Shown: positions 1 through 64,000, counted from the first letter of the stretch. The stretch: 64,000 nucleotides of DNA from Bacillota bacterium (GCA_018725565.1 QLUR01000001.1:1-64000); one strand, 5' to 3'. Translations and numbers: made by a program. Notes: a model not told the origin generated them from the sequence alone.

Positions 1-32
1 CCGGCCTTTGGCCGGATAAGATAAGAATGCCG

Positions 33-98
33 GCCGGATGGCGCAGGAACGGTGGCCGGATGGCGCAGGAACGGTGGCCGGATGGCGCAGGAACGGTG
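33..98. repeat. three perfect tandem copies of a 22-bp unit
   Basis: Three head-to-tail identical copies lie at 33-54, 55-76 and 77-98; each begins GCCGGATGGCGC and ends AACGGTG. There are no spacers, so this is not a CRISPR array. A GGCC-rich palindrome (CCGGCC-TTT-GGCCGG, 1-15) lies just before it. The array directly precedes a 5'-truncated transporter gene. Because 22 is not a multiple of three, each copy shifts the reading frame. Confidence 0.9.
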
Positions 99-134
99 GT
101 CTGAATTAACAAGAATAGCCAAATAGATGCGGAG

Positions 135-794
135 ATGAAAGCTTCCGGCGCACCTATGCCGCCGGCGACTACTTTCGGGGAAAAGCTGGAGAGGATGCGC
201 TTAATAAACTTAGTTACAGGTGTCATGCTGGTAATATTCCTTTATCAACATTTCTCTACCAGGGGTCTGGTCTTGGATCTGAACATTGTGAACTGGACTT
301 TCCTGGCGCTGGGGATTCTTCTTTCTGATTCGCCTATACACTATGTAAGGCTGATGTATGACGGGTCAAGGAACGTTGCGGGGATCCTGCTGCAGTTCCC
401 GTTTTACGCCGGTTTAATGGGAATGATGGTCGGTACCGGACTAGCCGGGGTATTCGCGGGGTGGTTTGTCGCCCTTTCCACAGTAGACACCCTGCCGTTC
501 TTTACCTTCTTCTCCGCAGGTATCCTGAATATGTTTATCCCCTCCGGCGGCGGCCAATGGGCTGTCCAGGGTCCGATAATGCTCGAGGCTGCTAAAACTA
601 TCGGAGTTAGTCCGGCCGTTATTGTTAATGCCGTGGCTTACGGCGACCAATGGACAAATATGATTCAACCTTTCTGGGCAATTCCGCTCCTGGCGGTTGC
701 GGGCCTTAAAATGCGGGACATGATGGGATACTGTTTCATTACTTTGGCGTATACTTTTATTGTGTTCTCAGTATTATTGTTGGTAGCAGCCTGA
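135..794 (+). pseudogene. atoE: 5'-truncated short-chain fatty acid transporter (AtoE family), C-terminal half
   Basis: The 219 residues match the C-terminal half of the AtoE short-chain fatty acid permeases, which normally have about 440-470 residues. Visible are several hydrophobic segments and the family-typical stretch FIPSGGGQWAVQGP followed by GDQWTNMIQPFWAIPLL. The frame is closed upstream by a TGA at 102-104, directly after the 22-bp repeats, and no AtoE-like sequence is readable in the first 100 bases. The ATG at 135 has no properly spaced ribosome site. I infer that the front half was lost or separated by a rearrangement at the repeats. If an intact copy exists elsewhere it would supply substrate to the C4-acid operon downstream. 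It could instead be expressed as a half-transporter, which is less likely. Confidence 0.65.
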
Positions 795-817
795 GCCGAC
801 CCTGATTTCTTAGTCAA

Positions 818-858
818 CAGTCAGGATAGATCTCCAAAAGATCTATCCTGACTGTTTT
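818..858. terminator. strong hairpin terminator between convergent genes
   Basis: A perfect 16-bp stem (818-833 with 839-854) with a 5-nt loop is followed by TTTT on the plus strand. It lies between the convergent ends of the transporter remnant and the sigma-54 activator and may serve both. Confidence 0.85.
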
Positions 859-861
859 CCG

Positions 862-2856
862 CTAACCATTGCGGAAGCCATGCTTTTTTAACTTGCGGTA
901 CAGGGTGGTGCGGGCAATGTTTAGTTCGACTGCTACTTTAGACAAATTATTGTTGTATTTTTTCAATAAGTCAGCGATGATTATTTTTTCGTTTCCCGTT
1001 TCGCAATCTTGATGCGAAGAGGGCTGCTCTGTTAAATGCTTAACTTCTTTAATTTCATCGGGAATGATATCTGCGGTAATGGTGCCGGTTTTGATCGTAT
1101 TGACAATTCTCTCCATGATATTCTGCAATTGCCTTACATTCCCCGGCCACCCGTAGGAAAGTAAAATTTCGCGGGCATCTGGCGCGATATTGTTGATTGG
1201 CTTCTGTTGTTGATTTGCCAGTTTGTGCAGAAAATAGGCAGCAAGATTAATAATGTCGTCTTTACGCTCCCGCAAAGGTACTATATTGATCGTAAGAACG
1301 TTGAGCCTGTAAAAAAGGTCATCCCGGAAATTGCCTTTGTTGGCTTCAAGCCATAAATTTTTGTTGGTCGCAGAAATAATTCTGACGTCAACAGAGATTG
1401 GTTCGCTGCTGCCGATGCGCATGATTCTTTTTTCCTCGATGACGCGCAGTAGCACGGACTGTAATTCAAGGGGCATATCTCCGATTTCGTCAAGAAAAAG
1501 GGTGCCGCCGTCGGCAAGTTCAAATTTTCCGGGATTGCCGCCTTTCTTGGCGCCGGTAAATGCACCTTCGGCATAACCGAATAATTCACTGCCTATTAGG
1601 TCGCGCGGAATTCCTGAGCAGTTTATAGCCAGGAATGGGCCTTCTTTTCGGTCACTGTTGTTGTGGATAGCTTGCGCAAACATTTCTTTGCCTGTGCCGC
1701 TTTCGCCAAGAAGCAGGACATTTGAAGTGCTTTCGGCAGCAGCTTTAGCATGGTCTATGGAGCGCATGAATTTTTCATTGCTGCCAATGATGCAGTCAAA
1801 GGTAAAATGAGCCTGATTGCGTAAAATTTGTTGTACTAGTTTCCTGGTGCGCTTAAGTTCGCTGAGGAGCAGTACTTTACCTTGCAATTCATTATAATCG
1901 GCCTTTATCTGGCGCGAAGTAACAGTGCACTGGATTTTTTGGCGGGAATAAAGATTATAGATGCTTATTTGCTGGTCTGTAACTTCCTCTTTTTGAGCAA
2001 TGATTTTTTTTAGTAAGTTGTTTTGCGGCCCCAGCAAAATGTAGATGTCCTGATTCAATGCTCTGTTTTCGCTGAAACCAAGAAGCTGGCAGCAAGCATG
2101 ATTGATCTGAGTTACTTCCCCTTTTTCATTAACTGCTATAACTCCTTCGGCCATTGAGGCAATAATTTTTTCTTTCTGTGAGTTGGCAAGTTCGCAGCAT
2201 GTCCATGCATTTCTAAGGGCTAACTCATTCTCAATAGCGTAGGCTGCCGCATAAACCATGCCTAGCGTATGGCTGTGAACTTTTTCGTACAGGCCGGTTA
2301 AGCAGAGGATACCGATAAACCTGTTATCCGCCGGGTTGGTGATTGGCGCGGCAGAGCACGTCCACCTGTGTGAGCACTTGCAGTAATGTTCGTAGGCGAA
2401 AATTTGCAGCGGCTTACCTACTACAAGGGTTGTTCCTACAGCATTAGTGCCGGCAGAGCGCTCACTCCAGTTTGCACCGACCTTGAAGTTGCCATTCTGA
2501 GCGGTAGACGCTATTTCCTGGTCGCCGATTATTTTAAGCAAATAACCTTCGTTATCGGCCAGTGATACGATAAACCCCGAACCTGCGACAAAATGGTAAA
2601 GCTTTTCCATGATGGGGAGAGCGACACTTATTAGTTCCTGATTTTTGGCACACCTGTTATCAAGACCTTGAAAGCTGATAACTTCTTCCACCTGAGTCTG
2701 AAGGGGAGAAACGCCCCATTTTCTGCATCTTTCCCAGGAATCAAGAACAATTTGCCTGATTTCACTGTGTTGGGGAAGCCCTCCGGATATATATTCCTGC
2801 CAAACTTTTTTTAACATTTCCTGTCTGTTTGAAACCAGCAAGGCCAACTCCCCCAT
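862..2856 (-). CDS. sigma-54-dependent transcriptional activator (AcoR-like)
   Basis: This 664-residue enhancer-binding protein has a GAF-type sensor region (about 75-215, with the AcoR-like SWERCRKWGVSP at 40-51), a PAS-like region (about 225-320), a sigma-54 AAA+ domain and a Fis-type helix-turn-helix at the C-terminus (NLSKVAVELNIARTTLYRKL). In the AAA+ domain Walker A is GESGTGKE (384-391), the sigma-54 contact loop is GAFTGA (431-436) and Walker B is LFLDE (453-457). There is no phosphoreceiver domain, so it probably senses a small molecule directly. It is divergent from the CoA-transferase operon, whose upstream region holds a sigma-54 promoter. I infer that it activates that operon in response to the substrate or its CoA ester. 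The first ATG has AGGA almost abutting it; the ATG at codon 14 is an alternative start. Confidence 0.92.
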   Translation of the reverse strand: MGELALLVSNRQEMLKKVWQEYISGGLPQHSEIRQIVLDSWERCRKWGVSPLQTQVEEVISFQGLDNRCAKNQELISVALPIMEKLYHFVAGSGFIVSLADNEGYLLKIIGDQEIASTAQNGNFKVGANWSERSAGTNAVGTTLVVGKPLQIFAYEHYCKCSHRWTCSAAPITNPADNRFIGILCLTGLYEKVHSHTLGMVYAAAYAIENELALRNAWTCCELANSQKEKIIASMAEGVIAVNEKGEVTQINHACCQLLGFSENRALNQDIYILLGPQNNLLKKIIAQKEEVTDQQISIYNLYSRQKIQCTVTSRQIKADYNELQGKVLLLSELKRTRKLVQQILRNQAHFTFDCIIGSNEKFMRSIDHAKAAAESTSNVLLLGESGTGKEMFAQAIHNNSDRKEGPFLAINCSGIPRDLIGSELFGYAEGAFTGAKKGGNPGKFELADGGTLFLDEIGDMPLELQSVLLRVIEEKRIMRIGSSEPISVDVRIISATNKNLWLEANKGNFRDDLFYRLNVLTINIVPLRERKDDIINLAAYFLHKLANQQQKPINNIAPDAREILLSYGWPGNVRQLQNIMERIVNTIKTGTITADIIPDEIKEVKHLTEQPSSHQDCETGNEKIIIADLLKKYNNNLSKVAVELNIARTTLYRKLKKHGFRNG

Positions 2857-3173
2857 TCCTGTTTGTTAATGTTAATTATAGGAATATATCGCTGCGCCGT
2901 AGCGGCCGCGTCAGTCAGGTGTAGCGCTGCACAACTGCTGAAATTGATATTTGCGCGGAGCCCCGCAGCAAAAACGCTACTAAAAATAGTGCTTGGTTTC
3001 TTAAAATAACTGCAGCACAAGTTCTTGGCATAAAACTTGCATTAACTCTATTAATTAATACAGGGTTCTAAAAATAAGTATAAAGCAAATCGGATAAGGT
3101 GTAAAGGGATTCTATTGTTAGCCTGCTACAAAACGATACAGTTTTTCAAAGTATTAATGCGAGGTGAAAATTT
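2857..3173 (+). promoter_or_regulatory. divergent regulatory region with candidate activator sites
   Basis: This 317-bp gap separates the sigma-54 activator from the catabolic operon. It contains the -24/-12 promoter annotated separately and an imperfect palindrome GTGTAGCGCTGCAC (2919-2932, 12 of 14 symmetric), about 120 bp before the predicted transcription start. That is a normal distance for an enhancer-bound activator. Related GC-rich half sites occur nearby (CTGCGCCGTAGCGG around 2892). No gene is seen here. Confidence 0.5.
3026..3041 (+). promoter_or_regulatory. sigma-54 (-24/-12) promoter
   Basis: TGGCATAAAACTTGCA fits the sigma-54 consensus TGGCAYRNNNNTTGCW at every defined position, with the invariant GG and GC 10 nt apart. 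Transcription should start near 3053, giving a leader of about 120 nt to the CoA-transferase start. The divergent gene encodes a sigma-54 activator, which supports the call. Confidence 0.9.
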
Positions 3174-4109
3174 ATGTTTACTGCCCCTGAAGGAAAAAGA
3201 AAAAGCGCTGATAAGACTATGACGCTGACTGAAGCATTCAAACTGTTTATTAATAATGGAGACAGCATTGCTTTCAGCGGCATGGGGGGGTCTCAGTGCG
3301 TAGCTCACACTTATGAGCTTATCCGTCTTGGCTATAGAGGCATGACACTCTTTGGGGACAGCCCTTGCGAGGCCGGTGATATGTTAATAGGTGCCGGGGT
3401 GGTTAACAGGATTGAGGTGGCTTGGTGTGCTTATGCGGTAGCAGGTTTGGGCCATAACTACCGGCGTGCGGTGGAAGAAAGTATCCCGGCAAAAATTGAG
3501 GTGAAAGAATATTCGAATTATACAATGGGTCTGCGATTCCTGAGCGGAGCGATGAACTTGCCATTTTTACCGACCAAATCCTTGCTGGGCTCGGATTTGC
3601 CGACGTATAACCCTGAAATCAAAGAAATGGAGTGTCCTTACACAGGAGAAAGGTTAGCTCTGGTTCCCGCGGCCAGGCCTGATGTGGCTGTAGTTCATGT
3701 TTCCCGTGCTGACAAGCGTGGTAACTGTCAAAACCTTGGTTTTATATCTAACGCGGAAAATATTGGCCGGGCAGCCAAAAAAACGATAGTTACCTGCGAA
3801 GAATTGGTTAGCACTGACGAAATCAGGCGCAATGCCAATCTGACGTTTCTGCCGGAATATTGTGTGGATGCAGTGGTAGAAGTGCCTTTTGCCTCTCATC
3901 CTTGGAATTTCCCCTATGCTTATGCTTATGATATCCCTTTTCATGCGCAGCAGATGGAGGCTTACCGTACCAGAGAAGGGTTTCTCAATTGGTTGGATGA
4001 ATGGTGTTTTGCTGCGGGTAGCTGGGATGGTTATTTGCGTAAGGTGGGATGGGACCGTCTTTTTAAGCTGCAGCAGGTAGAAAGGCGCTTTACGTTATCT
4101 TCGATATAA
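3174..4109 (+). CDS. CoA-transferase subunit A (glutaconate CoA-transferase-like)
   Basis: This 311-residue protein belongs to CoA-transferase family I, alpha subunit, closest in feel to GctA of glutaconate CoA-transferase. The glycine-rich N-terminal motif (IAFSGMGGSQCVAHTYEL, about residues 30-50) and the VVHVSRADKRGNCQNLG stretch are characteristic. It should pair with the next gene to move CoA from acetyl-CoA or another donor onto a carboxylic acid. The start has GAGGTGA before it. It is the first gene downstream of the sigma-54 promoter. Given the dehydratase two genes on, 4-hydroxybutyrate or a related C4 acid is a plausible substrate; glutaconate or another acid cannot be excluded. Confidence 0.87.
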   Translation: MFTAPEGKRKSADKTMTLTEAFKLFINNGDSIAFSGMGGSQCVAHTYELIRLGYRGMTLFGDSPCEAGDMLIGAGVVNRIEVAWCAYAVAGLGHNYRRAVEESIPAKIEVKEYSNYTMGLRFLSGAMNLPFLPTKSLLGSDLPTYNPEIKEMECPYTGERLALVPAARPDVAVVHVSRADKRGNCQNLGFISNAENIGRAAKKTIVTCEELVSTDEIRRNANLTFLPEYCVDAVVEVPFASHPWNFPYAYAYDIPFHAQQMEAYRTREGFLNWLDEWCFAAGSWDGYLRKVGWDRLFKLQQVERRFTLSSI

Positions 4110-4137
4110 GAGAGCATGTAAGAAAGGAGTGTCAAAT

Positions 4138-5028
4138 ATGGTTTATGCCACCGATTACACACTGGCTGAGCTTCTGGTAGCTACTGCTGCACGGGAAATA
4201 AAAGACGGCGATGTTGTTTTTGTTGGCGTAGGAATTCCTGGCCTGGGGGCTGGCTTGGCAAGGTTGACACATGCGCCCAATATGATAATGGCCATGGAGT
4301 GCGGCAGCATTGGTTCCCAGGCCTACAGGCTGGTGCTTGGTATCGGCGATAATGCCTGTGTTGAAAACGCAATCTGCAACACTTCGTTATGGCGGCTTTT
4401 TTCTGATCAGCAGAGAGGATATTTTGATGTTGGGATGGTGGGGGGCGCTCAAGTAGATAAGTATGGCAACCTAAACAGCACGGTAATCATTGACAACCGC
4501 AGTTACCAGCAGCCGAAGACCAGGCTGCCTGGCAGTGGCGGGGCAAACGATATTGCCAGTTCAGCGCGTAAAACAATCTTAATGATTAACATGCAGGCCA
4601 GGCGTTTTATAGAAAAAGTGGATTACATTACCTCGCCGGGATATCTCGATGGCTACGATGCTCGCGAAAGAGCAGGCTTGCCTGGCGGCGGCCCTGCGGC
4701 AATAATTACTGACAAGTGTATCATGCGCTTTTGCCCTGTGACAAAAGAGGCGTATGTTGCCAGTGTGCATCCGGGTGTAACGATTGAGGAGGTAAAGTCC
4801 CTGGTTAGCTGGAATCTGAAAGTCAGCCCGGATTTGCAGAAAACGGAGCCGCCTACGGCTGAACAGGTCAAGATAACCAGAACACTTGATCCCGAAGGTA
4901 TCTACTTGCGCGGAGGCCTCAGGAACCTGACATTTGACCGGTATATTGAGATGCTGGAAAATTCAAGGGATGTTTTATCAAAAGCCTTTATGAAGAAGCT
5001 ATATAACGGGAGTGCGGACAGATGCTGA
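4138..5028 (+). CDS. CoA-transferase subunit B (glutaconate CoA-transferase-like)
   Basis: This is the beta subunit of the same heteromeric CoA-transferase, 296 residues. I chose the ATG at 4138 rather than the GTG at 4129 because AAAGGAG (4122-4128) is then 9 nt away, whereas the GTG abuts it. With this start the glutamate of MAMECGSIGS is residue 54, the same number as the active-site Glu54 known in Acidaminococcus GctB. That Glu forms the acyl-CoA thioester intermediate. The SPGYLDG and LPGGGPAAIITD stretches are also family-typical. It overlaps the next gene by 7 bp. Confidence 0.87.
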   Translation: MVYATDYTLAELLVATAAREIKDGDVVFVGVGIPGLGAGLARLTHAPNMIMAMECGSIGSQAYRLVLGIGDNACVENAICNTSLWRLFSDQQRGYFDVGMVGGAQVDKYGNLNSTVIIDNRSYQQPKTRLPGSGGANDIASSARKTILMINMQARRFIEKVDYITSPGYLDGYDARERAGLPGGGPAAIITDKCIMRFCPVTKEAYVASVHPGVTIEEVKSLVSWNLKVSPDLQKTEPPTAEQVKITRTLDPEGIYLRGGLRNLTFDRYIEMLENSRDVLSKAFMKKLYNGSADRC

Positions 5029-5783
5029 CAGAATTTTTGTTAAAAGATAAGATTGCTGTAGTTACTGGTGCTACCAAGGGGATAGGCCGGGGTATGGCTC
5101 AAGGCCTGGCCGGCGCAGGTGCAAACATTGTAATCGTAAGCCGTAACCAGCACGAGTGCGACGCAGTTGCCAGCGAACTGCAAGACCAGGGTGCGGTGTC
5201 GTTTGCTTATGCTGCTGACCTTCGTGACCTTGCCTCAATAAAAGAGCTGGTAGGTGCGGTGGTAAATCACTTTGGCCGGATTGATATCCTGGTTAACAAT
5301 GCCGGAGTTGCCGTAACAAAAGCTCCTGAGGCAATGACGGAAGAAGAGTGGAACTTTGTTATTGATCTTAATCTTAAAGGAGCATTTTTTACGGCTCAGC
5401 AAGTGGGTCTGCAGATGATTAAACAGCAATATGGAAAAATCATCAATATTGGCTCAATTTTTGGATTTGTTGGAGATGGTAACATTGTTTCTTACTGTGT
5501 CAGCAAGGGAGGGATTATCCAAATGACTAAATCACTGGCCTTGGCTTGGGCCCGACATAACATAAACGTAAATGTTATTGCTCCGGGATATATCGAAACT
5601 GAGCTGAACAAAGAAACAATTAACGCCGAGAAAGTTTTTACCCATCTGATTAGAAATACTCCGCTGCGCAGGCTGGGGGAGGTGAAAGATATCGTGGGAG
5701 CTGCTGTGTTTCTCGCCTCTGCAGCGTCCGATTATATGACCGGGCAAAGTATCGTGATCGATGGCGGTTGGGTAGCACACTAG
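5022..5783 (+). CDS. short-chain dehydrogenase/reductase (FabG-like)
   Basis: This 253-residue classical SDR has the NAD(P)-binding TGATKGIGRG near residue 17, the NNAG motif, and a catalytic Ser-Tyr-Lys arrangement (GSIFGF then YCVSK). The C-terminus ends SIVIDGGW as in FabG and 3-hydroxybutyrate dehydrogenases. Its start overlaps the end of the CoA-transferase beta gene, so it is translationally linked to it. The operon also has a separate 3-hydroxyacyl-CoA dehydrogenase, so this enzyme may act on a different alcohol/ketone, for example the free hydroxy acid. The substrate cannot be read from the sequence. Confidence 0.85.
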   Translation: MLTEFLLKDKIAVVTGATKGIGRGMAQGLAGAGANIVIVSRNQHECDAVASELQDQGAVSFAYAADLRDLASIKELVGAVVNHFGRIDILVNNAGVAVTKAPEAMTEEEWNFVIDLNLKGAFFTAQQVGLQMIKQQYGKIINIGSIFGFVGDGNIVSYCVSKGGIIQMTKSLALAWARHNINVNVIAPGYIETELNKETINAEKVFTHLIRNTPLRRLGEVKDIVGAAVFLASAASDYMTGQSIVIDGGWVAH

Positions 5784-5841
5784 TGCTTAATCTATTTATT
5801 AAAATATTACTGATGAATTTTAAAAAGAGGAAGTGTTTTAG

Positions 5842-7290
5842 ATGATGACAGGCGAACAGTATGTTGAAAGCTTGCGCAAGTTAAAAACAGTTGTCTACGC
5901 GTTTGGGGAAAGGCTGGATAACTTTGTGGATCATCCACTGATCAGGCCTCATATCAACGCGGCGGCAGCTACTTATGACATGGCCCATGACCCGGAGTTT
6001 GAAGATCTGGTTGCGGCGACATCGCACCTGACAGGGGAAAAAATCAATCGCTTTACCCATATTCATCACAGCACAGACGACCTGATCAAGAAAGTAAAGA
6101 TGCTGCGGGCTATTTCACAGCGCACCGGCTCCTGCTACCAGCGTTGCGTAGGGTTCGACGGCATTAATGCGCTGTACTCCGTCACCTATGAAATCGACCA
6201 GAAATACGGCACCACTTATCACGCGAGAATGAAAGATTACGTGTTATATCTGCAAAAGACGGATAAGATGGTCGCCGGCTCGATGACAGACCCTAAGGGA
6301 GACAGGAGCTTGCCTCCCGGCAAGCAGGCTGACCCAGATATGTATGTTCATATAATTGAAAAAAATGACAGGGGAATTGTCATTCGTGGAGCAAAGGCTC
6401 ACCAGACAGGTGTCGTCAACTCGCATGAAATGCTGATTATGCCGACTATTGCTTTGGATGAAGCAGACAAAGATTATGCGGTTGCATGTGCTATTCCGGT
6501 TGACGCACCCGGTGTTTTGCATATCTTTGGCCGGCAGACGAATGATACGCGCAAATTTGATGAGATGGATCAGGGCAATGCTTGTTATGGTGCGGTAGGC
6601 GGTGAGGCGCTGTCCGTGTTGGAAGATGTCTTTGTGCCCTGGGAGAGGGTGTTCATGTGTGGAGAGTATGATTTTGCCGGTATGCTGGTTGAGCGTTTTG
6701 CCAGTTACCATCGCCAGAATTACGGCGGGTGCAAAGGAGGGGTCAGCGATATCGTTATCGGAGCCACGACCGCTATGGCAGAAATGAATGGTGTGGCAAA
6801 AGCCTCACATATCAGGGATAAAGTTGCCGAAATGATTCATCTGGCCGAAACAATCTATTGCGGCTCGCTGGCCTGTTCCAGCCAAGGCAGGGCGCTGCCC
6901 TGCGGTTCATATTTCGTCGATCCGCTGCTGGCAAATGTCACAAAACTTAATGTAACCCGCAACATTTATGAAATCAGCCGGTTGAGTCACGATATTGCCG
7001 GAGGACTCCTGGCAACTATGCCTTCAGAGCAAGACCTAAAACACCCCGAGATTGGCAAGTACGTGGAGAAGTACAGCAAAGGCATAACTTCTGTGCCTGT
7101 CATTGATCGCTTGCGAATGGTAAGGTTGCTGGAAAACATGACGGGTGGTACGGCTCTGGTGGAAAGCATGCATGGAGCGGGTTCGCCCCAGGCGCAGCGT
7201 GTTATGATCTTGCGCCAGGGCAACCTTCCCCATAAGGTAAAAATGGCCAAGAGATTAGCTAACCTTGACAAGTCGGGCAATGAAAGATAA
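5842..7290 (+). CDS. abfD: 4-hydroxybutyryl-CoA dehydratase / vinylacetyl-CoA delta-isomerase
   Basis: This 482-residue flavin and [4Fe-4S] enzyme converts 4-hydroxybutyryl-CoA to crotonyl-CoA and isomerises vinylacetyl-CoA. It matches the Clostridium aminobutyricum enzyme from end to end, as I recall that sequence, including GAKAHQTG and a C-terminal SMHGAGSPQAQR. The cluster ligands known there (Cys99, Cys103, His292, Cys299) appear here as C98 and C102 in SCYQRC, H290 in SYHRQ and C297 in YGGCKGG, with nearly identical spacing. That makes 4-hydroxyphenylacetate hydroxylase, the distant flavin relative, unlikely. It lies in an operon with CoA-transferase, thiolase and hydroxyacyl-CoA dehydrogenase. 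The crotonyl-CoA product would need a crotonase, which is not in this cluster. Confidence 0.93.
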   Translation: MMTGEQYVESLRKLKTVVYAFGERLDNFVDHPLIRPHINAAAATYDMAHDPEFEDLVAATSHLTGEKINRFTHIHHSTDDLIKKVKMLRAISQRTGSCYQRCVGFDGINALYSVTYEIDQKYGTTYHARMKDYVLYLQKTDKMVAGSMTDPKGDRSLPPGKQADPDMYVHIIEKNDRGIVIRGAKAHQTGVVNSHEMLIMPTIALDEADKDYAVACAIPVDAPGVLHIFGRQTNDTRKFDEMDQGNACYGAVGGEALSVLEDVFVPWERVFMCGEYDFAGMLVERFASYHRQNYGGCKGGVSDIVIGATTAMAEMNGVAKASHIRDKVAEMIHLAETIYCGSLACSSQGRALPCGSYFVDPLLANVTKLNVTRNIYEISRLSHDIAGGLLATMPSEQDLKHPEIGKYVEKYSKGITSVPVIDRLRMVRLLENMTGGTALVESMHGAGSPQAQRVMILRQGNLPHKVKMAKRLANLDKSGNER

Positions 7291-7309
7291 CTGCCTGCGA
7301 TTTCGTTGA

Positions 7310-7633
7310 ATGGACAGTGTAATGCTTAAAGTGGCAGTTAAGTTTTGCGGAAATTGCAACCCGCAGATATCAGTCAGCGAAATTTTGCGGGAAATTCAAG
7401 AAAAAGCTGCCGGAATCTTGCCAGGAGTAGAATTTGTTTACCAGGGAGCAGAGGAGGCCGATTTGCTGCTGGTAATCAGTGGCTGCCCTGTGGATTGTGC
7501 GGAGAGACCTCAAGGAATCTCCCGCGAGATAGTTGTGGCCGGGGAATCTGTTAATTATGTTACCTGCGGCTTGAGCGGGTTAAGTTCACAGGTCGTCAAT
7601 TTGTTGAAGAACTTATTAAATTGGGAGGAGTAA
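7310..7633 (+). CDS. small Cys protein of unknown function in the C4-acid operon
   Basis: I do not recognise this 107-residue protein. It has two Cys pairs, FCGNC (C13, C16) and GCPVDC (C59, C63), plus C86 in YVTCG, within an alternating beta/alpha pattern reminiscent of a small thioredoxin-like or metal-binding fold. It sits between the dehydratase and the thiolase, and its stop codon lies inside the thiolase ribosome-binding region, so it is part of the operon. The ATG at 7310 has no clear ribosome site; the ATG at 7322 is equally possible. A role in cluster maturation, redox protection or electron transfer for the oxygen-sensitive dehydratase is a guess from position only. Confidence 0.7.
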   Translation: MDSVMLKVAVKFCGNCNPQISVSEILREIQEKAAGILPGVEFVYQGAEEADLLLVISGCPVDCAERPQGISREIVVAGESVNYVTCGLSGLSSQVVNLLKNLLNWEE

Positions 7634-7638
7634 TCAAT

Positions 7639-8820
7639 TTGGGTAAAGAGATTGTGATTATTGGTGGCTGCCGTTCCCCGATAGGTGATTTTGGCGGAGC
7701 ATTTAAGGATTTTTTGCCATCAGACCTTACTGTTCCAGTGCTGCAAGCCTTGATTGACAGAACCGGTGTTGATAAAGCGCTGGTTGAAGAAGTAATACTT
7801 GGCCAGTGCATCCAGCGGTCCGATGAAGCCAATACTGCTCGTGTGGCGGCTCTAAAGGCCGGTTTTCCCAAAGAGACCACAGGGGTAACGGTGCAAAGGC
7901 AGTGCAGCTCTGCAATGCAGGCGATCATCCAAGGCTATCATGAATTGTATCACGGCGACGTTGAGATGGTGATTGCCGGTGGCGTAGAGATAATGAGCTC
8001 TTCGCCTTTTGTTCTGAAAAGCGCCCGATGGGGCCAGCGGCTGCAACACGGCGCCATGTGTGACACTGTATGGGAGGTTCTGAGTGACCCCGTAGCTCAC
8101 CTGATGATGGGTGAAACAGCAGAAAATCTGGCGGAGAAATACAGCATTACACGCGATGAACAGGATCAGGTAGCTTTCCAAAGCCACGCAAAAGCTGTTA
8201 AAGCTACTAAAGAAGCGGTTTTCGGTGAGGAAATAGTGCCCATTACAGTTCCCAGGGGCAAAAAGACCCCGTTACTGGTTGACAAAGATGAACATCCTCG
8301 TGATGATATCAGCCTAGAGAAACTTGCACAATTGCCCACCGTTTTCCGTAAAAACGGTACAGTTACAGCCGGTAATTCTTCCGGCATTAATGACGGTGCG
8401 GCGGCGGTATTAATGACTACAACGGACCGCGCAAAGCAGCTGGGGTTAAGGCCTATGGGCAGAATTGTTTCATTTGCCTGGGCTGGTGTTGAACCGGAGT
8501 TAATGGGTTACGGCCCGGTGCCGGCAACGAGGAAAGCATTGCAAAGGGCAGGCTTAACCATTGAGGATATTGAACTGATTGAGGTAAACGAAGCATTTGC
8601 CGCTCAATACCTGGTCTGTGAGAAGTTATTGGGTCTAAATAGGGAAATCACCAACGTAAATGGCAGCGGTATTGCGCTTGGACATCCGGTCGGCTGTACA
8701 GGGACACGTATCGTAGTTACACTGCTGCATGAAATGACAAGACGCAACCTTCGTTACGGTCTGGCAACATTATGCGTCGGTGGGGGTATCGGTATGACTC
8801 TGATTGTGGAAAGGATTTGA
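7639..8820 (+). CDS. thlA: acetyl-CoA acetyltransferase (thiolase)
   Basis: This is a thiolase II enzyme of 393 residues that cleaves acetoacetyl-CoA to two acetyl-CoA, or the reverse. With the TTG start at 7639 (GGGAGGAG about 9 nt upstream) the nucleophilic cysteine in RQCSSAMQ is C89, the position usual for biosynthetic thiolases. The other catalytic motifs are GHPVGCTGTR and CVGGGIGM near the C-terminus. An in-frame TTG at 7621 would lie inside the Shine-Dalgarno and is rejected. In the operon it would complete degradation of C4 acyl-CoA to acetyl-CoA. Confidence 0.93.
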   Translation: MGKEIVIIGGCRSPIGDFGGAFKDFLPSDLTVPVLQALIDRTGVDKALVEEVILGQCIQRSDEANTARVAALKAGFPKETTGVTVQRQCSSAMQAIIQGYHELYHGDVEMVIAGGVEIMSSSPFVLKSARWGQRLQHGAMCDTVWEVLSDPVAHLMMGETAENLAEKYSITRDEQDQVAFQSHAKAVKATKEAVFGEEIVPITVPRGKKTPLLVDKDEHPRDDISLEKLAQLPTVFRKNGTVTAGNSSGINDGAAAVLMTTTDRAKQLGLRPMGRIVSFAWAGVEPELMGYGPVPATRKALQRAGLTIEDIELIEVNEAFAAQYLVCEKLLGLNREITNVNGSGIALGHPVGCTGTRIVVTLLHEMTRRNLRYGLATLCVGGGIGMTLIVERI

Positions 8821-8848
8821 TTTGCATTGCCGGAGGAGATGAGCTTGC

Positions 8849-9700
8849 ATGTTGGTTGAGAAGATCGGGATTATAGGCAGCGGCCTGATGGGCAGCGGTA
8901 TTGCGCAGGTGGCATTGCAGGCTGGATACAAAGTAATTTTGAATGATGTGAAAGAAGAATTCATTAGTAAAGGGATCTCTGCAATCCGAAAGAATCTGAA
9001 CCGGGATGTGGAGAAAGGACGTAGGTCTGCGGAGGAAATAGAGCGAATATGTTCCCGTTTGGCAACGACTACTGCTCTATCCGATTTGTCAGTAGCTGAT
9101 CTTATTATTGAAGCAGTCTTTGAGCAGATGGAGTTAAAAAAAGAGTTATTTGCAACTTTATGCAAATACTGCAGTCCTGATACTTGTCTGGTCTCAAACA
9201 CCTCCGGACTGAGCATAACTGAAATAGCTTCAGCGACAAAGAGACCGGATAAGGTTATCGGTTTACATTTTTTTAACCCGGTTCCGGTCATGAAACTTGT
9301 TGAGGTCATAAGAGGGTACGATACTTCGGACGAAACATTTAACCTTATCTGGGATTTCTCTGTCAAGCTGGGCAAGGATCCTATAGCGGTCCAAGATTCT
9401 CCGCTGTTTGCGGTAAACAGAATGTTGGTTCCCATGATCAATGAAGCCATCATCGTGCTGTCGGAGGGCATTGCTTCCGCTGAAGATATTGATAAGGGGT
9501 TGAGGCTTGGTGCAGGTCATCCGATTGGACCGTTGGCGCTGGCAGACCTGATTGGGCTTGATACCCTGCTAATGGTCCAGGAGACGCTCTACAATGAGAC
9601 GGCAGACTCCAAATACCGCCCTGCATTGCTGCTGAAAAAACTGGTGAGAGCTGGCCACTATGGGCGAAAAACGGGACGGGGGTTTTACAACTACAACTGA
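8849..9700 (+). CDS. hbd: 3-hydroxybutyryl-CoA dehydrogenase
   Basis: This 283-residue 3-hydroxyacyl-CoA dehydrogenase has an N-terminal NAD-binding glycine motif (GSGLMGSGIAQ), the catalytic-region signature LHFFNPVPVMKLVEV, and a C-terminal helical domain ending GRGFYNY. It oxidises 3-hydroxybutyryl-CoA to acetoacetyl-CoA, the step before thiolase. GGAGGAG is placed 10 nt before the ATG. It follows the thiolase closely in the same operon. Confidence 0.93.
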   Translation: MLVEKIGIIGSGLMGSGIAQVALQAGYKVILNDVKEEFISKGISAIRKNLNRDVEKGRRSAEEIERICSRLATTTALSDLSVADLIIEAVFEQMELKKELFATLCKYCSPDTCLVSNTSGLSITEIASATKRPDKVIGLHFFNPVPVMKLVEVIRGYDTSDETFNLIWDFSVKLGKDPIAVQDSPLFAVNRMLVPMINEAIIVLSEGIASAEDIDKGLRLGAGHPIGPLALADLIGLDTLLMVQETLYNETADSKYRPALLLKKLVRAGHYGRKTGRGFYNYN

Positions 9701-9704
9701 GTTG

Positions 9705-9745
9705 CGGAGGGAAGAGCCTTTGCTTGGCAGAGGCTCTTCCCTCCG
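9705..9745 (+). promoter_or_regulatory. 15-bp stem-loop between hbd and the amidohydrolase gene
   Basis: Two perfect 15-bp arms (9705-9719 and 9731-9745) enclose an 11-nt loop. No T-run follows, so it is not a textbook intrinsic terminator. It may attenuate read-through or protect the upstream mRNA 3' end, setting the last gene apart from the rest of the operon. Confidence 0.7.
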
Positions 9746-9786
9746 ATGTGAATCTCAGCAATATGTTAAGAGGGAGAAACTTTGGT

Positions 9787-10668
9787 GTGGGAAAAAAAAC
9801 AAAGCAGGAGTCACTGGTTAAGGTTGCGGTAATCCAGATGGAACCTGAGTTTGGGGAAAAGGATCGCAATGTTAAAAAAGGTGTAGATTATATCAACGAA
9901 GCCGCAGATAATGGTGCCCAACTTATTGTTCTTCCCGAACTGGTCAATTCGGGGTATGTTTTTAGCACCAGAAAAGAAGCGTTTTCTCTGGCTGAACCGA
10001 TTCCTGACGGAGAAACCACAAGGCTCTGGATAGAAACAGCCCAGAAGAGGGGAGTGTACATTTCTGCAGGTATCGCCGAGAAAGAGGGCGGGCGGCTTTA
10101 CAACTCTTCCGTTTTGGTTGGTCCGGAGGGCTATATAGGAACATATCGGAAGGTCCACCTTTGGTATGAGGAGAAACTGTTTTTTGAGCCTGGCAACCTG
10201 GGGTTTCCCGTATTTCATACTCCCATTGGCCGAATAGCTATGATCATTTGCTATGACGGGTGGTTCCCTGAATCTTGGCGCATCTGTGCTTTAAAAGGGG
10301 CCGACATTGTTTGTGTCAACACGAATTGGGTTCCGGCCCCCAGCAAGGCCGAAGGTGATAAGCCCATGGCCAACTATCTTTGCATGACCGCGGCCCACAG
10401 CAATGTTATTTTTGTTGCTGCCGCGGACAGGGTAGGAACTGAAAGGGAGCAGCCCTTCCTAGGTTGCAGTATTATCGTGGCTCCTACAGGGTGGCTGCTG
10501 GCAGGTCCGGCCAGTAGTGACCTGGAAGAGATTCTTTATGCTGATTGCAACCTGGCAGATGCGAGGCGGGCGAAGAGTTGGAACAAATTAAACGCCCCCC
10601 TGAAGGATCGCCGTAAAGATGTCTATGACGAAATGCTTGGAGTACAGGACATTCCTTTTGCCTGGTAA
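9787..10668 (+). CDS. nitrilase-superfamily carbon-nitrogen hydrolase
   Basis: About 293 residues. The Glu-Lys-Cys triad of the nitrilase superfamily is visible: E in VLPELVNSG, K in YRKVHLWYEEK, and C in MIICYDGWFPE. The CYDGWFPE form is typical of amidases and N-carbamoyl-amine hydrolases rather than true nitrilases. The open frame runs upstream to 9724, but that TTG lies inside the hairpin at 9705-9745. The GTG at 9787, with AGGGAG 9 nt before it, puts the conserved VKVAVIQMEPEFG near the N-terminus as in relatives. Releasing a C4 acid from an amide would fit the operon, but the substrate is unknown. Confidence 0.83.
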   Translation: MGKKTKQESLVKVAVIQMEPEFGEKDRNVKKGVDYINEAADNGAQLIVLPELVNSGYVFSTRKEAFSLAEPIPDGETTRLWIETAQKRGVYISAGIAEKEGGRLYNSSVLVGPEGYIGTYRKVHLWYEEKLFFEPGNLGFPVFHTPIGRIAMIICYDGWFPESWRICALKGADIVCVNTNWVPAPSKAEGDKPMANYLCMTAAHSNVIFVAAADRVGTEREQPFLGCSIIVAPTGWLLAGPASSDLEEILYADCNLADARRAKSWNKLNAPLKDRRKDVYDEMLGVQDIPFAW

Positions 10669-10758
10669 AATCCAGCCTTCTCCACGGCCTTGCGGGCACG
10701 TCACTGTATGCGCAATGAACGGGTTATTGTCAATAAACAGTATTTGAAAAATACAATG

Positions 10759-11205
10759 TTATGAAAATAGACCGGACCCCATGCCCCCGAAATAATATTT
10801 CTTCATCTTTAAAAGAATAGCAGAGTCGAGTTGCACACCAGGAATATTGTCCGGCAACACAGAATCGATACCACATCTGGGGCATAATGCTGTTTGGCCG
10901 TACTCTTCACTATAATATAGAGGTCCATCCGTCCATTCATCAATTTCTCCCGGAGTAAAAATTGCAAGGCAATAAAAACAGCCGCACATCATGCTTTGCT
11001 CAATTAAAACTCTGTTTTTAAAACAGTACCGGTGAACAGAACGCAAAGAGAAACGGGAGATCTTTAACCCCCATAGTATCAAGGTCAAAGGGCAGGTATT
11101 AGATAGCTTTTTTAAGATTTCATTTACCTCATCTGTCATCCTGGGGGCAAAAATGACTACTCTCGGTTCTGTACATGTTTCCTCAATTTTAATTTCAATC
11201 TGCAT
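10759..11205 (-). CDS. LytTR-like segment fused to a Cys-pair (zinc-ribbon) domain
   Basis: This 148-residue protein seems to join two pieces. The first 45 or so residues (MQIEIKIEE, then EPRVVIFAPRMTDEVNEILK) resemble the N-terminal part of LytTR DNA-binding proteins. The remainder (CGCFYCLAIFTPGEIDEW then ALCPRCGIDSVLPD) resembles a widespread small cytoplasmic protein with two Cys pairs that probably bind zinc. The ATG at 11205 is chosen because AAAGGAGGTGA lies just before it; the upstream in-frame TTG falls inside that site. It stands alone in an accessory patch. Function unknown; the LytTR similarity is from memory and modest. Confidence 0.55.
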   Translation of the reverse strand: MQIEIKIEETCTEPRVVIFAPRMTDEVNEILKKLSNTCPLTLILWGLKISRFSLRSVHRYCFKNRVLIEQSMMCGCFYCLAIFTPGEIDEWTDGPLYYSEEYGQTALCPRCGIDSVLPDNIPGVQLDSAILLKMKKYYFGGMGSGLFS

Positions 11206-11261
11206 TATGTCACCTCCTTTGCTCAAGGCAGATATAGTATAAAATGCTTGGGTTTTTCCGT

Positions 11262-11477
11262 CTACCGATTTTTGATAAGTGGTTTATTTTGAGGGGTAGC
11301 TGGTTGTTTTAAGCATCTAGGTTGTTGCGGCAGCCTCTGTTCTGCTGCGGTAGCAGTATCAACATGGTTCTTTGAGAAATGTAAGTTGCATTGGAACCAC
11401 AACTTTCGAGGCGACACCATAAGCGCCTCTGTCTCATCGGAAGACTTTAACTGCTCTATGTTGATCTCTTTCTCCAT
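11262..11477 (-). CDS. small protein of unknown function
   Basis: A 71-residue frame starts MEKEINIEQLK behind a good ribosome site (GGAGGTAAAGAGCG-ATG). The first half looks protein-like; the second half (many Gln, Pro, Asn and Lys) looks like read-through of non-coding sequence. It lies between the LytTR-like gene and the arginase remnant on the same strand. It may be a truncated gene; I do not recognise it. Confidence 0.35.
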   Translation of the reverse strand: MEKEINIEQLKSSDETEALMVSPRKLWFQCNLHFSKNHVDTATAAEQRLPQQPRCLKQPATPQNKPLIKNR

Positions 11478-11518
11478 CGCTCTTTACCTCCGGGGATTAA
11501 AGCTAAACTTGTAACGAA

Positions 11519-11803
11519 TCAGTCTATAGCTCCGGCGTGTCGGCCGCCCGGCTGCTGGTAGTCGACTGCGGATAGAGACTTCGTAGAAAGCACATCGAGA
11601 TCCAGGTGAAACCACCAGCGCGGGCCTGCCAAATTGAGGTGGCCGATGATCTCAGTTGCCAGTTGTCCCGCGTCTGTACTCTGAAGCTCGGGTTCGTCGA
11701 TAAACGTGACCTTGGAGATTTCCCTCAGCGACGGCACCCCTTGCCGGCGGAGGAGTTCCCTGTCGCGGGGTCCGAGGATCACGACCTTATCCTCTAATGT
11801 CAA
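11519..11803 (-). pseudogene. arginase/agmatinase-family gene remnant
   Basis: The readable 94 residues contain WFHLDLDVLSTKSLSAVDY followed by QQPGG, corresponding to the metal-binding HxDxDxxxP-like region of ureohydrolases. The family normally has about 300 residues; the N-terminal metal-binding half and everything after QQPGG are missing. The proline expected after DVLD is not present (DVLSTKS). It is a decayed fragment in a patch with toxin-antitoxin genes. No functional product is likely. Confidence 0.65.
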
Positions 11804-11822
11804 GAAAATGACCTGACCCCAT

Positions 11823-12191
11823 TCATGGGTTCAGGGAATAAGCTAATCCCAGCGACGCTGCAGCCTCGCCCATTTTCTTGTCGAGCGTCCATAGCGCAGT
11901 ATCCGTCAGAAGAGCCGTGGCAAGCAAATGCATATCGATGTAACCCAGTCCTTTTCCCATAAGGTGGTGATTCTCAATAAAATTCATTACTTCATCATGC
12001 TCCGCAGTGACGGCCATAGGAAGCGCGCAAAGATAAGAGAGTATTTCGGCTCTGTTTTTGAGAGTTCCGCAGGCCAGTTCTCCGATGATGAAAGCGTGAC
12101 TCGCGGCATGGCCCTTATTCAACAATTTTACGAGGTCGATGTTCCCATCGCGCAAGTGCGCTACCCACACTGATGTATCAACAAGTACCAT
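11823..12191 (-). CDS. vapC: PIN-domain toxin (VapC-like)
   Basis: A 122-residue PIN nuclease. The conserved acidic residues that coordinate Mg are D5 (VDTSVW), E38 (GELACG), D86 (GYIDMHLLA) and D104 (TLDKK). VapC toxins cleave tRNA or rRNA and arrest translation when the antitoxin is lost. Its ATG follows directly after the TAG of the antitoxin gene, so the two are translationally coupled. The stop lies close to the arginase remnant. Confidence 0.9.
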   Translation of the reverse strand: MVLVDTSVWVAHLRDGNIDLVKLLNKGHAASHAFIIGELACGTLKNRAEILSYLCALPMAVTAEHDEVMNFIENHHLMGKGLGYIDMHLLATALLTDTALWTLDKKMGEAAASLGLAYSLNP

Positions 12192-12389
12192 CTACTCGTC
12201 TCCCGCTCTTCTCCGGCGAATCATCTCCAGGTTTTTCTCGGTTCCCCCCAGTTTTGCCAGTCTCTTGCCGCTTTCCATGGCAATTAACGCTTCGAGACCA
12301 AGCCTGACCAAAGAAGTCTTCTCTTTAATGCCGGTTAACTTCTCCGCTCTCTCAAGCAGCCGGTCATCAATATTCAAGGTTGTTCTCAT
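12192..12389 (-). CDS. vapB: VapB-type antitoxin
   Basis: This 65-residue protein starts MRTTLNIDDRLLERA, the ribbon-helix-helix N-terminus of the antitoxin family usually paired with PIN toxins. The charged C-terminus (EKNLEMIRRRRAGDE) would wrap around the toxin. It should bind its own promoter, upstream of 12389, and repress the pair. It sits immediately before the PIN gene, with the stop codon abutting the toxin ATG. Confidence 0.88.
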   Translation of the reverse strand: MRTTLNIDDRLLERAEKLTGIKEKTSLVRLGLEALIAMESGKRLAKLGGTEKNLEMIRRRRAGDE

Positions 12390-12586
12390 TCAAATCCCCC
12401 TTACCTATAAGCAATATCATATGTATCAATATGCACCATTTATGTCTGATTGTCAAGAGAAGAAGCAGGTATACCGTAGATTCGGGCGCCAAAGCCGGCT
12501 GCTCCTGCAACAATCCGCGCTGTATGCGCAGCTCTTCCAGTCTGTCTTCACGAGGCGCCTCCTTACTCGATCTCCATAAATTATCC

Positions 12587-13033
12587 CTATTTCGCAGGTC
12601 TGTCCCAGGGGATAAGAGAAAATCCTTCCTGCAAATAATAATCCCATAGTCTTGCGTCCCAGCATGCTACAAGCAGTTTTTCACCGTCAAGCCGTCTTGA
12701 AAGAATAATTGAACTGGCCAAATGCAGCGCGTCAAAGCCACGTAGGGGGTACTTGTCAATCAGGGTATCCACCCGCTGCAGGACAGAATCGGATACTTCC
12801 AAGGCAAAATAAGACGTCCAGTCTTCATTAAAATTGGCAACAACGTCACGATATGCCTGAGTATCCAGTATCCCCTCCCGCCCGGCTCGGGCAAAGGCGG
12901 CTCTCGCTTCTGCGTAAGCCACCTTTGAAGTAGCTATAAAAACACACTTCCGCGAATAATCAGCAACAAGCTCACTGCCCTCTTCCTCAACATAAAGCTT
13001 AACCAAGGCACTGGTATCGAAATAACAGATCAT
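12587..13033 (-). CDS. second PIN-domain toxin (VapC-like)
   Basis: A 148-residue PIN protein of a different subgroup from the neighbouring one. Acidic residues are D6 (YFDTSALVKLY), E42 (AYAEARAAF), D101 (FDALHLA) and D126 (WDARL). The DALHLA form is typical of PIN toxins paired with Phd-type antitoxins. Its start overlaps the stop of the antitoxin gene by 4 bp (ATGA), a typical toxin-antitoxin arrangement. Confidence 0.9.
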   Translation of the reverse strand: MICYFDTSALVKLYVEEEGSELVADYSRKCVFIATSKVAYAEARAAFARAGREGILDTQAYRDVVANFNEDWTSYFALEVSDSVLQRVDTLIDKYPLRGFDALHLASSIILSRRLDGEKLLVACWDARLWDYYLQEGFSLIPWDRPAK

Positions 13034-13302
13034 CTCCGATCCTCACTCACCATCTCAGACAGATTCCTGGCTTTAATATCTTTCTTGCGGACAGGCTTAA
13101 TCCGACCCGGCTTGCTCCCCTGCCAGGATGCCAAACCTTCCTCCGCCATCCTGAAGGCGCCTTCCGGAACATTTAAAGTGACAGGAGAAAGCTTGGCTAC
13201 GGGAACGCCTCTTTCCGTAATGGTAATGGTCGCTCCCTTTTTAACCATCCGGATATAAAGACTTAATGATCTTTTTACCTCCCTGATTCCAGCCTTTTCC
13301 AT
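13030..13302 (-). CDS. Phd/YefM-type antitoxin
   Basis: This 90-residue protein has the prevent-host-death fold signature: GIREVKRSLSLYIRMVKKG then ITITERGVPVAKLSP. The start at 13302 is supported by GGGAGG seven nt upstream; the frame could extend to 13317 but that start has no ribosome site. It should neutralise the PIN toxin encoded just downstream and repress the operon. Confidence 0.88.
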   Translation of the reverse strand: MEKAGIREVKRSLSLYIRMVKKGATITITERGVPVAKLSPVTLNVPEGAFRMAEEGLASWQGSKPGRIKPVRKKDIKARNLSEMVSEDRR

Positions 13303-13719
13303 TTTAAAACCTCCCAAGATTACGGTAACTACATTATACTGCTTCTGTAACCACTAAACAAGGGTGAATAATCATTCAAAAAATGAAGAAGTGCTAAAGC
13401 TCGTTCATTTCGTGATGGATTTCAAGGAGAAAGGTAACAATGATGAAAAACCCCCTCGCCTATTTCCGGGTTGCGGAAACATATTGTATAATACGGTTTT
13501 GCTGTACCATTCATAGAACGACTTATTGCTTGTGGGTGAGACGGCCCTGTTTATGGCCGCAAGCAAGATGGTATCGGATACCGGAAGCCCTTGTTCGCGT
13601 TTCTCGGCATGGCTATCAATAGCGGATAGATGATTATAACCGCCGGGCTGATATTTTCGCAGGGCCGCCGGAAGGGAAAACCTGCCTGGCCGGCGAAACC
13701 CCTCTCTGGAGGGTAGGCT
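13303..13719 (+). other. intergenic region with a possible structured leader
   Basis: No convincing gene lies in these 417 bases. A -10-like TATAAT is at 13487-13492 without a clear -35. The following 220 nt contain nested hairpins: GCTTG...GGCC with GGCC...CAAGC around 13528-13567, a GCCGG/CCGGC stem around 13670-13695, and a 5-bp stem (13700-13704 with 13709-13713) that would pair with the GGAGGG ribosome site of the YkgJ-like gene. It does not match a riboswitch class I know. A 60-codon frame (13440-13622) with an acceptable ribosome site has Trp/Cys/Arg-rich content unlike a real protein. Confidence 0.4.
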
Positions 13720-14391
13720 ATGAAAATAGATTTTGCTTTCGCTCAGGTTGCCCGCGTCATCCTGAACAAACCCGCCGGGATGAAGGAATACGCTTCGCAG
13801 CGGATGTCAGCCGCCTGCGAAGCGCTAAGAGGGATGCCGCCTTATGCCTGCCCGCTGTCCTGCAGCCGCTGCTGCCACGGAACAATCCTGATGTCCTATG
13901 TTGAGTTTGTCCACCTCCTGCATGTGCTGCAAGGCAAACTCAGTGCGGCAGGCGTTGAGAAACTGTTTGCCAGGCGCCTTGGGGTGCTGGAGGGAGGGGA
14001 TAAGCTGCTCTGTCCCTTTGTGGACGATAAGAAGGAGAACGAACACTGTACCGTATATGGCGACCGGCCGCTGATTTGCCGTGTGTTCGGTACGTCCGCC
14101 TCCCCCTGTGACGAGGATATCGTTCATCCTTACTTTCCGGACGCACTTTTCTACCGTGCCTATAACCTGCTTTATTACGCTGAAGACGGCAGTTTCATCG
14201 GACTGCCTCTGACGGAAAGCCTCGTACTTTACGAGGCTGCTTTTGACCTCTGGGCTGTCGCCGACAGCGGCCACGAAGCGGAACTGATGAAACTGTTTGC
14301 CAGATATGGTGGGATGCGTTCCTTAATTTGCGACCTTGTGGAAAACCGATTCTTCACCATGGAAAAAGGGGGCGGCCGCCTTTACCTCTAA
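13720..14391 (+). CDS. YkgJ-family cysteine cluster protein
   Basis: This 223-residue protein contains CPLSCSRCCHG (C44, C48, C51, C52), then CPFVD, CTVYGDRPLICRVFG and a further Cys. That is the pattern of the YkgJ/Fe-S cluster-binding (CxxxCxxCC) family, thought to coordinate a metal or iron-sulfur centre. The exact function of the family is unknown. GGAGGG lies before the ATG, partly buried in a predicted leader hairpin. It heads a run of plus-strand genes with the HD protein and a radical SAM enzyme. Confidence 0.8.
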   Translation: MKIDFAFAQVARVILNKPAGMKEYASQRMSAACEALRGMPPYACPLSCSRCCHGTILMSYVEFVHLLHVLQGKLSAAGVEKLFARRLGVLEGGDKLLCPFVDDKKENEHCTVYGDRPLICRVFGTSASPCDEDIVHPYFPDALFYRAYNLLYYAEDGSFIGLPLTESLVLYEAAFDLWAVADSGHEAELMKLFARYGGMRSLICDLVENRFFTMEKGGGRLYL

Positions 14392-14441
14392 AGTGCTTTC
14401 TGGGGAAAATGCAGGGTCAATTTTGAAAAAGGATGGTAGGG

Positions 14442-15023
14442 ATGAACAAAGCTGTCTTTGAAAAATACAATTTTCTTAAATCGCTGGTAAAGGAACGCAA
14501 AGAACAGTTTGACAGGCTGCTCAGTTTCCTGGAAACAGAGACTGCCTGGCTGAGTGCACCTGCCAGTACCAAGTACCATCTTTCCAAGGCGGGAGGTCTC
14601 CTGGAGCATTCAGTCAATGTTGCGGAAACCTTACTGAGGGTTAAGAATGCCATTGCCCCTGATATCACTGATGAAACCTGTGTGATAGTGGCATTGTTGC
14701 ATGATTTGGGCAAGGTTGGCATGCCTGGGAATCCGCAGTATCTGATAAATGAGCCGACGGAGAGACAAAAACAGTACGGCTACCCGGCCAGCGCCCCTTA
14801 CCGGTTTAACACTAAGCTGACTTATTTAAGCGTACCAATCAGGAGCATATATCTGGCTCTGCAACATATCACCTTAACAGAGGAAGAAGTGCAGGCGATC
14901 GCGTACCATGACGGGCAGTATGTGGAAGACAACCGTTCCTGCGCCACACGTGAGGCGCGTTTAACGCTGCTGTTGCAGTATGCCGACAGTTGGAGCGGGT
15001 TTATTCTGGAGGAAGGCAAATAA
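14442..15023 (+). CDS. HD-domain hydrolase
   Basis: A protein of about 193 residues with an HD phosphohydrolase signature: LLEHSVNVAET supplies the first His and ALLHDLGKVG the HD pair, followed by AYHDGQY. Such proteins hydrolyse phosphomonoesters or nucleotides using a metal pair. I prefer the ATG at 14442 because the upstream in-frame ATG at 14433 abuts its only purine run. It is short for a cyclic-nucleotide phosphodiesterase and carries no sensor domain. Substrate unknown. Confidence 0.78.
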   Translation: MNKAVFEKYNFLKSLVKERKEQFDRLLSFLETETAWLSAPASTKYHLSKAGGLLEHSVNVAETLLRVKNAIAPDITDETCVIVALLHDLGKVGMPGNPQYLINEPTERQKQYGYPASAPYRFNTKLTYLSVPIRSIYLALQHITLTEEEVQAIAYHDGQYVEDNRSCATREARLTLLLQYADSWSGFILEEGK

Positions 15024-15077
15024 TAATGAAGAAGAAATATTTCTGCGCAGTCTTTCGGAAGGAGGGACACTAATGGG

Positions 15078-16163
15078 ATGACGCGCAAAGAGTTTTTAAA
15101 GTTACTTGGCCTGGCTGGCGGAGGGGGATTGCTTTACCTGGCCGGCAGATCCTGGCTGTTCAAGGATCCTCCGGGGGAGGGCCAAGGGAGGCTAACGGCT
15201 GAGGATGGGCAATGGCGGCCGGCCTATGCCGTGCTGGAAGAGGATGGCCGGCTGGCCGAGCGCGTTGAGCAGGCCTACAGCGTCATGGAAAACTGCCGGC
15301 TTTGTCCGCGACGCTGCGGGGTAAACCGCCGTGCGGGACAGCGAGGCTTTTGCCGCGCTCCTGAAAAAGCGATGGTTCACAGCCATCAACCACATTTTGG
15401 CGAAGAACTGCCGCTGGTGGGACGAGGCGGTTCGGGCACTATATTTTTCTCCAACTGCAACCTGCGCTGCGTCTTTTGCCAGAACTGGCCTATTGCCCAT
15501 GAGGGCTGGGGGCGCGAGGTCAGCGATGAGGAACTGGCGGAGATGATGCTTGACTTGCAGCGCCTGGGGTGCCATAATATCAATTTGGTTACCCCTACCC
15601 ATGTCATGCCCAATATCCTGGGGGCGGTGCGCATCGCCCTGCAAAAAGGGCTGCAGCTGCCGCTCTGCTACAACACCAGCGGTTATGAACTGACTGAGAT
15701 GGTCAGACTGTTGGACGGGATTGTCGATATTTACCTGCCGGATATAAAGTTCATGGATGGCCTGGAGGCGGAACGCTACAACCTGGCTGCTGCGGCTGAC
15801 TACCCGCAGATGGCCAAGGAATCTACAATCGAAATGCACCGCCAGGTCGGCCTGGTGATTACCGATGAACACGGCATTGCTTTGCGCGGGCTGATGATAC
15901 GTCACCTGGTGATGCCGAACCGGGTGGCCGGAACGAGGGAGCTTGTGCAGTGGGTGGCGGCGAACCTGCCCAAAGAAACCTATGTAAATATAATGTCGCA
16001 ATACCGCGTCGAGTTCATGGCCTTTGATTTCCCGCTGATTGCCCGCGCCATCACTTCGGAGGAATTCGTGGAAGCTATGGGATGGGCCAGAGAGGCGGGA
16101 TTGACCAACCTGGATGAAAGGTCACTGTCTAACTACGAGATACACCGCCGCAGGGCCTCCTGA
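15078..16163 (+). CDS. radical SAM protein of the PflX-like family (COG1313) with Tat-like N-terminus
   Basis: A 361-residue radical SAM enzyme. The SAM-binding cluster motif is SNCNLRCVFC (C127, C131, C134); an N-terminal Cys set (CRLCPRRC at 73-80, C92) is shared with PflX-like/AmmeMemoRadiSam enzymes and may hold a second metal site. The N-terminus MTRKEFLKLLGLAGGGGLLYL resembles a Tat signal with RK in place of RR and a hydrophobic stretch, which is odd for an enzyme that needs cytosolic reductant. Remnants of a second copy lie at 16791-16943. The substrate is unknown. Confidence 0.83.
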   Translation: MTRKEFLKLLGLAGGGGLLYLAGRSWLFKDPPGEGQGRLTAEDGQWRPAYAVLEEDGRLAERVEQAYSVMENCRLCPRRCGVNRRAGQRGFCRAPEKAMVHSHQPHFGEELPLVGRGGSGTIFFSNCNLRCVFCQNWPIAHEGWGREVSDEELAEMMLDLQRLGCHNINLVTPTHVMPNILGAVRIALQKGLQLPLCYNTSGYELTEMVRLLDGIVDIYLPDIKFMDGLEAERYNLAAAADYPQMAKESTIEMHRQVGLVITDEHGIALRGLMIRHLVMPNRVAGTRELVQWVAANLPKETYVNIMSQYRVEFMAFDFPLIARAITSEEFVEAMGWAREAGLTNLDERSLSNYEIHRRRAS

Positions 16164-16632
16164 TTCTCCTGCCTGCTGCGAAGGTTTACTGCCACAATCC
16201 GGGTTAGGGCGGTGCCGCAGTTTTTGCATATTTATCAGTATCCCTGGTCCCGTTGGCAAAAGAACATACGCTTCCTAAGCCCTGCCGGCTCTGGCCCGCA
16301 GATAGATATTACAGATTGCATCCGGCCGGATCGTCGGTCGTTGTCAGTAAAAATTTTGTGAAGAGTTTACTCTCCCGGCAGGAATTTGCCATTAAAAGAA
16401 AGAATAGAATAATTAAATAAATTAAGAATAAACTGAAATTACTGAAGACTTTCTCCCGGCCAATATTCGGTGCTTTATGCTTGGGAGGGGTCTATTTTGT
16501 TTAGGTCCCGGTCTAAAACCTGGTTAGATAAAAAAAAAATTGTTGGAACGGCCTGTAATGTTACATTATATAATGAAGAGAGGCCTGAAAAAGTCGTATT
16601 GGGAGCGCAAAAATAAAGAGAGGAGAAGATCA
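16164..16632. other. intergenic stretch with a remnant of the downstream radical SAM gene
   Basis: This 469-bp gap contains, at 16183-16228, a near copy of 16944-16988, the 3' end of the minus-strand radical SAM gene. It carries a one-base insertion that destroys the frame. A TATAAT at 16569-16574 may be the -10 of a promoter for the small membrane peptide gene. Otherwise the sequence is AT-richer and shows no gene. Confidence 0.6.
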
Positions 16633-16761
16633 ATGGCAGAATCAATCGGATTGACTTTGCAGATTGCTGTCACAGGGCTGCTGTCCAGTTGGCTTGTTAT
16701 CTGTATCTTTATATTGCTGGCTAAGGTTCTCTCGGTTGTATTTCCTCACCAGCGGAGCTAG
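16633..16761 (+). CDS. small single-span membrane protein, OadG-like
   Basis: A 42-residue peptide (MAESIGLTLQIAVTGLLSSW, then a VICIFILLAKVL hydrophobic segment) with one membrane span and a short basic tail. The pattern VTGL followed by a hydrophobic run and AKVLS matches the gamma subunit family of oxaloacetate decarboxylase and related Na+-pumping decarboxylases. AGGAGAAG lies before the ATG. The frame extends upstream to 16540 but without a ribosome site. No alpha or beta decarboxylase subunit is adjacent; the nearest relative is the carboxyltransferase at 27.3 kb. The assignment from so short a protein is tentative. Confidence 0.5.
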   Translation: MAESIGLTLQIAVTGLLSSWLVICIFILLAKVLSVVFPHQRS

Positions 16762-16790
16762 GCATAAGATGCAGCGCGGAAGACTTCCGT

Positions 16791-16943
16791 CTTTGCCCGC
16801 GACGCTGCGGTGTAAGCCGCCGTGCGAGTCGGTTGGGCTGTTGCCGTGCTTCGGAGAACCTACAAAAAGAAAAGAGTTGCAGCTGCTATTAAGCTAACAA
16901 CACCAGCGGCTACGAGCTGCTCGAAGTAGTCAGCCTGTGGGAA
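16791..16943 (+). pseudogene. decayed remnant of a second PflX-like radical SAM gene
   Basis: Read in frame from 16791 the sequence gives LCPRRCGVSRRASRLGCC, matching residues 75-92 of the intact gene at 15078. Further on it gives NTSGYELLEVVSLWEGL (around 16899-16949), matching NTSGYELTEMVRLLDGI of the intact gene. The roughly 100 residues between, including the radical SAM cluster motif, are deleted. It ends where the neighbouring minus-strand radical SAM gene ends. Confidence 0.75.
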
Positions 16944-16946
16944 GGG

Positions 16947-18119
16947 TTACTGCCACAATCCGGGTAGGGCGGAGCCGCAGTTTTTGCAGGCTCCGTTTTC
17001 CAGATTCATCTCCGCGATAATGAAGCCTATTCTTTTAATTACCTTCTGCCCGCAGCCGGGGCAGAAGGTATTTTCGCCTTCATGCCCGATTACTTTGGCG
17101 ATATAGACAAACTTTAGGCCCGCCTGCAGGCCTGCCTCACGGGCCTGCTCCAGCGTGGAAACCGGGGTCTGCGGCAGGGTGGAAAGCCTGAACAGCGGAT
17201 AAAAACGGGCAAAGTGCAGCGGCACCTCCGGCCCCAGTTCCTCCGCGATCCAGCGGCACATCTTCCTGATCAGGGCCAAATCATCGTTTAAGGTGGGGAT
17301 AACGATATTGGTAATCTCCAGGTGGACGCCCTCGTCACGCAATATTTTCAGGTTTTCCAGGACAGGCGCCAGTTCCCCGCCGGCCACCTCCCGGTAAAAG
17401 GCCTCGTCGAAGCCTTTTAGGTCGACGTTGACCGCATCGAGCGTCCGGCAAAGCTTCCGCAGCGGCTCCGGCCGGAGGTACCCGGCGGTGTGCGCCAGGT
17501 TCAGCAGCCCGGCTTCTTTGGCCAAAGCGGCGGTGCTTGCCATGTACTCAAAGAAAGCTGCCGGCTCGCCGAAGGCATAACTGACGGCGCGGACGCCCGA
17601 GGCCAGCGCGTGGGCCACTACTTTTTCAGGCGGCATGTCGTAGTTATGCACTTCTTCAGGCTTCACCAGGGCAATATCCCAGACCTCGCAAAAATGGCAG
17701 GACAGGTTGCACCCGGCAGTGGCGATGGACAGGGCACGGCTGCCTGGTACCACGTGGTAGAAAGGCTTGCGTTCCACGGGATCTTCCTGCACCAGAGCGG
17801 GGTTGCCGTAGGTCAGGGTATACCCGACCCCCCCGCGGTTTTCCCGCACCCGGCAGGGAGACCGTTCTCCTTCCGCCAAAGAACATCCCCGGGGGCAGAG
17901 CTGACACCGAACCATGTTATTTTCCGCTTGCCTGAACCAAGGAGATGGCACCGGATTAACCAGGCCGATTTGGACGCCTCTGGCTGCCTGCTCTTGCGGT
18001 TCACTTCTGACCGGGGCACAACCCGCAAATTTAGACAGAGAAAGGGCGCAAACAGAAAGCGCGCCGGCTTTGAACAATTCCCGCCGGCTTAAACCTGTTG
18101 GCAGTTTTCTTTCTGACAC
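16947..18119 (-). CDS. amrS: AmmeMemoRadiSam-type radical SAM enzyme (AmrS-like) with Tat/lipoprotein-like N-terminus
   Basis: A protein of about 390 residues. The cluster motif is AGCNLSCHFC (C137, C141, C144), preceded by an N-terminal CQLCPRGC set and followed by a C-terminal zinc ribbon (CPGCGQ and CKNCGSALPG). The GTG at 18119, with GGGAGGTC about 7 nt upstream, is preferred to the much longer open frame. That start exposes LSRRELFKAGALSVCALSL then FAGC at residue 34, a twin-arginine motif with a lipobox-like cysteine. An exported radical SAM enzyme would be unusual. The gene overlaps the end of the spermidine-synthase-like gene by about 30 bp. The AmrS name refers to the family; its substrate is not established here. 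Confidence 0.83.
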   Translation of the reverse strand: MSERKLPTGLSRRELFKAGALSVCALSLSKFAGCAPVRSEPQEQAARGVQIGLVNPVPSPWFRQAENNMVRCQLCPRGCSLAEGERSPCRVRENRGGVGYTLTYGNPALVQEDPVERKPFYHVVPGSRALSIATAGCNLSCHFCEVWDIALVKPEEVHNYDMPPEKVVAHALASGVRAVSYAFGEPAAFFEYMASTAALAKEAGLLNLAHTAGYLRPEPLRKLCRTLDAVNVDLKGFDEAFYREVAGGELAPVLENLKILRDEGVHLEITNIVIPTLNDDLALIRKMCRWIAEELGPEVPLHFARFYPLFRLSTLPQTPVSTLEQAREAGLQAGLKFVYIAKVIGHEGENTFCPGCGQKVIKRIGFIIAEMNLENGACKNCGSALPGLWQ

Positions 18120-20551
18120 TCGGCAGACCTCCCTGTTATTAAAAGTACCGCTAAGGCGGTAAGGGCGGCTGTGGCGGCCAGCAAGCTGCAGGCCACGATA
18201 CCCAAGACAGGGGCAACCACCGCGCCGGCCAGGATGGCTCCAAAACACGCGCCGAAAAGTTCAATGCCATAAACAGCGCCGGTGGCCCTTTCCGCCTGCC
18301 TGTTCAGGGTCAGATAACAGGCGGCTGACAACGGGAAACTGAGGCCATTGGTCAGACCTGCCGCAAACGTAAGAGCATAAAAGATAGCGGGTACAGCGGC
18401 AAGCGGTTGGACTGCTGCGGCCCGGGGGAGCACAACGGCGATGAAGACGGCCAGCAAAGCGATTGCCGCCTGCGAGCCAGCCAGGAGATCCAGCCGGCCT
18501 TTGTCAGCCACGTAACGCTGGGTCAGAAATGTTCCCAGCGCCAGACCGGCCATGAAGACAGCCATGATCAGGCCTACCATTTCATAGACGAAACCATAGA
18601 TGCTTTGAAAAGAAAACAGCATGGCAATTTGCAGCGACATGGCGGAAAGACCAGTGGCGAAGGCGGTGAAAAGCACGGCAAAGCCGGTGATTCTCCCTTT
18701 TCCGCTGCGGGCGGCCGCCGCCCGCAGTACTGTTGCTCCCAAAAGCGGAATGAGTACAAAAGGAATAATCCACCAGGGCTGGAGACGCTGCAACTGCCGG
18801 AATATCTCTCCGCGGCCCGGTCTGGTCAGCTCATCCCAAAACATCAGAGTGTAATAGTAACCGATCGGCCTGAAATCAGAATTGATAAAATAGCGTTGCT
18901 GTACCGGCGGCAAATGCTCTTCTTTCTGTTCCAGTTCAGCTACCGGTGGCAGAACAAGGGGCAAAACAGGCGGCCCGGCTAAATGCGCGCCACGGCTGCG
19001 CCCGTGATGGCGAACGGTCCAGTTCACCTGCCGCAGCTGAACTTCCGGCAGCAGAGTATAAAAATGTTGCGGGGAGAACCCGTCAACCTTAATGCCTCGT
19101 TTTTGGAATCTTTCCGACAAAATGGCAGCATCTACCGAAATTTGCTCAGGGAGGTCGGTGGCAAAGAACATCATTGACCGTTCACCGGCTACCAGTACCC
19201 GGGAAAACACTGTAGCCAGCGTGTGGTAAACGGTTGTGTTGCGGTTAGCCACGGCCAGCCCCCGCAGGTCCGGGGTGGAGGTGGCAGCGATAACAAACAC
19301 TCCTCCCGGATAGAGCAAAGCGGCGGCTTCCAGGAAAAATTCCCGGGTGTAGTAGCGATTGAGAACCGCCGTGACCGGATCGGGGAGATCGACGATAATC
19401 AGGTCGTAGCGTTCCTGCGCTGTTTTCACGAACAGTCTGCCATCGGTGTGCAGCAGGCGAACTCTTTTGTCTTGCAGTGCCGCCAGGGTAGCTGCAGAAA
19501 GATAAGGCCGGGCTATTTCGTTTAGTTCCGGGTCCAATTCGATGTAGTCAACCTGCTCCACTGGGTGCCTGGCAATTTCGCTTAAAAGTCCCCGCAGTCC
19601 GCCGCCTAGCAGCAGGACACGTCTGGGGGCCGGGTGTTGTACCATGGCCAGCTGGGCGAAGTGTACCGCTTCCTGCTTTTCAAACCCGGGCGCCGGAGCC
19701 AACGGTCCGGCCGTGCTGAACAGCAGGTGCCCGCTCTGGAAAAAGGTATACTGGTCCTGATGACGCAACACGGCGATAGTGCCGTGCCTTGACTGGCGTG
19801 TTTCTACCAGTTGGTGCAGCGGTGTAAAGTAACGCCATTTCATCCGGTAAGCCTGTTGATTCAGTTGTTCCAACAAGGGAAAGGCAACGGCTGCTACTAC
19901 CGGTAATGCCCAAAAAAGCAGGCGTCGTGGCACCGTTCGGGAGAAGAGGGTTCCTCTTTCGCCAGGCCTCGACAGGACGGCGGCAAGCAGCAGCAGGCCG
20001 CCCATAACCGCCGCCTGGAACGAATTCAGGTAATGCACGAGCAGGAAGGTAAAAGCCAGACCGCCGAGCATATTGCCTGCCGCCTCAACCAGGTAAGTTT
20101 TTCCGGCGGCAGAGGTGTCATTGTCTCCGGAACATTCGCGCCATACTCTGGACAGCAGCACAAACAGAATACCCAGCAGCAGGCAGGCCGGAGCCAGAAC
20201 CAGGAAAGCGGAGAGAGTTATATCCGTCAATGACAGATAAGCACCCGGAAGAACAGCAAACTGGCTGCGCAGTCCCCGGATGAGCCAAATTGTAACCGGC
20301 AAGAACAGTAAAATGCCGGCTGTGCAAAAATATAACAAACCTATGGGGTTGCTGCAGCGGATGGACAACGCGGCCCCCAAGCGACTGCCTGCACCCACCC
20401 AGATCAGCCAGGCAGCCAGGATGATTCCGATGGAAAGTTCGTTGCCGTGAAAGACCATTAGTAACTCACGCAGGAAGAGAACCTGGGCGATTTGTGACGT
20501 GGCCCCCAGCATCAGTACGGCCGGGAACGGGGTCCGTATTTTCATTGCCAT
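18089..20551 (-). CDS. membrane protein with an embedded spermidine-synthase-like methyltransferase-fold domain
   Basis: 820 residues in three parts: six or seven membrane spans (about 1-230), a soluble Rossmann domain (about 240-540) resembling spermidine synthase, and a second set of spans (about 610-810). The soluble domain has the cofactor loop LLLGGGLRGLLSEIA, the acidic residue in YIELDPEL, HTDGRLFV, and YDLIIVDLPDP where polyamine synthases have the catalytic Asp. Such fused proteins are common in bacteria but mostly unstudied; they may transfer aminopropyl groups or act on another amine at the membrane. It overlaps ExoD upstream and the radical SAM gene downstream, suggesting co-expression. 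Confidence 0.83.
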   Translation of the reverse strand: MAMKIRTPFPAVLMLGATSQIAQVLFLRELLMVFHGNELSIGIILAAWLIWVGAGSRLGAALSIRCSNPIGLLYFCTAGILLFLPVTIWLIRGLRSQFAVLPGAYLSLTDITLSAFLVLAPACLLLGILFVLLSRVWRECSGDNDTSAAGKTYLVEAAGNMLGGLAFTFLLVHYLNSFQAAVMGGLLLLAAVLSRPGERGTLFSRTVPRRLLFWALPVVAAVAFPLLEQLNQQAYRMKWRYFTPLHQLVETRQSRHGTIAVLRHQDQYTFFQSGHLLFSTAGPLAPAPGFEKQEAVHFAQLAMVQHPAPRRVLLLGGGLRGLLSEIARHPVEQVDYIELDPELNEIARPYLSAATLAALQDKRVRLLHTDGRLFVKTAQERYDLIIVDLPDPVTAVLNRYYTREFFLEAAALLYPGGVFVIAATSTPDLRGLAVANRNTTVYHTLATVFSRVLVAGERSMMFFATDLPEQISVDAAILSERFQKRGIKVDGFSPQHFYTLLPEVQLRQVNWTVRHHGRSRGAHLAGPPVLPLVLPPVAELEQKEEHLPPVQQRYFINSDFRPIGYYYTLMFWDELTRPGRGEIFRQLQRLQPWWIIPFVLIPLLGATVLRAAAARSGKGRITGFAVLFTAFATGLSAMSLQIAMLFSFQSIYGFVYEMVGLIMAVFMAGLALGTFLTQRYVADKGRLDLLAGSQAAIALLAVFIAVVLPRAAAVQPLAAVPAIFYALTFAAGLTNGLSFPLSAACYLTLNRQAERATGAVYGIELFGACFGAILAGAVVAPVLGIVACSLLAATAALTALAVLLITGRSAECQKENCQQV

Positions 20552-21132
20552 AGACCCTGTAAAAGGGCGGCCAGGCCGAAGTATATAAAACCAAGCAGGG
20601 AGAAGCTGAGTACAAGGCCGATTAGCAGAAAGAGCCCGTCCCTGTTTAGCAAGCCGGTGCCAAGAATCATGACGGCCAAGGCGGGGATGGTGTTCATAAA
20701 GGGCAGAGGGGTAAAGAGAATAAAGCCCATCAGGATGATAGTCAGGGCGACCAGGCGTAACATCAGGGCTGTTTCCATGAACAGCCAGCGGGCGCGCGAA
20801 AAGCGCTCCAGGTTTTTGAAAAAGGAGACTCCCCGTTCCCGCAGTTTCCGGGCCGCGTTTTCAGAAAGCCGGAAATCTCTGATTCGTTGCGGCAGCCAGG
20901 GATATTTTCTGCCAAGCAGCATTTGAAAGCCAATGAAGGTGTAAATCAGACCGATTGTAGCAGCCGAGCCGGGAGGCAGGACAGGAACCAGCGTGGGCAG
21001 GGCCAAAAGCACCAGCAGCATTCCGAAACCGCGCTCGGCGATGCGGCTCATTAACTCGTCAACAGTTATGTGGCAGCCTGTGCGGACAGAGAGCACTGAC
21101 TGCAGGGCAGCTGATAAAGTATCATCTTGCAC
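20542..21132 (-). CDS. ExoD-family membrane protein
   Basis: A 196-residue protein of the exopolysaccharide synthesis ExoD family, with the conserved N-terminal segment ISxRGFGMLLVLLALPTLVP-like (here AERGFGMLLVLLALPTLVP), then PPGSA and PWLPQRIRDF, and four membrane spans. The start is GTG with GGAAGGTGA upstream. It overlaps the next minus-strand gene by 10 bp and lies 37 bp after glnS, so these may be one transcript. Role beyond membrane localisation is unclear. Confidence 0.85.
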   Translation of the reverse strand: MQDDTLSAALQSVLSVRTGCHITVDELMSRIAERGFGMLLVLLALPTLVPVLPPGSAATIGLIYTFIGFQMLLGRKYPWLPQRIRDFRLSENAARKLRERGVSFFKNLERFSRARWLFMETALMLRLVALTIILMGFILFTPLPFMNTIPALAVMILGTGLLNRDGLFLLIGLVLSFSLLGFIYFGLAALLQGLWQ

Positions 21133-21169
21133 AGGGCAAAATCACCTTCCGCGAATTTATTTCTATGTT

Positions 21170-22864
21170 CTACTGGCTGATTTTCGCCCAAGAGTCTTTG
21201 AGGCCGACGATACGGTTAAAAATCATCCTGCCCTCTTTGGCGTCTGCCGGGTCCCGGTAAAAATAGCCCTTGCGCAGAAACTGGAACCGGGTTCCGGCTG
21301 CAGCTGCAGCAATGGCCGGCTCAGCCGGTACGTTCCCGGTGGTAACCAGAGAATCAGGGTTGATATTGGCGGTAAAGTCGCCGTCTTCCTCACTCTCAGG
21401 ATTTTCTCTGGCAAACAGGTTTTCATAAAGGCGCACGGTAATCCTTGCTGCGTGCTCAACCGACACCCAATGGATTACACCCTTAATCTTCCTGCCGCTC
21501 GTATCTTCACCGCTTTTGGTCTGCGGGTCAAAGGTGCAGTGCAGTTCTGTGATGTTGCCCGCAGCGTCTTTGACAGCGTCTTCACAGCGAATCACATAAG
21601 CGCCCTTCAGCCTGACTTCCCTGCCGGGAGCGAGCCGGAAAAACTGCTTGGGTGGTGCCTCCATAAAATCCTCGCGCTCAATAAAAATCTCCCGGCCGAA
21701 GGGAACCTGGCGGGTCCCGGCATCTGCTCCCGGGATATTTTCCAGGGCCAGCAGTTCGGTCTTACCTGCGGGCCAGTTGGTAAGCACTACTTTTAAAGGG
21801 TCTAGCACGGCCATCACCCTGTGAGCTTTGTTCTCCAGGTCGTTGCGGATGCAGTGCTCAAGCATTGCCAAATCAATAACACTGTCGGACCTGGCGATTC
21901 CGGCACGCTCCTGAAAATCGGCAATGGCGGCGGGCGTTACCCCCCGGCGGCGTAAACCCGCAATAGTCGGCATCCTGGGGTCATCCCAGCCTTGAACATG
22001 TCTCTCCTCCACCAGGCGCCGCAGCTTACGCTTGCTCATCACGGTATAAGTCATGTTCAGCCGGGCGAATTCGATCTGCCGAGACCGGCAGCGGACAGCC
22101 TCCGGGAACAATTCCAGCGCGCTGTCTACCACCCAGTCGTACAAAGGCCTGTGGTCGCTGTATTCAATAGAGCACAGGGAATGGGTGATGCCCTCCATAG
22201 CATCGGTAAAGGGATGGTCAAAGTCGTACATCGGGTAGATGCACCAGCTGTCCCCGGTCCGGTGGTGACGGGCATGCAGGATCCGGTAAAGCACAGGATC
22301 CCGCAGGTTAAGATTGCCTGAAGCCATGTCGATTTTAGCCCGCAGGACCCTGCTGCCGTTAGGGAATTCCCCATTGCGCATCTGTTCAAAGAGGCGTAGA
22401 TTTATTTCTGTTGAACGGTTCCTGTAAGGACTTTCTCTGCCGGGTTCGGTGAGCGTTCCCCTGAATTCCCTGATTTGTTCGGGGTTCAGGTCACAAACAT
22501 AGGCCCTGCCGGCTCTGATCAGGCGACAGGCAAACTCGTACTTAACCTGAAAAGAATCTGATGAAAAGTACAGGCGGTCTTCCCAGTCAGCCCCCAGCCA
22601 TCTAATGTCCTCGATAATAGAATCTACGAATTCCTGTTCTTCCCTGACCGGGTTGGTGTCATCGAAACGCAGGTTGAATTTGCCGTTATAGACCTTGGCA
22701 ATGGTAAAATTAAGGAGAATGGCCTTGGCATGACCGATATGCAGGTAGCCGTTCGGCTCCGGGGGGAAACGGGTATGGACCAAGCCGTTGTTTTTCCCTT
22801 CCTCCAGGTCCCTGTTAATGATTGCGTGAATAAAATTGGATTTCACTTCAGTTTCATTTGCCAT
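21170..22864 (-). CDS. glnS: glutaminyl-tRNA synthetase
   Basis: 564 residues, a full-length class I synthetase. HIGH is at 42-45 (GYLHIGHAK), the KMSKS equivalent is VMSKRKL, and the GlnRS-specific RFPPEPNGYLHIGH and FDDTNPVREEQEFVDSI stretches are present, with the C-terminal anticodon-binding beta-barrel (EDFMEAPPKQFFRLAPG). It charges tRNA-Gln directly. Most Firmicutes instead use misacylation by GluRS plus GatCAB, so its presence is notable and may reflect transfer. No T-box leader is seen upstream. Confidence 0.95.
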   Translation of the reverse strand: MANETEVKSNFIHAIINRDLEEGKNNGLVHTRFPPEPNGYLHIGHAKAILLNFTIAKVYNGKFNLRFDDTNPVREEQEFVDSIIEDIRWLGADWEDRLYFSSDSFQVKYEFACRLIRAGRAYVCDLNPEQIREFRGTLTEPGRESPYRNRSTEINLRLFEQMRNGEFPNGSRVLRAKIDMASGNLNLRDPVLYRILHARHHRTGDSWCIYPMYDFDHPFTDAMEGITHSLCSIEYSDHRPLYDWVVDSALELFPEAVRCRSRQIEFARLNMTYTVMSKRKLRRLVEERHVQGWDDPRMPTIAGLRRRGVTPAAIADFQERAGIARSDSVIDLAMLEHCIRNDLENKAHRVMAVLDPLKVVLTNWPAGKTELLALENIPGADAGTRQVPFGREIFIEREDFMEAPPKQFFRLAPGREVRLKGAYVIRCEDAVKDAAGNITELHCTFDPQTKSGEDTSGRKIKGVIHWVSVEHAARITVRLYENLFARENPESEEDGDFTANINPDSLVTTGNVPAEPAIAAAAAGTRFQFLRKGYFYRDPADAKEGRMIFNRIVGLKDSWAKISQ

Positions 22865-22920
22865 GTGTTTTCCCCCCGTTATACGCCAAACCTAAGCCTG
22901 ATGTAAATCAGCCTAATTAT

Positions 22921-22966
22921 AACAGAAAAATGCCCGCTGATACAAACTCTAACCCAGCAGGGCATT
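22921..22966 (-). terminator. intrinsic terminator after the B12-type radical SAM gene
   Basis: On the minus strand AATGCCCTGCTG pairs with CAGCGGGCATT (one bulge) and is followed by TTTTTCTGTT. It lies about 45 bp past the stop of the 23011-24519 gene. Confidence 0.8.
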
Positions 22967-23010
22967 GAAATAGTCCATCTTGAACAGGCGGGGATTATTC
23001 TGGCAGCTGT

Positions 23011-24519
23011 TCAGTTGTACTCAGCTGTATTATAAGGCTGTGAGGCGAATATTTTCCGAAAGTGGAAACCGTAAACGGCAAAAACCAAAGCATCAGGCAG
23101 CCGCCGTGGGTGTTTAAGCAAGATCTGCAGCAGAAATTTCCAGAAATGCTCCCGCCCTTTTTCCAGGATACCAAGAATTACCGCCACTTGCAAAACCGCT
23201 TTAATGGAGCCCCAGGTCATCATCTGCGGGAAGTCCACCCCTTTAACAGACCCGCATTCCTGGAAAAACCTCAGGACTCGCTCATAATACAGTGCGGGGG
23301 AATAAATGGTGGTCACAATCTTCTTGTAGCCTTCCAGCAGCTTACGGCGGTCCATTTTGGGGATGAAGTTCATGAAGAAATCAGTATTGTTTCCTGAAAA
23401 TTTAACAGTCAGCCTGTTTTCTTTTTTCAGACGTTCAAATAGGCGAGTACCCTGGGGAGCGTTCAGCAACCCGACCATGGCTGTCGGGATCCCGCTTTGC
23501 TGGATAAAAGAAATTACCTGGTCGAAGATGTTGGGGGGGTCACTGTCGAACCCGACAATAAAACCGGCGCTGACCTGCATGCCAAAGCTCTGAATTTTGC
23601 GGATCGAGGCCAGCAGGTTACGGTTAATGTTTTGCAGCTTGCGGCATTCCTTCAGACCATCTTCATTAATCGTTTCTATCCCGATAAACACGTTGCGGAA
23701 TCCGGCCTGACGCATCAGTTGCAACAGTGTTTCATCATCAGCCAGATTTATGGAGGCTTCGGTAATAAACGTAAACGGGTAGTTCCGCTCCTTCATCCAG
23801 GCAATCAGCGCGGGCAGCAGCTCGTGCTTGACCGCGGCTTTATTGCCGATGAAGTTATCATCCACGATAAATACCGATCCGCGCCATTTTTTGCTGTACA
23901 GGGAATCAAGTTCCGCCACAAGTTGCGCGGCGCTCTTCATGCGGGGATGTTTGCCAAAAAGAGGCGTAATATTGCAAAAATCGCAGTGGTGTGGGCAACC
24001 CCTGGAAAGCTGAACGCTCATGGATGCATAATCTTTGAAATTAATCAAATGCCACTGCGGGACAGGAGTATGTATCAGGTCCGGCTTGACTCTTGAGGTG
24101 TATATGCGCCGGCAACGACCGCCGGCAAAGTCTTTTAGGAACTCAGTCAGAGTGACCTCTGCCTCGCCTAAAACCAAGTGATCTACTTCGGGAAATTCCT
24201 CGGGCTCCATGGTAAAAAGCGGGCCTCCGGCGACGGTTTTTTTCCCCAGTGCCTGACATTTCCCGAGCACTTCCCGGACAGATTCGCGTTGCACAGCCAT
24301 GGCGCTGATAAACACATAATCAGCCCAACTCAGGTCTTGCTCACGCAGGGCGGACACGTTCATGTCCAGCAGCTTTTTTTCCCAGTTCACTGGCAGCATG
24401 CTTGCCACAGTAAGCAGTCCGAGCGGAGGGTAAGCCGCAGTTTTGCCGATAAATTTCAGAGCGTGCCTGAAGCCCCAGAAAGTCTCAGTATAACGGGGAT
24501 AAAGAAGAAGTACTTTCAT
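23011..24519 (-). CDS. B12-binding-domain radical SAM protein (DUF4070 type)
   Basis: 502 residues: an N-terminal cobalamin-binding-like Rossmann domain (1-140), a radical SAM core with SRGCPHHCDFC (C175, C179, C182), and a C-terminal DUF4070-like region. The DxHxxG motif for base-off cobalamin is absent (LDMNVSA), common in this subfamily, so B12 may bind base-on or not at all. Related enzymes do methylations or rearrangements on hydrophobic substrates such as hopanoids and bacteriochlorophyll precursors; the substrate here is unknown. AAAGGAG precedes the ATG. A perfect 14-bp palindrome lies about 40 bp upstream. Confidence 0.87.
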   Translation of the reverse strand: MKVLLLYPRYTETFWGFRHALKFIGKTAAYPPLGLLTVASMLPVNWEKKLLDMNVSALREQDLSWADYVFISAMAVQRESVREVLGKCQALGKKTVAGGPLFTMEPEEFPEVDHLVLGEAEVTLTEFLKDFAGGRCRRIYTSRVKPDLIHTPVPQWHLINFKDYASMSVQLSRGCPHHCDFCNITPLFGKHPRMKSAAQLVAELDSLYSKKWRGSVFIVDDNFIGNKAAVKHELLPALIAWMKERNYPFTFITEASINLADDETLLQLMRQAGFRNVFIGIETINEDGLKECRKLQNINRNLLASIRKIQSFGMQVSAGFIVGFDSDPPNIFDQVISFIQQSGIPTAMVGLLNAPQGTRLFERLKKENRLTVKFSGNNTDFFMNFIPKMDRRKLLEGYKKIVTTIYSPALYYERVLRFFQECGSVKGVDFPQMMTWGSIKAVLQVAVILGILEKGREHFWKFLLQILLKHPRRLPDALVFAVYGFHFRKIFASQPYNTAEYN

Positions 24520-24557
24520 CTTTTTTCTCCTTTTGTCCTGTTCTTATACATCAACCT

Positions 24558-24571
24558 GCTGTATATACAGC
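24558..24571 (-). promoter_or_regulatory. perfect palindrome upstream of the radical SAM gene
   Basis: GCTGTATATACAGC is perfectly symmetric and lies about 40 bp upstream of the start of the minus-strand radical SAM gene. It could be an operator; no regulator gene is adjacent. Confidence 0.35.
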
Positions 24572-24793
24572 TGCTTCTAATCTTAGCTGAAATTAAGACT
24601 ATTATAACAGAGCACACCCTAAAAAGTAAGTGCTTTTTCGGATAAAGCGTACATCAAGGACAGGAAGGCAATAAGTATTTTTTTAGATATTTTGGAAAAA
24701 CGGCAGGTAAAAAACTTCTGGTGAGGAATAATAAAGGTTACCCTGCAGCGGCACGGCAAGAAACTAAAAAAATGTGAAAGGAGCTGGATGTTG

Positions 24794-25261
24794 ATGAAAG
24801 GTAACGACAAGCTGATTGAAGCATTAAATTCCCTGCTGGCCGATGAGCTAACCGCCATTAACCAGTACATGGTTCACTCTGAAATGTGTGCAAACTGGGG
24901 CTACGGAAAATTGCACGAACGCGTTGAAAAACGGGCAATTGTGGAAATGAAGCATGCGGAAATGCTCATTGCCAGGATTCTGTTTCTTGAAGGAGTACCG
25001 ATTGTTTCACAGTTAAAAGAGATCCATATCGGCAGTAATGTTGAGAAACAGCTTGCTCACGACCACGCCGCGGAAAAAGGGGCGGTGGAGGCCTATAACG
25101 CCGCGATTGTGCTGGCCGGTGAAGTGCGGGATTTTGCCACACGCGAAATCCTGGAACATATACTTGGCGATGAAGACCAGCACCTGGACAGCATTGAAGA
25201 GCTGCAAGACCAGATAGGGCATATGGGTTTGCCGCTTTTCCTGACAACACAGATAGATTGA
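24794..25261 (+). CDS. bfr: bacterioferritin
   Basis: 155 residues, the normal length. With the second ATG (24794) as start the ferroxidase ligands fall exactly at canonical positions: E18, E51, H54, E94, E127 and H130; the haem-ligand M52 is also present. This numbering is why I prefer it to the ATG at 24788, which has a slightly closer AGGAG. The protein stores iron and consumes peroxide in the cytoplasm as a 24-mer shell. It is convergent with hcp, sharing a bidirectional terminator, and both fit a stress-response role in an anaerobe. Confidence 0.95.
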   Translation: MKGNDKLIEALNSLLADELTAINQYMVHSEMCANWGYGKLHERVEKRAIVEMKHAEMLIARILFLEGVPIVSQLKEIHIGSNVEKQLAHDHAAEKGAVEAYNAAIVLAGEVRDFATREILEHILGDEDQHLDSIEELQDQIGHMGLPLFLTTQID

Positions 25262-25283
25262 GCAATATATACCGGAAAAAGAA

Positions 25284-25309
25284 GCGGGGAGCCGGATCCG
25301 GCTCCCCGC
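25284..25309. terminator. bidirectional terminator between bfr and hcp
   Basis: A perfect palindrome with 11-bp arms and a central GATC. It is followed by AGCCTTTT on the plus strand and CTTCTTTTT on the minus strand, placed between two convergent stops. Confidence 0.87.
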
Positions 25310-25315
25310 AGCCTT

Positions 25316-26950
25316 TTAGCCCAGAATCATGGCCAGGTCGCGTTCAGGCGTGGAAATGGGACGCAGGTTAAAGTTTTCCACCAGGACGTTCATGACGTTC
25401 GGTGTCAGGAAAGCAGGCAGGCTCGGACCGATAAAGATGTTTTTCAGCCCGAGGTGCAGAAGTGTTAGCAAGATGGCGACCGCTTTTTGCTCATACCAGG
25501 AAAGAATCAGGGTCAAAGGCAAATCGTTGACGCTGCATTCAAAGGCGTCGGCCAGAGCCAAAGCGATACGGATAGCGGAATAGGCGTCGTTGCACTGGCC
25601 GACATCGAGCAGCCTGGGAATGCCGCCGATGTCACCCAGCTTCTTGTCAAAGAAGCGGAATTTGCCGCAAGCCAGGGTCAGGATGACGGTGTCCGCAGGG
25701 GCCTTATCCACAAATTCGGCGTAATAGTTGCGCCCCGGCTTGGCGCCGTCGCAGCCGCCGACCAGGAAGAAGTGCCTGATGGCGCCGCTTTTGACAGCCT
25801 CGATCACCTTGGGCGCTACGCCGATGACGGTTTGGCGGGCAAACCCTACCAGCACGCTGCCTTTGTCTTCGTCTGCGGGAAATCCCGGCAGCGAGAGAGC
25901 TTTTTCTATGACCGGGCCAAACTTCCCGTTTGGCACATGACGGACACTAGGCCAGCCGACCAGGCCGGTGGTGAAAATATTATCGGCGTAGGCCTGCTGC
26001 GGTTTCTGCAGGCAGTTGGTGGTCATCAGGATGGCTCCCGGGAAGGTGGCGAATTCCTTTTGCTGGTTTTGCCAGGCGGTGCCGAAATGCCCGTAGAAAT
26101 GCTGGTGTTTCTTCAGTTCAGGGTAGCCGTGGGCCGGCAGCATCTCGCCGTGGGTGTAAACGGCAATACCTTTGCCGGCGGTCTGCTCAAGCAATAAGCC
26201 TAAGTCTTTCAGGTCGTGTCCGGAAATCAGAATACATTTCCCCTGCCTGTGGCCGAGGGGTACTTCGGTGGGCACGGGATGCCCGTATGTGCCGGTATTG
26301 GCGGCGTCCAGCAGCTCCATGGCCCGCAGGTTGGTCTCCCCGCATTTCAGCACCAGAGCAAGCCAGTCGTTGAGCGACAGGTTTTTCTCGGTAAGGGCGG
26401 CCAGTGCTTCATGGATGAAAGCATATACCTTATCATCTTCCTGGCCAAGGATTCTGGCGTGGTCGGTGTAGGCCGCCACGCCTTTGACGCCAAACAGCAA
26501 GGTTCTTTGCAGGGACTGGATGTCGGCGTCCGTTTCCCGGTCCGAATCGAGGCTTACCTTTTTGCCCTGTTCCACCAAACCCGCAATATCGGCGGCAGGG
26601 GTGAGCACGGCGGAGGGATGGTCAAGGCTGACATTGCTTCCCGCCCGGGACACCTTTTCTTTAAGTTGTTCCCGCAAAGCGGCCGCTTCAGTGATTAAGG
26701 CCTGGTAGCGGGCCGGGTCAAAGTCCACATTGGTCAGCGTGGTAAAGAGACCCTGGACAGTGAAGCGGTTTGCATCCTGGTCTGTGACACCGACTTTGCG
26801 TGCTTCCCTGGCAAAGAGGGACAGTCCCTGGAGCGCATGAACCAGCAGGTCCAGCAGCGCCGCGACCTCTGGGTCCTTGCCGCAGACGCCGTGGCTAGTG
26901 CAGGCGACACCTTTTGCCGTCTGCTCGCATTGGTTACAGTACATACTCAC
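25316..26950 (-). CDS. hcp: hybrid cluster protein (hydroxylamine/NO reductase)
   Basis: 544 residues. The N-terminal four-Cys set (C5, C8, C17, C23: CNQCEQ, ACTSHGVC) holds the [4Fe-4S] cluster of the class found in strict anaerobes. The C-terminal half carries the hybrid 4Fe-2S-2O cluster ligands, including VGGCDGAKPGR and ACGKFRF and the GQCND motif. Hcp reduces hydroxylamine in vitro and NO in vivo. The GTG start has AGGAGG 10 nt upstream. A CRP/FNR-type palindrome lies 62-75 bp upstream of the start. Confidence 0.95.
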   Translation of the reverse strand: MSMYCNQCEQTAKGVACTSHGVCGKDPEVAALLDLLVHALQGLSLFAREARKVGVTDQDANRFTVQGLFTTLTNVDFDPARYQALITEAAALREQLKEKVSRAGSNVSLDHPSAVLTPAADIAGLVEQGKKVSLDSDRETDADIQSLQRTLLFGVKGVAAYTDHARILGQEDDKVYAFIHEALAALTEKNLSLNDWLALVLKCGETNLRAMELLDAANTGTYGHPVPTEVPLGHRQGKCILISGHDLKDLGLLLEQTAGKGIAVYTHGEMLPAHGYPELKKHQHFYGHFGTAWQNQQKEFATFPGAILMTTNCLQKPQQAYADNIFTTGLVGWPSVRHVPNGKFGPVIEKALSLPGFPADEDKGSVLVGFARQTVIGVAPKVIEAVKSGAIRHFFLVGGCDGAKPGRNYYAEFVDKAPADTVILTLACGKFRFFDKKLGDIGGIPRLLDVGQCNDAYSAIRIALALADAFECSVNDLPLTLILSWYEQKAVAILLTLLHLGLKNIFIGPSLPAFLTPNVMNVLVENFNLRPISTPERDLAMILG

Positions 26951-27322
26951 AGAAAATCAACCTCCTTACTAGTCTTTTGCCTTATCTTAACATTTCCCGC
27001 AACCGCCTTCTGTGATACGCGTCACCTCACCCAGAAAAATATCCTGCTGCCGGAAAGGTAAACTTAACATGCCGGGCAGGGATTTTTACGCAGCCCTCGA
27101 AAACGAATAGGAACAAGGCAGGCAAAACAATGCAGTATCGCATCTGCCTGATGCAGCAATATCTGCGAACGACAGCTTTGCCCGCCACTTGCAGCGGCCG
27201 TTAAGAAGTGCCGGCATGCAGCGGGTGAGCAGACAGATGGTATGAGTTTTGGTACATAATTTGCATTATTTGTCTGTGCGGAGAAAAACGGCTGTGCCGG
27301 AGAAAAGGCGGGAGGGAAAGGC
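26951..27322. other. divergent intergenic region between hcp and the carboxyltransferase gene
   Basis: These 372 bases hold the CRP/FNR-like palindrome near hcp and no convincing gene. Neither promoter could be placed with confidence. Confidence 0.5.
27012..27025 (-). promoter_or_regulatory. CRP/FNR-family operator upstream of hcp
   Basis: GTGATACGCGTCAC is a perfect GTGA-N6-TCAC palindrome 62-75 bp before the hcp start, the usual distance for a class I/II activator of this family. Hcp genes are commonly controlled by nitrosative-stress regulators of the CRP/FNR family such as HcpR. The regulator gene itself is not in the window. Confidence 0.65.
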
Positions 27323-28927
27323 ATGGAAGACAAGCGTCAGGAAAGTTTCGAGCATTGGCAGGATCTGGACCGGCAGCTGCTATGGCGCCGGGAGGAAGCG
27401 TATAACGTAGGCGGAGATAAGCAGCTGCAGCGCTTGGCCAAGCAGGGTAAAAAGCCGGCGCGTGAACTGATTGGTATGCTCCTTGATCCGGAGACAGATT
27501 TTTTTGAACTGGGGCTGGAAGCCGGATACCATATCGGCTACCCGGAGCAGCCGCACATTCCCGGGGGCGGGCTCGTTACCGGAGTCGGCAAAGTCCTGGG
27601 CAAAGACTGCATGATCTTTGCCAACGAGAGCAGGATGACGGCCGGCACTTATTATCCTATCACGCTGAAGAAACATATGCGGGCGCAAAAGATTGCCGAG
27701 CAGTGCAGGCTGACCTGCATTTATATCGCCGACTCCGGCGGCATCTTTTTGCCGCTGCAGCGTGAATGTTTTGCAGACGAAGGGATGTTTGGCTCCATGT
27801 TTTATAACATGACCCGCATGTCGGCCAAAGGCATCAAGCAGTATACTCTAAGCACAGGGGGAAATACCGCCGGCGGCGCTTATATCGTTTACTTGGCCTG
27901 CGAGTCGGTAATGATAGACAAACTGGCTTATGCTTTCCTGGCCGGCCCGCCCATGGTCCGTTCCGCGATCGGCGAGGAAGTTACGGCTGAAGATCTGGGC
28001 GGGGCCTATGTCCACACTCAGCACTCCGGCGGGGCGGATCATTTTGTCCGCACGCAGGAAGCAGGGATTGCCAAGCTACGGGAAATTATCGCCTTTGACC
28101 CGCAGCCGGAAGTTTACGGTCAGCGCTACGAATCATGGGATAAACCGCTGTATGGCCCGGAGGAATTGATGTCCTGCATGCCGATTGACCCGTATAAGCC
28201 TATAGACATATACGATGTGTTGAAATGCCTGGCTGACGGCAGCTATTTTCAGGAGTATAAGGCGGGATATGCTCCGGGCCGCGGGGACAATATCGTCTGC
28301 GGCAAAATCTGGCTCAAAGGGATGCCAGTCGGAATCGTTGCCTCCAACAGGAACGGCGTCATATTTATTGAAGCGGCCCGCAAGGCTACCGAGTGGGTGG
28401 TGCGCTGCGGCAATGATAAAACGCCGTTGCTTTACATCCAGAACTCGCCTGGCTATATGGTCGGCAGCAGGGAGGAATGGGGGGGTATTGGCAAATACGG
28501 GGCTGATATGGTCCGTGCCTGTGCCTGTGTCGAGGTCCCAAAAGTGCAGTGGGTGATTGGTCCGGACCACGGAGCGGCCAATTACGGGATGTGCGGCCGC
28601 GCCTATGACCCCCGCTTTGTTTTCCATACCATGCGTGCCAGGACCACTGTAATGTCCGGCCGTACCGCGGCGTTTATCCTGGAGAGCATTGAAAGGAAGA
28701 ACAAAGAAGCCAGGGGAGAGGCGGTCGACGAGGAGAAAATGTCCGAGTTCCGCGAAGCGATGGTGGAGCGCTATGACCGGGACGGCCATCCATATGTGAC
28801 CGGTTCATTGCTTTTCCATGACGGGATTGTCGCCTGGGCAGAGGCGCGCGATAAAATTGCCCGCGCCTTTGAACTGACGCGGTACCGGCCGGCAGCGGAA
28901 TCAAAGTTCGGCAACTTCAAGTTCTGA
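27323..28927 (+). CDS. acyl-CoA carboxyltransferase (biotin-dependent carboxylase/decarboxylase beta-type subunit)
   Basis: 534 residues of the crotonase-fold carboxyltransferase family, with duplicated N and C domains. The first domain has TAGTYYPITLKKHMRAQKIA and the STGGNTAGGAYIVYLACE oxyanion-type glycine stretch; the second has NSPGYMVGS and GPDHGAANYGMCGRAYDPRF. It would transfer a carboxyl group between biotin and an acyl-CoA such as methylcrotonyl-, propionyl- or glutaconyl-CoA. No biotin carboxylase or biotin carrier gene is adjacent, so partners must be elsewhere. GGGAGG precedes the ATG. The substrate is not decidable by eye. Confidence 0.87.
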   Translation: MEDKRQESFEHWQDLDRQLLWRREEAYNVGGDKQLQRLAKQGKKPARELIGMLLDPETDFFELGLEAGYHIGYPEQPHIPGGGLVTGVGKVLGKDCMIFANESRMTAGTYYPITLKKHMRAQKIAEQCRLTCIYIADSGGIFLPLQRECFADEGMFGSMFYNMTRMSAKGIKQYTLSTGGNTAGGAYIVYLACESVMIDKLAYAFLAGPPMVRSAIGEEVTAEDLGGAYVHTQHSGGADHFVRTQEAGIAKLREIIAFDPQPEVYGQRYESWDKPLYGPEELMSCMPIDPYKPIDIYDVLKCLADGSYFQEYKAGYAPGRGDNIVCGKIWLKGMPVGIVASNRNGVIFIEAARKATEWVVRCGNDKTPLLYIQNSPGYMVGSREEWGGIGKYGADMVRACACVEVPKVQWVIGPDHGAANYGMCGRAYDPRFVFHTMRARTTVMSGRTAAFILESIERKNKEARGEAVDEEKMSEFREAMVERYDRDGHPYVTGSLLFHDGIVAWAEARDKIARAFELTRYRPAAESKFGNFKF

Positions 28928-29029
28928 CCCCTTTCCGCAGGAAACGTCAGCCCCATGTTCGGCTGCCTGGGTCGCACCCAAAAACTTAAAGTGCAGTTTT
29001 CGGGGTAGCTTGCATTTGCTTATTTTTTG

Positions 29030-29035
29030 TATAAT
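29030..29035 (+). promoter_or_regulatory. probable -10 element of the leuS promoter
   Basis: A perfect TATAAT about 54 bp before the leuS start. A TTGCAT at 29010-29015 is only 14 bp upstream, so the -35 is uncertain. No T-box structure was seen in the leader. Confidence 0.45.
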
Positions 29036-29088
29036 AATAGACAAAAAAGCAGATGCAAGCTTATTTATGTAAACAGGAGGCAGTGACG

Positions 29089-31569
29089 GTGACGGAGTAT
29101 CATCCGCAGCAGACAGAGGCCAAGTGGCAAAAATATTGGCAGGAAAACAACTTCTACCGCACAGATGAACAGGGCAGGAAAAAATATTATGTCCTGGAGA
29201 TGTTCCCCTACCCTTCAGGCAGGCTGCATATGGGACATATGCGGGTCTATACCATTGGGGACGTTCTGGCCCGGTTTTTGCGTATGCGCGGATACAGCGT
29301 CCTGCATCCCATGGGGTGGGACGCCTTTGGCCTTCCGGCGGAAAACGCGGCTATTGAGCACCATGTTCATCCGGCCGAATGGACTTATGCCAACATTGAA
29401 GCGATGAAAAAGCAGCAAAAAGCCTTAGGGCTCAGCTATGACTGGGACAGGGAAGTGACGACCTGCGCCCCGGATTATTACCGCTGGACGCAGTGGCTGT
29501 TTTTGCTCTTTTTTAAGCGGGGCCTCGCCTACCGGAAAAAGGCGACGGTCAACTGGTGCCCGCGCTGCGAGACGGTGCTGGCCAACGAACAGGTGGAGGC
29601 AGGCGGCTGCTGGCGCTGCGGTGAGGAAGTGGCCACAAAAGAGCTGGAACAGTGGTTCCTGCGCATTACCGACTATGCCGAGCGCCTGCTGGAAGACTTG
29701 AAGCTGCTTTCCGGCTGGCCGGAGCGGGTGCGCGTCATGCAGGAAAACTGGATTGGCAAAAGCACCGGAGCACAAATCAGCTTCCCTGTCAGGGGCAGCG
29801 ACAGGCGGGTAGAAGTCTTTACCACCCGCCCGGACACGCTGTTCGGTGTGACTTATCTGGTGCTGGCGGCCGAGCACCCGCTGTCTGCCGAATTGTCACG
29901 GGGGACGCCGCAGGAGGACGCAGTGCGCGCTTTTGTGGAGAGGACGCGCAAACTGAGCGAGGTTACCCGTGTCTCCGCGGAGATGGTCAAAGAAGGCGTC
30001 TTTACCGGCGCTTTTTGCCGAAACCCGCTCAGCGGGGAAGAAGTGCCGCTGCTGGTCGGCAACTATGTGCTGATGGGTTATGGCTCAGGTGCGGTGATGG
30101 GTGTGCCGGCTCATGACCAGCGGGATTTTGAGTTTGCAAAAAAATACGGCCTGCCGGTCCGGGTAGTGATTACCCCGGCGGGCAGGTTACTCAGGCCGGA
30201 AGAAATGACGGAAGCATACGAGGATGAAGGTGTGCTGCTGAATTCCGAAAGATTTGACGGCCTGCCGAGTACCGAGGCCCGGGACGCGATAACTGTCAGA
30301 CTTGCGGAAAACGGCTTTGGCGGCCCCAGGGTCACTTACCGCCTGCGTGACTGGCTTATCTCGCGCCAGCGCTATTGGGGTGCGCCGATTCCCATTATTT
30401 ATTGCGCCGCCTGTGGACCGGTCGCGGTACCCGAAAAAGATTTACCCGTGGAGTTGCCCCGGGATGTTATTTTTCAGCCCGGCGGCCAGTCGCCGCTCTC
30501 CAGTCACGCCGCTTTCCTGCAGGCGAAATGTCCCGCCTGCGGCGGACCGGGGCGTCGGGAAACCGATACCATGGATACCTTTATCTGTTCTTCCTGGTAC
30601 TATTTCCGCTACGCCGACGCCAAAAATGACCGTGCGCCGTTCAGCCTGGCGCAGAGTGACGCCTGGCTGCCGGTCGACCAGTATATCGGCGGTATTGAGC
30701 ATGCTATCCTGCATCTCCTGTACTCGCGCTTCTTTACCAAGGTATTGCATGACGCCGGCCTGACCGGCGCGACAGAGCCGTTCACCAGGCTCCTGGCTCA
30801 GGGCATGGTCAATAAAGACGGGGCCAAAATGTCCAAATCAAAAGGCAACGTCGTCAGCCCTGACGAGATTATCGCCCGATACGGCGCCGACACAGGGCGG
30901 CTGTTTATCCTGTTTGCCGCGCCGCCGGAAAAAGACCTGGATTGGAGCGACCGCGGCGTGGAGGGTTGCTCCCGTTTCTTAAAAAGGGTATTTCGCTTGG
31001 TGGAGCGCTATGCCGACCTGGTGCGTGAACAGACCGGCGAAGACCGTTTGGCGGTAGAGCCGGGAGCAGCGGTAACAGACTTGCGCCGCGCCGTACACGC
31101 GGCGCTTAAAAAAGTTACCGAAGATATTGAGGAACGCTTCAATTTTAACACAGCTATCTCGGCGATTATGGAGGCGGTAAACGCTCTCTACGGCTACTCC
31201 GCCGAAAAAGGTGACGGAGTGCATGGCGCGGTCCTGGCTGAATGTCTGGAACTGCTGGTGCTGATGCTTGCTCCGTTTGCTCCTCACCTGGCCGAGGAAC
31301 TGTGGGGCCGCCTTGGTTTTACAGGCAGCGTCCACCTGCAGTCCTGGCCGGCTGTCGATGCGTCTGCCCTGGCTGTGGCGGATGTGGAAATTGTCGTTCA
31401 GATCAACGGCAAGGTACGCGGCCGGCTGACAGTCCCAGCGGGCCTTACGCAGGAGGCTATGCTGGAGCAGGCTTTCTCCGACAACCGCATTGCCTTGCTG
31501 GTGGCCGGCAGGGAGCTGCTTAAAGCTGTCGCCGTCCCGGACAAGCTGGTTAACCTTGTCGTTCGCTGA
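29089..31569 (+). CDS. leuS: leucyl-tRNA synthetase
   Basis: 826 residues from the GTG at 29089, where AGGAGG (29075-29080) is 8 nt upstream and the protein begins MTEYHPQQTEAKWQKYW as in homologues. A longer in-frame ATG at 29053 has no ribosome site. The HIGH motif is HMGH (47-50), KMSKS is intact (GAKMSKSKGNVVSP), and the CP1 editing domain (about 220-400, TTRPDTLFG and GVPAHDQRDFEFA) is present. It charges tRNA-Leu. It stands alone in its own transcription unit before comEA. Confidence 0.96.
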   Translation: MTEYHPQQTEAKWQKYWQENNFYRTDEQGRKKYYVLEMFPYPSGRLHMGHMRVYTIGDVLARFLRMRGYSVLHPMGWDAFGLPAENAAIEHHVHPAEWTYANIEAMKKQQKALGLSYDWDREVTTCAPDYYRWTQWLFLLFFKRGLAYRKKATVNWCPRCETVLANEQVEAGGCWRCGEEVATKELEQWFLRITDYAERLLEDLKLLSGWPERVRVMQENWIGKSTGAQISFPVRGSDRRVEVFTTRPDTLFGVTYLVLAAEHPLSAELSRGTPQEDAVRAFVERTRKLSEVTRVSAEMVKEGVFTGAFCRNPLSGEEVPLLVGNYVLMGYGSGAVMGVPAHDQRDFEFAKKYGLPVRVVITPAGRLLRPEEMTEAYEDEGVLLNSERFDGLPSTEARDAITVRLAENGFGGPRVTYRLRDWLISRQRYWGAPIPIIYCAACGPVAVPEKDLPVELPRDVIFQPGGQSPLSSHAAFLQAKCPACGGPGRRETDTMDTFICSSWYYFRYADAKNDRAPFSLAQSDAWLPVDQYIGGIEHAILHLLYSRFFTKVLHDAGLTGATEPFTRLLAQGMVNKDGAKMSKSKGNVVSPDEIIARYGADTGRLFILFAAPPEKDLDWSDRGVEGCSRFLKRVFRLVERYADLVREQTGEDRLAVEPGAAVTDLRRAVHAALKKVTEDIEERFNFNTAISAIMEAVNALYGYSAEKGDGVHGAVLAECLELLVLMLAPFAPHLAEELWGRLGFTGSVHLQSWPAVDASALAVADVEIVVQINGKVRGRLTVPAGLTQEAMLEQAFSDNRIALLVAGRELLKAVAVPDKLVNLVVR

Positions 31570-31669
31570 TATTTCTCGGGAAATATTGTCAGAGAAAGCG
31601 TTTTAAAGCAGGAAATAATTGAACGATGCGGAAGATTTTTTGGTATAAAGTTCTGGCATGGAGGCAGGT

Positions 31670-32269
31670 ATGTTTACCTTTACCCGCCGTGAGTTGCTTG
31701 GCGCGGTCCTGTTGGCTGGCCTTTTGGTTGGCGGGTTGCTGTTGCGCTTTGTCCTGCTGCCGGACAGGGGGGCGGAAATAGTCCACGAACGGCCGGCTGA
31801 ACAGCAGGCGCCCGGAGGGACGGATCCCGGGGAACAGGAGATGATAGTGGTGCATGTTGCCGGTGCGGTCAAGATTCCCGGTGTTTACACGCTGCCCGAA
31901 GGTGCGAGGGTCTTCGAGGCGGTTGAAGCTGCAGGCGGAGCTTTGCCTGATGCCGACCTGCACGCGCTGAATCTGGCCGAGCCGCTGTTTGACGGCCGGA
32001 AAGTAACGGTGCCGGCCGTGGGCAGTCCGGGGCCGGATATGCAGCCGACGTCGCCGCCAAATCAGCCGGGGGACGGCCGGATCAATATCAACACGGCCAC
32101 GGCCGATGAGCTGGAAAAGCTCCCGGGAATCGGCCCGGCCAGGGCGCAGGCGATTGTACGTGAACGTGAGCAAAAAGGATCATTTCGGCGCGTTGAGGAC
32201 TTGGAACGTGTCAGCGGTATCGGCCCTAAAACGGTGGAGAATTTGCGCGAACACGTTAAGGTATATTAA
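31670..32269 (+). CDS. comEA: ComEA-type DNA-binding competence protein
   Basis: 199 residues: an N-terminal membrane anchor (LLGAVLLAGLLVGGLLLRFV), an SLBB domain (VHVAGAVKIPGVYTLPEG) and C-terminal helix-hairpin-helix motifs (INTATADELEKLPGIGPARA, then VSGIGPKTVENL). ComEA binds incoming double-stranded DNA outside the membrane and passes it to ComEC, encoded 5 kb downstream on the same strand. The ATG at 31670 has GGAGG five nt upstream; an in-frame ATG at 31658 overlaps that site. The ger operon on the opposite strand separates comEA and comEC. Confidence 0.93.
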   Translation: MFTFTRRELLGAVLLAGLLVGGLLLRFVLLPDRGAEIVHERPAEQQAPGGTDPGEQEMIVVHVAGAVKIPGVYTLPEGARVFEAVEAAGGALPDADLHALNLAEPLFDGRKVTVPAVGSPGPDMQPTSPPNQPGDGRININTATADELEKLPGIGPARAQAIVREREQKGSFRRVEDLERVSGIGPKTVENLREHVKVY

Positions 32270-32296
32270 TTTCCCGTAACTATTTTTCCCCTTTAA

Positions 32297-32497
32297 TTAT
32301 AGGCCAAAAACCGCGGTCAGCAGGTCGGTGGGGTTGGGCAGTTCCGCGCCGAGGACCGCGGCTCCCGACAGGAAGGCCGCAAGTGCCCAGAGGAAAAGGA
32401 AGGCCCCAAGCTCTCCCCATCGTTTATTTTTAAGCAGGCGCGGCGCTTCCAGCGCCAGGATGGCTGCCAGCAGAAAGATAAGCATGGCCAAAAACAA
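32297..32497 (-). CDS. small two-span membrane protein in the ger operon
   Basis: 66 residues with two hydrophobic segments (MLIFLLAAILALEAPRLL and LGAFLFLWALAAFLSGAAV). It begins at a TTG 18 bp past the gerKC stop. Similar small unnamed membrane proteins accompany spore germination operons; a role as accessory GerD-like or D-subunit component is inferred from position only. Confidence 0.6.
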   Translation of the reverse strand: MFLAMLIFLLAAILALEAPRLLKNKRWGELGAFLFLWALAAFLSGAAVLGAELPNPTDLLTAVFGL

Positions 32498-32515
32498 AGT
32501 GTCACATCCTTGCTG

Positions 32516-33772
32516 CTACTGCGGTTGAAGGGGGACCGTCCGGGAAAGCAGGCCGGTCCGGCGGATGTGCGCTTGCACCTGAATATCTACTTCAAGGTTG
32601 CGGAAGACTTGCGGCCAGCGGCCGGCCAGCGCCTGAAAAGCTTGCGGGTTTCGGCGCCGAAGGATGGTACCGAAGCCCACGATATCGGCTTCCATTTCCT
32701 GCAGGCGGCGCAGCGTCTGCGTCATCTCTTCCTTAAGGGCCTCGGCCTTGGCGGTGCCTAGTTTTTCCAGCATTTCCGGGGTGGAGAGGTTTTCCAGACT
32801 CTCCTGGCTCAGGATGTCGCCTTCCAATTCCGTCTCCACCAGGAAACTGAGCCGGCCCGCCTCCAGCCGCGGCGTAATTTTGCTGTTGCCGCGCAAAATA
32901 CCAAGGCTGACCGACTTGCCCGGCGCAAGAGGGTCCGGGACGCTCAATACCCCGCGCCTGATCCTGCCGGCCAGCAGCAGGTAGCCGCGCGTTTCCCGCG
33001 GGGCAAGAAACCCGGCCAGCATTTCATCGCGGAAGACGGCGGTGCCGTTCACGCTCAGCACTTCGGGTGGCGGCGCGACCTCTGCTCCTTGTCCCGCCCC
33101 GCCGCCTTGGGCGCCCTGACCGGCCGGCTGTTTTTCGGCGGCGATTTCCGGCAAAGCTTGTTCCGGTGGCGGCGCAAGGCGCAGGACGGCAAGATGCGCT
33201 TCCTGCCCTTCTGTTACCGCTTGCCGCAGGATATGATAGATCTCCAGAGGGTCGCTTTCAGAACTGAGGCGGGCCCGCTCCAGCAGACCGAGGATTTCCT
33301 GGGGCAGCGCCGCCTCCAGCCTCCCGGAGGCGAGCAGCACGTCATGGGCAATGCCTGGAACAAGCAGCAAAAAATTGGTCAGGCGCAGCTGGTGGAAACG
33401 CATTACCAGGTCGACCGTTGCCTGCAGTCCGCGCTTAGCAGCTTCCTCTCCGATCAGCACTACTTCGTTGTGGGTAAAATAGGCGTGACGCGGCATGGAC
33501 AGGGCGGCATTATTCAACGCCAAATCGAGCGAGGTGCCGGTGCCGGAAAAGACTTGGGTTGCCGTACTCCCGCCGCCTCCTGCCCCGTCGCCGACCGGGA
33601 TAGCGGCCGGCCGGGCCACGGACAATGTTACCAGATACGGCTCACTGGCTTCTGGCAGGTAATCGATGGCCAGACAGCGGACGATAGCCAGCTTGTCTAC
33701 TTCTATCCGGCTCCAGCAGCCGGTCAGCAGCAGCAGTACGGCGGCCAGAAACAATAATAAATATTTACTCAT
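32516..33772 (-). CDS. gerKC: spore germination lipoprotein, Ger(x)C family
   Basis: 418 residues starting with a lipoprotein signal (LLLFLAAVLLLLTGC, lipobox cysteine near residue 19). The typical GerAC opening WSRIEVDKLAIVRCLAIDY follows, then the three-domain body. It is the C subunit of a nutrient germinant receptor, anchored on the outer face of the spore inner membrane. It overlaps gerKB by 8 bp. A low-complexity Gly/Ala/Pro-rich linker (around 215-235) is unusual but in frame. Confidence 0.92.
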   Translation of the reverse strand: MSKYLLLFLAAVLLLLTGCWSRIEVDKLAIVRCLAIDYLPEASEPYLVTLSVARPAAIPVGDGAGGGGSTATQVFSGTGTSLDLALNNAALSMPRHAYFTHNEVVLIGEEAAKRGLQATVDLVMRFHQLRLTNFLLLVPGIAHDVLLASGRLEAALPQEILGLLERARLSSESDPLEIYHILRQAVTEGQEAHLAVLRLAPPPEQALPEIAAEKQPAGQGAQGGGAGQGAEVAPPPEVLSVNGTAVFRDEMLAGFLAPRETRGYLLLAGRIRRGVLSVPDPLAPGKSVSLGILRGNSKITPRLEAGRLSFLVETELEGDILSQESLENLSTPEMLEKLGTAKAEALKEEMTQTLRRLQEMEADIVGFGTILRRRNPQAFQALAGRWPQVFRNLEVDIQVQAHIRRTGLLSRTVPLQPQ

Positions 33773-34886
33773 TTAAGTTCTCCTTCTGCCCATTGCTTTC
33801 CGCCCTGCCGCGCAGCAGGCTGCCGGCCAGCAGCAGGAGCGGCAGTCCGAGCGTAAACAGGGTGATGCTATAGGCCGGCCAGACGTTGCTTAAAAAAGAG
33901 GCCAATTCGCTTACGTTGGCAAACAGGGTCACAGACAGGGTGCCCATGATGACGCCAAGCGGCAGTACGACCGGGCGATACTCGGCCAGCCCCAGCACCT
34001 GGCCGAGCCCAAGGGCGGCGCAGTAATAGATCACGGCGGTCTTAATAAACACGCCGGCCACCCAGGCAGCCATGACCACTGCCTCAAAGCGGGTCAGAAA
34101 ATCAGCGATGTTGATGGTGTGCACGAAGTAGTGGAGGGCGAATTTAAAAACGGCCACCAGGTCCGGGCCAAAGACGGAGATGGCGGCGACTACGCCAAGA
34201 GTGAGAATAAGGCCGGAGGCCAGGACAGCGGCGGCACCGCTGGTAAAAGCGTGCTGCGGGCGAGTCAGGTAAGGCAGGAGCACGGCCATGGTGGCAATCT
34301 CAGCATGCCAGCCGGCCGAAACCAGCGCGCCTCGCAGCACCGGCCCGAGACCTTCGGCCAGGACAGGCTGAAGAAAGCTAAGTTCCCAGTTTGGGACGGA
34401 AAGAGCCAGGATGGCCAGCAGCGAGGTAACTACCAGGAAGATAATAAACTCATTCATGCGGGCAATTGCTTCCAGTCCCGCCACCACCGCCCAGGCGGCG
34501 AGGAGTACCAGGCTGAAATTAAACACGGAAAGCGGTGTCGCCGGCATAAAGGCGGCGGATAAAAAATCGCCGTATTCCCGGACCACCACCGCGCCCCAGT
34601 GCAGGAAAAACCAGACGTAAGCGAGCCCGGCCAGCTTGCCGAACAAGCGTCCCAGGATGATTTCACAGTACTGGAAAATAGTCTGCCCCGGGTAGCGGCG
34701 GCCGAGCCAGACAACCACACCGAGCGAGGGCAGGCCGGCCAGTGCGCCGGCAAAGGCCGCCAGCCAGGCGTCATGCCCCGCTTTTTCAGCCATGATGGAC
34801 GGCACGAACAGGATGACCGTGGCAAAAATGGTCATAAACAGCAGTTCGCCGGCCTGGCGGGGGGAGATTTTACCTTTTTCCAGCAT
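33765..34886 (-). CDS. gerKB: spore germination permease-like protein, GerKB family
   Basis: About 373 residues with about ten membrane spans, of the amino acid/polyamine transporter-like GerAB family. It starts [25 protein letters not shown] in the family-typical way at the ATG 34886; the frame extends upstream inside gerKA without a ribosome site. It is the B subunit, which binds the germinant. The start overlaps the gerKA 3' end by 17 bp, so expression is coupled. Confidence 0.92.
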   Translation of the reverse strand: MLEKGKISPRQAGELLFMTIFATVILFVPSIMAEKAGHDAWLAAFAGALAGLPSLGVVVWLGRRYPGQTIFQYCEIILGRLFGKLAGLAYVWFFLHWGAVVVREYGDFLSAAFMPATPLSVFNFSLVLLAAWAVVAGLEAIARMNEFIIFLVVTSLLAILALSVPNWELSFLQPVLAEGLGPVLRGALVSAGWHAEIATMAVLLPYLTRPQHAFTSGAAAVLASGLILTLGVVAAISVFGPDLVAVFKFALHYFVHTINIADFLTRFEAVVMAAWVAGVFIKTAVIYYCAALGLGQVLGLAEYRPVVLPLGVIMGTLSVTLFANVSELASFLSNVWPAYSITLFTLGLPLLLLAGSLLRGRAESNGQKENLNE

Positions 34887-36546
34887 CTTTGTCACCGGTT
34901 TCTTCGTGAGTGAGTTCCCGTTCTTCCGGCGGCTTGGGCCGGTAGCGCATATTGCCGGCTTGGCGCCGCCGGTCTGGCGTGTCAAGAACCTTGGGCCGCC
35001 AGGTGGCCAGCGACCAGGGCGGCCGGGCGAAAGTTTTCAGAGCGTCCCGCGCCGTACCGTGCGCAAGAGGGGTCAGGTAGGGAACGCCGAAAGACTGCAG
35101 GCTGGCCAGGTGGATCAGGATGGCCAGCAAACCAATAATTACGCCGTACAGCCCCATCATACCGGCCAGGAAAATCAGCGGGAAGCGCAGCAGGCGCAAG
35201 GATATGGAGGCGCTGAAGGCGGGAATGGCAAAGGTGGAGATAGCGGTGGTGGCCACAATAATCACCATGGAAGGAGAGACCAGTCCGGCGCGGATGGCGG
35301 CGTCCCCCACTACCAGGCCGCCGACGATGCTGACCGCCTGTCCGACCGTTTTGGGCAGGCGCACACCGGCCTCGCGCAGGACTTCAAAAGTCGCCTCCAT
35401 CAGCAGCGCTTCGGCTACCGCCGGCACGGGAACCCCCTCGCGGGCGGCGGCAATGCTCAGCAATAGCGGGGTAGGCAGCATTTCCTGGTGGAAAGTGATA
35501 ACAGCCACATAAGCGGCCGGCAGGATCAGGGCCACGTTCATCACGAACAGGCGCAGCATCCTTAAGGCGATGCCGATAAAGAACCGCTCGTAGTAATCTT
35601 CGGCGGCCTGCAGGAACTGAAAGAAAAAAGTGGGAACAATCAGCGCAATCGGCGTGTTATCCGTCATAATCACCAGGCGGCCTTCCAGGATAGCGGCAGC
35701 CGCCTTGTCCACCCGTTCGGTATGTTCTATCTGCGGGAAAACAGACCAGGGCGAGTCTTCGATAAATTCTTCAATGTAACCTGATTCCAGGATGGCATCG
35801 GTGTCGATGGCGGCGATGCGCTGCCGTGCTTCCGCCAGCACGCGCGGGTTAACCAGGTCTGCGATATAGGCCAGGATAATGTCTGTGCCGGTGCGCCGCC
35901 CAATACGCATCGTTTCCAGGCGCAGTTTCTCGTGGCGGATGCGGCGGCGCAACAGGGAAGTATTGACGCGCAGCGTTTCAGTGAAACCCTCGCGCGGCCC
36001 GCGCACGGCCGACTCTGTTTCCGGCTCGGTGACGGCGCGCATGGCCCAGAAGCGGGTGCCTAAAATGAGGATTCTTTCCTCACCGTCCACCAGCAACGCG
36101 GTGTCTCCGGAAAGTACCCGGCGCAGGGCTTGGGTCAGGTCGGGGGCGGTGGCCGTTTCACTGACATTGGTCACCAGAGCCTCAATCAGCGTCAGGGCGT
36201 TGTTGGGTCGCAGTTCTTTGTAATGCCGGAGCAGCGGGTTGTCGTCCTGGATGGGCCGCAAGACGTTGTCGCTGAGCAGTTTCCGGTCCACCATGCCGTC
36301 AATATAGAGGAGCGCCAGCCGCACTCGTCCGTTGCCGCTTGTAAAGACGCGCGTCACGAGATCGCCGCTTTCTCCCAGACGTTCCCTGACCAGTTCCAGG
36401 CGCCTGTCAAGGTCAGACGAGTCAGGACGCCGGTCCTCAGCGCGGGAGTTCCGGTTATTTTGCAGCGGCTTTTCCGGCCCCTTGGCATTTCCGGCAGCAG
36501 GAAGGAGCTTGATAAGTTTTTTGACAATCGCTGAAAATGCATTCAT
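34870..36546 (-). CDS. gerKA: spore germination protein, GerKA/GerAA family
   Basis: About 558 residues: a cytoplasmic N-terminal domain, then the GerA membrane domain with four or five spans (from about residue 300, [19 protein letters not shown] onward) and the conserved [22 protein letters not shown]. It is the A subunit of a germinant receptor. The ATG at 36546 ([12 protein letters not shown]) has GGAG 10 nt upstream and fits homologues; the frame runs further to 36630 without support. It is first in the gerKA-gerKB-gerKC-small membrane protein operon and is good evidence that the organism makes endospores. Confidence 0.93.
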
Positions 36547-36685
36547 GTGGCTGTTTCTCCAAAAAGTGCTATTTAAAAAATCTCCAGATGAGCCCAAAAT
36601 TATACCGGCTGCGGATGGAGAAGCTGGCATTTTCCGTCAGCCGGATGGTATAATCACAGGAGAGTTCCGGAAAGGAGCTGACCCG

Positions 36686-37126
36686 TTGAAAAAAGTTATT
36701 GTCTATACTGACGGCGCCTGTTCCGGGAATCCGGGTCCGGGCGGTTTTGCCGCTGTGTTGCGCTACGGTGAGTACGAAAAAGAAATTTCCGGGGGGGAAC
36801 AGTCCACCACCAACCAGCGCATGGAACTGCTGGCGGCCATCAACGCCCTGGAGCAGCTGAAAGAGCCGTGCCAAGTTTTCCTGCACAGCGACAGCGCCTA
36901 TCTGGTCAATGCTTTCCTGCACAAGTGGCTCGATAAATGGCAAAAGAACGGCTGGCTGAACAGCCGGAAAGAACCGGTGGAAAACCGCGACCTTTGGGAG
37001 CGCCTGCTGGCCCTGGCCGGTCAACACCGGGTGGAGTGGGTCAAGGTAGCGGGGCATGCCGGTGATGAACTAAACAACCGCTGTGACCGGCTGGCCAGGG
37101 CGGCTATTCCCGACAGGGAGCGCTGA
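36686..37126 (+). CDS. rnhA: ribonuclease HI
   Basis: 146 residues from the TTG at 36686, with AAAGGAG eight nt upstream. The longer open frame (from 36332) overlaps gerKA and adds no homology. The catalytic residues are D9 ([11 protein letters not shown]), E47 (QRMELLAA), D69 (HSDSAYL) and D134, with H124 in the flexible loop ([16 protein letters not shown]). It degrades RNA in RNA-DNA hybrids in the cytoplasm. Its stop abuts the comEC start. Confidence 0.95.
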
Positions 37127-39750
37127 TGCAGTCGGCCGGGGCGCGGGTCATAACTGCAACGGCCCTGCCGCTGCTGGCGGCGGCTTTTGCCGCCGGCATT
37201 TACGTTGCCGGACGCCTGCCTCTTTTTGCCGCCTGGGCAATGGCGGGTGTGTTCCTGAGCGGTGCTGTGTTGATTTGGCTTTTGCCCCGGCAGAAACAGC
37301 CTTTTGCCGCTTTACCGGCCGTGTTTTTCGTGCTGGGGATACTGGCCCTGCAGGTCGCGGAGCGTGAAATCTACGCGCCGCTGGATAGATTCAGCGGCCG
37401 GCAGGCCATCCTGGTGGGACACATCCACCGTCTGGAAACCGGCACTGCGGAGAGGGCGGCGTTTATTTTCCAGGTGGAGCAGGCTGCTTTGCCTGGGGAG
37501 GCGCTGTCAGAAACCCGGGCGCGGCTGCGTGTCAGCATCTTCCGTCCGCCGGCAGAGCTTGCCTTGCGTTACGGGCGGCGCCTGCAGCTGTCCGGGGAGG
37601 TGCAGGCGCCGCCAGCCCTGCGAAATCCCGGCGGCTTTGATTACGCCGCCTATCTGGCCGGGAAAGGGGTGTCCGCCACTCTGGCTGCCAGCCGTCAGGA
37701 GCTGGAAATACTGCCCGGCAGGGGCGGCAGCTTCTGGCTTGCCGCCGCGGAAGCGGCACGCCTGCGGGTCAAGGAGGCACTCTCACACTGGTTGCCGCCG
37801 CCGGAGGCAGGACTGGCGGCCGGGTTGCTGCTCGGAGAGCGGGAGCAACTGGCGGAAGGGACCGAGGAGGCCTACCGGCTGCTCGGCCTGACCCACCTGT
37901 TGTCAGTTTCCGGGCTGCACACCGCCTTCGTGGCTGGTTTCGCGCTGCTGCTGACCGGGCGCATGCGGCGCAAACTGTTGGCGGCCGGCCTGGCAGCCCT
38001 CATGGTTTTAGGCTATGTGTTCCTGACGGGCGGCGAGCCCCCGGTCTGGCGGGCCGCTATCATGCTTTGGCTGGTGCTGGCCGCTCGCCGGCTTGGCCGT
38101 GAAAGCGACGGGCTGCAGGCGTTGGCCGCGGCGGCGCTGTTGATGCTGTTCTTTCGCCCGTTCTGGCTGTTCAGTCTTTCATTTCAGCTGTCTTTTCTGG
38201 CCAGCCTGGGGATTTTGCTGCTTTCCCCCCGTCTGCAGCCTTTTTTTAAGCGACTGCCCCGCCTCCTGGCCGGGCCGCTGGCGGTAACGCTCTCCGCCCA
38301 GGCAGCCGTGCTGCCGCAGCAGGTTCAGTTGTTTGCCCTGCTGCCTCTGCTCTCTGTTCCGGCCAATTTACTGTGCGTCCCGCTGGTCGGCGTGTTCATG
38401 GGTTTGGGACTGGCCACGCTCCCGGCCGCCCTGCTCTCTCCGACGGCGGCAGCGCCGTTTTGCCTGGCGGCCTATCCGTTGCTGGCGGCGCTTAATGTAG
38501 TACCGGAATGGCTGGCGGCCCTTCCTTTTGCGGCTGTCCGGCCCCCGCCCCTCCACCCGGTATGGTGGGCGGCATACCTGTTGGTGCTGGCTCTTTTTGC
38601 CGGCGGCGTATCTTTTCGCATGAACCCGTCCAGGATGGTTTTGACCGCGCTCGTTATCCTGAACCTGGCCGTCTTTGCCCCGCTGTCAGCTGTCTGGACG
38701 GGGAGCGGCGGCCGGACGCTGGAAGTCGTTTTCCTGGATGTGGGACAGGGTCTGTCTGTCTTTATCCGTACTCCCGGCGGGCAAAACGTACTGGTCGATG
38801 CCGGCGGGCGCCCCGGCGGCGCCTTTGACCCCGGGGAAAGGATTGTGCTGCCGTATCTTCGGAGCCGCCGGGCAGCTGACCTTGACCTGCTCATCCTCAC
38901 GCATCCGTCCGAGGACCACCACGGCGGCATGCCGGCTGTTTTGTCAAGGATCACTGTCAGGCGCTTTGCCGGCAACGGGGAAAGCGATAATACCCCCTCT
39001 TTTTTAACACTAAAGGAGCAGCTTTCCCGTGCGGCCGTTCCTGAAACAGTCCTTTCCGGGGGCGAACGCCTGTACTTTGGCAGCGATGTGGTAATAGAGG
39101 TTCTCTCTCCGCCTGCAGAGAGATTCCGCCATACCGCCGATGACAGCAACAACAACGCACTGGTGCTGCGTCTTCGATACCGGGATTTTTCCCTGTTGCT
39201 GACCGCTGACGCGGAAACGGAGGCGCTGGCCCGTCTGGTACGGGAGCAACCGGAAAGTTTGGCTGCCACGGTGTTGCAGGTGCCGCACCACGGCAGCCGC
39301 AGGGCCATGTCGGCCGCGTTCCTGGAGGCGGTCGGGGCAAGCGCGGCCGTCATTTCCGTTGGTCGCAACCTATACGGTCATCCGCACCCGGAGGCGCTTT
39401 CCCTCCTGCAGCAGGCGGGGGCGACAGTTTTTCGCACCGACCTGCAGGGTGCCGTGACTATCCGCAGTGACGGGAGCGGCTGGACCATCATGCCGCAGCT
39501 TCGTGCCTCAAATTCAGTAAGTAATGTTAAAACGATGTTAAAGAGCTGCCTGAATGGATATAATACGGCGTGTGAAATTTCTTGTTCAGGCGGTGATTTT
39601 TTTGCGTGTTTTGATGTTATCCTGGGAGTTTCCCCCGCGCATTATCGGCGGGCTGGCCAGGCATGTCTACGACCTGACCCGTGCCCTGGTGGAGAGCGGA
39701 GTGCAAACAGATGTGATTACGGTTGCCGAAGAAAAAGAAAGTCTTTATGA
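37126..39750 (+). CDS. comEC: competence DNA channel protein ComEC/Rec2
   Basis: An OB-type N-terminal region, a ComEC membrane domain (about 220-500, with LGLTHLLSVSGLHTAFVAGF), and a C-terminal metallo-beta-lactamase domain (VVFLDVGQGLSVFIRTPGG, then LTHPSEDHHGG and VPHHGSR). It carries single-stranded DNA across the membrane. Recognisable homology ends near GSGWTIMP, about residue 790; the last 84 codons are Cys/Gly/Arg-rich and run antiregister through the start of the next gene. This tail probably results from loss of the original stop. Intact otherwise. Confidence 0.93.
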   Translation: MQSAGARVITATALPLLAAAFAAGIYVAGRLPLFAAWAMAGVFLSGAVLIWLLPRQKQPFAALPAVFFVLGILALQVAEREIYAPLDRFSGRQAILVGHIHRLETGTAERAAFIFQVEQAALPGEALSETRARLRVSIFRPPAELALRYGRRLQLSGEVQAPPALRNPGGFDYAAYLAGKGVSATLAASRQELEILPGRGGSFWLAAAEAARLRVKEALSHWLPPPEAGLAAGLLLGEREQLAEGTEEAYRLLGLTHLLSVSGLHTAFVAGFALLLTGRMRRKLLAAGLAALMVLGYVFLTGGEPPVWRAAIMLWLVLAARRLGRESDGLQALAAAALLMLFFRPFWLFSLSFQLSFLASLGILLLSPRLQPFFKRLPRLLAGPLAVTLSAQAAVLPQQVQLFALLPLLSVPANLLCVPLVGVFMGLGLATLPAALLSPTAAAPFCLAAYPLLAALNVVPEWLAALPFAAVRPPPLHPVWWAAYLLVLALFAGGVSFRMNPSRMVLTALVILNLAVFAPLSAVWTGSGGRTLEVVFLDVGQGLSVFIRTPGGQNVLVDAGGRPGGAFDPGERIVLPYLRSRRAADLDLLILTHPSEDHHGGMPAVLSRITVRRFAGNGESDNTPSFLTLKEQLSRAAVPETVLSGGERLYFGSDVVIEVLSPPAERFRHTADDSNNNALVLRLRYRDFSLLLTADAETEALARLVREQPESLAATVLQVPHHGSRRAMSAAFLEAVGASAAVISVGRNLYGHPHPEALSLLQQAGATVFRTDLQGAVTIRSDGSGWTIMPQLRASNSVSNVKTMLKSCLNGYNTACEISCSGGDFFACFDVILGVSPAHYRRAGQACLRPDPCPGGERSANRCDYGCRRKRKSL

Positions 39751-40873
39751 GGCTTTTTCCCGGCTCAACATTTATCGCGTTCGGCCTACCCCACCGGCGG
39801 CGCGCGATTTTGTGACCGGCATCCTGCAGCTGAATGTGGGCATGATGGAGAGAGTTATGGCTCTGCTGGAGCGCGGGGAAAAATATGACCTGCTCCATGC
39901 CCATGACTGGCTGGTGGCTTTTGCCGCCAGCGCCCTGAAACACGCGTTGCGGCTGCCGCTTGTCTCTACCATCCACGCCACCGAGTACGGGCGCAACCAC
40001 GGTTTGCACACGGACGAGCAGCGCTATATCAGTGATGTGGAGTGGTGGCTGACTTATGAATCCTGGAGAGTGATCTGCTGCAGCCGCTATATGTGCCAGG
40101 AACTCCAGCGCGTCTTTCAGCTGCCGGCAGATAAGATCAGAGTGGTTTCCAATGGGGTGGACCTCGGCCAGTGCAGCACGGGGCAAAGTGACCTTCGCTT
40201 CCGGCGGCGCTTTGCTGCTGACGATGAAAGGATCGTTTTTTTTGTGGGCCGGCTGGTCCAGGAAAAGGGTCTCCATTTGCTGCTGGCAGCGGTGCCCCGA
40301 GTTCTGGCGCAAGCTCCTAAAACAAAGTTTGTCATCGCCGGCCGCGGGCCGGCGCTGGAGTCACTGTTAAGCCAGGTCAGGCGTCTGGGGATTGAGCAGC
40401 AGGTGCATTTTGCCGGATACGTAGACGATAGCACCCGGAACGGGCTGTACAGGACCGCTGCCGTGGCAGTCTTCCCGAGTATTTATGAACCGTTCGGCAT
40501 AGTGGCGCTGGAAGCGATGGCGGCCAAAGTCCCGGTTGTTGTTGCTGATACGGGCGGATTAGCTGAAATAGTGGTCCACGGTGTTGACGGCCTGAAATGC
40601 TATGCTGGCCATCCCGCCTCACTGGCGGACCAGGTGCTGGCTGTCCTGAATGATGCTACCCTTGCCCAAAAGCTGGCTGAAAACGCCTTCCGAAAAGTCA
40701 TGACACATTTTTCCTGGCAGGAAATCGCCCGCCAGACCAGGAATATATATCAGGAAGTACTGGCGGAGTCCAGGCAAAAAGTCTGGATTTCCACGGAAGA
40801 TAGCAGAAGGGGGCCCTTCCCGTTTGCCGGCGGGCAGGGAGCTTTAGAGGAGAGCCCGGTGAGGGTGCATTAA
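39602..40873 (+). CDS. GT4-family glycosyltransferase (glycogen synthase-like)
   Basis: About 423 residues with two Rossmann domains. The TTG at 39602 gives LRVLMLSWEFPPRIIGGLARH, the standard N-terminus of this family with its GGLA nucleotide loop; the upstream in-frame ATG at 39554 adds 16 residues without homology. The C-terminal acceptor/donor motif is FPSIYEPFGIVALEAMAA, with the EX7E glutamates. A second signature is VSNGVDLGQ. It probably makes an alpha-glucan or cell-wall glycan from a nucleotide sugar, fitting the nucleotidyltransferase next door. The first 149 bp overlap the comEC tail. Confidence 0.87.
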   Translation: MRVLMLSWEFPPRIIGGLARHVYDLTRALVESGVQTDVITVAEEKESLYEAFSRLNIYRVRPTPPAARDFVTGILQLNVGMMERVMALLERGEKYDLLHAHDWLVAFAASALKHALRLPLVSTIHATEYGRNHGLHTDEQRYISDVEWWLTYESWRVICCSRYMCQELQRVFQLPADKIRVVSNGVDLGQCSTGQSDLRFRRRFAADDERIVFFVGRLVQEKGLHLLLAAVPRVLAQAPKTKFVIAGRGPALESLLSQVRRLGIEQQVHFAGYVDDSTRNGLYRTAAVAVFPSIYEPFGIVALEAMAAKVPVVVADTGGLAEIVVHGVDGLKCYAGHPASLADQVLAVLNDATLAQKLAENAFRKVMTHFSWQEIARQTRNIYQEVLAESRQKVWISTEDSRRGPFPFAGGQGALEESPVRVH

Positions 40874-40948
40874 ATTCCCGGTCTTGGAAATTGGCAGCCA
40901 GGGTGTCGGAAAAAGAGGATCATTATCTTTTGCCGGGAGGCGTGTGGA

Positions 40949-43435
40949 GTGAAAGTTATAATTATGGCCGGCGGAGAAGGGTCGAGGCTTCGGCCGCTGA
41001 CCTGCGACCGTCCTAAGCCGATGGTGCCGATTATGAACCGGCCGATGATGGAACACATTGTAGCTTTGCTGGCTGGTTACCGGTTGACGGAAATTGGCGT
41101 TACGCTGCAGTACCTGCCGGAACGAATCAGGAATTATTTTGCTGACGGGCGGGAATTCGGCGTCAATATCCGCTATTTTGAGGAAGAGTCGCCGCTTGGT
41201 ACGGCGGGCAGCGTGAAAAACGCTGCTTCCTTCCTGGACGAGACGTTTCTGGTGATCAGCGGGGATGCGCTGACCGATTTCAATCTGCAGCAGGCCATTG
41301 ATTTTCACCGCGCCCGTGGCGGCGTAGCCACGCTCGTGCTGACCCGCGTGGAAAACCCTCTGGAGTATGGAGTGGTAATTACGGAAAAAGACGGCCGTAT
41401 TACCCGTTTTCTGGAGAAGCCATCCTGGGGAGAGGTGTTCAGTGACACGGTCAACACCGGGATATATATCCTGGAACCGGAAATCCTTACGCATTTTCCT
41501 CCCGGCGTAATGTTTGACTTCGCCAGGGACCTTTTCCCGCTGTTGATGAGTAAAGGCTACCCGCTCTACGGCTACATCGCCGCGGGCTACTGGTGCGACA
41601 TCGGTGACCTGCAGCAGTACCGGCAGGCTCACCTTGATATCCTGCAGGGCCGGGTCAGGGTCCGTTTTACCGAACGTGAAGTAACACCGGGAGTCTACCT
41701 GGGAGAGGAGGTAGTCATTGAAAAAGGCGCTGTTATTGATGGCCCCGTCGTAATCGGCAGCGGCGCCCGGATTGCCTGCGGAGCCCGGATTTCGGACTGC
41801 ACAGTTATCGGCCCTCATTCGCAGGTAGAGGCACATGCCTCCGTTAAGCGCGGGCTGACCTGGCGTCATGCCTATCTCGGCCCGCGAGTGGAACTGCGTG
41901 GAGCGGTGCTTGCCAATCGTGTCCGGGTACAGCAGGGGTCTGCGCTGTTTGAAGGCGCGGTGGTTGGAGACGATACTGTTATTGAGGAAAACTGCACCAT
42001 CCGCCCTAATGTCAGAATCTGGCCGCACAAGAGGGTAGAGAGCGGCACTATTGTGACGGAAAGCCTGATTTGGGGGACGAAGCCGTCAAGGATGCTTTTT
42101 GGTCACGATGGCGTCGGCGGCATCGTCAACCTGGAAATAAGCCCGGAACTGGTGGCCAAGCTGGGAGCCGCCTACGGCTCACTGCTTGGTGAGGGCGGGC
42201 AGGCGGCCGTTGCCAGTGACGAGTGGAAGGCCTCCCGGATGCTGAAAGACGCTGCCATAGCCGGATTATTGTCCTCCGGGATCAGGGTCTACGACCTGGG
42301 TATTACCGTAACCCCCGTTACCCGTCAGGCTGTTAAGCGCCTTGGTGTCAAAGGGGGCCTGCACTTGCAGTTATCCCGTGAAACCCAGGACAATATCCGG
42401 ATTAAAATTTTTGACGGACAGGGCTTTGATCTGTCCAAGAGCTGGGAACGCAAGATTGAACAGGCGTTTTACCGCGAAGATTTTAAACGCCTGAAAAGCA
42501 GCGGCGTCGGCGAGACTGTGCAGTTGAACAATTATACGGAATATTACCTGGAAAACCTGCTGCGTGGCGTAGAGCAGGCTCACTTCCGCGGTGTCCCGCG
42601 CCAGGTGGTTCTGGCTTACCCCACTCCCTGGCTTTATTCGCTGCTCGTCCCACTGTTGCAGCAGTTAAACTGCGAAGTCCATACCATTTCTCTGCCATTG
42701 TCCGGCGAGCCCCTGACAATTGCGGACTTGCGCGAGCGCTTTGACCATGCGGCCGCCCGTGTCCGCGCGTTGGGCGCGGACCTCGGTGTCTGTATCGACC
42801 CCGGCGCCGAAACACTGGTGCTGATTGATGAGCGGGGACGGGTGGTGGCCGATGAACTTTACACCGCGCTTACCGCTCTGCTTGTTTTTCGTTCCGGCGC
42901 CGGCTCCACCGTGGCAGTGCCGGTTACCGCCCCGCACGTTATCGAACAGCTGGCCGACCTGTACCAGGGGGTGGTGGTCAGGACAAAAACTGAACCGCGC
43001 TCGCTGATGGAAGCGCAGGCAGCCGCCGAGCCGCCGGATGGCCAGGCGGAATTATTTAACTTTTCCTTTGACGCCGTTGCCTCTCTGCTTAAAATCCTGG
43101 AGGTCACAGCCGCATCGGCAACTACTCTCGGGACACTCCTTGACAGCATCCCGCCGTTTTTCCTGCACCGGAGGGAAGTTGACTGCGCCTTTGCCGCCAA
43201 AGGCGCAGTGATGCGCCGCCTGATAGGGGAAGCCGGCGGCGAACAGGTGGAACTGCTGGACGGGATTAAAGTTCGTCACGGGCAGGACTGGGCGTTGGTG
43301 CTCCCTGACCCCGAAAAACCGCTGTACCGTGTTTACGGGGAAAGCTATACGCAGGAGGCAGCCGAAGAGCTGACCGACCTGTATGTCCAAAAAATAAAAA
43401 AGATCCAGCAGGAAGAAACAAAGGACATCGTCTAG
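40949..43435 (+). CDS. sugar nucleotidyltransferase fused to a phosphomannomutase-like domain
   Basis: 828 residues. The N-terminal nucleotidyltransferase (1-235) has the [20 protein letters not shown] signature; a left-handed beta-helix of hexapeptide repeats (about 245-360) follows; the rest is a phosphohexomutase-like domain. In that domain the phosphoserine loop (normally TASHNP) reads [10 protein letters not shown] around residue 470, so the usual catalytic Ser-His-Asn-Pro is not present and mutase activity is doubtful. It probably makes GDP-mannose, GDP-glucose or a related donor. The start is a GTG with GGGAGG eight nt upstream. It lies 75 bp after the glycosyltransferase and is likely co-transcribed. 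Confidence 0.88.
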
Positions 43436-43875
43436 GCTTCACCGCAATATTTGACCATTATATATAGATATGTAGCAAAAAATAGGTGAGCGACAAAAAA
43501 CGCAAGCATTGAAACCGGCTCATAGCGAACAGCTTCAGCAAGATCCATTATTCTTATGGCGGAGCCTGCCAACAACAGCCAGGCTCCGCTAATTACGAAA
43601 ATGGATTTTATCCATAAATTGTTCCAGCCTGTTAAATCCAGGGCAACCAAGTAAAGTAAGGCATATGTTCCGCCGACAATAGTACTCCAAATAACACCTA
43701 ATATACTGTGGACAGGTGTATATTCGCTAATGTTTAGAAAAATCTCTGCGGTTACTTGAGGCATATTGATGTTTTGACCAGGAATTAATAAGTTAAAGAG
43801 GTAAAGTGTTAAATTAGCCATTAGTGCTGCTATAAAACCTGAAAGAGCAGCCAGAAGAAGTCTGTCTTTAATCAA
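43432..43875 (-). CDS. four-span membrane protein of unknown function
   Basis: 147 residues with four hydrophobic segments ([59 protein letters not shown] and [19 protein letters not shown]). I do not recognise the family. Its codon use is more AT-rich than the flanking genes. The stop codon overlaps the convergent upstream gene's stop within a CTAG. Confidence 0.65.
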
Positions 43876-44134
43876 TTACCAAAAACACTCCTGACTAATG
43901 CTTGTTTATTCTGCTTCTGATTATTAATCATTTGCTAATATAAATATTTTATGTGTCTCATACTCTCCACGGCTTCGAATCTCAGTTGATACTGCCGGGA
44001 AAAAAGAGCTTGCTAAAAAGAAAGAGAAACAATGCAGGCGCAAGTCATCACCGCAGTCATGTTAAGATGTTAAATTCTGCTAAGTTATTGTATAATATCA
44101 TCACAACTATTGGATTTTATGAGAGGGTTGCAGA
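43876..44134. other. AT-rich gap with a probable -10 for the HEPN-MNT pair
   Basis: TATAAT at 44091-44096 lies about 40 bp before the TTG of the nucleotidyltransferase gene, with no clear -35. No gene is seen. Confidence 0.4.
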
Positions 44135-44563
44135 TTGAGCAAAATAGCTTATCTTCGCAGAGTATTTAAAAAATATGACATTGCGCTTGTCTATCTTTTT
44201 GGATCACGGGCAGAAAATTGGTCAATGCTGCTAAGCGGGCAGGACATATCGGACAACGATCCCCTGGCTGATATCGATGTCGGAATCGTCTTCCCAAAAG
44301 AGCTGCCGGACGGATTGGACAGAGCAACCCTATACAGTAACATTTATAACGACTTAGAAGAGGTCTTCAGGCCGTACCCTCTTGACTTGGTTTTTCTCCA
44401 GGAGACACATTCCGTATTTCAGGCTAACGTCATCAGTGGGCACTGTATTTATGCCGCCAGCAGCAATTTTCAGGAAGAATATGAGGAAAATATCCTTCGT
44501 CTGGCTGCCGATTTCCGTCCGTTCCTGGAACATTACCTGGACGAAATACTGGAGGAGGTGTAA
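44135..44563 (+). CDS. MNT-type nucleotidyltransferase antitoxin
   Basis: A 142-residue protein with the minimal nucleotidyltransferase core: GS at 23-24 in YLFGSRAENWS and the metal-binding D46-x-D48 in LADIDVGIVF. The loop between GS and DxD is about 21 residues, against about 9-10 in most MntA antitoxins, so the active site may be remodelled. MntA antitoxins add AMP to a Tyr of the HEPN partner. The start is TTG. It is followed 4 bp later by the HEPN gene. Confidence 0.85.
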   Translation: MSKIAYLRRVFKKYDIALVYLFGSRAENWSMLLSGQDISDNDPLADIDVGIVFPKELPDGLDRATLYSNIYNDLEEVFRPYPLDLVFLQETHSVFQANVISGHCIYAASSNFQEEYEENILRLAADFRPFLEHYLDEILEEV

Positions 44564-44567
44564 GAGC

Positions 44568-44999
44568 ATGCCAGTGGATAGGGTACTGGTAAGACAGAGG
44601 CTTGCTCTGCTCGGCGATTATCTCGCAGAGCTGACTTCGCTGTCAGAACTTGATAAAGATGAGTTTCTCGATAAACGAACCGCTGCTTCGGCCGAAAGTT
44701 TTCTTAGACGTTCGCTGGAAGCGATTTTTGATGTTGGCCGGCATATCCTTGCTAAAACAGGGGGTGCCAACATGGCCAAAGAATATAAGGGCATTGCGCA
44801 GGGATTAAACAGCAGGGGCATAATCAGCGAGCCGCTGCAGGGACGTCTGCTTAAAATGGCCGGTTACCGCAACCGTATGGTACATCTCTATCACCAGATA
44901 CCGGATGACGAACTATACGGAATCATCAGGGATAACCTTGAAGACATCAGGCAATTCATTAAAGACATACGGGATTATCTTGACACGATACCGGCTTAG
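44568..44999 (+). CDS. HEPN (DUF86/HepT-type) ribonuclease toxin
   Basis: 143 residues from the ATG at 44568, which has GGAGGAGGT nearby; an upstream in-frame ATG inside the MNT gene is rejected. The RNase motif R-x4-H-x-Y is R101-N-R-M-V-H106-L-Y108. The Y108 is the residue targeted by AMPylation in known HepT/MntA pairs. With the MNT gene it forms a type VII toxin-antitoxin system. The HEPN fold is otherwise typical (four-helix pattern). Confidence 0.87.
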   Translation: MPVDRVLVRQRLALLGDYLAELTSLSELDKDEFLDKRTAASAESFLRRSLEAIFDVGRHILAKTGGANMAKEYKGIAQGLNSRGIISEPLQGRLLKMAGYRNRMVHLYHQIPDDELYGIIRDNLEDIRQFIKDIRDYLDTIPA

Positions 45000-45109
45000 A
45001 CCCGCTTGGCAAGGAACCAAAGAAGAGTGCATTGTTGGCGGTTGAGCGCTTTGATTCAAAAAAATACTCCGCTGGTGCCTGCCCGGTGCCGCCGTGGTGA
45101 GCTGGAGTG

Positions 45110-45964
45110 TCAGAATAATAGGGCTTTTTCGTATATTGCTGCAAGGTGGCGGGTAACGGGGCCGGGCCTGCCGTCCCCGACCGGACTGCCGTCTACACTG
45201 ACCAGCGGCATGACACCGAGCAGCGAGTTGGTCAGAAACGCTTCGTCAGTTTCCTGCAGAATAGCCGGGGAGAGGGAGTGTTCCAACCCCGGGAAGCTGG
45301 CTTGCGGGCAGAGCGCGAGGATTTTGGCGCGGATAATGCCGGGCAAGGCTCCGTCCGCGACCGGCGGGGTCAGCACCTTGCCGTCGCAGACCAGAAACAG
45401 GTTGGCGGCGGCGGCTTCGCACAAATTGCCGGCGGTGTTCAGCAGCAGCGCCTCGTCGGCGCCGGCTGCAACCGCCTCCCGGCGTGCCAGCACGTTATCC
45501 AGAAAATTAGTGGTTTTGTGGCGGGCAAGCGGGGAATGTTCGTTGCGGCGCGTGGCAGCGGCGATGACGGCCCGGAAACCTCGCCGGTATAGGTCCAAAC
45601 TGTATGGCGGACCGGAGCGGCAGGTGATGGTCATGTTCAGGACACTGTTCCGAGCGGTCAGCAAGCCTTTGCTTTCAGCCGGGGAAACGGTAAGCCGGAG
45701 TACTCCCTCTTGCAGGGAGTTTTTGTTTATCAGCTGGCTGACAGCATCAGCCAGCTGTTCTGCGGCCGGCAGGGCGTACCCGAGGAAAGCGGCGGAAGCG
45801 GAGAGCCGGGCCAGGTGTTCCGCCAGGAAAACGGGACGGCAAGCCTGAACCAGAATTGTTTCAAAGAGGCCGTCTCCCAGCAGGTAAGAGCGGTCGGCAG
45901 GCGGCAGCGCGCATTCCTGCGCCGGGAGCAAACGGCCATTGCAATAATAAAATGATTCCTGCAT
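45110..45964 (-). CDS. pabC: 4-amino-4-deoxychorismate lyase
   Basis: A PLP fold type IV enzyme of about 284 residues. The Schiff-base lysine is the K of RHKTTNFLDN; the phosphate-binding loop and substrate-side TAGNLCEAAAANLF are recognisable. It cleaves 4-amino-4-deoxychorismate to 4-aminobenzoate and pyruvate, the step after PabAB. A branched-chain or D-amino acid aminotransferase assignment is possible on sequence alone, but the pabB/pabA/folKBPE cluster 3 kb away favours PabC. The ATG at 45964 has GGAGTGG upstream; the frame extends to 45982. Confidence 0.85.
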   Translation of the reverse strand: MQESFYYCNGRLLPAQECALPPADRSYLLGDGLFETILVQACRPVFLAEHLARLSASAAFLGYALPAAEQLADAVSQLINKNSLQEGVLRLTVSPAESKGLLTARNSVLNMTITCRSGPPYSLDLYRRGFRAVIAAATRRNEHSPLARHKTTNFLDNVLARREAVAAGADEALLLNTAGNLCEAAAANLFLVCDGKVLTPPVADGALPGIIRAKILALCPQASFPGLEHSLSPAILQETDEAFLTNSLLGVMPLVSVDGSPVGDGRPGPVTRHLAAIYEKALLF

Positions 45965-46035
45965 TTTAAGGCACCACTCCATAAAGAAGGATTAAGCCAA
46001 AGGCGGAGCCTCGCCAAGCGGGCTTCGCCCTTTTA

Positions 46036-46689
46036 CTATTTTGGTTTCCCCAGCCACCAGTCCGGAGAATGCCGCCTGGCAGACAAGACAGCCGGCGCTG
46101 CCAATCCCCTTATTATCAGCCGCAGCAACTCTGCCGACGCTTTCTCCCAATCGGTCCATCCCTCATCGACTTTGTACCGCCCCTTCAACAAATAATAAAA
46201 CAGCCGCACCAGGACCAGTGCTGTAAGGCCGGTGTCATCAATCTGCATGGCGCCGTTAGCTTTGCCCTGCCGCAGAATACCATCCACCATCCGTGCCGCT
46301 TCCAGTTCATACAGCTCTACCTGCGCTTTAAACAGCTGCGAATCTGACGGGCGGTCTCCCTTCATTGCTTTAATCAGAAAGGGTGATTCGGCCAGCAGCC
46401 CCTTAGCTGTCTCATAGAGTCGTTTCAGGTTTTCCTGCGCGGTAAGGTTAGGTTCCTGAAACCTGACTGCTTCCCGGCGCAGCCTGTCTATCTGCTTCTC
46501 AAAGCAGGCCAGGTAAATATCTTCTTTGTCCTCAAAATAGGCGTAAAGCGCCCCTTTGACCAGACCCAGGGCACCCGCAATGGCTGCTACCGTAGTTTTT
46601 TTGTAGCCGAAACGGGCAAAGAGTTCTGTAGCCCGGAATACTATTTCTTCCCTGCGGCTGGCAAAACCTTTGTGTGAATTTTTTGACAT
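46036..46689 (-). CDS. TetR-family transcriptional regulator
   Basis: 217 residues: an N-terminal HTH (ATELFARFGYKKTTVAAIAGALGLVKGALYAYFEDKEDIYLACF) of the TetR type and a helical ligand-binding body. It is divergent from the M24 peptidase gene at 46870, and the region between them contains a strong 13-bp inverted repeat. I infer autoregulation and control of that gene; the inducer is unknown. Confidence 0.9.
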   Translation of the reverse strand: MSKNSHKGFASRREEIVFRATELFARFGYKKTTVAAIAGALGLVKGALYAYFEDKEDIYLACFEKQIDRLRREAVRFQEPNLTAQENLKRLYETAKGLLAESPFLIKAMKGDRPSDSQLFKAQVELYELEAARMVDGILRQGKANGAMQIDDTGLTALVLVRLFYYLLKGRYKVDEGWTDWEKASAELLRLIIRGLAAPAVLSARRHSPDWWLGKPK

Positions 46690-46771
46690 CTTTTCACCCC
46701 GTACTAATTGACTGGTCTCACCTGCCGTGCTAATATAGAGTCAAGCCGGAATACCGGTTTCTATTACGGAG

Positions 46772-46804
46772 ACTATTGAACAAATTACTGTTTTGTTCAA
46801 TAGT
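46772..46804. promoter_or_regulatory. probable TetR operator
   Basis: Perfect 13-bp arms (46772-46784 ACTATTGAACAAA, and 46792-46804) are separated by 7 nt. The site lies between the divergent TetR and M24 peptidase genes, the standard place for a TetR operator. Confidence 0.75.
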
Positions 46805-46869
46805 AATTATAGCAGCGCTGCAGCCTGAAGGCAATACCAAAATTCAACTTTTATAGGGAGGTATTTTAA

Positions 46870-48054
46870 ATGTATACCCCGGCGCGCGAAATAACAGCCA
46901 GATTGACGTCGCTGCAAGGAAAAATGGCGGCTACAGGCACGGAGGCAGCGATACTGGTTCAAAACACCGACCTTTATTATTTTACCGGCAGTTGTCAGGC
47001 CGGGCATCTGGTTGTTCCGGCGCGCGGTGAACCGGTCTACCTGGTCCGCAAAAGCCTGGAGAGAGCTCGCCTGGAGTCACCCCTGGACAGTATCAGGCAG
47101 CAGCATGCCTTTGCCGATGTGGCTGCCGTACTGAAGGAAGTCGCTCCCGGTGCGAAAACAGTGGGACTGGAGTTGGACATCCTGCCCTATAATAATTACC
47201 GGCGTTACGCCGGCCTGCTCCCGGACTGCTCACTGACCGATGTCTCTGCTCTGATTCGGGAAGTGCGCATGATAAAAAGCAATTATGAGGTCAGGCTCCT
47301 TAAGGAAGCGGCAAAGATGGCCATCGCCATGTTTGACAGGATTCCCGGCTTACTGGAAGCCGGAAAAACCGAAGCAACACTGGCCGGAGAACTGGAGTCA
47401 GTTCTGCGCAGCCTTGGTCACCAGGGTGCAATCAGGATGAGGGGCTTCAACCAGGAACTGTTTTACGGCCACCTGATGTCGGGCGAAAACCTGCTCTATC
47501 CCAGTTTTCTTGACAGCCCCACCGGCGGCACCGGGCTTTCCCCTGCCTACCCACAGAGCGCCGGTAACAAAAAAATAAACCGGGACGAACCGGTACAGGT
47601 GGATTACGTATCTGCCTACGGCGGATACCTGGTTGACAAAGCCCGCATTTACTGCATCGGGCGGTTGCCGTCGCTTCTAGAGAAAGCGCACCAGGCGGCG
47701 CTCGCCGTTCAGGCGGACCTGGTCCAAGCAACCCGCCCGGGCGTGCTCTGTTCCGAGCTATACCACCGTGCCATGACTATGGTGAAAGAGTTGGGTTATG
47801 CCGGGAACTTCATGGGAATCGGCGGTGACAGGACCGGCTTTATAGCCCACGGCATCGGCCTGGAACTGGACGAATTGCCGGTGATGGCGCCAAAATCTAA
47901 TATCCCCCTGCAGGAGGGCATGGTTTTCGCTCTGGAGCCCAAAATGTTTTTCCCCGGCTACGGTCTTGTGGGCGTGGAAAACACCTTCCTGGTAACAGCT
48001 GCGGGCGTGGAAAAGCTCACTGACTATCCTGAGGATATTTTCTACCAGGGGTAA
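46870..48054 (+). CDS. M24-family aminopeptidase (Xaa-Pro type), copy 1
   Basis: 394 residues: a creatinase-like N-terminal domain and a pita-bread catalytic domain. Metal ligands are visible: D...D in VDYVSAYGGYLVDKAR, H in IAHGIGLELDELP, E in ALEPKMFF and E in GVENTFLV. Its closest relative in the window is the gene at 53641. It is divergent from a TetR gene and sits between pabC and pabB, so it appears to be an insertion in the folate cluster. GGGAGG lies before the ATG. It should remove N-terminal residues, likely before proline, from peptides. Confidence 0.9.
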   Translation: MYTPAREITARLTSLQGKMAATGTEAAILVQNTDLYYFTGSCQAGHLVVPARGEPVYLVRKSLERARLESPLDSIRQQHAFADVAAVLKEVAPGAKTVGLELDILPYNNYRRYAGLLPDCSLTDVSALIREVRMIKSNYEVRLLKEAAKMAIAMFDRIPGLLEAGKTEATLAGELESVLRSLGHQGAIRMRGFNQELFYGHLMSGENLLYPSFLDSPTGGTGLSPAYPQSAGNKKINRDEPVQVDYVSAYGGYLVDKARIYCIGRLPSLLEKAHQAALAVQADLVQATRPGVLCSELYHRAMTMVKELGYAGNFMGIGGDRTGFIAHGIGLELDELPVMAPKSNIPLQEGMVFALEPKMFFPGYGLVGVENTFLVTAAGVEKLTDYPEDIFYQG

Positions 48055-48072
48055 CTTTAGGGGGTGACAATA

Positions 48073-49038
48073 ATGGAAAAAATAGATAATTTGCAAATGA
48101 TCTGGGGGGATAAATCAGGCCGTTTTCCTTTTTCTAATTCAATCTATATTGCGGATAAAGTAAAAACGGTAATTGATACTGGTGCTGGTCACGACAATTT
48201 GGAGCAATTGAGTAAAGAAGTGGGCTTGGTTATCAATTCCCATTACCATCTTGATCATATAAGATACAACCATCTTTTCTTAAAAGCAGAGGTCATAGTT
48301 CACCAGAGAGATATTCAGGCTTTAGCAAGCTTAACCGGTTTCGCAAAAAAATATGGCGCTGAACTTGTTTTAGGCTCTGATTGGGTTGAAAATTGGGAAA
48401 GGGAAATTGTTAGTCAAAGGAACAGCCATCCTGAACAGGGTTTTGTTTATGAACCCGATTTTTATAAGTCTATTGGAAAAGTAGATGGCATCTATTCCAA
48501 CGAAGAGCAATTTTCATTCGGATATACAAAGATGGAAGTGATCCACGCACCAGGTCATTCAGAAGGGCATTGCTGTTTTTTCTTTCCTAAACAAGGGTTG
48601 TGCTTTGCTACAGACTATAATATTGGGAGTGATTTTGGCCCTTGGTATGGGGGGGATGACAGCGATATCGACGAATTACTCTCTTCTGTTCAAAAGTTGG
48701 TTGATTTAGATGCAAAATATTATGTGAACTCTCATGATCAAAAAATTTTCACAAAGGAGGAGTTTCACAAAGGAGTGAGAGGCTTTTTAGACTGGATTGA
48801 TGCTAGAGAAGAAAAAATAACAAATTTACTGGATAAAGGATATAGTTTTACTGATTTATGTAACGAAGGCATTTTTTATAAGAAAAAATATTTAGTATTG
48901 GATTGGGTTCTGATATGGGAAGTCACAATGTTAATTAAACATCTGCAGAGGCTAAAAAAGAGCGAATTGATGCCAAAAAATCTAGCAAATGCTATGGCGG
49001 CGAACAACATGTTTCTTTTCCCTTTACGCACCACATGA
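48073..49038 (+). CDS. metallo-beta-lactamase-fold hydrolase
   Basis: About 321 residues. The zinc motif is HYHLDH with a second His in RYNH, then HAPGHSEGH and D in CFATDYN; the last ligand His is in YVNSHDQK. The ATG at 48073 follows GGGGGTGA. Base composition is clearly AT-richer than its neighbours and lysine/asparagine codons dominate, consistent with recent acquisition. Substrate unknown; glyoxalase II, quorum-lactonase and other hydrolases share this fold. Confidence 0.82.
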   Translation: MEKIDNLQMIWGDKSGRFPFSNSIYIADKVKTVIDTGAGHDNLEQLSKEVGLVINSHYHLDHIRYNHLFLKAEVIVHQRDIQALASLTGFAKKYGAELVLGSDWVENWEREIVSQRNSHPEQGFVYEPDFYKSIGKVDGIYSNEEQFSFGYTKMEVIHAPGHSEGHCCFFFPKQGLCFATDYNIGSDFGPWYGGDDSDIDELLSSVQKLVDLDAKYYVNSHDQKIFTKEEFHKGVRGFLDWIDAREEKITNLLDKGYSFTDLCNEGIFYKKKYLVLDWVLIWEVTMLIKHLQRLKKSELMPKNLANAMAANNMFLFPLRTT

Positions 49039-49051
49039 TTGCCTGTTTGGG

Positions 49052-49143
49052 TCAAGCACTTGTTAGGGTTTTCTCGTATGCTGCGGCAAGGAGGCGGGTA
49101 AGGGGGCCGGGCGTGCCGTCTCCTGCCGGATCGGCATCCACTC
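49052..49143 (-). pseudogene. pabC 3'-end remnant
   Basis: On the minus strand the sequence reads VDADPAGDGTPGPLTRLLAA then YEKTL and a stop. It aligns with the C-terminus of the intact pabC at 45110 (VDGSPVGDGRPGPVTRHLAA, YEKALLF). About 27 codons survive, directly 3' of pabB, where pabC would be expected in an ancestral pabA-pabB-pabC order. Confidence 0.75.
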
Positions 49144-50577
49144 CTAAACTTCTTCCTCCGGGAAACAATCGAGGCCCAGGCTTCTCAGCATACCCCGCGC
49201 TTTATGCAGTGTTTCTTCGTACTCCAGGCGGGGGTCGGAGTCGGCGACAATGCCGCCGCCCACCTGCAGGAAAACGCGGTCGCCCTTGTTGACCATGGTG
49301 CGGATGGCAATGTTCAGGTCGGCCCGTCCGTCAAAGCCGAGGTAGCCGATAGCACCGGTATAGACGCCGCGGCGTACGGGCTCCAGTTCTTCGATGATTT
49401 CCATGGCCCGGATCTTGGGCGTTCCGGTGATGGAGCCGCCCGGGAAGGTGCTTTTTAGCAAGTCGACCACGTCTTTGCCCGGAGCCAGGGTCCCGCATAC
49501 CGTAGAAACGAGATGGAAAACGGTGGCGTATTCCTCAAGGGTAAGCAGTTCCGGCACCCTGACCGTTCCGTAAGAGCAGACCCGGCCTAAGTCGTTGCGC
49601 TCCAGGTCGACGATCATGACCAGTTCAGCGCGGTCTTTTTCGCTGGCCAGCAGTTCCCTGCGCATGTTCAGGTCTTCCTCTCCTGTTCGCCCCCGCGGCC
49701 TGGTTCCCTTAATGGGGCGTGTTTCCACCTGCCTGCCTTGGAGCAGCAGGAATCTTTCCGGCGAGGAAGAAAGCAGGCGCAAGTCGTCGCCGCAGTCCAG
49801 GTAGGCGGCAAACGGCGCGGGGCTGGCCTGCCGCAGGCGGCGGTACAACTGGAAGGGCATCATTTTTAACGGAGCGGAAAAGCGCTGCGTCATATTTACC
49901 TGGTAAATGTCTCCGGCGGCGATGTGCTCTTTGGCTTTCAGCACCGCCTGCCGGTAAGCGGACTCTGTAAAACAGCGGCTGATTTCTTTTGCTGACACCT
50001 TTGGCCCGAGCCAGGGGTCGCTCCCGGGAGCGGAAACGACGGCGCCGATACGCCCGGCCAGTTCATCCAGGTCCGCCAGGGCTTTGGCTTGCGCGGCTGC
50101 GCCTGCCAGCGGCAGCCCGGTGGCCGAGAGGTAAAGACGGTTTGTTTCGTGGTCAATCACCAGTACTTGGTCGTAAAAACAAAGACAAATGTCCGGCACG
50201 TTGAGGTCATCGGCGGCCAGGTCCGGCAATTTCTCAGTCATTCGTCCCAGGTCGTAGGAAAAAAAGCCTACCGCGCCGGCCAGAAACGGCAATTCTCCCG
50301 GCTCTGTCCGAAACCTGGCCAACAGCTCGCGCAACAGCCGGAAAGGGTTCTCCCGGAGTGAGGTAACACGTCCGCCTTCCTCCAGCAGCGCCCTGTTCCC
50401 GTAAGTCTTTAACTGCAGGAACGGGTTGCTGCCCATGAAGGAATAGTGCCCCATCCTGCCGCCCGGCAGGCTGCTGTCCAGCCAGAAGGGGCGGCGGTCG
50501 GTCAAAACACTAGAAAACAGCTGCTCAGGAGCAAGCGACAATGGAAGCTCCCGGACAAGCGGTTTAAGCAACGACAA
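49144..50577 (-). CDS. pabB: aminodeoxychorismate synthase component I
   Basis: 477 residues of the anthranilate/aminodeoxychorismate synthase family. Motifs include PIKGTRPRG, GDIYQVNMTQRF, and the C-terminal TFPGGSITGTPKIRAMEIIEELEP. The start is TTG at 50577 with AAGGAGG eight nt upstream. With PabA it converts chorismate and glutamine to 4-amino-4-deoxychorismate. TrpE would look similar, but no trp genes are near and the next genes are pabA and folKBPE, so PabB is favoured. The PabB-type PIKG lysine is present. Confidence 0.9.
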   Translation of the reverse strand: MSLLKPLVRELPLSLAPEQLFSSVLTDRRPFWLDSSLPGGRMGHYSFMGSNPFLQLKTYGNRALLEEGGRVTSLRENPFRLLRELLARFRTEPGELPFLAGAVGFFSYDLGRMTEKLPDLAADDLNVPDICLCFYDQVLVIDHETNRLYLSATGLPLAGAAAQAKALADLDELAGRIGAVVSAPGSDPWLGPKVSAKEISRCFTESAYRQAVLKAKEHIAAGDIYQVNMTQRFSAPLKMMPFQLYRRLRQASPAPFAAYLDCGDDLRLLSSSPERFLLLQGRQVETRPIKGTRPRGRTGEEDLNMRRELLASEKDRAELVMIVDLERNDLGRVCSYGTVRVPELLTLEEYATVFHLVSTVCGTLAPGKDVVDLLKSTFPGGSITGTPKIRAMEIIEELEPVRRGVYTGAIGYLGFDGRADLNIAIRTMVNKGDRVFLQVGGGIVADSDPRLEYEETLHKARGMLRSLGLDCFPEEEV

Positions 50578-50626
50578 GGGAGCAGCCTCCTTGAACAGAA
50601 ATCAGTGTGGCGGAGAGGGCACTCAT

Positions 50627-51202
50627 TCAATCTGTTTTAAACGTCAGAAAACTGGCGAGCAGCTCCATCCCGTGCGCGGTGAGAATCGATTCCGGATGGA
50701 ACTGCACCCCTTCCAGCCAGGGTATTGTTTTGTGCCGCAGCCCCATAATTTCACCGGCCTCCGTTTCAGCGGTTATTTCCAGGCAATCCGGCAGGGTGTG
50801 TCGTTCGACCAGCAAAGAGTGGTAGCGAGTGGCGTCAAAAGGCGATGGCAGTCCGGCAAAAACGCCTTTTCCGTAATGGTAAATGGCGGAGGTTTTACCG
50901 TGAACTAACCGTTCCGCCCTGACAATGCGCCCGCCGAAAACCTGTCCCAGGCACTGGTGACCCAGACAAATGCCGAGAATGGGAATCCGCCCGGCACAGG
51001 CGCGGATTACCTCCATGGAAATACCGGCGCCGTCCGGCGTGCCGGGGCCGGGGGAAATAATTATCCGCCCGGGGGCCAGGCGCAGCACTTCTTCCGCTGT
51101 CAGGCGGTTGTTGCGGAAAACGCGGACGCTGGCGCCGAGTTCGCCGAGGTATTGTACCAGGTTGTAGGTAAACGAGTCATAGTTGTCTATTACGAGGAGC
51201 AT
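50627..51202 (-). CDS. pabA: aminodeoxychorismate synthase component II (glutamine amidotransferase)
   Basis: 191 residues, a class I glutamine amidotransferase. It starts [20 protein letters not shown]; the nucleophile is the Cys of [11 protein letters not shown] and the His-Glu pair is in FHPESIL. It supplies ammonia to PabB. In some organisms the same protein also serves TrpE. Its ATG overlaps the folK stop by one base (TGATG), showing tight coupling. Confidence 0.92.
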
Positions 51203-51684
51203 CAGGGCCTCCGCTGCCTGTAAAATCGGGTGAGCATTTCCTTCACTGTCAGGTCGTCCGGCGGAATACGCGTCTGGGGGGCAATTTCTGCCAGGGGTAC
51301 TAAAACAAACTCGCGCTCATGCAGGCGGGGATGAGGGAGAACCAGCAGCCCTCCGTCCACCACCAGGTCGCCGTACAGCAGAATATCAATATCCAGCGTG
51401 CGCGGACCAAAACGGACCTCCCGCTTTCTTCCGAACTCTGCTTCTATCTGCTGTACTGTCTCCAGCAGTTCCAGGGGGGAAAGCGATGTATTGACTGCTA
51501 CCGCCGTATTGATAAAGTTACCCTGTTCCAGGTAGTCTACGGGCGCCGTCTCACGGTAGGCGGCTACCCTGACGACGCTGATCCCGGGGTGGCGGGCCAG
51601 GCGCCGGACGGCTTCATCCAGCATGGCGCAACGGTCGCCCAGGTTGCTGCCCAACCCCAGGTAGGCCTCAGCCACGGTGGTCAC
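51202..51684 (-). CDS. folK: 2-amino-4-hydroxy-6-hydroxymethyldihydropteridine pyrophosphokinase
   Basis: 160 residues with [12 protein letters not shown] at the N-terminus and [16 protein letters not shown] in the middle, the HPPK signature with the Mg-binding DxD. It transfers pyrophosphate from ATP to 6-hydroxymethyl-dihydropterin. It overlaps folB upstream and pabA downstream. Confidence 0.95.
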
Positions 51685-52033
51685 CCCTGGTGATTTCTAC
51701 GGCAACAAATTCAAGCTGGCCGGGCAGAGGCGGGTGCAGTTTCTTGACGGTGACACGAACAAGGACAGCGCCCAGCAGCAAAACTTGCGCGGCAATTTTT
51801 TCGGCCAGCGTCTCCAGGAGCCGGCAGGGGGTACCCTCCATAATTTCCGTTACTGCCGCGTAAACAAGGGTATAATCCAGGGTATCGCCTAATTCGCCGG
51901 TAACTGCGGCTTTCTGTTGAGGGTAATCCATAACCAGGCTGACAGCAAAGCGCTGCCCCAGACTGATTTCTTCCGGCAGGACACCGTGGCGTCCAAAAAA
52001 AAGCATATTTTCCATGATAATGCGGTCAGTCAT
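51668..52033 (-). CDS. folB: dihydroneopterin aldolase
   Basis: 121 residues. MENMLFFGRHGVLPEE and GDTLDYTLVY are the FolB signatures, with the catalytic Glu in the first segment and Lys in VKKLHPP. It converts dihydroneopterin to 6-hydroxymethyl-dihydropterin. It overlaps folP at its start and folK at its end. Confidence 0.94.
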   Translation of the reverse strand: MTDRIIMENMLFFGRHGVLPEEISLGQRFAVSLVMDYPQQKAAVTGELGDTLDYTLVYAAVTEIMEGTPCRLLETLAEKIAAQVLLLGAVLVRVTVKKLHPPLPGQLEFVAVEITRGDHRG

Positions 52034-52856
52034 CAGGCAGCCTCCCCTGCAGCATTGCTTCCGTCATGCGGATAACCCGCCGCATGGCCAGCACATCGTG
52101 AACGCGGGAGATTTTCACGCCCTGTATAACGCCGAAGGCCACCGCCGCCGCCGTCCCTTCCAGGCGGCTGTTCACAGGCAAATCCAGCACCCGGCCGATT
52201 ACAGACTTGCGTGAAACGCCGAGCAGCACCGGGTAGCCGAGGCCGGTAAGCTCCCGCAAACGGTTTAAAACACGTAGATTATGCTCCGGTGTTTTACCAA
52301 AGCCAATCCCCGGATCAAGAATGATGTTTTCATGCCTGACGCCGGCGGACAGTGCCGCCTCGGCGCATTCGAGCAAATCGGTAACAATCTCGCCGACCAC
52401 GTCGGCATAAACGGCTTCCGCGCGGTTGTGCATCAGGCAGATGGGAACCTCGGCCCTGGCGGCCAGCTCCAGCATAGCCGGCTCCTTCCTGCCGCTCCAG
52501 ACATCGTTTAACATGCCGGCTCCAGCGGCCAGCGCCGCCTCGGCCACGGCGACTTTAGAGGTGTCAACGGAAATCGGGATGGAACTGGCCGAACGGATGG
52601 CGGCAATTACCGGGATCACACGGCCGGCTTCTTCTTCCGCAGTCACTGGCGCGGCCCCCGGCCGCGTTGATTCACCGCCGACATCGATAATGTCTGCTCC
52701 CTCCGCTGCCATTTGCAGCGCGTGCCGCAAGGCAGTCTCCAGGTTGAAATGGCGGCCGCCGTCGGAAAAAGAATCGGGGGTGACATTCAGGATGCCCATT
52801 ACAAGCGTTCTCTTGTCTAAGTTGAAACTTTTGCCGTCTAAGTTCAGGAGAGTCAT
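52026..52856 (-). CDS. folP: dihydropteroate synthase
   Basis: About 276 residues. GILNVTPDSFSDGG (pterin loop 1), ADIIDVGGESTRPGA (loop 2) and the C-terminal SRVHDVLAMRR are typical. It condenses the pterin pyrophosphate with 4-aminobenzoate, the product of the pab genes in this cluster. The ATG at 52856 has GGAGG close by; the frame continues to 52883 but that GTG overlaps folE. Confidence 0.95.
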   Translation of the reverse strand: MTLLNLDGKSFNLDKRTLVMGILNVTPDSFSDGGRHFNLETALRHALQMAAEGADIIDVGGESTRPGAAPVTAEEEAGRVIPVIAAIRSASSIPISVDTSKVAVAEAALAAGAGMLNDVWSGRKEPAMLELAARAEVPICLMHNRAEAVYADVVGEIVTDLLECAEAALSAGVRHENIILDPGIGFGKTPEHNLRVLNRLRELTGLGYPVLLGVSRKSVIGRVLDLPVNSRLEGTAAAVAFGVIQGVKISRVHDVLAMRRVIRMTEAMLQGRLPDD

Positions 52857-52872
52857 GTTTCCTCCGCTGCGC

Positions 52873-53442
52873 TTACTTTGCACCCTTGATCAGGGAGAAG
52901 GCTTCGGCGCGGGTCAGGTGATTCTTCCGGAAAATGCCGCGCACGGCGGAAGTGACTGTCAGCGAACCCGGTTTTTTCACGCCGCGGATGCTCATACACA
53001 GGTGTTCCGCCTCCACCACCACGACCACGCCTTTGGCGCACAGTGCCGTCATAATTGTGTCGGCAATCTGGGTGGTCAGCCGCTCCTGCAGCTGGGGACG
53101 GCGGGACAGCGTTTCCACGACGCGCACCAGTTTGCTTAAGCCGGTTATTCTGGCTTGGTTCGGGATATAGGCCACATGCGCCTTGCCGTAGAACGGGAGC
53201 AGGTGGTGTTCACACATGGAGTATAGACTAATGTCTTTGAGTAAAACCATTTCGTCGTGCTGTTCCTCGTAAAAGCAGGTTTCCAGGTGCCGGCGCGGGT
53301 CGCTTTGCATCCCGGCGAACACCTCGGCGTACATTTTGGCCACGCGGTCAGGAGTTCCCTTCAAACCCTCCCGGTCCGGGTCCTCGCCGATCGCCTCCAG
53401 GATCAGGCGCACGGCTGACCTGATTTTGCTCTGGTCAATCAT
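52873..53442 (-). CDS. folE: GTP cyclohydrolase I
   Basis: 189 residues. Zinc ligands appear in [10 protein letters not shown] and in [14 protein letters not shown]; the QERLT segment is typical. It opens GTP to dihydroneopterin triphosphate, the first folate step. The ATG at 53442 has GGGAGG five nt upstream and starts [11 protein letters not shown] as in homologues. It is first in the minus-strand folE-folP-folB-folK-pabA-pabB order, with overlaps or tiny gaps throughout. Confidence 0.95.
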
Positions 53443-53640
53443 AAAAGCCTCCCGTCTGCATTTTTCAGGCATTATTCGCTATGCCTCCCCTGTTTCCTGC
53501 AGAGAGCGAATTATTTTAACTGCGTGAGGAGCAGCGGAAAAACGGGGAAAAATTAGTTCGGCTCAGCAGGAAAGGCGCAGGCAGATGCGGAAATATGCAG
53601 CTTGACACAGGCCTGCCGGAGTATCTTTAAGGAGGAAGAG

Positions 53641-54807
53641 ATGAAAATCCCGGAAAGTGAACTGACGCGGCGACGTAATGTCCTGCAGGAAAAATTGCGT
53701 CAGGAGGAAGTGGACGGCGTGTTACTGGCGCAGCAAATGTCCATGTACTATTTTACCGGCACGATGCAATGCCAGTATGTTTACGTGCCGGCTCAAGGCG
53801 CCGCTCTGGCGCTGGTCCGCAGGAATATAGCCCGCGCACAGGCTGAAACTTCTGTAAGGCTAGTGCCGCTGGCTGGCTTTAACTCCTTGCCGTCATTGTT
53901 GGGAGAGGTCGGTCGTCTCGGGCTGGAACTGGATGTCCTGCCGGCCGCGCTGTATCTGCGGCTGGTCGCGGTGTTTCCCGACCGCAAAATCGTTGATGTT
54001 TCCAGGCCGGTCCGGGAGGTGAGACAGGTTAAGTCGGAATATGAACTGGACCTTTTGGCTGAAGCGGCCCGCATGGTGGATGAAATGAACCGCCGTGTGC
54101 CAGAGTTGCTGGTCGAAGGCAAAGAAGAAATTGTCCTGGCCAGCGAGGTGGAAGCGATTCTGCGGCGGCTGGGGCATCAGGGAGTGGCGAGAACGCGCGG
54201 CTTTAACCAGGAGATGTTTTACGGACATGTTTTAAGCGGTGAAAGCGGAGGGGTGGCCAGCTTCCTGGACAGTCCCACGGGCGGCAACGGGTTGTCTGCG
54301 GCGCAGCCGCAAAGTGCCGGCTGGAAGAAGTTGGCGGCTGGTGAACCAATCACTATTGATTACGCCGGAATTTATCAGGGCTATAAAGTGGACCAGACTC
54401 GCCTTTTTTCCATAGGGCCTTTGCCGGAGCTGCTGAACGACGCTTTTAGCACGGCTGTCGCAGTACAGGATAAAGTGTGCGCATTGCTGGTGCCGGGGAG
54501 AAGCGGGGCCGAGATATACGAAGCGGCGGCCGCTGTGGCAGACAAAGCCGGCTTGAGCAGGCATTTCATGGGTTATGGCGATACGCAAGTCAGATATGTA
54601 GGGCATGGGGTAGGTCTGGAGTATGATGAATTCCCTGTCCTGGCTAAAGGGTCCCCGCACCTGCTGGCCGAAAATTGTGTGGTGGCTGTGGAGCCTAAAT
54701 TTGTTTTTCCCGGGCTTGGCGTAGTCGGTCTTGAAAACACCTGGCTGGTCGCCGGGAACGGCGCGCGCAAAATTTCCCTGACGCCGGACGCCCCGGTGGT
54801 GGTGTAA
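53641..54807 (+). CDS. M24-family aminopeptidase (Xaa-Pro type), copy 2
   Basis: 388 residues, a paralogue of the gene at 46870. Metal ligands are in TIDYAGIYQGYKVDQTR, YVGHGVGLEYDEFP, VAVEPKF and GLENTWLV. The ATG at 53641 follows AAGGAGGAAGAG; an upstream frame start at 53602 lacks a ribosome site. It is divergent from folE and is followed by a hairpin at 54808-54839. Confidence 0.9.
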   Translation: MKIPESELTRRRNVLQEKLRQEEVDGVLLAQQMSMYYFTGTMQCQYVYVPAQGAALALVRRNIARAQAETSVRLVPLAGFNSLPSLLGEVGRLGLELDVLPAALYLRLVAVFPDRKIVDVSRPVREVRQVKSEYELDLLAEAARMVDEMNRRVPELLVEGKEEIVLASEVEAILRRLGHQGVARTRGFNQEMFYGHVLSGESGGVASFLDSPTGGNGLSAAQPQSAGWKKLAAGEPITIDYAGIYQGYKVDQTRLFSIGPLPELLNDAFSTAVAVQDKVCALLVPGRSGAEIYEAAAAVADKAGLSRHFMGYGDTQVRYVGHGVGLEYDEFPVLAKGSPHLLAENCVVAVEPKFVFPGLGVVGLENTWLVAGNGARKISLTPDAPVVV

Positions 54808-54839
54808 AGAGGCGGGGCTGATTGCACAGCCCCGCCTCT
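54808..54839. terminator. hairpin between convergent genes
   Basis: Perfect 12-bp GC-rich arms (54808-54819, 54828-54839) with an 8-nt loop, located between the M24 peptidase stop and the stop of the small minus-strand gene. There is no clear T-run on either side, so it may be a weak or Rho-assisted terminator. Confidence 0.7.
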
Positions 54840-54843
54840 TCCG

Positions 54844-55026
54844 CTACTTGCAGCGGTTGTCGCGCTTATCGGCGCTTTTTTTCCGGTCGGTCCCGGCCAG
54901 GGGTTCACTGGCGAATTCCACCGAGTCGGTTGGCTCGGAAATGTTGCAGTCCTTCGGGATTTTGCAGGCTTCCCTGGAGCTTTTCCGGCCAAAATCTTTG
55001 CCTTTGTCTTTGTCATCTTTGTTCAT
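54844..55026 (-). CDS. small charged protein of unknown function
   Basis: 60 residues, MNKDDKDKGKDFGRKSSREA at the N-terminus, rich in Lys, Asp and Arg, with three Cys (CKIPKDC, and a C-terminal NRCK). GGTGGTGA lies upstream of the ATG. It is likely disordered; I do not recognise it. The convergent hairpin at its 3' end supports real transcription. Confidence 0.4.
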   Translation of the reverse strand: MNKDDKDKGKDFGRKSSREACKIPKDCNISEPTDSVEFASEPLAGTDRKKSADKRDNRCK

Positions 55027-55128
55027 GCCTTTATCACCACCTTTTATTATAGTGGTGTTAGTTTTTGCGAGGTTCACAACGTTTATGTTATGTTATAGTA
55101 TAATAAAAAAACAGGGAGGCGTCAGGCA

Positions 55129-55845
55129 ATGACGGGACTCGAAAATCCGGAACTGTATTGGCGGTTGCTGCTGGCCGCAGTTCTCGGCGGGCTGGTGGGC
55201 TTTGAACGGGAAAGACATAACCGGCCGGCCGGTTTGCGTACACATATTTTGGTTTGCCTCGGCTCCACACTGGTGATGATTGTGTCTGTGGTTGGTTTCG
55301 GCGGCGAGCTGGGGGCAAGAGGCGACCAAGCCAGGATTGCCGCGCAGGTAGTCAGCGGAATCGGTTTTCTGGGCGCCGGGAGCATTCTGCGTCAGGGCAG
55401 CGCTATTCGCGGCCTGACTACGGCCGCCAGTCTGTGGGTGGTAGCGGCTGTCGGTTTGGCAGTTGGGATCGGCTTGTATATACCGGCGGTTTTTGCCACC
55501 GGACTGGTTTTGGGCAGCCTCTTTTTATTAACTGGGGTGGAGAAGCTGGCCGCCCGCAGTCGTTTTGGCAAACAACTCCGGCTGCGGGCCGTAGACCAGC
55601 CGGGTCTGCTTGGAAGAATCGGTGCGGTGCTGGGAGAACACGGCGTCAATATCAGCAATGTAACCTTGTCGGAAGTTAAGTACATGGAGGCTTACAAAGC
55701 CGAAACGGTGACAATTGGGCTCCAGGTCAGAGTGCCGGCCGGGTTTAATGCCGGCCGCCTGATGAAAGAGTTGCTGCAGTTGCCCGGCATGCTGGAAGTT
55801 TCCTGGGAAGGGACTGACCCCGGAGTTTGCTCCCTGCCCAGATAG
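55129..55845 (+). CDS. MgtC/SapB-family membrane protein with C-terminal ACT-like domain
   Basis: 238 residues. Four or five N-terminal spans carry the family motifs LGGLVGFERERHNRPAGLRT, then GIGFLGAGSIL and GLTTAASLW. The cytoplasmic C-terminal part (RAVDQPGLLGRIGAVLGEHGVNISNV) is ACT-like and may bind a small ligand. MgtC proteins influence Mg2+/phosphate homeostasis and ATP synthase in pathogens; a similar homeostatic role here is inferred. GGGAGGCG precedes the ATG. Confidence 0.88.
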   Translation: MTGLENPELYWRLLLAAVLGGLVGFERERHNRPAGLRTHILVCLGSTLVMIVSVVGFGGELGARGDQARIAAQVVSGIGFLGAGSILRQGSAIRGLTTAASLWVVAAVGLAVGIGLYIPAVFATGLVLGSLFLLTGVEKLAARSRFGKQLRLRAVDQPGLLGRIGAVLGEHGVNISNVTLSEVKYMEAYKAETVTIGLQVRVPAGFNAGRLMKELLQLPGMLEVSWEGTDPGVCSLPR

Positions 55846-55958
55846 TCGAGATTTTAAAAGCAGTTGTATCTATGGTGAGTAGTTGCGTTTATAGCCGGTT
55901 TAGGCGGCGCCGTAAGAGTTATACTATCCATGACGTCAAAAATCCATCCTGTCACCCG

Positions 55959-55988
55959 CATACGCAAAGTCTTCCGACGTTGCGTATG
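55959..55988. repeat. inverted repeat between mgtC-like gene and ctsR
   Basis: Perfect 9-bp arms CATACGCAA (55959-55967) and TTGCGTATG (55980-55988) with a 12-nt loop, in the 220-bp gap before the ctsR promoter. No T-run follows. It may be a weak terminator or an operator. Confidence 0.5.
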
Positions 55989-56028
55989 ACAACAGCCCGG
56001 TAATTTTCTGCAGGGGGTAAACAAGCTA

Positions 56029-56057
56029 TTGAAAAAAAAATGGAAAGAGTTTATAAT
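56029..56057 (+). promoter_or_regulatory. sigma-A promoter of the ctsR-clpC operon
   Basis: TTGAAA (56029-56034), a 17-bp spacer, and a perfect TATAAT (56052-56057). Transcription should start near 56063-56065, at or next to an ATG in the ctsR frame. Confidence 0.9.
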
Positions 56058-56065
56058 TAATCTAT

Positions 56066-56082
56066 GGTCAGAGAAGGTCAAA
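56066..56082 (+). promoter_or_regulatory. CtsR box (autoregulatory operator)
   Basis: GGTCAGA-GAA-GGTCAAA is a heptad direct repeat with 3-nt spacing, matching the CtsR consensus RGTCAAA-NAN-RGTCAAA except for one base. It sits just downstream of the promoter's -10, where CtsR binding would block initiation. Heat or disulfide stress releases CtsR. Confidence 0.88.
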
Positions 56083-56093
56083 TTACAACCCGT

Positions 56094-56561
56094 ATGAGCA
56101 ATATTGCCAGTAACATCGAAAACTATCTCAAGCACCTGCTGGAGACAGCTCCGGGTGCCGTCATCCTGTTGCAGCGCAAAGAACTTGCTGCCCTCTTTCA
56201 GTGTGTGCCATCACAGATTAATTATGTGTTGTCGACCCGCTTTATCCCGGAAAAGGGGTACCTGGTGGAAAGCAGGCGTGGCGGCGGCGGATTTTTGCGT
56301 ATCCGTAAACTGGAGTTAAGCAGGGAAAAGGCAGAGTGCCTGATGACCCTGCAGCGCGAGTTGAACCGGGAAGGACTTTCCCTGCGGGAGCTGTCCGGTG
56401 TTATCGGCCGGCTGGTAGACGCCGGGCTGGTAACCAGCCGCGAGGGGCGGATCATGCAGGAGGCAATCCGTCCCGCTATTTGCCTGGTGGGAGAAACGGC
56501 CGTGCATCGTTGCCGGGTGGCGGCACTGGCCGGTATGCTGGCAATTCTGTTCAGTGAGTAG
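56094..56561 (+). CDS. ctsR: heat-shock repressor CtsR
   Basis: About 155 residues starting MSNIASNIENYLKHLLE, the family N-terminus. The winged HTH (RKELAALFQCVPSQINYVLSTRF) and the glycine-rich wing (ESRRGGGGFLRI) are intact. It represses the clp/mcs operon by binding the CtsR box. The ATG at 56094 lacks a clear ribosome site; an in-frame ATG at 56064 coincides with the predicted transcription start, so leaderless translation is possible. The gene is first in the ctsR-mcsA-mcsB-clpC operon. Confidence 0.93.
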   Translation: MSNIASNIENYLKHLLETAPGAVILLQRKELAALFQCVPSQINYVLSTRFIPEKGYLVESRRGGGGFLRIRKLELSREKAECLMTLQRELNREGLSLRELSGVIGRLVDAGLVTSREGRIMQEAIRPAICLVGETAVHRCRVAALAGMLAILFSE

Positions 56562-56575
56562 TAAGGGGGAAAATC

Positions 56576-57109
56576 ATGCTTTGTCAGGAATGTCAAAAAC
56601 GGCCGGCGAACGTTCATCTCACACAAATTATCAATCAGGAGAAAAAAACCCGTCACCTCTGTGAACAGTGCGCACGGGAGAAAAGTGGCTTTACCTTTCA
56701 GGCTCAAAAGCCTTTTTCTATCCATAGCCTGTTGCCGGGGTTGCTGGAGACGGAAGCCATACCTGCCGGAACGGCGGAAACGGCCTGTAAAGTGCAGTGC
56801 GAACAGTGCGGCCTGACTTATGCTCAGTTTGTGAAGATCGGTCGTTTTGGCTGCGGCAGCTGCTACAACACTTTTAACAGCCGCCTGTGTTCCCTTTTTC
56901 GCCGTGTGCACGGAGCGTCCCTGCATGCCGGAAAGGTGCCGGCGCGGGCCGGGATTTTGTTTAAAATTAAGCGCGGTATCGGGGAACAGCGTCGCCAGCT
57001 GCAAATTCATGTGAACCGGGAAGAATTTGAACAGGCTGCTGTGGTGCGTGACCGTATCCGCCGGTTGGAGCAGGAATTAGCCGGAGGAGGCCAGGACAGT
57101 GGACCTTGA
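56576..57109 (+). CDS. mcsA: McsA, activator of the McsB arginine kinase
   Basis: 177 residues. Four CxxC pairs form zinc sites (LCQECQ, LCEQCA, QCEQCG and GCGSCY) and a C-terminal UVR motif (REEFEQAAVVRDRIRRLEQEL) mediates ClpC/McsB contact. It activates McsB and helps modulate CtsR under thiol stress. GGGGG lies upstream of the ATG; its end overlaps mcsB by 11 bp. Confidence 0.93.
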   Translation: MLCQECQKRPANVHLTQIINQEKKTRHLCEQCAREKSGFTFQAQKPFSIHSLLPGLLETEAIPAGTAETACKVQCEQCGLTYAQFVKIGRFGCGSCYNTFNSRLCSLFRRVHGASLHAGKVPARAGILFKIKRGIGEQRRQLQIHVNREEFEQAAVVRDRIRRLEQELAGGGQDSGP

Positions 57110-58151
57110 ACAATTCACTTGTGGCCGCAGGAGCAAATGGCTGACCGAATCGGGTCCGGACGGTGAAATTGTGCTGAGCAGCCGTGTGCGTCTGGCCCGC
57201 AACCTGCGCGACCTGCCGTTTCCTTTCCTTGCTAACGACAGCCAGACGGAGGAGGTATTGCGGCAGGTTGGCGATGTTTGTCGGAAACATCCGGAATCTT
57301 TTGCTGCTTTCAGTTTTATGCCGCTAAAAGAGATACCGGCGCCGCTGAGGCAGGTTTTGGTGGAAGAACGCCTCATCAGTCCGCTGCTGATCAGAGAGGC
57401 GCGCAATTCAGCACTGTTGCTGCATACTGCTGACGACATCAGCATTATGGTTAACGAGGAAGACCACCTGCGTCTGCAATGCCTGCTGCCCGGGCTTCAG
57501 CTGGAAAAGGCCCTGCAGGAGGCTGGTAAATATGATGACCTGCTGGAGCAGGAACTGGATTTTGCCTTTCATGAGGAATGGGGATACCTGACCGCTTGCC
57601 CTACTAATGTGGGAACAGGGTTGCGCGCTTCGGTAATGGTTCACCTGCCCGGTCTGGTCCTGACCGGACAGCTGGGCAGGGTGTTGTCGGCTGTTACCCA
57701 GGTAGGCCTGACTGTACGCGGGTTGCATGGGGAAGGTTCGGAAATGGGGGGCAACCTGGTGCAAATTTCCAACCAGGTCACGCTTGGCCAAAGCGAGGAG
57801 GAAATCGTCCGCAACCTGCATGTCGTGACCAGGCAGATACTGGAGCAGGAGATGCAGGCACGCCGGTTGCTGTTGAACGAGGGAGAAGATTTTATCGCTG
57901 ACCGGGTTAACAGGGCTTTGGGTTTGCTGCGGCATGCTCGGCTGTTGTCGGCCGGGGAAGCGTTCCAGCATTTGTCTGATGTGAAACTGGGGGTAGACCT
58001 GGGACTGCTTGACAGCGTGCCGCCCCAGGTCCAAAAAGAACTGATGGTGATTCAGAGCCCGGCCTGCCTGCAACTGGCAGCCGGGAAGGAGCTGACTGAG
58101 CTGGAATGCAACCGGGAACGGTCGCGGATTATCAGGCAGCATTTACAGTAA
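57099..58151 (+). CDS. mcsB: protein arginine kinase McsB
   Basis: 350 residues homologous to phosphagen kinases. It starts with GTG, GGAGGAGG eight nt upstream. [17 protein letters not shown], the LPGL and [19 protein letters not shown] loops are visible. McsB phosphorylates arginines on client proteins, tagging them for ClpC-ClpP degradation. The C-terminal region ([21 protein letters not shown]) includes the phosphoarginine-binding part. It overlaps mcsA and lies 28 bp before clpC. Confidence 0.95.
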
Positions 58152-58179
58152 ATCAGCAAAAACGTGGAGGGAGTATTCA

Positions 58180-60627
58180 ATGTTTATGTTCGGCAGGTTT
58201 ACGGAAAGAGCGCAAAAAGTCCTGGTGCTTGCCCAGGATGAGGCCAAGCGTTTTCACCATAATTTTATCGGTACTGAACACATCCTGCTCGGTTTGACCA
58301 GGGAAGGGGAGGGTATCGCTGCCAAGGTGCTGCAGTCGCTGGGTGTGGAGCCAGGCAGAGCAAGGCAGGAAATCGAGAAACTGATCGGCAAAGGCGACCA
58401 GCGCTCCGCCTCCCAGAGTATCAACTACACGCCGCGTGCCAAAAAGGTCATTGAGTTGGCGATAGAAGAAGGGCTGAATCTTGGTCATAACTATGTCGGC
58501 ACGGAACATTTGCTGCTTGGTTTAATCAGGGAGGGAGAAGGAATTGCCGCACAGGTGCTGCATAACCTGGATGTCGACCTGTTTAAGGCACGCAAATCCG
58601 TCCTGGCGCTGCTTGGCGGCAGTGACGAACCGGTTCCGGCCGAAACAGGCAAAACAACGCCGCAGACGCCAACGGTGGACCAGTTTGGCCGTGATTTAAC
58701 CAAATTGGCACGGGAGGGGCGGCTGGATCCCGTAATCGGCCGGGAACTGGAAATTGAGCGTGTCATCCAGGTGCTGTCCAGGCGGACTAAAAACAACCCC
58801 TGTCTGATCGGTGAGCCCGGCGTGGGCAAGACGGCTATCGCTGAAGGACTGGCACAGAGGATCATCGAGGGCAACGTGCCGGAAACGCTGAAAGATAAAC
58901 GCCTTGTCACGCTGGAACTGGCCGCCGTGGTGGCCGGTACCAAGTATCGCGGTGAGTTCGAGGAGCGACTGCGCAAGCTGATGGAGGAACTGCGCAGCGC
59001 CGGCAACGTGATTGTTTTTATTGACGAACTGCACACCATTATCGGTGCCGGCGCCGCCGAGGGAGCGATAGACGCTTCCAACATTTTAAAGCCGGCGCTA
59101 GCGCGCGGGGAAATGCAGACGATCGGTGCTACCACCCTGGTCGAGTATCGAAAGCATATTGAGCGCGATCCTGCCCTGGAGAGGCGTTTTCAGCCCATTA
59201 CCGTGGGCGAGCCGACCAGAGAAGAGTCCCTGGCTATCCTGAAGGGGCTGCGTGACCGCTACGAAGCGCACCATCGGGTAAAAATAACCGATGAAGCGCT
59301 TGCTGCCGCGGTTACCCTGGCTGACCGCTACATCACAGATCGCTTTCTGCCGGATAAGGCCATTGACCTGATTGATGAGGCGGCTTCGAGGGTAAGGCTT
59401 AAAGCGCACACGGCGCCGCCCGATCTGAAGGCACTGGAGGAAAGGCTGGAAGCGTTGCTCAACGAAAAAGAAGCGGCCATCCGCGGGCAGGAGTTTGAAG
59501 CCGCGGCCAAACTGCGCGACAGAGAGCAGCAGCTGAAAGAAGAACTGCAAAGCCTGAAAAAAGTCTGGGATCAGCGGAAAGTAACTGATGAAACCGCCGT
59601 AATCGCAGACGACATTGCCCAGATTGTAGCGGCCTGGACAGGTGTTCCGGTCAGAAGGCTGGCCGAGGAAGAAAGCGAACGCCTGCTGAGGATGGAGACG
59701 ATTCTGCACCAGCGGGTGATCGGTCAGGATGAAGCGGTCAAAGCCGTAGCCAGGGCCGTCCGGCGTGCCCGGGCGGGCCTGAAAGATCCTAAACGGCCTA
59801 TAGGTTCATTTATCTTTCTGGGTCCTACCGGCGTGGGCAAGACTGAGTTGGCGCGGGCCTTGGCCGAAAGCTTGTTTGGGGACGAAAACGCCATGGTGCG
59901 GCTGGATATGTCCGAATATATGGAGAAGCATACGACCGCCCGCCTGATCGGCGCGCCTCCAGGTTACATCGGCTACGATGAGGGTGGACAGCTGACGGAA
60001 AAAGTCCGTCGCAAGCCTTATTCAGTGGTATTGTTTGATGAGATAGAAAAAGCTCATCCCGAGGTATTCAACGTCCTGCTGCAGGTACTGGAGGACGGGC
60101 GGCTTACCGACGGCAAGGGACGGGTGGTGGACTTCCGCAATACGGTAATTATCATGACCTCCAACGTCGGAGTGTCACATCTGAAAAAACAGGGGGCCAT
60201 GGGGTTCCGTCCGGATGACCGGAAGCGGAAATATGAAGATATGAAGCTGGAACTGATGGACGAGCTGAAACGTACTTTTCGCCCTGAGTTCCTGAACCGG
60301 GTCGATGAAGTCATTGTTTTTCATGCTCTTGCTGAGGAGCATCTGGCTGAAATAGTCGAACTGATGCTGCGGGAACTGACCGGACGACTGGCCGATTATT
60401 CCCTGCGGCTGGAGGTGACCGGCGAGGCCAAGACCTTGCTGGCCAGGGAAGGCTTCGACCCGGTTTATGGTGCGAGACCCTTGCGCCGGGTGATCCAGAA
60501 ACGGTTAGAAGACGAAATTTCCGAAAGGTTGCTGAGAGGGGTGTTCACTGCCGGCGACTCGGTTACTGTTGGTGTGAGCGAAACTCAACTGACGATTGAA
60601 AAAGGAGAGTTCTCCAGCGCAGAATAG
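58180..60627 (+). CDS. clpC: ATP-dependent Clp protease ATPase subunit ClpC
   Basis: 815 residues. Clp-N repeats (1-145), AAA-1 with Walker [10 protein letters not shown], a middle domain with a UVR-like segment ([22 protein letters not shown]), AAA-2 with GPTGVGKTE, and the D2-small C-terminal domain. It unfolds proteins for ClpP, working with McsB-tagged substrates. The ATG follows GGAGGGAG. Terminator-like hairpin follows at 60629-60660. Confidence 0.97.
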
Positions 60628-60628
60628 A

Positions 60629-60660
60629 ACAACAGAGCCCGGTTTTCCGGGCTCTGTTGT
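60629..60660 (+). terminator. hairpin terminator after clpC
   Basis: Perfect 14-bp arms (60629-60642, 60647-60660) with a TTTT loop, 2 nt after the clpC stop. No T-run follows, but the stem is long and GC-rich. Confidence 0.78.
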
Positions 60661-60810
60661 CAGGATGAAGCTAAAAAATACCTTGTCCTAAAAATGCTAA
60701 TCGAAATAATTGAATTTGTTTTAAAAAAAAGGATTTCTAAGAGCATAGTCGAATATGAGTTATGGTCTCCATCCTGCAAGATGGGCGCAGGTATGTCAGG
60801 AGGTATTTTA

Positions 60811-61590
60811 TTGAAAATAGCGGTTTCCGGAAAGGGCGGTGTCGGCAAAACTACGGTAGCGGCCAACCTGGCAAAAGCATTTGCCGCCAGGGGTTACCGT
60901 GTTTACGCCGTAGACGCTGACCCTGACGTTAGTCTGGGCGCAGTGCTCGGTTTCTCGGCCGCCGAACTTGCCGGTCTGCGGCCGGTGATGGAAATGCAGG
61001 AGGTAATTGCTGAGCGAGCCGGTCAAGGCAGTGCTTTTTACACGCTTAATCCAAAAGTCGATGATTTGATTGACAGATTTTCCCTGCAGCGGGGCAATAT
61101 CCGTTTTTTGCGCATGGGCGCTGTCAAACAGGGCGGCAGCTCCTGTTATTGCCGGGAAAATTCCTTTTTGTATGCAGTGCTTGGCAACTTGCTGCTGGAC
61201 AGGAAAGATGTCGTCATCATGGATATGAGTGCCGGCATTGAACATTTAACGCGTGGAACGGCGCGCGGCGTGGACCTGATGATCATCGTGACCGAACCGA
61301 CGCAGGTGTCAGTACAGACGGCGCAGGTAGTAAAAAAACTGGCTGCCGACCTTGGTATAGGCAGGGTAAAATTTTTAGCTAACAAAGTGCGTACCGGCCG
61401 AGAGCGGGAATTTATTTCCGCCCGTCTTTCGGCTGCGGAGTTGCTTGGAGTAGTGCCGTTTAATGAGGAAATTCTGGACAATGCCATGGCTGACCAAAGC
61501 GGAGTGCTGGCTGACGCCGGAGGCATCCTGCCGGGTATGGACGCACTGACGGCTGAAATTATCGCGGAAGCGTCCCAGGCGCAACAATAA
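60811..61590 (+). CDS. cooC: CO dehydrogenase nickel-insertion ATPase (CooC/AcsF family)
   Basis: About 259 residues from the TTG at 60811 (AGGAGG seven nt upstream), which starts directly before the P-loop as in homologues; the longer frame to 60694 is rejected. The deviant Walker A is GKGGVGKTT (7-15) and the metal-site cysteines are C112-x-C114 (SCYC), the same numbering as in CooC1. It loads nickel into CODH/ACS using ATP. The next genes are acsE, acsD and cdhA, so it is the maturation factor of this operon. Confidence 0.92.
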   Translation: MKIAVSGKGGVGKTTVAANLAKAFAARGYRVYAVDADPDVSLGAVLGFSAAELAGLRPVMEMQEVIAERAGQGSAFYTLNPKVDDLIDRFSLQRGNIRFLRMGAVKQGGSSCYCRENSFLYAVLGNLLLDRKDVVIMDMSAGIEHLTRGTARGVDLMIIVTEPTQVSVQTAQVVKKLAADLGIGRVKFLANKVRTGREREFISARLSAAELLGVVPFNEEILDNAMADQSGVLADAGGILPGMDALTAEIIAEASQAQQ

Positions 61591-61682
61591 AATCTTAAGT
61601 GTTGGCCCCCGCGATCACAGGCAACAGTCGCGCTTAGCGCGAATGCAAGGCTGTAAGCAAAAAAGTAAAGGGAGGAAAAAGC

Positions 61683-62561
61683 ATGATTCTAATTGGGGAA
61701 AACATTCAGATTATCTCCAAGGCCGTTTCAGAAGCTCTTGCCGGCAGGCAGGCAGTTCCTTTGCAGGAACTGGCCAGCAAGCAGGCGGAGGCCGGTGTGC
61801 ACTGGATAGACTTAAACATCGGTCCGGCACGCAAAAACCCGACTGAAACGATGAGCTGGCTTGTCAATGCTATTCAGGAAGTAGTAGACCTGCCCCTGTC
61901 GCTTGACACCACCAATCCGGTGGCCATGGAGGCGGGGCTGGCCCTCTGCCGACGGAAGGCGCTGATAAATTCCGCTTCCGGTGCACAGGACAGCAAGGAA
62001 CGGATGCTGCCGCTGGCCGTAAAATTTAACTCCAATGTGGTCATTTCAGTGCTTAATGACGCCGGCATCCCCTCTGATGCCGCCGCCCGTGCCGAGTCTA
62101 TCATGGAAACAATCGAATATGCCAACAACCTTGGTATTTCCACGGAAGATATTTGGGTTGACCCGATTCTGATGCCGGTGGGAGTAGGCCAGCAGGATAT
62201 CCTGGAAGTGATAGAATTTGTCAGGATGCTGCCTGATATTGCGCCCGGCGTCAAGTCTACCATCGGCCTGTCCAACGTTTCCAACGGCGCGCCGCGTCAC
62301 TTGCGCCATATTCTGAACCAGGTGATGATGGTTATTCTGGAGCGGGCCGGCCTGTATTCAGCCATCGTGGACAGTTTCGACCAGGATCTGATTGACCTTA
62401 ACTCCGGCAAAAAGCAGGAAGTCATTGCTCTCATCCAAAAAGTAATGGACGGGGAAGACGTGGATGTGAGCGTTTTGTCAGCTGTCGAGAGAGATTATTA
62501 CAAGACTGCCAGGGTTATTATGGGGCGAGAGCTTTACTCTCCTTCCTGGCTGGAAATTTAA
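61683..62561 (+). CDS. acsE: methyltetrahydrofolate:corrinoid iron-sulfur protein methyltransferase
   Basis: 292 residues, a TIM-barrel pterin-binding protein. Pterin ligands known in the Moorella enzyme (D75, N96, D160) are found at the same positions: D75 in SLDTTNP, N96 in LINSASG and D160 in WVDPILMP; N198 probably matches Asn199. It carries the methyl group from methyl-THF to the corrinoid protein in the Wood-Ljungdahl methyl branch. The C-terminal extension of about 30 residues is longer than the 262-residue Moorella protein. GGAGG precedes the ATG. Confidence 0.95.
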   Translation: MILIGENIQIISKAVSEALAGRQAVPLQELASKQAEAGVHWIDLNIGPARKNPTETMSWLVNAIQEVVDLPLSLDTTNPVAMEAGLALCRRKALINSASGAQDSKERMLPLAVKFNSNVVISVLNDAGIPSDAAARAESIMETIEYANNLGISTEDIWVDPILMPVGVGQQDILEVIEFVRMLPDIAPGVKSTIGLSNVSNGAPRHLRHILNQVMMVILERAGLYSAIVDSFDQDLIDLNSGKKQEVIALIQKVMDGEDVDVSVLSAVERDYYKTARVIMGRELYSPSWLEI

Positions 62562-62581
62562 CTAAGGCAGGAGGCAGACAG

Positions 62582-63463
62582 ATGGGAAAGTTTCTGGAAA
62601 AGTATCCGGGGGAGATTAAGGAACTAAGGCTGGGAACTGAAGGGAAGCAAGCTGTGTTGGGTGGTCAAAACACGCTCCCCTTCCATTTTTTTGAGGGGAG
62701 ACCAGGCAAGCTTAAGCTTGCCCTGGAGGTTACTGACAGTGAACCGTCCGACTGGACGCCGGCTCTGCAGGAGTTTTATGCCGATGTTAAATCTTCTCCG
62801 GTGGAGTGGGCCAGGAAATGCGTTGATGTGTTTGGAGCGGAAATGATTTTTCTGAGTCTGAACAGCATGGAAAAAGACTTGCCGGCAGCGGAGATTGCCG
62901 CCGGCGTAAAAAGGGTTGCCGAGGCTGTCAGAGTACCGCTGGCTGTCTTTGGCCTTGGGGAAAAAGAAAAAGATGCCGCTGTCCTGCCGGTAGTGGCGTC
63001 TGTCTGCAGTGGTATGAACCTGTTGCTTGGTCCGGTACTCAAGGATAACTGCCAGGAAATTGCCGCAGCAGCTCTGGAACACGGGCATGCCGTTATTGCT
63101 CAGATTCCCATGGATATCAACCTGGCCAAAGATTTAAATATCAGGCTGGGCAAGTTTTTCCCGCTGGACAGGGTGGTTATTGACCCGCTGACCTGTGCGG
63201 TCGGCTACGGCCTGGAGTATGCTTTCTCTACGATGGAGCGCATTCGGCTCTCAGCTGTTGTTCATGACGATAAAACTCTGCAATCTCCGTTGATTGCCAG
63301 AGTAGGAAAGGAGGCCTGGAAAACCAAGGAGGCTGTTCAGGATGCCGGCAAAGGAGTTTTATGGGAAACAGCTACTGCGTTTACTCTGCTGTTGGCCGGT
63401 GCAGACATCGTAACATTGCGCCATCCGGAAAGCCTGCAGCGCGTCAGGGCCTTGGTCCATTAA
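62582..63463 (+). CDS. acsD: corrinoid iron-sulfur protein small subunit
   Basis: 293 residues, the delta (small) subunit of the CFeSP, related to archaeal CdhD. LGGQNTLPFHFFEG is the family N-terminal signature; PMDINLAKDLNI and IDPLTCAVGYGLEYAFSTMERIR follow. It pairs with AcsC to hold cobalamin, which shuttles the methyl group to acetyl-CoA synthase. The large subunit acsC is not in the window. Gap to acsE is 20 bp. Confidence 0.92.
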   Translation: MGKFLEKYPGEIKELRLGTEGKQAVLGGQNTLPFHFFEGRPGKLKLALEVTDSEPSDWTPALQEFYADVKSSPVEWARKCVDVFGAEMIFLSLNSMEKDLPAAEIAAGVKRVAEAVRVPLAVFGLGEKEKDAAVLPVVASVCSGMNLLLGPVLKDNCQEIAAAALEHGHAVIAQIPMDINLAKDLNIRLGKFFPLDRVVIDPLTCAVGYGLEYAFSTMERIRLSAVVHDDKTLQSPLIARVGKEAWKTKEAVQDAGKGVLWETATAFTLLLAGADIVTLRHPESLQRVRALVH

Positions 63464-63491
63464 GAACAGGAGAGGGAGGAGTTATTAGGAG

Positions 63492-64000
63492 ATGCATAGT
63501 AAAATAAGAGATGCAGAAATCAGGGCGCTTATCAGAGCGGATGACCCATGGGAGCCGGTCGGACCGACGCCGATGCCTACACTAATGGACCTGCGCAACT
63601 GGGATCTCCGGCTGCTAAGCACGTACGAACCGTTTTATGCTCCGTTTTGCGACCTGTGCTGTCTGTGCACTTACGGCAAATGTGACCTGACGGAAGACAG
63701 AAAAGGTGCCTGCGGCATTGATATGGCATCGCAGCAGGCCAGGTGGATTTTAATTTGCTGTCTGATGGGTACAGCGGCACATGGTGCTCACGGGCGGCAT
63801 ATGATTGACTACCTGATTGAAAAATACGGAGAAGATTTTCCAATTAACCTGGGCACCCAGGTGAACGTGGAAGCTCCGATAATAAGAACGGTTCTGGGCG
63901 TGAAAGTGGAAACGCTCCGGGACCTGCGTACGGCAATAGAGTACGTGGAGAGGGAATTCATTCATCTGGTTTCGGCTACCCATACGGGTCAGGAAGGCAA
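63492..64000 (+). CDS. cdhA: archaeal-type CO dehydrogenase/ACS alpha subunit, 5' part
   Basis: The first 169 codons, cut by the window end. They match the N-terminal region of CdhA, the CODH alpha subunit of methanogen ACDS complexes: [11 protein letters not shown], then [19 protein letters not shown] and KGACGID with cysteines at 53, 56, 57, 59, 64 and 74, and THTGQEG at the end. CdhA has extra ferredoxin-like clusters absent from the bacterial CooS/AcsA type. The start has GGGAGGA about 10 nt upstream. It should oxidise CO or reduce CO2 in the complex with a CdhB-type subunit, probably downstream. Confidence 0.9.

Follow-up and report, generated by a model that had tools for sequence, protein, structure and literature searches.

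Radical SAM Proteins with Tat-Type N-Termini in a Conserved Gene Cassette of a Bacillota Bacterium

Overview

Two convergent genes in a 64,000-nucleotide stretch of a Bacillota genome (QLUR01000001.1:1-64000; hereafter the window, from the 2.67-Mb assembly GCA_018725565.1) encode radical SAM proteins with Tat-type N-termini (p1 and p2). Together with the gene for a membrane protein (p3), they form a conserved cassette that probably places SAM-type chemistry at the outer side of the cytoplasmic membrane (Table 1); judged from sequence, a Tat-exported, membrane-bound radical-SAM module is the most likely reading. Radical SAM enzymes depend on SAM, on a [4Fe-4S] cluster that can be reduced, and on a donor of low potential, and for this reason they are considered to be located in the cytosol or to face it. 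A non-exhaustive literature search returned no description of exported, periplasmic, or Tat-dependent radical SAM enzymes, and the main text of two papers on soda-lake isolates (PMC7691419, PMC13274419) makes no mention of a radical SAM protein; Tat signals of individual proteins may already be marked in public annotation. The enzyme families are known, and we rate their location and assembly as the unexpected and new element.

Table 1. Features of the cassette and of related loci (window positions unless a locus is named)
Feature	Position	Strand	Basis
p1, radical SAM protein, pyruvate-formate-lyase-activase fold, Tat-like N-terminus	15078..16163	+	ORF, PF04055, AlphaFold, relatives
p1 Tat-like signal or anchor, MTRKEFLK and Gly-rich h-region, residues 1-27	15078..15158	+	conserved motif
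p1 radical SAM cluster motif CNLRCVFC, C127-C134	15456..15479	+	present in 58/58 exported-type relatives
p2, Tat-type AmmeMemoRadiSam-family radical SAM enzyme (TIGR04337)	16947..18119	-	TIGR04337 score; 64/64 aligned relatives match the model
p2 Tat lipoprotein signal, SRRELFK, h-region, lipobox FAGC to Cys34	18018..18119	-	motif and cleavage patterns
p2 radical SAM cluster motif CNLSCHFC, C137-C144	17688..17711	-	present in 91/91 exported-type relatives
p3, 14-TM membrane protein with spermidine-synthase-like domain, fused MFS/SpdSyn family	18089..20551	-	NF037959, PF01564; overlaps p2 start
p3 SpdSyn-like domain, residues 243-591, predicted extracytoplasmic	18779..19825	-	7+7 helices, charge pattern, fold
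Fused Memo-AMMECR1 with Sec or lipoprotein signals	L136:3532-4995; L139:2744-4258; L130:6168-7682		

Two Radical SAM Proteins

The intact reading frame of p1 (361 residues) opens with MTRKEFLKLLGLAGGGGLLYLAGRSWLF (longer excerpt: MTRKEFLKLLGLAGGGGLLYLAG) and has an AAGGAGG ribosome-binding site, recognized by inspection, ahead of its start. Counted from the GTG at 18119, p2 has 390 residues and the N-terminus VSERKLPTGLSRRELFKAGALSVCALSLSKFAGC; a GGGAGGT ribosome-binding site, again found by inspection, lies about 7 nt before this codon. The p2 reading frame includes the signal stretch SRRELFKAGALSVCALSLSKFAGC, whose cysteine is Cys34 if the GTG is the start. Both proteins belong to the radical SAM superfamily (PF04055, 50.4 bits for p1 and 69.6 bits for p2; cut-off 29.5), and p2 also belongs to the family of the AmmeMemoRadiSam system radical SAM enzyme (TIGR04337, 334.5 bits; cut-off 220). 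Among the curated family models p1 fits no equivalog, its scores against the activases lying under the cut-offs (NrdG2, 28.1 versus 131; PFLA, 19.4 versus 232); the top PDB match of its AlphaFold model (pLDDT 89.9, with a disordered linker at residues 23-42) is 3cb8 (PFL-AE; target TM 0.73). The three cluster cysteines of p2 are invariant across 64 sequences, and in all p1 and p2 relatives checked CX3CX2C is intact, with the Asp-x-Lys motif retained in both proteins. A sequence-only reading of this DNA had described two radical SAM enzymes with twin-arginine-like N-termini, and had given the protein ending at 16947 the sequence SRRELFKAG, a hydrophobic run, and a lipobox-like cysteine at position 34; the family scores, cluster motif, and signal counts given below bear out the first statement, and the GTG start at 18119 the second.

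Export Signals and Their Controls

The signal of p2 is that of a textbook Tat substrate, with SRRELFK matching the S/T-R-R-x-F/L-L/F-K pattern, a moderate h-region, and the lipobox FAGC. The corresponding motif of the window's p1 is a degenerate TRKEFLK, with Arg-Lys in place of the twin arginine, and a simple pattern scan found no lipobox, no AxA, and no clear cleavage site in it; the observation of twin-arginine-like N-termini is confirmed, with this one correction for p1. Most p1 relatives outside the window's class have Arg-Arg, many relatives combine it with a lipobox or an AxA site, and the first arginine is invariant in 48 aligned p1 proteins. In the window's genus p1 is without the lipobox cysteine that other members of the class have, and its export by its own signal is less certain there; it may have a weak signal, be held by an N-terminal anchor, or travel together with p2.

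Relatives were collected by class-wide searches (98 genomes) and by a scan of species genomes (80 loci). They fall into a signal-bearing group (identity of approximately 60-87% with p1, or of 42% or more with p2) and a second group that has no extra N-terminal segment, its matches beginning at about residue 46-62 of the queries. A filter that looked for RR, KR, or RK in Tat-like surroundings and, after it, a moderately hydrophobic stretch with few charges was passed by 53 of 58 exported-type p1 proteins versus none of 12 cytosolic paralogues, and by 83 of 87 exported-type p2 proteins versus none of 20. The background pass rate was 0.9% for shuffled N-termini and 2.7% for random 110-residue ORF windows; the shuffled sequences and the paralogues together exclude a chance motif. 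Curated Tat models matched some relatives (TIGR01409 in 20 of 48 p1; PF10518 in 9 of 48 p1 and 18 of 64 p2) and neither p1 nor p2 of the window. Conservation of the twin-arginine motif in homologues, which had been proposed as a check, was found in the form of Arg-Arg, Lys-Arg, or Arg-Lys. In trees of the cores with signals removed, one branch (SH-aLRT 99 for p1 and for p2) separates the exported-type proteins from the cytosolic ones, these being quick trees in which the cytosolic rows have long branches.

In the window's class and other Bacillota, p2 mostly has a lipobox cysteine at a constant distance from the motif, and many p2 proteins from genomes labelled as diderm have an AxA site instead; the counts are approximate, since the pattern used was simple and left 15 p1 and 19 p2 signals unassigned, and the phylum labels may be wrong, many of the relatives being metagenome bins. 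The signal part of both proteins evolves faster than the core (dN/dS approximately 0.1-0.7 versus 0.05-0.16), as is usual for signals, which weakens signal conservation as proof; dN is nevertheless below dS within the signal region of p1 and p2. The genome encodes Tat machinery, namely a single tatC and, adjacent to it on the downstream side, a tatA-like gene (assigned by sequence). No relatives were found on viral contigs.

That the N-terminal segments are mis-annotated upstream sequence, with the true start farther downstream, is hardly credible. Cytosolic paralogues do begin approximately 45-60 residues later, as this explanation would expect, but the segments are conserved over many phyla and under the constraint just described, and ribosome-binding sites precede the upstream starts. 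Moreover, ATG, GTG, and TTG are all absent between signal and core in 14 of 53 p1 and 29 of 80 p2 genes, leaving these without a possible internal start, and we reject a mis-annotated start. Homologues lacking the segment, which together with an internal start would have spoken against the sequence-only reading, proved to be a separate group of cytosolic paralogues.

A Conserved Cassette with a Membrane Partner

In most close relatives the genes are ordered p3 > p2 > < p1, and p1 relatives that are 60-87% identical share this arrangement. Where enough sequence was available, p3 lies directly upstream of p2, ending at most 400 bp away, in 39 of 40 loci, and p1 is convergent with p2 at a distance of at most 500 bp in 47 of 55; the same neighbor tests on cytosolic p2 paralogues gave 0 of 22 (p3) and 0 of 23 (p1). 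Across the genomes of the class, 23 have exported p1 and p2 together, 2 have just one of them, and 73 lack both (Fisher p 4e-20). Among more distant exported p2 genes, 15 of 32 have a p3 homologue within 1.5 kb.

The membrane partner scores 64.7 bits against NF037959, the fused MFS/spermidine synthase family (cut-off 40), and is a member of it. Its AlphaFold model (pLDDT 88.5, pTM 0.89) consists of seven membrane helices, a spermidine-synthase-like domain that matches solved spermidine synthases in structure comparison, and seven more helices. AlphaFold itself gives no orientation; the positive-inside rule, which is empirical, was applied to the loop charges (mean Lys+Arg 20.8 on the N-terminal side versus 4.6 on the domain side, the N-terminal side being the richer one in 35 of 35 sequences) and predicts that the N-terminus is inside and the domain outside. 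Residues E338 and D370, which in an alignment fall at the nucleoside-binding positions known from spermidine synthases, are nearly invariant. The aspartate of the spermidine synthase GGGD motif is a leucine in p3, so the ligand may not be decarboxylated SAM.

Relationship to Known Systems

In the AmmeMemoRadiSam system a radical SAM enzyme (TIGR04337) is joined by Memo (TIGR04336) and AMMECR1 (TIGR04335). The window's p2 resembles this enzyme in scoring well above the family cut-off, and differs from it in having a Tat-type signal and, in the window, p1 and p3 as partners, with neither Memo nor AMMECR1 beside it. Memo (PF01875) was not found anywhere in the window's genome, which excludes it as a partner of p2 there. 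The only AMMECR1 in the genome forms the C-terminal part of a 463-residue protein (its N-terminal part LigB-like by eye) that is followed by a cytosolic p2 paralogue (335 residues); the paralogue thus keeps the usual company of the family, whereas exported p2 has other partners, and in this genome p2 belongs to the enzyme family without being a component of a complete system. By our own reading of the sequence, the cytosolic AmmeMemoRadiSam-like genes (L151:2227-5531) are directly followed by a diadenylate cyclase-like gene.

Some distant exported p2 relatives (in loci L139, L130, and L136) do adjoin fused Memo-AMMECR1 proteins, whose N-termini (MQLSKILLAFQLSSVFLFLNC..., MRPLPKLVILAALAACLAPLGHAAAA...) are signal or lipoprotein sequences, implying from sequence that these relatives may have an exported AmmeMemoRadiSam system. 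DUF362-type proteins with Tat-like N-termini also adjoin exported p2 relatives (L130:3993-4994, L139:575-1579, and L142:5960-7000).

The glycyl-radical activase PflA is the best PDB match of p1 by fold and of p2 by sequence, and shares the cluster and Asp-x-Lys motifs with both. In contrast to it, p1 falls below all activase equivalog cut-offs, p1 and p2 have an export signal, and no PFL-like (glycyl radical enzyme) gene is present at the locus. Four PFL-like proteins are encoded in the genome, and the three N-termini that were read have no signal sequence; an exported glycyl radical enzyme as the substrate is therefore unsupported. The third protein, p3, resembles the fused MFS/spermidine synthases in score and fold, and is unlike them in being a fixed partner of exported radical SAM genes, in its replaced GGGD aspartate, and in the predicted position of its domain. 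A periplasmic Fe-Fe hydrogenase with a Tat/SPase II signal provides a precedent for an exported Fe-S enzyme (PMC10924467): p2, like it, is predicted to be exported as a folded Fe-S enzyme and anchored by a lipid, but the proteins described there comprise hydrogenases and electron-transfer proteins and no radical SAM enzymes.

Probable Location and Activity of the Module

Taken together, these data strongly support export as the predicted fate of p1 and p2. The sequence-only reading had left open whether the N-termini mediate export or outside anchoring, or serve as membrane anchors facing the cytosol. Were the N-terminal segments to hold stalled or non-exported proteins at the membrane with the catalytic domain on the cytosolic side, the enzymes could draw on ordinary ferredoxin and on the SAM of the cytosol, and the Arg-Lys motif and missing cleavage site of the window's p1 would be accommodated. 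However, the positively charged n-region predicts an N-in/C-out topology, and lipobox and AxA sites, which matter on no other side than the outer one, favor export; the predicted outside position of the p3 domain, the signal sequences of the partner Memo-AMMECR1 proteins, and the separation of p1 and p2 in the trees from paralogues that have no anchor point the same way. With the conserved motif and the Tat machinery, this evidence favors export or external anchoring, and we regard a cytosol-facing anchor as quite unlikely.

Exported p1 and p2 might also carry out no radical SAM chemistry outside, their clusters having a structural, sensory, or electron-transfer role instead. In favor of this, neither a donor of low potential nor a source of SAM is known outside, and Fe-S electron-transfer proteins are routinely exported by Tat (PMC10924467). 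Conservation of CX3CX2C in all members, of the Asp-x-Lys motif, and, strongly, of the core argues against such a role, as does the neighboring p3 domain, which has a fold that uses SAM derivatives; a non-catalytic role is on this evidence rather unlikely.

For the module that we favor, the Tat-type signals, cluster motif, cassette, and predicted p3 topology come from the sequence, and from them we infer export, activity outside, the supply of SAM, a donor, joint action, and a substrate. In this scheme p2 would fold and receive its [4Fe-4S] cluster in the cytosol, and Tat would then export it for lipid anchoring at Cys34; p1 would take the same route, via its own degenerate signal or together with p2. 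The membrane-bound p3, with its nucleoside-binding, spermidine-synthase-like domain outside, probably makes use of SAM or one of its derivatives on that side or presents it there, and may also bring the compound through the membrane; the three proteins would jointly modify an envelope or extracellular substrate. The main difficulty is the supply of electrons outside. A serious but still tentative possibility is a true extracytoplasmic radical-SAM pathway. SAM or one of its derivatives would reach the outside through the membrane, perhaps with the help of p3, a low-potential donor there would reduce the clusters, and the exported p2 and p1 would act on envelope or extracellular molecules; across the wider family, the entire AmmeMemoRadiSam system would have been moved outside.

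An exported set of this kind, if true, would require a supply of SAM beyond the membrane and electrons of suitable potential in the same place, and would imply a previously undescribed radical modification on the cell surface. The cassette has a defined gene order and relatives in many phyla, and in its exported form it offers a route to the function of AmmeMemoRadiSam systems.

Habitat of Cassette Carriers

Soda-lake sample names are attached to 40 of the 47 close loci (L070-L114, L148, and L149), with three PLM2 names counted, on our assumption, as soda-lake; two further close loci (CROMO) presumably come from serpentinite samples. Only one of the 33 more distant loci (L115-L147), namely L138, is of the soda-lake or serpentinite kind. 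By the Nernst equation the H2/H+ couple lies near -0.59 V at pH 10, which is in principle low enough to reduce such clusters. The link to soda lakes is a lead, not mechanistic evidence, and the bias may just as well stem from genes exchanged between bacteria that live together and from how large those surveys were. The names CSSed, T1Sed, T3Sed, and B1Sed denote soda-lake sediments (PMC6146748, PMC6704655).

Surroundings of the Cassette in the Window

The gap between p1 and p2 (16164-16946) contains decayed copies of both genes: 16778-16858 resembles p1 at 15287-15367 (79%), 16897-16946 resembles p1 at 15670-15719 (76%), and 16177-16228 resembles the 3' end of p2 (93%). Judged from these similarities, the copies look as they would after an old duplication of the convergent junction. 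Between 11823 and 13317 two genes look by eye like PIN-type toxin genes (11823-12191 and 12587-13033), the second preceded by a gene that, likewise by eye, is antitoxin-like.
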